From Cytophagales bacterium (GTDB lineage: Bacteria; Bacteroidota; Bacteroidia; Cytophagales; Cyclobacteriaceae), in assembly GCA_003541895.1 (NCBI GenBank), contig DPLR01000260.1, positions 273 to 13,411 on the forward strand: a stretch of 13,139 nucleotides of DNA, in the 5' to 3' direction. Below the pieces are notes generated by a model. The model ran no database searches. It was not told the origin of the DNA and saw only the letters and a program-made list of their open reading frames with translations. Position 1 is the first letter of the stretch. Every line of letters starts with the position of its first letter. Shown one piece after another: positions 1 to 13,139 of the stretch. Made by a program: the position numbers and the translations under genes.

Positions 1-17
1 ATGAACCATCAACCAAT

Positions 18-1094
18 ATGCAATTCTCTGCAACACAAATAGCTTTAATGATCGGTGGCAAGGTAGAAGGCAATGCCGATGCCGCCGCAGGATCTTTTGG
101 AAAAATTGAAGAAGCGCAGACCGGACAACTGGCTTTTTTAGCTAATCCCAAATACGAACAATACATCTACACTACACAAGCCAGCGCAGTAATTGTTAAA
201 AAAGATTTTGACGCACGAAAAGAAATTAACGCTACGCTCATTTTGGTGGATGATCCCTACACCAGCTTTACATTGCTGCTCGAAGAATACCATCGCGCCA
301 TTAGTTTTCAAAAAACGGGCGTGGAAGAGCCTTGCTTCATCGGAAGTAATTCTGTGGTTGGAAAAAATATTTATCGCGGAGCGTTCTCGTACATTGGCAA
401 CAACGTAAAGATTGGCGACAACGTAAAAATTTATCCGCATGTGTATGTTGGTGATAACGTGACTATCGGCAACAACACGATCCTTCATGCCAACGTAAAA
501 CTCTATGCCGACACGAAGCTCGGCCATGATTGCGTGATTCATTCGGGTACGGTAATCGGCAGCGATGGATTTGGTTTTGCTCCGCAAGAAGATGGATCGT
601 ACAAAACCATTCCACAATTAGGTAACGTGATCATCGAAGACAATGTGTGCATCGGTGCCAACACCGTGATCGACTGTGCTACGTTGTTTGGCGACTCAAC
701 GATTATTAGAAAAGGAGTTAAGCTCGATAACCTAATTCAAGTGGCGCACAATGTGGAGATCGGAAAAAACACCGTGATCGCTGCACAAACTGGAATCTCA
801 GGTTCATCCAAAATTGGCGAAAGCAACATGATCGGTGGACAGGTTGGAATCGCAGGTCATTTAGTAATTGCCAACAACACAGGCATTGGCGCACAGGCAG
901 GCATTGGCAAATCCATTAAAGAAGAGGGGCAAAAAATAATTGGCTCACCTGCCTTTGATGTGAAAGAATATTTTAAATCATACGCAGTATTCAAACACCT
1001 ACCCGATTTGAACGACCGCCTTCGCGACCTCGAGAGGAAAGTTGCTCAGCTCAACAACATAGCAGAGCAACAGCAAGTTGAAGGCGATGAATAA
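18..1094 (+). CDS. lpxD: UDP-3-O-(3-hydroxyacyl)glucosamine N-acyltransferase LpxD
   Basis: LpxD catalyses the third step of lipid A synthesis: it transfers a 3-hydroxyacyl chain from acyl carrier protein to the 2-amino group of UDP-3-O-acyl-glucosamine, in the cytoplasm at the inner membrane. The 358-aa protein has the two expected parts. Residues 1 to about 100 form the LpxD-type uridine-binding domain, with the typical start MQFSATQIA. From about residue 105 to 325 runs a left-handed beta-helix of hexapeptide repeats (IGDNVKI, IGNNTIL, IGANTVI). The motif QVAHNVEIG places the catalytic base at His244 (His239 in E. coli), and SDGFGFAP is also characteristic. The C-terminal helix (about 320-358) ends in a short charged tail. 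Length is near the Bacteroidota norm of about 345-350. The frame stays open upstream to the window edge, but this start fits the family. In many Bacteroidota lpxC/fabZ follows; here a cupin gene does. Confidence 0.97.
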   Translation: MQFSATQIALMIGGKVEGNADAAAGSFGKIEEAQTGQLAFLANPKYEQYIYTTQASAVIVKKDFDARKEINATLILVDDPYTSFTLLLEEYHRAISFQKTGVEEPCFIGSNSVVGKNIYRGAFSYIGNNVKIGDNVKIYPHVYVGDNVTIGNNTILHANVKLYADTKLGHDCVIHSGTVIGSDGFGFAPQEDGSYKTIPQLGNVIIEDNVCIGANTVIDCATLFGDSTIIRKGVKLDNLIQVAHNVEIGKNTVIAAQTGISGSSKIGESNMIGGQVGIAGHLVIANNTGIGAQAGIGKSIKEEGQKIIGSPAFDVKEYFKSYAVFKHLPDLNDRLRDLERKVAQLNNIAEQQQVEGDE

Positions 1095-1108
1095 CTCGCC
1101 CTCAGTTT

Positions 1109-1471
1109 ATGTACACCATTCCCTTTCAAACTTTTGATTGGTCATCGATTAAAAAAGAAGAACATCCGGGCACTACGGGCACTTCGTTTTGGCAAATCTT
1201 TTTTGTGAATGGACTTCGCATCAGGCGTGTTGAGTATTCAAAAAATTATTTGGCTGATCATTGGTGCACCAAAGGTCACATCGTCTACTGCCTCGAAGGC
1301 GAATTTGTGAGTGAACTTGAAACGGGAGAAAAATTTATTTTGAAAAAAGGAATGAGCTATGTCGTTTCAGACGGACTAAGCTCACACCGCTCTTCAACCA
1401 ACGATGGTGCCACCCTCCTAATTATTGATGGTAATTTTTTGAAACCTGTTTTAGCTGATCAGCCCGCGTAG
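1109..1471 (+). CDS. Small cupin-fold protein with DHWC motif
   Basis: A 120-aa single-domain cupin of unknown function. The core is one conserved double-stranded beta-helix: the segment ADHWCTKGHIVYCLEGEF (Asp50, His51, Trp52, Cys53, His57) holds the usual first cupin metal-binding region, in which the GH and the following Glu-Gly are typical. The second cupin motif is around GMSYVVSDGLSSHRSS, with a His that would complete a metal site. I recall a database family of cupins named after an Asp-His-Cys/Trp motif, and this protein looks like it. No reaction is assigned to that family as far as I know. No signal peptide, so cytoplasmic. It starts 14 bases after lpxD and is probably co-transcribed with it. 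Its last 13 bases overlap the tail of the convergent dehydrogenase gene. No Shine-Dalgarno sequence is visible. Confidence 0.85.
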   Translation: MYTIPFQTFDWSSIKKEEHPGTTGTSFWQIFFVNGLRIRRVEYSKNYLADHWCTKGHIVYCLEGEFVSELETGEKFILKKGMSYVVSDGLSSHRSSTNDGATLLIIDGNFLKPVLADQPA

Positions 1472-2622
1472 GTGATTCGATAAATTACATTGGCCTGATC
1501 ATCGCTTACCAACATCGAACCATCGGGTAAAAGCAAAACATCAACGGGTCTTCCCCACGCCTTTTGGGCTGCTTCATCAAGCCAACCCGTAGCAAAGGGA
1601 GTGTAGCTGGTTGAATTTCCGCTTGCGTCAACTTTGACGAGACTCAATTTATATCCGCTTTTTCGCGTGCGATTCCATGAGCCGTGTTCCGCCACGATAA
1701 TATTATTTTGATATTCGGCCGGAAACATTTGGCCGGTATAAAACTTCAGACCAAGTGGTGCCACGTGTGCTCCTAAGTTTTGTGCAGGCTTAACAAAATC
1801 ACTGCACGGGCGTTTGTTTCCAAACTCTTCATCTTTAATAAATCCACCATGACAATACGGATAGCCAAAATGCAGTCCGGCTTTGGTAGCTTTGTTCAAT
1901 TCACAGGGAGGCATATCATCGCCCAGCATATCGCGGCCGTTATCGGTAAACCACATGTCTTTTGATTTCGGATGCCAAGTAAAACCAACCGAGTTACGAA
2001 TGCCATTGGCAAAAACTTCCATGCCTGTGCCGTCAGGGTTCATTCGGGTGATACTGGCATAGACTGGATTTTTTGATTCACAAATATTGCAAGGTGCACC
2101 CACCGGGACATATAATTTCCCGTCCGGCCCGAAGGCAATGTATTTCCATCCATGATGTGCATCGGTCGGATATTTGTCGTAGATAATTTCAGATTTGCCT
2201 GGATTGTCAAGCTTGCTTTCAATGTTTGAAAATTTATGAATGCGGCTGATCTCAGCTACATACAAATCGCCATTTCTGAAAGCAACTCCATTGGGCATGT
2301 TAAGTCCTTTTGCGATCACCCATTTTTTATCTGCCACGCCATCGCCATTGGTGTCTTTTATCGCATAGACTTTGTCTTCGTCTTTGTTGCCAACGAAAAT
2401 TGTTCCACTCGGACTTATCGCCAGCGAGCGCGCGTTGTCAACTTCTGCAAAAACTTTAATAGAGAATCCTTTCGGTAATTTTATTTTGTCGAGGGGCAAA
2501 CTTGCACTCGCTTCGGTGATTGCTGGTTCAGAATTGCCAGCAACAACAAATTCTTTCTTTATGGATTGTGTGCTAAGGAGTGCAACAAATACTAGCGACA
2601 AGATGTAAGCGGTTCTCTTCAT
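1459..2622 (-). CDS. Exported PQQ-type sugar (glucose/sorbosone) dehydrogenase-like beta-propeller protein
   Basis: A 387-aa secreted protein of the glucose/L-sorbosone dehydrogenase family, whose members use pyrroloquinoline quinone (PQQ) to oxidise sugars in the periplasm. Residues 1 to about 20 are a signal peptide (basic MKRT, then a hydrophobic core). The rest is a six-bladed propeller, from LPKGFSIKVFAEV through repeated strand motifs. Family hallmarks seen: DTNGDGVAD, a calcium-loop-like segment (90-98); AHHGWKYIAFGPDGKLYVPVG (His156/His157) leading to a Cys pair in PCNIC (178, 181); GIRNSVGFTWHP; and AEHGSWNRTRKSGYK. There is no C-terminal cytochrome c domain, which some relatives carry. 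The substrate cannot be read from sequence; many relatives are annotated only as sorbosone dehydrogenase without tests. It converges on the cupin gene with a 13-base overlap, and the next gene on its strand is 93 bases upstream. Confidence 0.9.
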   Translation of the reverse strand: MKRTAYILSLVFVALLSTQSIKKEFVVAGNSEPAITEASASLPLDKIKLPKGFSIKVFAEVDNARSLAISPSGTIFVGNKDEDKVYAIKDTNGDGVADKKWVIAKGLNMPNGVAFRNGDLYVAEISRIHKFSNIESKLDNPGKSEIIYDKYPTDAHHGWKYIAFGPDGKLYVPVGAPCNICESKNPVYASITRMNPDGTGMEVFANGIRNSVGFTWHPKSKDMWFTDNGRDMLGDDMPPCELNKATKAGLHFGYPYCHGGFIKDEEFGNKRPCSDFVKPAQNLGAHVAPLGLKFYTGQMFPAEYQNNIIVAEHGSWNRTRKSGYKLSLVKVDASGNSTSYTPFATGWLDEAAQKAWGRPVDVLLLPDGSMLVSDDQANVIYRITYAG

Positions 2623-2639
2623 TGTAAATTCTTTTTCTA

Positions 2640-2671
2640 TAAACCTACAACAAAAAAGAATCTATTGTCAA
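2640..2671 (-). promoter_or_regulatory. Candidate promoter of the sugar dehydrogenase-like gene
   Basis: Read on the minus strand, TTGACA (2671-2666) is followed after 18 bases by TAGGTTTA (2647-2640). This is one base off the Bacteroidota -7 element TAnnTTTG, with a -33 TTG at about the right spacing. The -7 box lies 17 bases before the ATG of the dehydrogenase gene, giving a short leader. The region between the two minus-strand genes is only 93 bases, and a separate promoter here would let the dehydrogenase be expressed apart from the gene upstream. The match is imperfect and the stretch is A/T rich, so chance is possible. Confidence 0.35.
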
Positions 2672-2715
2672 GTATTCAGGCAAAAACGAATTCAAAAAAG
2701 AGACAAGCGGTCAAT

Positions 2716-3255
2716 TTAAATTTCAACTTTCTCAATGGCCTTAACGGGAATATCAAAACCACCGCGCAGTTCAACAAACGAACCAGCCAGTTCAATAAAA
2801 TTAGAAATCACTTCAACTCTCCTGCCATTGGCCAGACGAACAATGATGGCAATGTCATCGTGATCTTGATACGTTTCGGTAGTTGCGGCTTTGAGGTCGT
2901 GCTCGCGGGCTATTCTTTCTTCTGGTTTTCTGAGCACATCTTCTACAGCAAAATGTTGCTTTGTCACCTCAGCCGGTGTCATCCGGATTAGTTTCTGAAA
3001 TTCACTCGACCATATTTTTAGTTGCTCGTTGAACCAACTCCAGGCCGCGTCAGTCCAGTGAAAGTTCTTGTGCAAGTAATCCACCGTTTCGCGTTCTGTT
3101 TCGGTGTACACATCTCCGTCAACCACCGCAGCCAAAATTTGTTCGGCATCGTTTTTTGAAATTCGGCCATCGCCCGATCCTTTCACCGCTTCCTCAGCCA
3201 ACTGAATCAGCTTCATATCCAGTTTTTTACCATCGATTTGCTTGTAGTAATCCAT
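2716..3255 (-). CDS. Hypothetical protein with degenerate EF-hand-like segment
   Basis: I do not recognise this 179-aa protein. It has no signal peptide or membrane segment and is acidic and probably cytoplasmic. The first part (about 10-70) is helical, with two similar acidic turns: GSGDGRISKNDAE and VDGDVYTETERE. The first resembles an EF-hand loop (D-G-x-I in the right places), but the first ligand position is Lys and the last is Asp, so calcium binding is doubtful. The helix-turn-helix rhythm also recalls TerB-like helical bundles. A middle amphipathic region (80-130, with conserved-looking Trp residues before it) leads to a C-terminal beta-rich part (about 134-179: IAIIVRLANGRRVEV, then GGFDIPVKAIEKVEI). 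Coding looks real: a long frame with a consistent composition, filling the space between its neighbours. It is transcribed away from the ABC-F gene, 129 bases separating the two starts. Confidence 0.75.
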   Translation of the reverse strand: MDYYKQIDGKKLDMKLIQLAEEAVKGSGDGRISKNDAEQILAAVVDGDVYTETERETVDYLHKNFHWTDAAWSWFNEQLKIWSSEFQKLIRMTPAEVTKQHFAVEDVLRKPEERIAREHDLKAATTETYQDHDDIAIIVRLANGRRVEVISNFIELAGSFVELRGGFDIPVKAIEKVEI

Positions 3256-3369
3256 AGTTCAGCGGAAAAAGAATCACCGCATACGCAACTTACTAAAATC
3301 GCTAAGTCAAAGTCAACGAAAACAACTGAAATGTATCAAGCAACGCAATGTCAAAAATCATTTAATCTT

Positions 3370-3377
3370 TACCTTTG
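3370..3377 (+). promoter_or_regulatory. Bacteroidota -7 promoter element before the ABC-F gene
   Basis: TACCTTTG is an exact match to TAnnTTTG, the -7 element used by the Bacteroidota primary sigma factor. It ends 7 bases before the ATG at 3385, so transcription would begin at or a base or two before the start codon, giving a leaderless or nearly leaderless mRNA. I could not find a clear TTG -33 element at the expected distance. The position decides the start of the ABC-F gene, since upstream ATGs would lie outside the transcript. Confidence 0.6.
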
Positions 3378-3384
3378 CGCGTTT

Positions 3385-5298
3385 ATGATTTCAATTTCCA
3401 ACATTTCGTACTTCATCGGTGGTCGTGCACTTTATGAAAATGCATCGATGTTCATCCGTCCAAATGATAAAATTGGCTTGATTGGCCTTAACGGACGTGG
3501 CAAATCTACCTTGCTGAAAATTATTGACGGTGAATTAACTGTTAACGCAGGCTCCATCAGCAAAGCCAAAGACTGCACAGTTGGGTTTTTGAATCAGGAC
3601 TTGCTCTCGTACCAAACCGATGATGCCATTTTAACCGTGGCGATGGAAGCCTTCAAAGAAGCGGTTGACACACAGCGGCAAATCGAAAAAATATTGCACA
3701 AACTGGAGACTGAATACAGCGATGATCTGGTCGACAAGCTTACGAAACTGCAAGAAAAATTTGAACACCTCGATGGTTACACCATGCAAGCCAAAGCCGA
3801 AGAAATTTTGGAAGGCATTGGTTTCTCTACGCAAGATTTACATCGGCCGTTGCGCGAATTTTCTGGCGGCTGGCGCATGCGCGTGATGCTTGCAAAATTG
3901 CTGCTCGAAAAACCATCGTGCTTAATGTTGGATGAACCCACCAACCACTTGGATCTTCCATCCATTGAGTGGGTTGAAAACTACCTGCGCAATTACGAAG
4001 GTGCCGTAATTATCGTTTCGCACGACCGCACCTTTCTGGATAATGTGATCAACAAAACAGTTGACGTTACCAATCAACAGCTGATCACCTACGAAGGAAA
4101 TTATTCGTTCTATATAGAAGAGAAGGCGATGCGCGAAGAAATTCAGCAAGGTGCCTATGAAAATCAACAGGCAAAAATCAGACAAGCAGAAAGATTTATC
4201 GAACGGTTTCGCGCCAAAGCTACAAAGTCGAGGCAAGTACAATCAAGGGTGAAAGCGTTGGATCGGATGGAAAAAATTGAAGAGGTAGTAAGTGATGTTG
4301 CCGAAATCAATTTCCGATTTACCTTCAAGCAACCATCCGGTAGGCATGTGGTAACCTTGAAGGACATTTCAAAATCGTATGGCTCGCTTGATATTTTGAA
4401 ACACACCAGCGCAACGATTGAACGCGGAGACAAAATTGCATTGATCGGTGCGAACGGAAAAGGAAAATCAACATTGCTGAGAATTCTCGCCAACACCGAG
4501 CCCGTGGAAGGCGAACGAACCATTGGCTACAATGTGATCTACGGATTTTATGCACAGCACCAACTCGAATCGCTTCATGTTGACAATGAAATTTTAGACG
4601 AGATGAAGCAAGCCGGCAGCGGTAAAACCGAACAGGAGCTGCGCAATGTGCTGGGCTGTTTTTTGTTTTCGGATGAAGATGTATTTAAAAAAATAGAAGT
4701 GCTTTCAGGAGGAGAGAAATCGCGCGTGGCTTTGGCGAAGACATTAATCTCTGAAGCCAATTTTTTGTTGCTGGATGAACCCACGAACCACTTGGATTTT
4801 ATTTCGGAAAATATTCTGATCCAAGCGCTGCAGCAATATCAAGGGAGTTTTATAACCGTGAGCCACAACCGACATTTTGTAAGTCAGGTGGCGAATAAAA
4901 TCTGGTATATCGAAAATCATCAGATCAAAGAATATCCGGGAACCTACGAAGAGTACGAATATTGGCATAAGAAGAACATGGCCAATCAAACAGCCGAAGT
5001 ACCCGCAGCAAAAAAAGAAACGCCAAAGAAAGAAACTAAAAAAACTTCGGCTCCCTCTGATCAAAACAAACTCAACGCACTTTATAAAGATTTGAAGCAA
5101 GTTGAAACTGCCATTCAAAAATTAGTGGAAGAAAAAGAACAAATTGAAAATGAACTTGCCAAACCTGAAGTCTACAGCAATCTTGAAAAATTAAATGAGC
5201 AACAGCAAAAATTTGAAAAGGTAGATTCGCAATTGGAAGAAGAAAATAAAAAATGGGAATCCATCGCGTTAGAAATTGAAGAGGTGGAAGGAAAATAA
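3385..5298 (+). CDS. ABC-F family ATPase, YheS/Uup-like
   Basis: A soluble ABC-F protein (637 aa from this start), with two ATPase domains and no membrane part. ABC-F proteins bind near the ribosomal E site and help translation or ribosome rescue. Domain 1 has Walker A GLNGRGKS (34-41), signature SGGWRMR (160) and Walker B LMLDEPTNHLD (Asp183). The linker (about 230-310) carries ERFRAKATKSRQVQSR, near-identical to the segment in E. coli YheS. Domain 2 has GANGKGKS (355-362), signature SGGEKSR (441) and Walker B LLLDEPTNHLD (Asp464). After about residue 530 comes a Lys/Pro/Ala-rich tether and a C-terminal coiled coil (about 560-637). The longest frame begins at 3238, but that would add 49 non-conserved residues and overlap the divergent gene. 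ATG 3385 gives the standard family start MISISNISYFIGG and sits just after a -7 element. The closest E. coli type is YheS rather than EttA. Resistance function is not indicated. Confidence 0.95.
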   Translation: MISISNISYFIGGRALYENASMFIRPNDKIGLIGLNGRGKSTLLKIIDGELTVNAGSISKAKDCTVGFLNQDLLSYQTDDAILTVAMEAFKEAVDTQRQIEKILHKLETEYSDDLVDKLTKLQEKFEHLDGYTMQAKAEEILEGIGFSTQDLHRPLREFSGGWRMRVMLAKLLLEKPSCLMLDEPTNHLDLPSIEWVENYLRNYEGAVIIVSHDRTFLDNVINKTVDVTNQQLITYEGNYSFYIEEKAMREEIQQGAYENQQAKIRQAERFIERFRAKATKSRQVQSRVKALDRMEKIEEVVSDVAEINFRFTFKQPSGRHVVTLKDISKSYGSLDILKHTSATIERGDKIALIGANGKGKSTLLRILANTEPVEGERTIGYNVIYGFYAQHQLESLHVDNEILDEMKQAGSGKTEQELRNVLGCFLFSDEDVFKKIEVLSGGEKSRVALAKTLISEANFLLLDEPTNHLDFISENILIQALQQYQGSFITVSHNRHFVSQVANKIWYIENHQIKEYPGTYEEYEYWHKKNMANQTAEVPAAKKETPKKETKKTSAPSDQNKLNALYKDLKQVETAIQKLVEEKEQIENELAKPEVYSNLEKLNEQQQKFEKVDSQLEEENKKWESIALEIEEVEGK

Positions 5299-5322
5299 AA
5301 TCGGTTTTAAGTCAACGCACTC

Positions 5323-5670
5323 ATGAAAAAAGGAATTGGATTTTTGTTGGTCATCATTGTCGCAGCGTGTAGCAATAACAATACTCCGTTCGAAAAAAAA
5401 GGGTGGCTAGAGAAAAAGAATTTCTTGTACACCAAGCGCGAATTTATGGTGAGCGATCTGATGGTGAACTATAAATTCAAAGGCATGAAAACCAAACAGC
5501 TTTTCGAAATGCTTGGCAAACCTGATAGTGGTGACCCGAATAAATTTTATTATACCATTACTGAAACACTAGAACAAAATATTGACCCGGTTTATATTAA
5601 AAGTCTAGTTTTTATCGTGAATGTCGATTCGGTAATAACGGATTACAAGGTAGAGGAATTCAAAAAGTAA
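5323..5670 (+). CDS. Small lipoprotein, BamE/SmpA-like fold suspected
   Basis: A 115-aa exported lipoprotein. The N-terminus is a lipoprotein signal: MKKG, a hydrophobic stretch, then lipobox VAAC with lipidated Cys16. The residues after it (SNNN) are not acidic, so there is no sign of the acidic surface-export signal known in some Bacteroidota, and a periplasm-facing location is the simpler guess. The mature part has the rhythm of the BamE/SmpA family: Arg-x-x-Met-x-x-Asp-Leu, then FKGMKTKQLFEMLGKPDSG, then paired strands (KFYYTI; SLVFIVNVDSVITDYKV). BamE itself stabilises the BAM outer-membrane assembly complex, but many small proteins share this fold and the similarity here is by eye only. 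It begins 24 bases after the ABC-F gene and ends 39 bases before nhaA, so it may belong to a transcript with either. Confidence 0.75.
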   Translation: MKKGIGFLLVIIVAACSNNNTPFEKKGWLEKKNFLYTKREFMVSDLMVNYKFKGMKTKQLFEMLGKPDSGDPNKFYYTITETLEQNIDPVYIKSLVFIVNVDSVITDYKVEEFKK

Positions 5671-5709
5671 TTCTGATTTTGATTCACCCGCTATGCTCGA
5701 CATTGCCCT

Positions 5710-6843
5710 ATGAAATTAACCAAACTCTTTACCGAATTCTTCGACAGCGAAAAAACGAGTGGCGTTATCCTTATCGCTTGTACTTTATTTTCTCTGATCA
5801 TTTCTAATTCAACTTTTGCCCATGCCTATCAAGGATTCTTTCACGTGGTTGTTTTTTCAAAACCAATCGAATTTTGGATTAACGATGGATTGATGACCAT
5901 ATTCTTTTTACTCGTTGGTTTAGAGATAGAAAGAGAAATATACATCGGAGAACTGGCCGACATCAAAAAATCGATGATGCCAGCGGTGTGCGCTATTGGC
6001 GGAATGCTCGTGCCTGCTTTGATTTATTTTAGTTTCAATAAAAATGGATTTTCACAAAATGGTTTTGGCATACCCATGGCCACCGATATTGCTTTCTCAC
6101 TAGCGGTTCTATCATTGTTGGGAAATCGCGTACCAGTTTCACTTAAAATATTTCTTACTGCGCTCGCAATCATCGATGATTTGGGTGCCATTGTTGTCAT
6201 TGCACTTTTCTACTCAAAAAACTTCCATTGGATTTATTTAGTATTGGCTGCTTCTGTATTTGGCCTGATGCTGCTACTTAATCGAATGAAGGTTTACATA
6301 ACCTGGGTTTATCTAACGCTCGGCTGTGTCATGTGGATTTTGATGTATCGATCAGGAATACATCCAACCATCACTGGAGTGCTTTTAGCTTTTGCTATTC
6401 CATTTGGCAACGGAGAAAAAAATTCATTGTCGTATGTTTTGCAACACCGGTTACACCGACCCGTGGCATTCATCGTTCTGCCGTTATTCGCATTGGCAAA
6501 TACAGCCATTACGTTTCCAACTTCGTTTGCAAACCAGTTGTTTCAAACCACTAGCCTGGGAATAATTTTTGGGTTAGTACTTGGCAAACCATTAGGGATT
6601 TTTTCGTTTGCCCTCATCGGAAAAGCGCTCCGGTTAAGTAGCATTCCAGCCGATGTCAAACTAAAACAATTATTCTTTACGGGATTACTTGCTGGCATCG
6701 GATTTACGATGTCAATCTTCATCACCCTCTTGGCGTTTACAGACGCAACCATGATCGACCATTCAAAAATCGCCATCATGATGGCTTCCGTTTTAGCGGG
6801 ATCAGCCGGATACTTAGGGCTTCGACTCACGAGCAACTACTGA
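5710..6843 (+). CDS. nhaA: Na+/H+ antiporter NhaA
   Basis: NhaA is an inner-membrane antiporter that expels one Na+ (or Li+) in exchange for two H+, for pH and salt homeostasis. The 377-aa protein is close to E. coli NhaA (388 aa) and is made of about 12 hydrophobic helices. Signature pieces: FFLLVGLEIEREIYIGEL after the second helix; MATDIAFSLAVL with the Asp in the discontinuous helix (Asp126, matching E. coli Asp133); AIIDDLGAIVVIALFYS with the paired ion-binding aspartates Asp156/Asp157 (E. coli 163/164); and LGKPLGI with Lys293 (E. coli Lys300). All the key residues are present, so the protein should be functional. The C-terminus (FTMSIFITLLAF, then SVLAGSAGYLGLRL) is also typical. No recognisable NhaR-type regulator is adjacent. 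The gene ends just before a palindromic stretch that may stop transcription. Confidence 0.97.
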   Translation: MKLTKLFTEFFDSEKTSGVILIACTLFSLIISNSTFAHAYQGFFHVVVFSKPIEFWINDGLMTIFFLLVGLEIEREIYIGELADIKKSMMPAVCAIGGMLVPALIYFSFNKNGFSQNGFGIPMATDIAFSLAVLSLLGNRVPVSLKIFLTALAIIDDLGAIVVIALFYSKNFHWIYLVLAASVFGLMLLLNRMKVYITWVYLTLGCVMWILMYRSGIHPTITGVLLAFAIPFGNGEKNSLSYVLQHRLHRPVAFIVLPLFALANTAITFPTSFANQLFQTTSLGIIFGLVLGKPLGIFSFALIGKALRLSSIPADVKLKQLFFTGLLAGIGFTMSIFITLLAFTDATMIDHSKIAIMMASVLAGSAGYLGLRLTSNY

Positions 6844-6844
6844 T

Positions 6845-6869
6845 CTTGATTTAAATATTTAATCTCAAG
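6845..6869. terminator. Palindromic hairpin directly after nhaA
   Basis: Starting two bases after the nhaA stop codon, CTTGA (6845-6849) pairs with TCAAG (6865-6869), and inside it lies a perfect 12-base palindrome TTAAATATTTAA (6851-6862), separated by a small internal loop. The stem is A/T rich and no clear U-tract follows on the plus strand, so it would be a weak terminator or simply a structure that protects the nhaA mRNA end. Its position right after the stop makes a 3'-end role the best guess. Confidence 0.35.
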
Positions 6870-6893
6870 CCTCACATTTACCGAATGCTCAGC

Positions 6894-6920
6894 GTGATCT
6901 GATCACTACCCTGTTTTTTT
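6894..6920 (+). terminator. Small dyad followed by T-run in the nhaA / response-regulator gap
   Basis: GTGAT-CTG-ATCAC (6894-6906) is a 5-base stem with a 3-base loop, followed after 7 bases by seven T (6914-6920). This has the outline of an intrinsic terminator on the plus strand, separating nhaA from the glycan operon, but the stem is short and the spacing to the T-run is longer than ideal. It could also be an operator-like dyad. The rest of the gap (6844-7048, 205 bases) holds only the promoter element described separately; I see no small gene or RNA in it. Confidence 0.3.
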
Positions 6921-7016
6921 CGCTAACTCACTTTTTCTTCACCGATTCACTTTTCTGATTCACCACTAGCAAAGGCCGGTTCATCGAATTAATCCAGATC
7001 AAGTCTGTTGCTGCTC

Positions 7017-7024
7017 TACTTTTG
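7017..7024 (+). promoter_or_regulatory. Bacteroidota -7 promoter element of the glycan operon
   Basis: TACTTTTG is an exact TAnnTTTG match ending 24 bases before the ATG at 7049. Transcription would start at about 7030, leaving a leader of about 20 bases. No convincing TTG -33 element is seen 17-23 bases upstream. As the following genes overlap or nearly touch, this is the likely promoter for the whole run from the response regulator to the YaiO protein. It also rules out a TTG start at 7022, which lies inside the element. Confidence 0.55.
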
Positions 7025-7048
7025 AGCCAACAAAAAACAAACCAAGCG

Positions 7049-7423
7049 ATGAAAATACTAGCCTGTGACGATAACGCCTTTTTAACAAAAATTATTCAGT
7101 TAAAAGTTGCCAACGAAAACTTGGGCACTGTGGATGTAGCTGCTAATGGAAAGGAATGTATACGGATGATGGACAAGGAGAAGTTCGACCTTTTGCTTTT
7201 AGACATTCACATGCCGTTCAATAGTGGTTTTGAACTTCTTACCTACGTTCGGAACCAACTGAAATTAGCGACTCCCATCATTGTTTTGTCGTCAGAAAGT
7301 TTAAGTACCACTGTAAGAAAAGCAAGGGAGTTAGGCGCCAATGATTTCATGGCCAAGCCTTTCAATCCCGCTGAGTTAATTCTACGCATCAAACAATTAA
7401 TGAAAAAATATGAATACGCTTGA
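7049..7423 (+). CDS. Receiver-only response regulator
   Basis: A CheY-like single-domain response regulator of 124 aa, with no DNA-binding or enzymatic output domain. The start is ATG 7049 (MKILACDDNAF); the TTG 27 bases upstream sits in the promoter element. All receiver residues are present: acidic pair Asp7/Asp8, phospho-acceptor Asp52 in LLLLDIHMP, the Ser81 switch in IIVLSS, and Lys103 in MAKPF. It should therefore be phosphorylated by a histidine kinase encoded elsewhere and act by binding a partner protein. Being the first gene of an operon with a HEAT-like membrane protein and a glycosyltransferase, the likely targets are those proteins; this is inference. Its last 14 bases overlap the next gene if that gene starts at its first ATG, which indicates coupled translation. 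Confidence 0.93.
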   Translation: MKILACDDNAFLTKIIQLKVANENLGTVDVAANGKECIRMMDKEKFDLLLLDIHMPFNSGFELLTYVRNQLKLATPIIVLSSESLSTTVRKARELGANDFMAKPFNPAELILRIKQLMKKYEYA

Positions 7424-8489
7424 GATAAATCCAATGGAAGCCGAGCAATTGTTTTTATTCAAACTCTCGTTGGGCTTTGTCGCTATTGCAGTGTTTTTTG
7501 TTGTGCTCGTTTTCACAAAACGATTTATAAAGATTTGGCGCGACCAAGAAAAAGAATGGTTCTTAAAAAAAATAGTACCACTCATTGGCTCGATGGTTAT
7601 TGTGAAACGAAATCGGTTGGAATGGCGAAGAGACATCAAACTATTGGTGAGCCTGATAGGGCGAAACCACGCCAAACAACAAATCGCTATCGATCACTTA
7701 ATGCATTTGAAAAGTAATCTTGAAGGCGAAAGCGCAGGTTTGATTTTTCAACTTTACCGCGACCTTAATCTGGTAGAATTCTCGCGCAACAAATTGCGGC
7801 AAACAAACTGGACTAAACAGACCGAAGGAGTGCGAGAGCTCGCATCCATGAACTGCTACTTTGTAAACGTGTTTAGTTCATTGCTTCAAAAAACCAAACA
7901 GGTAACACTGCGCAATGAGCTCATCGTTGCAATGACTTGGTTGGATAAAAAAGAACCTTTCAGAAGTTTTAGACTGATCAATTTTGAATTGACTGATTGG
8001 TTGAAACTCAACATTTACGATCAATTAAAAAAATATAATCGGGTAGATTTGCCAGATTTCAGTCCATGGATTTGTCATGAGCGACAAGAAGTAGCAACCT
8101 TCTTTATTTGGTTAGCCAAGACATTTAACCAAACATCTTCATCCAATGCAATTGCTCATGCGCTGAGTGGCGCAAAAACGGTTGCCAATGCAGCCCTTGA
8201 TTCGCTTATCGAGATGAGAAATTTTAGCTACACTCAAAAAGTGGAAGCCATGATATCAAACCATTGGATTTGCCCAGACACTAGCCTGTTGATTTTGTGT
8301 TACCTTGAGGGGACTGACAAAAATAATTTTGTTCAAATTCTGATTGACCGATTCCGGTTTCATCCTTACGAATCCGTGATGCAAAAGGCTGATAGATTGA
8401 GGTCTACTTACTTCGAAAAAGAGAACACGAATCAAATCCTAGCAACTTCTACCTACACAAACGCTTTGCACTATGGAAACGCACGTTGA
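7410..8489 (+). CDS. Membrane-anchored helical-repeat (HEAT-like) protein of glycan operon
   Basis: A 359-aa protein I recognise only as a type: one N-terminal membrane helix (about 14-35, LFLFKLSLGFVAIAVFFVVLVF) followed by a basic stretch KRFIKIWR, which predicts that the long remainder is in the cytoplasm. That remainder is almost all alpha-helical, with helix pairs separated by short turns (for example TEGVRELASMNCYF; LRNELIVAMTWLDKKEPF; AALDSLIEMRNFS), as expected for degenerate HEAT-like repeats, which bind proteins. No enzymatic motif is seen. Start choice: ATG 7410 overlaps the regulator gene by 14 bases; ATG 7434 (MEAEQLFLF) would leave a 10-base gap and is almost equally good. Its 3' end overlaps the glycosyltransferase gene by 17 bases. 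Likely role: scaffold or adaptor between the phosphorylated receiver protein and the synthase, by position only. Confidence 0.8.
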   Translation: MNTLEINPMEAEQLFLFKLSLGFVAIAVFFVVLVFTKRFIKIWRDQEKEWFLKKIVPLIGSMVIVKRNRLEWRRDIKLLVSLIGRNHAKQQIAIDHLMHLKSNLEGESAGLIFQLYRDLNLVEFSRNKLRQTNWTKQTEGVRELASMNCYFVNVFSSLLQKTKQVTLRNELIVAMTWLDKKEPFRSFRLINFELTDWLKLNIYDQLKKYNRVDLPDFSPWICHERQEVATFFIWLAKTFNQTSSSNAIAHALSGAKTVANAALDSLIEMRNFSYTQKVEAMISNHWICPDTSLLILCYLEGTDKNNFVQILIDRFRFHPYESVMQKADRLRSTYFEKENTNQILATSTYTNALHYGNAR

Positions 8490-9909
8490 TTATTTCATTC
8501 ATTTGATTATTGCCATTTATGGAGGCTCACTGGCAGCGTGGTATTTAGTGCTGGCCATTATTTCGCTGATCGAAATGCGCGAATACCTGAAAAAGAATTC
8601 GTTGGTAGATTACAACACTATACTTTCATCTCCTTCGGCACCAGGTATTTCGCTCGTAGCACCTGCCTACAACGAATCAAGAACAATCATTGATAATGTG
8701 AAGTCATTGCTTTCTATCACTTACAATAATTTTGAAGTCATTGTAGTGAACGATGGATCAACCGATGATTCAATTGCACAACTTCAAAAAATATTTGACC
8801 TAGAAAAAGTAAACGAAATTCATCAACAGCCTTTAGCAACACAAAAAGTAAAAGCGATCTATCGCTCGCGCAACAAGGCCTTTGAAAGACTCTTAATCAT
8901 TGACAAACAAAACGGTGGTAAGGCTGACGCGCTAAACGTGGGGCTAAATTTTGCAAGCAATGAATTGGTAGCGTGCATCGATGTGGATTGTATTATTGAA
9001 CCTGATGCTTTATTGAGAATGGTGAAACCATTTTTAGAAGACAACCTAGTGATTGCCTCAGGTGGAGTTGTACGCATTGCAAATTCGTGTGTAGTAGAAG
9101 ATGGCCGCTTGGTAAAAGTGAAGTTGCCATCGCAGCTTTTACCCCGTTTTCAAGTGCTTGAATATTTGCGAGCTTTCCTTCTCGGCCGAATGGCTTGGAG
9201 TAAACTCAATGGCTTACTCTTGATTTCAGGAGCCTTCGGTTTATTCAAACGCAATGTTGCTGTTCAATGTGGAGGTTACAACGCAAACACAGTTGGCGAA
9301 GACATGGAGTTTGTGGTGCGCATGCGCAAGTACATGCATGAACAAGGCCATCCTTACCGTGTGGCATACATCCCCGATCCGCTCTGCTGGACGGAGGTTC
9401 CAAAAAATAATGCACAGTTTGGTCGTCAGCGCAATCGTTGGGCACGCGGCACTTTTGAAACGTTGTGGCTCAACCGAAAATTATTTTTCAATAAGCGTTA
9501 TGGGCTCATGGGTTTGGTTAGCTATCCGTTTTGGTTTTTCTACGAGTGGCTTTCTCCCTTTATCGAAACCGGAGGGCTCATCTACTTTGGCGCAATGCTC
9601 GCCTTAGGCAAATTCAATTGGACTTATTTCCTATTTCTCTTCATCACCATTCACGCATTTGTATTCTTAATCTCAGCGCTGGCCATCTTTGCAGAAGAAA
9701 GCACGTATCATAAATACACGTTGCGGAGAGAAGTTTTAAAATTAATTGGCATCGCCCTACTCGAGCCGCTGGTACTTCATCCGCGTGTAATCTATTGGTC
9801 AATCCGGGGTAACATTGATTTTTGGCGAGGTAAAAAAAGTTGGGGCGAAATGAAACGCGAGGGATTTGCAACTACTGAAACAGTACAAGCTAAACTAAGT
9901 CTTTCATGA
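8473..9909 (+). CDS. Processive family 2 glycosyltransferase (membrane polysaccharide synthase)
   Basis: A 478-aa inner-membrane glycosyltransferase with GT-A fold, of the same broad group as PgaC, cellulose and hyaluronan synthases. Order: one N-terminal membrane helix (about 8-33); cytoplasmic catalytic domain (about 57-335); three or four C-terminal hydrophobic segments (about 343-445). Catalytic motifs are complete: VVNDGSTDD with Asp94; CIDVDC with the metal-binding DxD Asp170/Asp172; VGED with the base Asp277; and QRNRW (Gln319-Trp323), the QxxRW motif of processive enzymes. Between the first Asp motif and NGGKADALN there is a charged insertion (about 105-145) longer than in PgaC. No PilZ or other c-di-GMP-binding domain is attached. 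The sugar donor cannot be read from the sequence. It overlaps the genes on both sides (17 and 4 bases), showing tight translational coupling. Confidence 0.94.
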   Translation: METHVDYFIHLIIAIYGGSLAAWYLVLAIISLIEMREYLKKNSLVDYNTILSSPSAPGISLVAPAYNESRTIIDNVKSLLSITYNNFEVIVVNDGSTDDSIAQLQKIFDLEKVNEIHQQPLATQKVKAIYRSRNKAFERLLIIDKQNGGKADALNVGLNFASNELVACIDVDCIIEPDALLRMVKPFLEDNLVIASGGVVRIANSCVVEDGRLVKVKLPSQLLPRFQVLEYLRAFLLGRMAWSKLNGLLLISGAFGLFKRNVAVQCGGYNANTVGEDMEFVVRMRKYMHEQGHPYRVAYIPDPLCWTEVPKNNAQFGRQRNRWARGTFETLWLNRKLFFNKRYGLMGLVSYPFWFFYEWLSPFIETGGLIYFGAMLALGKFNWTYFLFLFITIHAFVFLISALAIFAEESTYHKYTLRREVLKLIGIALLEPLVLHPRVIYWSIRGNIDFWRGKKSWGEMKREGFATTETVQAKLSLS

Positions 9910-12191
9910 AAACCAATAACAAATTTGGAATAACCTCGGTTAGCTTATTCTTTTTGATAGCATGGATGTGCCTGCCGCTGTACCGACATTTAAGTTCAAG
10001 TCATGGCATTCAATCGAATGAGGAACTACCCTACAATTTAATTACAGCGTTGAGTTTCATATTTGTTATTTCAACTATCTCTTTCTTCTTCAATTTAATT
10101 GGGTCAAAAGCAACGAAAATTATTGCGATTGTTCTTTACAGTGTTGCCTTGTTGAGTTATGCCCTAACAGAAAGCTATTCTATTATTACCCAACAAAATT
10201 TGGGGGCTGATCTCTTTGGTTACTCTATAAAAGACATTCTACTCACGGCTAGCTCTTCCGTATCGCTCAAAATAGACATGATCGCTTTTTTTACACTCGT
10301 GCTAATTTTTTTTGTAAGCACATCGGTATTCATTAAAGCGAAAGATTCCATTCTCAGATTGACTATTACCATGACGTTGAGCTTGATAGGGTTCATCATC
10401 ACTTTCATTCATGTTCAGAGAGCAACAGATCTACAGAATGAAAACAAATTGCTCTCCTTATTAAGTGACATCAAAAGAGTAAAAAATAATTATACAGAAC
10501 CTCTAAACGTTAAAGGATTTCCCTTTTTGAATGAATTTGATTTTAGCAATCCGTGGAAAGAATACATCGAACAAACGGACACACCACCCAATTTTGTCTT
10601 TGTAATTGTTGAAGGTTTAGGCGGTGATTTTGTGAGTAACGGAAAATATGCTGGATTCACACCCTTCCTTGATTCGCTCATTCAGCAAAGTCTGTACTGG
10701 AAAAACGGACTTAGTAATGCAGGCCGAACATTCGGTGCTATGCCCAGTATCTTTGGTTCACTTCCGTATGGCGAAAGTGGTTTTATGAATCTTGGGCAAC
10801 AGATGCCACAGCATCAAACATTATTCACGCTATTAAAATCTTCAGGTTATCAAACCAATTTTTTTTATGGTGGCAATCCCAATTTTGACAACTTAGATTT
10901 ATTTCTTGAGCGACAAACCCTGGATCAATTTATCAACTCATCCAACTTTCCGAACTCAATAAAACAATCAGAGTCAAACAAACATTGGGGTTATGCAGAC
11001 GAGCAGTTGTTTCTGGTGGGCACCGAGTCGATTAAGAATAAGACAGGTCCGCGCATGGATTGTTATTTAACCTTATCAACCCATGAACCATTTGAATGCC
11101 CTGACCTTAAAATAAAAAAATTGGCTGATGCACTGATCGAAAAAAAGCAGGGAGATTTCAGCGCCAACAAAAATATATTCGAATGCTTGTACTACACTGA
11201 CAATGCCTTGCGCAAAATGTTTGCGTGGTATAACAAGCGAACCGATTTCAAGAACACAATATTTATCATCACAGGCGACCACCGTTTGATTCCGATGGAT
11301 AATGGCAATCGGCTGTCGCGCCATCATGTGCCTATTTTGGTATACTCGAAATTGATCAAGCAACCGAAAACATTTTCATCGCTCGCCATTCATTCTTCGA
11401 TAACACCTTCTGTCGTTGGCTATCTAGCTAGTGAATTTCATTTACGTTTTCCGGCTCAACTTCCATTCATTTCTAAACCTTTAAGCACAGACACATTTTT
11501 CACTAGCAATCTAGATTTACCCTTGATCAGAGTAAAGAATTCGGTAGCGGATTACATCAGCGGCAAGGATTTTTTATCCGAGGGTGAGCTGTACGAAATC
11601 TCAGACATCCTCGAATTGAAAAGAGCAAAGAATGAAACTCTAAAAAAGAAATTAGTTCGTAAACTCAACGACTTTCAAAGTAAAAGCGAATATGTTCTGA
11701 AAAACAATAAACTTGATTCAACTAGTCGTGCATTTACAACTGAGTTTCTTTTAACCGAATACCAAAAATCAATCGAGCAAAAAGAAAATTTGGTAGGGAT
11801 GAGTCCGGATCAAATGTTGTCCAAAGCAAGAGGGCTTGCCTACGCAAAGCAATACACTGAAGCTGGAGTTATTCTGAAAGTGTTATTGAATCAAAGTCCC
11901 AACTATCATGATACACGCTTGTTGTTAGCCAGAACTTACGCGTGGCAAAATAAATACGACAGCGCTATGCACTTGGTAAATCAAACACTAAAAAAGTCAC
12001 CTCAATATGCGGATGCTTATGTGCTGTGGAGTGACATCGAATATTGGCAAGGAAACTCAAAAGCATCACTAAAAATCAGTGAGGACGGTTTACAGTGGAA
12101 TGCCACCGACAGCGAATTAAAACAGAGGCGAGCACGAGCACTCCATTCCCTCTTAGAAGCTAAAGCAAGTCAAAACAACTTAATCCATTAG
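9906..12191 (+). CDS. LtaS-type membrane phosphotransferase (sulfatase fold) with C-terminal TPR domain
   Basis: A 761-aa inner-membrane enzyme of the lipoteichoic-acid-synthase/phosphoethanolamine-transferase superfamily, which moves phospho-head groups from lipids onto glycans outside the membrane. Five membrane helices (about 9-28, 43-66, 72-92, 122-143, 155-175) precede a periplasmic alkaline-phosphatase-like domain (about 228-530). Residues match the S. aureus LtaS site: metal ligand Glu236 (VIVEGLG), nucleophile Thr275 (AGRTFGAMPS), His393 (STHEPF), and Asp458-His459 (TGDHR). SLPYGESG also fits. After a charged helical linker (about 560-635) come about three TPRs (637-745), unusual for this family and paralogous to the TPRs of the next protein. 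The start overlaps the glycosyltransferase stop by 4 bases (ATGA). In a bacterium with lipid A and no teichoic acid, the likely substrate is the glycan made by the neighbouring synthase; the transferred group (phosphoglycerol or phosphoethanolamine) is unknown. Confidence 0.9.
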   Translation: MKTNNKFGITSVSLFFLIAWMCLPLYRHLSSSHGIQSNEELPYNLITALSFIFVISTISFFFNLIGSKATKIIAIVLYSVALLSYALTESYSIITQQNLGADLFGYSIKDILLTASSSVSLKIDMIAFFTLVLIFFVSTSVFIKAKDSILRLTITMTLSLIGFIITFIHVQRATDLQNENKLLSLLSDIKRVKNNYTEPLNVKGFPFLNEFDFSNPWKEYIEQTDTPPNFVFVIVEGLGGDFVSNGKYAGFTPFLDSLIQQSLYWKNGLSNAGRTFGAMPSIFGSLPYGESGFMNLGQQMPQHQTLFTLLKSSGYQTNFFYGGNPNFDNLDLFLERQTLDQFINSSNFPNSIKQSESNKHWGYADEQLFLVGTESIKNKTGPRMDCYLTLSTHEPFECPDLKIKKLADALIEKKQGDFSANKNIFECLYYTDNALRKMFAWYNKRTDFKNTIFIITGDHRLIPMDNGNRLSRHHVPILVYSKLIKQPKTFSSLAIHSSITPSVVGYLASEFHLRFPAQLPFISKPLSTDTFFTSNLDLPLIRVKNSVADYISGKDFLSEGELYEISDILELKRAKNETLKKKLVRKLNDFQSKSEYVLKNNKLDSTSRAFTTEFLLTEYQKSIEQKENLVGMSPDQMLSKARGLAYAKQYTEAGVILKVLLNQSPNYHDTRLLLARTYAWQNKYDSAMHLVNQTLKKSPQYADAYVLWSDIEYWQGNSKASLKISEDGLQWNATDSELKQRRARALHSLLEAKASQNNLIH

Positions 12192-12214
12192 AAATACAAA
12201 AAAAATCAATAGCG

Positions 12215-13139
12215 ATGAAATTATTAATGCTAGGTGCGGCCATTCTATGTTTTTCTTTTTCTGTAAGAGGACAAGAATGGAAATCACTTTCGGTAGATGA
12301 GCTTTTCAAAACTGCGAGACAAAATGCATTCGATGGCGATCGGTTGCAAGCACGGATGAAGCTTCATGAAATTTTAAATCGCACCCCAGCGTATGATGAA
12401 GTTGCTGTGTTTTTGGCGCGCACTTTTATCTGGGACGGAGAATATGATTCTGCCCGTTTAATTCTCCAAAATCTTTTGAGTAAAAATCCACACAACAGGG
12501 AAGCCATGCTTGTTCTCTCAGACGCTTTCGGCTGGAGCGGAAATTACTCAGATGCATTAGCTACCGTAAATGTTTGGCTCACTTCAAACCCAAATGATGA
12601 AGACTTCCTTTATAAGAAGGGAAGTTACTTGAAAGAACTTGGCAAAAATGCAGAGTCGGCAGCAGTGCTTCAAACGCTGCTATCCATTCAGCCCTCGCAC
12701 AAAAAAGCATCTGAGCTTTTGCAAGAGTTCAAGCGACAAAACCAGCGAAATGCAGTTACCGGATCTTATAGTGCAGACATTTTCAATCGTACATTTTCGC
12801 CTGCGCAATTTGCTTACATGCAGATAGCTCGGAGCTACCGTTGGGGAACCGGAATGGCAAGAGTAAATTTTGCTAACCGTTTTACTCAAAGTGGAACGCA
12901 AGCAGAATTTGATATTTATCCTCGCTTGCTAAAAGGAACGTACGGCTATTTTAATTATGGTTACTCGTCATCAGCGCTGTCTCCGGTACACAGGATAGGA
13001 GCAGAATTTTATTCAAAGTTGCCCAAGTCGCTAGAAATTTCTGCAGGAGCTCGTTATCTGAATTATGGAAGCAGCACACCTGTAATTATCTACACAGGAT
13101 CGCTCGGCTGGCATTTCAAAAACAAGTGGGTTTCGGTGA
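12215..13139 (+). CDS. YaiO-family outer-membrane protein with N-terminal TPRs (partial, cut by window end)
   Basis: The frame is open from ATG 12215 to the window end (308 residues seen, no stop), so the 3' end is missing. Residues 1-19 are a signal peptide (MKLLMLGAAILCFSFSVRG, cleavage before Gln20). Residues about 28-175 are TPRs: FLARTFIWDGEYDSA, then VLSDAFGWSGNYSDAL, then KKGSYLKELGKNAES. From about 182 (AVTGSYSADIF) the protein turns into alternating beta strands rich in Tyr, Phe and Gly, such as YGYFNYGYSSSALSP and SAGARYLNYG, as in the YaiO outer-membrane barrel domain. About 100-130 more residues are expected downstream. YaiO proteins sit in the outer membrane, and TPR-plus-barrel proteins such as PgaA and BcsC export polysaccharides; a similar export or anchoring role is inferred. 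It begins 24 bases after the previous stop codon, in the same operon. Confidence 0.88.
   Translation, partial: MKLLMLGAAILCFSFSVRGQEWKSLSVDELFKTARQNAFDGDRLQARMKLHEILNRTPAYDEVAVFLARTFIWDGEYDSARLILQNLLSKNPHNREAMLVLSDAFGWSGNYSDALATVNVWLTSNPNDEDFLYKKGSYLKELGKNAESAAVLQTLLSIQPSHKKASELLQEFKRQNQRNAVTGSYSADIFNRTFSPAQFAYMQIARSYRWGTGMARVNFANRFTQSGTQAEFDIYPRLLKGTYGYFNYGYSSSALSPVHRIGAEFYSKLPKSLEISAGARYLNYGSSTPVIIYTGSLGWHFKNKWVSV

Follow-up and report, generated by a model that had tools for sequence, protein, structure and literature searches.

A conserved Bacteroidota gene set that may encode an exopolysaccharide synthase machine under phosphorelay control

What do a lone phospho-receiver, a membrane-anchored helical solenoid, a GT2 synthase, a phosphotransferase and an outer-membrane barrel protein do together? 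Genes for all five lie head to tail in the window, the whole 13,139-nucleotide stretch of DNA analyzed here. A literature search found no description of this gene set, in line with a first-pass annotation that had put the system forward as a candidate undescribed one; one candidate paper, PMC12419801, was unrelated in the part of it available.

Gene organization

The five genes occupy the same strand and are given below, along with a promoter element proposed for them.

7017..7024, + strand: proposed -7 element TACTTTTG; at chance level, unproven
7049..7423, + strand: lone phospho-receiver, 124 aa (PF00072, 86 bits); alternative start TTG 7022
7410..8489, + strand: membrane-anchored HEAT/ARM-type alpha-solenoid, 359 aa (family profile, model, relatives with HEAT_2)
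8473..9909, + strand: GT2 synthase, 478 aa (PF00535/PF13641); QRNRW codons 9427-9441
9906..12191, + strand: LtaS/OpgB-type membrane phosphotransferase with C-terminal TPR, 761 aa (PF00884, 108 bits; TPR_19)
12215..13138, + strand: signal-peptide-like N-terminus, TPR and YaiO beta-barrel (PF19413, TIGR04390); incomplete

Neighbouring genes overlap by 14, 17 and 4 bases, followed by a 23-base gap. These values are exact, and the open reading frame coordinates bear out the head-to-tail layout described in the first-pass annotation. Its family assignments also stand, with the receiver, GT2, LtaS-TPR and YaiO calls all above their Pfam cut-offs and the HEAT call reached through relatives and a structural model. 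Its single -7 element ahead of the five genes fared less well. The window contains 11 copies of the motif TAnnTTTG where shuffles predict 14.1, a chance-level frequency, so the element is no evidence for one promoter and we rejected the argument built on it. The receiver was first listed from TTG 7022, but a start at ATG 7049 is more likely, since translation from there begins with MKILACDDN and so resembles the relatives.

The window ends where its contig ends, and the TPR/YaiO gene runs off it. A second contig of the same assembly, C70, overlaps the last 38 bases of the window with 2 mismatches and also matches the missing part of the YaiO barrel. Judged from these matches, the gene very probably continues on C70 (L003 2-367).

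The five families form a conserved unit

We surveyed 392 sampled Bacteroidota genomes, the window's own included. The GT2 subfamily is present in 99, YaiO in 96 and the LtaS subfamily in 40, all 40 of which also carry GT2 and YaiO. Most copies are close together: a core GT2 is found within 6 kb for 38 of 42 LtaS copies and for 89 of 101 YaiO matches. LtaS lies within 6 kb of only 39 of the 110 core GT2 copies, and decoration therefore appears to be optional. The genome searches scored at most four candidates per genome in one case and at most two in another, so further copies may be missed. The system is patchy, since GT2 and YaiO are absent from the sole same-genus genome sampled and from three of seven other genomes of the family.

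Gene order was examined in 122 annotated relative loci. The HEAT gene is present in 116 and immediately 5' of GT2 on the same strand in 115, with a median gap of -4. Carriers of the complete operon include Ohtaekwangia koreensis (L016) and a Chryseolinea strain (L008). YaiO is found in 93 loci and LtaS in 43; a lone receiver is nearby in 91. GT2 and LtaS are fused in a single frame in 13 loci, and both domains were confirmed by Pfam in the two fusions scanned. The set excludes the window and three loci (L021, L149 and L159) with no GT2 frame of at least 250 bits; L066 is counted once despite two GT2 copies, and the near relatives L005/L006 and L007/L016 are each counted. By co-occurrence, adjacency and GT2-LtaS fusion the five families are one conserved unit, and chance clustering is rejected. 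The first-pass annotation had named rare co-occurrence of the five genes as grounds for abandoning its proposal, and the families do occur together.

A proposed machine

We think it probable that the five genes encode a synthase-dependent exopolysaccharide machine under phosphorelay control, similar to the pEtN-cellulose Bcs system. The E. coli BcsA-BcsG-BcsC set provides a precedent, combining a GT2 synthase, a membrane-anchored periplasmic head-group transferase and a TPR protein with an outer-membrane barrel (PMC11379886, in the part available). The reading is further supported by co-occurrence, adjacency, the HEAT-before-GT2 order, the fusions, the invariant GT2 signature, the residues and fold of the transferase, TPR homology and nearby kinase and Hpt genes. 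It is weakened by the optional LtaS, by receivers that are missing or lack the acceptor Asp, by the lack of a kinase in the window, by the patchy distribution, by GGDEF and PilZ matches in the window's own assembly and by the short barrel.

In the proposed machine, a histidine kinase/Hpt relay would set the phosphorylation of the lone receiver, which would dock on the solenoid that the membrane-anchored HEAT protein presents to the cytoplasm. The HEAT protein would hold and gate the GT2 synthase in a physical complex, and the synthase would make and extrude a glycan. As the chain emerges, the adjoining LtaS/OpgB-type enzyme may add a phospholipid head group, either phosphoglycerol or phosphoethanolamine. 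The related TPR arms of the transferase and the YaiO protein would lead the chain to the YaiO barrel, through which it would be exported, and the product would presumably be a surface glycan.

The receiver and the HEAT protein

The receiver exceeds the PF00072 cut-off of 30.2 in the Pfam scan and has the phospho-site residues D7, D8, D52, S81 and K103, so both fold family and residues identify it as a phospho-receiver. The acceptor is Asp52 (codon 7202-7204). An alignment of 71 of the 78 dereplicated receivers plus that of the window keeps this residue in 64 of 72 sequences.

The window HEAT protein matches no Pfam family in the Pfam scan, even at E<=1, and its assignment to the HEAT/ARM solenoids comes from its family profile, relatives and model. 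HEAT_2 is above cut-off in 5 of 5 relatives in one scan and 2 of 2 in another. A profile of 16 family members matches artificial HEAT-type (alphaRep) structures at 5e-28, and its top structure match is the synthetic fusion 9sah (2.1e-45). The predicted structure (pLDDT 93.7) has a long N-terminal helix, holding the transmembrane stretch, followed by an alpha-solenoid; the single hydrophobic stretch spans residues 16-34. The HEAT alignment comprises 62 of 80 dereplicated HEAT proteins, the window protein and three database proteins. A link to Fictibacillus is weak (E 2.3e-5, 20 bits) when the model is built without the Fictibacillus sequence.

The same exopolysaccharide machine could operate with a receiver that is not its direct gate, serving as a phosphate sink or acting elsewhere, with the HEAT protein working by itself as a structural co-polymerase. 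Such a role would suit the 31 of 122 loci without a nearby lone receiver, the operons in which the receiver is the last gene and the 8 of 72 receivers without the acceptor Asp. We regard it as unlikely, given that the receiver lacks an output domain and that in many loci its gene is the one immediately ahead of the HEAT gene, frequently with an overlap.

Candidate partners for a gating receiver are found in relative loci. A hybrid kinase gene adjoins the operon in L005, L006, L007 and L016, and an Hpt gene, found with a profile built from two sequences, lies 5' of the receiver in L009. No kinase gene is present in the window. A kinase-profile frame of at least 400 aa occurs in 50 loci, which is an upper figure because the profile also matches receivers, and some of the 50 are therefore not kinases (for example the GGDEF-receiver protein of L019). 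Control by c-di-GMP is disfavoured: among 14 near-complete carrier genomes, hand-picked from 99, PilZ was found in none and GGDEF in one, although the window's own assembly (73.9% complete, the 15th genome searched) has three GGDEF matches and one PilZ match.

More tentatively, the locus may represent a new form of synthase control, in which the lone receiver, once phosphorylated, binds a HEAT solenoid in the membrane and this solenoid gates GT2 directly, replacing c-di-GMP in bacteria mostly without PilZ. The same core would work with exchangeable periplasmic modules (an LtaS/OpgB-type decorator, a DUF4838/GH20b-like enzyme or an unnamed 'DKT' family) to give phosphodiester-decorated or otherwise processed surface glycans. 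The 'DKT' family was not found in the window's own genome, an empty result that carries little weight.

The synthase, the transferase and the barrel

The GT2 protein scores 87 bits against PF00535 (cut-off 23.3) in the Pfam scan and also matches PF13641. The first-pass annotation had noted a QxxRW motif, which is QRNRW at residues 319-323, and QRxRW is invariant in 12 of 12 aligned sequences. The protein thus has the Q(Q/R)xRW signature of inner-membrane GT2 synthases in synthase-dependent exopolysaccharide systems. It scores too low for either of two named synthase families: its best NCBIfam model, PgaC/IcaA (TIGR03937), gives 141 bits where the cut-off is 422, and BcsA/CelA (TIGR03030) gives 45 where it is 699. 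The PilZ domain expected on a Bcs synthase was not matched in the Pfam scan.

The transferase has a phosphotransferase domain at about 10587-11423 (PF00884 cut-off 25) and TPR at about 11826-12155 (TPR_19, 43 bits, cut-off 25). Its catalytic residues, which we assign on the assumption that they correspond to those of LtaS, include the nucleophile Thr275 (codon 10728-10730), Glu236, Asp458 and His459. The last three are kept in 16 of 16 aligned sequences, and residue 275 is Thr in 14 and Ser in 2. These residues and the fold place it broadly with LtaS/OpgB-type enzymes. The nearest solved structure by both sequence and fold is 3lxq (VP1736), with LtaS next, and "OpgB/LtaS-type" is therefore a better name than "LtaS". 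It scores below both equivalogs, with 50.7 bits against 970 for LtaS (NF053595) and 37.6 against 572 for OpgB (phosphoglycerol transferase I). A sulfatase is disfavoured by the Thr or Ser at position 275 and by fold ranking, in which sulfatases appear from rank 18; an EptA/MCR-type transferase is a weaker match (18.6 bits against 50.7 for LtaS, with the MCR-1 fold at rank 17).

The YaiO domain starts at about 12749 and scores 129 bits against PF19413 (cut-off 23.9) and 85 against TIGR04390 (cut-off 32), placing it in the YaiO family. With TPR_19 also over cut-off, the predicted domains are those of a TPR protein with an outer-membrane beta-barrel. At about 235 aa the barrel domain is short, which counts against polymer export. 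Homology links the TPR regions of this protein and the transferase, at 30% over 118 aa with an E-value of 6e-17.

The product could instead resemble osmoregulated periplasmic glucans, with GT2 acting as OpgH, the transferase as OpgB, a decorated oligosaccharide kept mainly in the periplasm and YaiO as an accessory. The first rank of 3lxq and the match to the OpgB model fit this reading, as does the decoration of these glucans with phosphoglycerol and pEtN from phospholipids (PMC3818809, in the part available). However, the OpgB score is far under its cut-off, the NCBIfam match list of GT2 is headed by PgaC/IcaA and contains no OPG synthase, and YaiO and GT2 almost always occur together (95 genomes have both, of 96 and 99 respectively), which suggests export. 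A periplasmic glucan is therefore improbable.

It is more improbable still that the LtaS-type enzyme acts as the polymerase of a teichoic-acid-like system and builds a poly(glycerol phosphate)-like chain on a GT2-primed glycolipid; the LtaS fold matches (glycerol-phosphate complexes among them) and a fusion that would couple priming with polymerization are outweighed by the retained QRxRW signature, by the 79 of 122 loci without LtaS and by the alignment, which does not keep the LtaS head-group contact positions.

Comparison with known systems

BcsG and LtaS belong to the same alkaline-phosphatase superfamily. The first-pass annotation had held that Bcs-type systems lack a comparable enzyme, a view overtaken by the known head-group transferases BcsG and OpgB (PMC11379886 and PMC3818809, in the parts available). 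Like the proposed exopolysaccharide machine, E. coli type II cellulose secretion (BcsA/BcsB/BcsC/BcsG, pEtN-cellulose) has a GT2, a head-group transferase beside the synthase and a TPR protein with a barrel (PMC11379886, same part). In contrast, no PilZ domain or BcsB was seen in the five proteins here, a receiver and HEAT protein take the place of c-di-GMP control, the barrel is of the YaiO type, and the transferase has its own TPR and is sometimes one protein with GT2.

The OpgH/OpgB/OpgE system shares an OpgB-like enzyme, and OpgB and OpgE add phosphoglycerol or pEtN to periplasmic glucans (PMC3818809, same part). It differs from the present locus in the latter's predicted TPR/barrel exporter, receiver and HEAT partner conserved with the synthase. 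PgaABCD and IcaA-type PNAG synthesis share the TPR and barrel plan and supply the best GT2 model, but no deacetylase is found among the five genes. In the E. coli yaiS-yaiP-yaiX-yaiO cluster a GT2 gene is likewise near a YaiO barrel gene, and YaiP is 23% identical to GT2 over 369 columns. That cluster has an annotated deacetylase and a (broken) acyltransferase, with no receiver, HEAT or LtaS listed, and its YaiO cannot be aligned with the present one by BLASTP (E 0.77), the two being related through the PF19413 profile only.

Implications

Roughly one in four of the Bacteroidota genomes sampled carries the core, yet it is without a description in the literature searched. If the proposal is correct, the locus would give bacteria that for the most part have no c-di-GMP components a synthase for a surface coat or biofilm. 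With GT2 and LtaS fused in some loci, the coupling of head-group transfer to glycan synthesis can readily be tested in a single protein. More broadly, the system would offer a directly testable model of how two-component phosphorylation could act post-translationally to switch a polysaccharide synthase.

Organization of the operon

The window contains five same-strand genes whose overlaps, as described in the first-pass annotation, are exact in the window gene listing.

Genes of the operon (coordinates, strand, assignment)
7049-7423, plus: lone receiver (alternative start TTG 7022)
7410-8489, plus: HEAT-like protein (family profile, relatives, model)
8473-9909, plus: GT2 (Pfam above cut-off)
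9906-12191, plus: LtaS-type transferase with TPR (Pfam above cut-off)
12215-13138, plus: TPR with YaiO (Pfam above cut-off; runs off the contig)

Four of the five proteins score above Pfam cut-offs; the exception is the HEAT-like protein, for which a Pfam scan of the protein gave no match. HEAT_2 was matched in its relatives (2/2 in one scan, 5/5 in another), and its family profile matches artificial HEAT-type structures. The structural model (pLDDT 93.7) has a long N-terminal helix with a hydrophobic stretch, followed by a solenoid. No kinase gene appears in the window gene listing.

The start of contig C70, from the same assembly, overlaps the last 38 bases of the window with two mismatches. 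A relative's YaiO is matched at residues 21-313 by the window and at 302-423 by C70, and on this alignment C70 very probably begins with the remainder of YaiO. The next real-looking ORF there (734-2353) is on the opposite strand, so YaiO is probably the last gene of the operon.

Genes upstream of the operon, with no tie to the five-gene finding (window 18-6843)
18-1094: LpxD
1109-1471: DHCW-motif cupin
1459-2622, minus: PVC-type/heme-binding-like beta-propeller protein
about 3382-5298: ABC-F-type ATPase
5710-6843: NhaA-type antiporter

Conservation across Bacteroidota

In 392 genomes of the phylum, the GT2 subfamily (profile A2, E<=1e-80) is present in 99 genomes and in 54 of 178 genera, and YaiO (PF19413, E<=1e-8) in 96 genomes. 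The two occur together in 95 genomes, GT2 alone in 4 and YaiO alone in 1. The LtaS subfamily (profile A5, E<=1e-70) is found in 40 genomes, all 40 of which also have GT2 and YaiO. Fisher P values are 4e-85 for YaiO and 1e-27 for LtaS, both nominal since relatedness is ignored. A core GT2 is found no more than 6 kb from 89 of 101 YaiO matches and from 38 of 42 LtaS copies; of the 110 GT2 copies, 89 are this close to YaiO and 39 to LtaS. By rough estimate, the chance of such nearness for a single gene in a ~4 Mb genome is about 0.3%. The distribution is patchy; GT2 and YaiO are absent from the only same-genus genome sampled and from three of the seven other same-family genomes sampled.

Gene neighbourhoods were annotated with locally built profiles at 122 relative loci (16/17 from a named-genome scan and 106/108 fetched). 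HEAT and GT2 share a strand at 116 loci and are within 150 bp of each other at 115, with a median gap of -4. Near GT2 are a lone receiver (91 loci), YaiO (93), LtaS (43) and Hpt (21); at 50 loci there is also an ORF of 400 aa or more that matches the kinase profile, some of these being non-kinases. All five families fall within 7 kb at 37 loci. The exact gene order and strand of the window recur at 13, including Ohtaekwangia koreensis (L016) and a Chryseolinea (L008). The strongest single link of synthase with transferase is the fusion of GT2 and LtaS in a single frame of 1134-1270 aa (13/122 loci); Pfam confirmed both domains in the two fusions scanned, L073 and L084. A hybrid-kinase gene stands divergently beside the operon in L005, L006, L007 and L016, that of L005 having PilJ, PAS, HisKA, HATPase and receiver domains, and in L009 an Hpt gene precedes the receiver.

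Two further families were observed. A membrane-anchored protein of about 390 aa, provisionally named 'DKT' for its conserved N-terminal motif, is near core GT2 in 15/122 loci, 12 of them with LtaS. Members occur at L013:10982-12148, at L052, L053, L057, L079, L093, L094, L101, L104, L105, L136, L145 and L146, and as the large proteins of L019/L020; scans gave no match in Pfam (L013, L019, L093) or NCBIfam (L013, L019). A DUF4838 protein of about 735 aa, probably a glycan-processing enzyme, follows YaiO in 13/122 loci, and the one at L061:11716-13929 also has a GH20-type domain.

Outside the phylum, two Fictibacillus phosphorivorans assemblies (Bacillota) encode a HEAT-like protein, a GT2 (39% identity), a receiver, a protein whose N-terminal region is of DKT type and a hybrid-kinase-like protein. 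Models rebuilt without Fictibacillus sequence match the GT2 strongly, at 528 bits, and the HEAT-like protein weakly, at 20 bits. Neither locus has a match to the LtaS or YaiO profile, as expected in the absence of an outer membrane.

Catalytic and signalling residues

GT2 keeps QRxRW in 12/12 aligned sequences. Among 16 aligned transferases, Glu236, Asp458 and His459 are present in all, and residue 275 is Thr in 14 and Ser in 2; from LtaS and our reading of the alignment, we take Glu236, Thr275, Asp458 and His459 to be the catalytic positions. The nearest solved relative in sequence and fold is 3lxq, with LtaS proteins next and MCR-1 and sulfatases below. The transferase TPR is homologous to that of the YaiO protein (30% over 118 aa, E 6e-17), which suggests a common ligand. 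This is plausibly the glycan by analogy with BcsC, whose TPRs bind a putative cello-oligosaccharide (PMC11379886).

The window receiver has its phospho-site, and the acceptor Asp is kept in 64/72 aligned receivers. In the other eight (L012, L017, L018, L056, L061, L079, L141, L147) it is replaced by Glu, Thr or Asn, and the switch may no longer depend on phosphate at these loci.

Among 14 near-complete carrier genomes, hand-picked from 99, PilZ is found in none and GGDEF in one. The fragmentary assembly from which the window comes contains both, with three matches to GGDEF and one to PilZ (contigs C354, C704, C19), in contrast to nearly all other carriers examined; these matches are either real or come from contaminating small contigs. 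The gene before the Fictibacillus HEAT-like protein (L019:7304-8908) encodes GGDEF and receiver domains with a GGEEF motif, through which c-di-GMP may enter.

Comparison with known systems and proposed mechanism

The operon belongs to neither Bcs (GT2 without PilZ; CelA model 45 bits versus 699) nor PgaABCD (141 bits versus 422), and shares only the GT2-YaiO pairing with the E. coli yaiS-yaiP-yaiX-yaiO cluster. Its working plan appears similar to that of BcsA-BcsG-BcsC. The first-pass annotation stated that known systems lack an LtaS-like enzyme, which is wrong because of BcsG (PMC11379886, PMC11470070) and, for periplasmic glucans, OpgB/OpgE (PMC3818809). Searches of open-licence literature, with few subscription papers, for the system, its parts and lone receivers that control polysaccharides listed no paper that describes this system, judged by titles and opening abstract lines and, for PMC9601211 and PMC12419801, by passages of the text.

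The GT2 signature, the residues and fold of the transferase, the TPR homology, the receiver phospho-site and the scarcity of PilZ and GGDEF together suggest a possible chain of control and synthesis. A phosphorelay would act on the lone receiver, the receiver would act on the HEAT protein, and the HEAT protein would in turn gate GT2. The transferase would then decorate the GT2 product with a head group, and export of the decorated product would be the last step.
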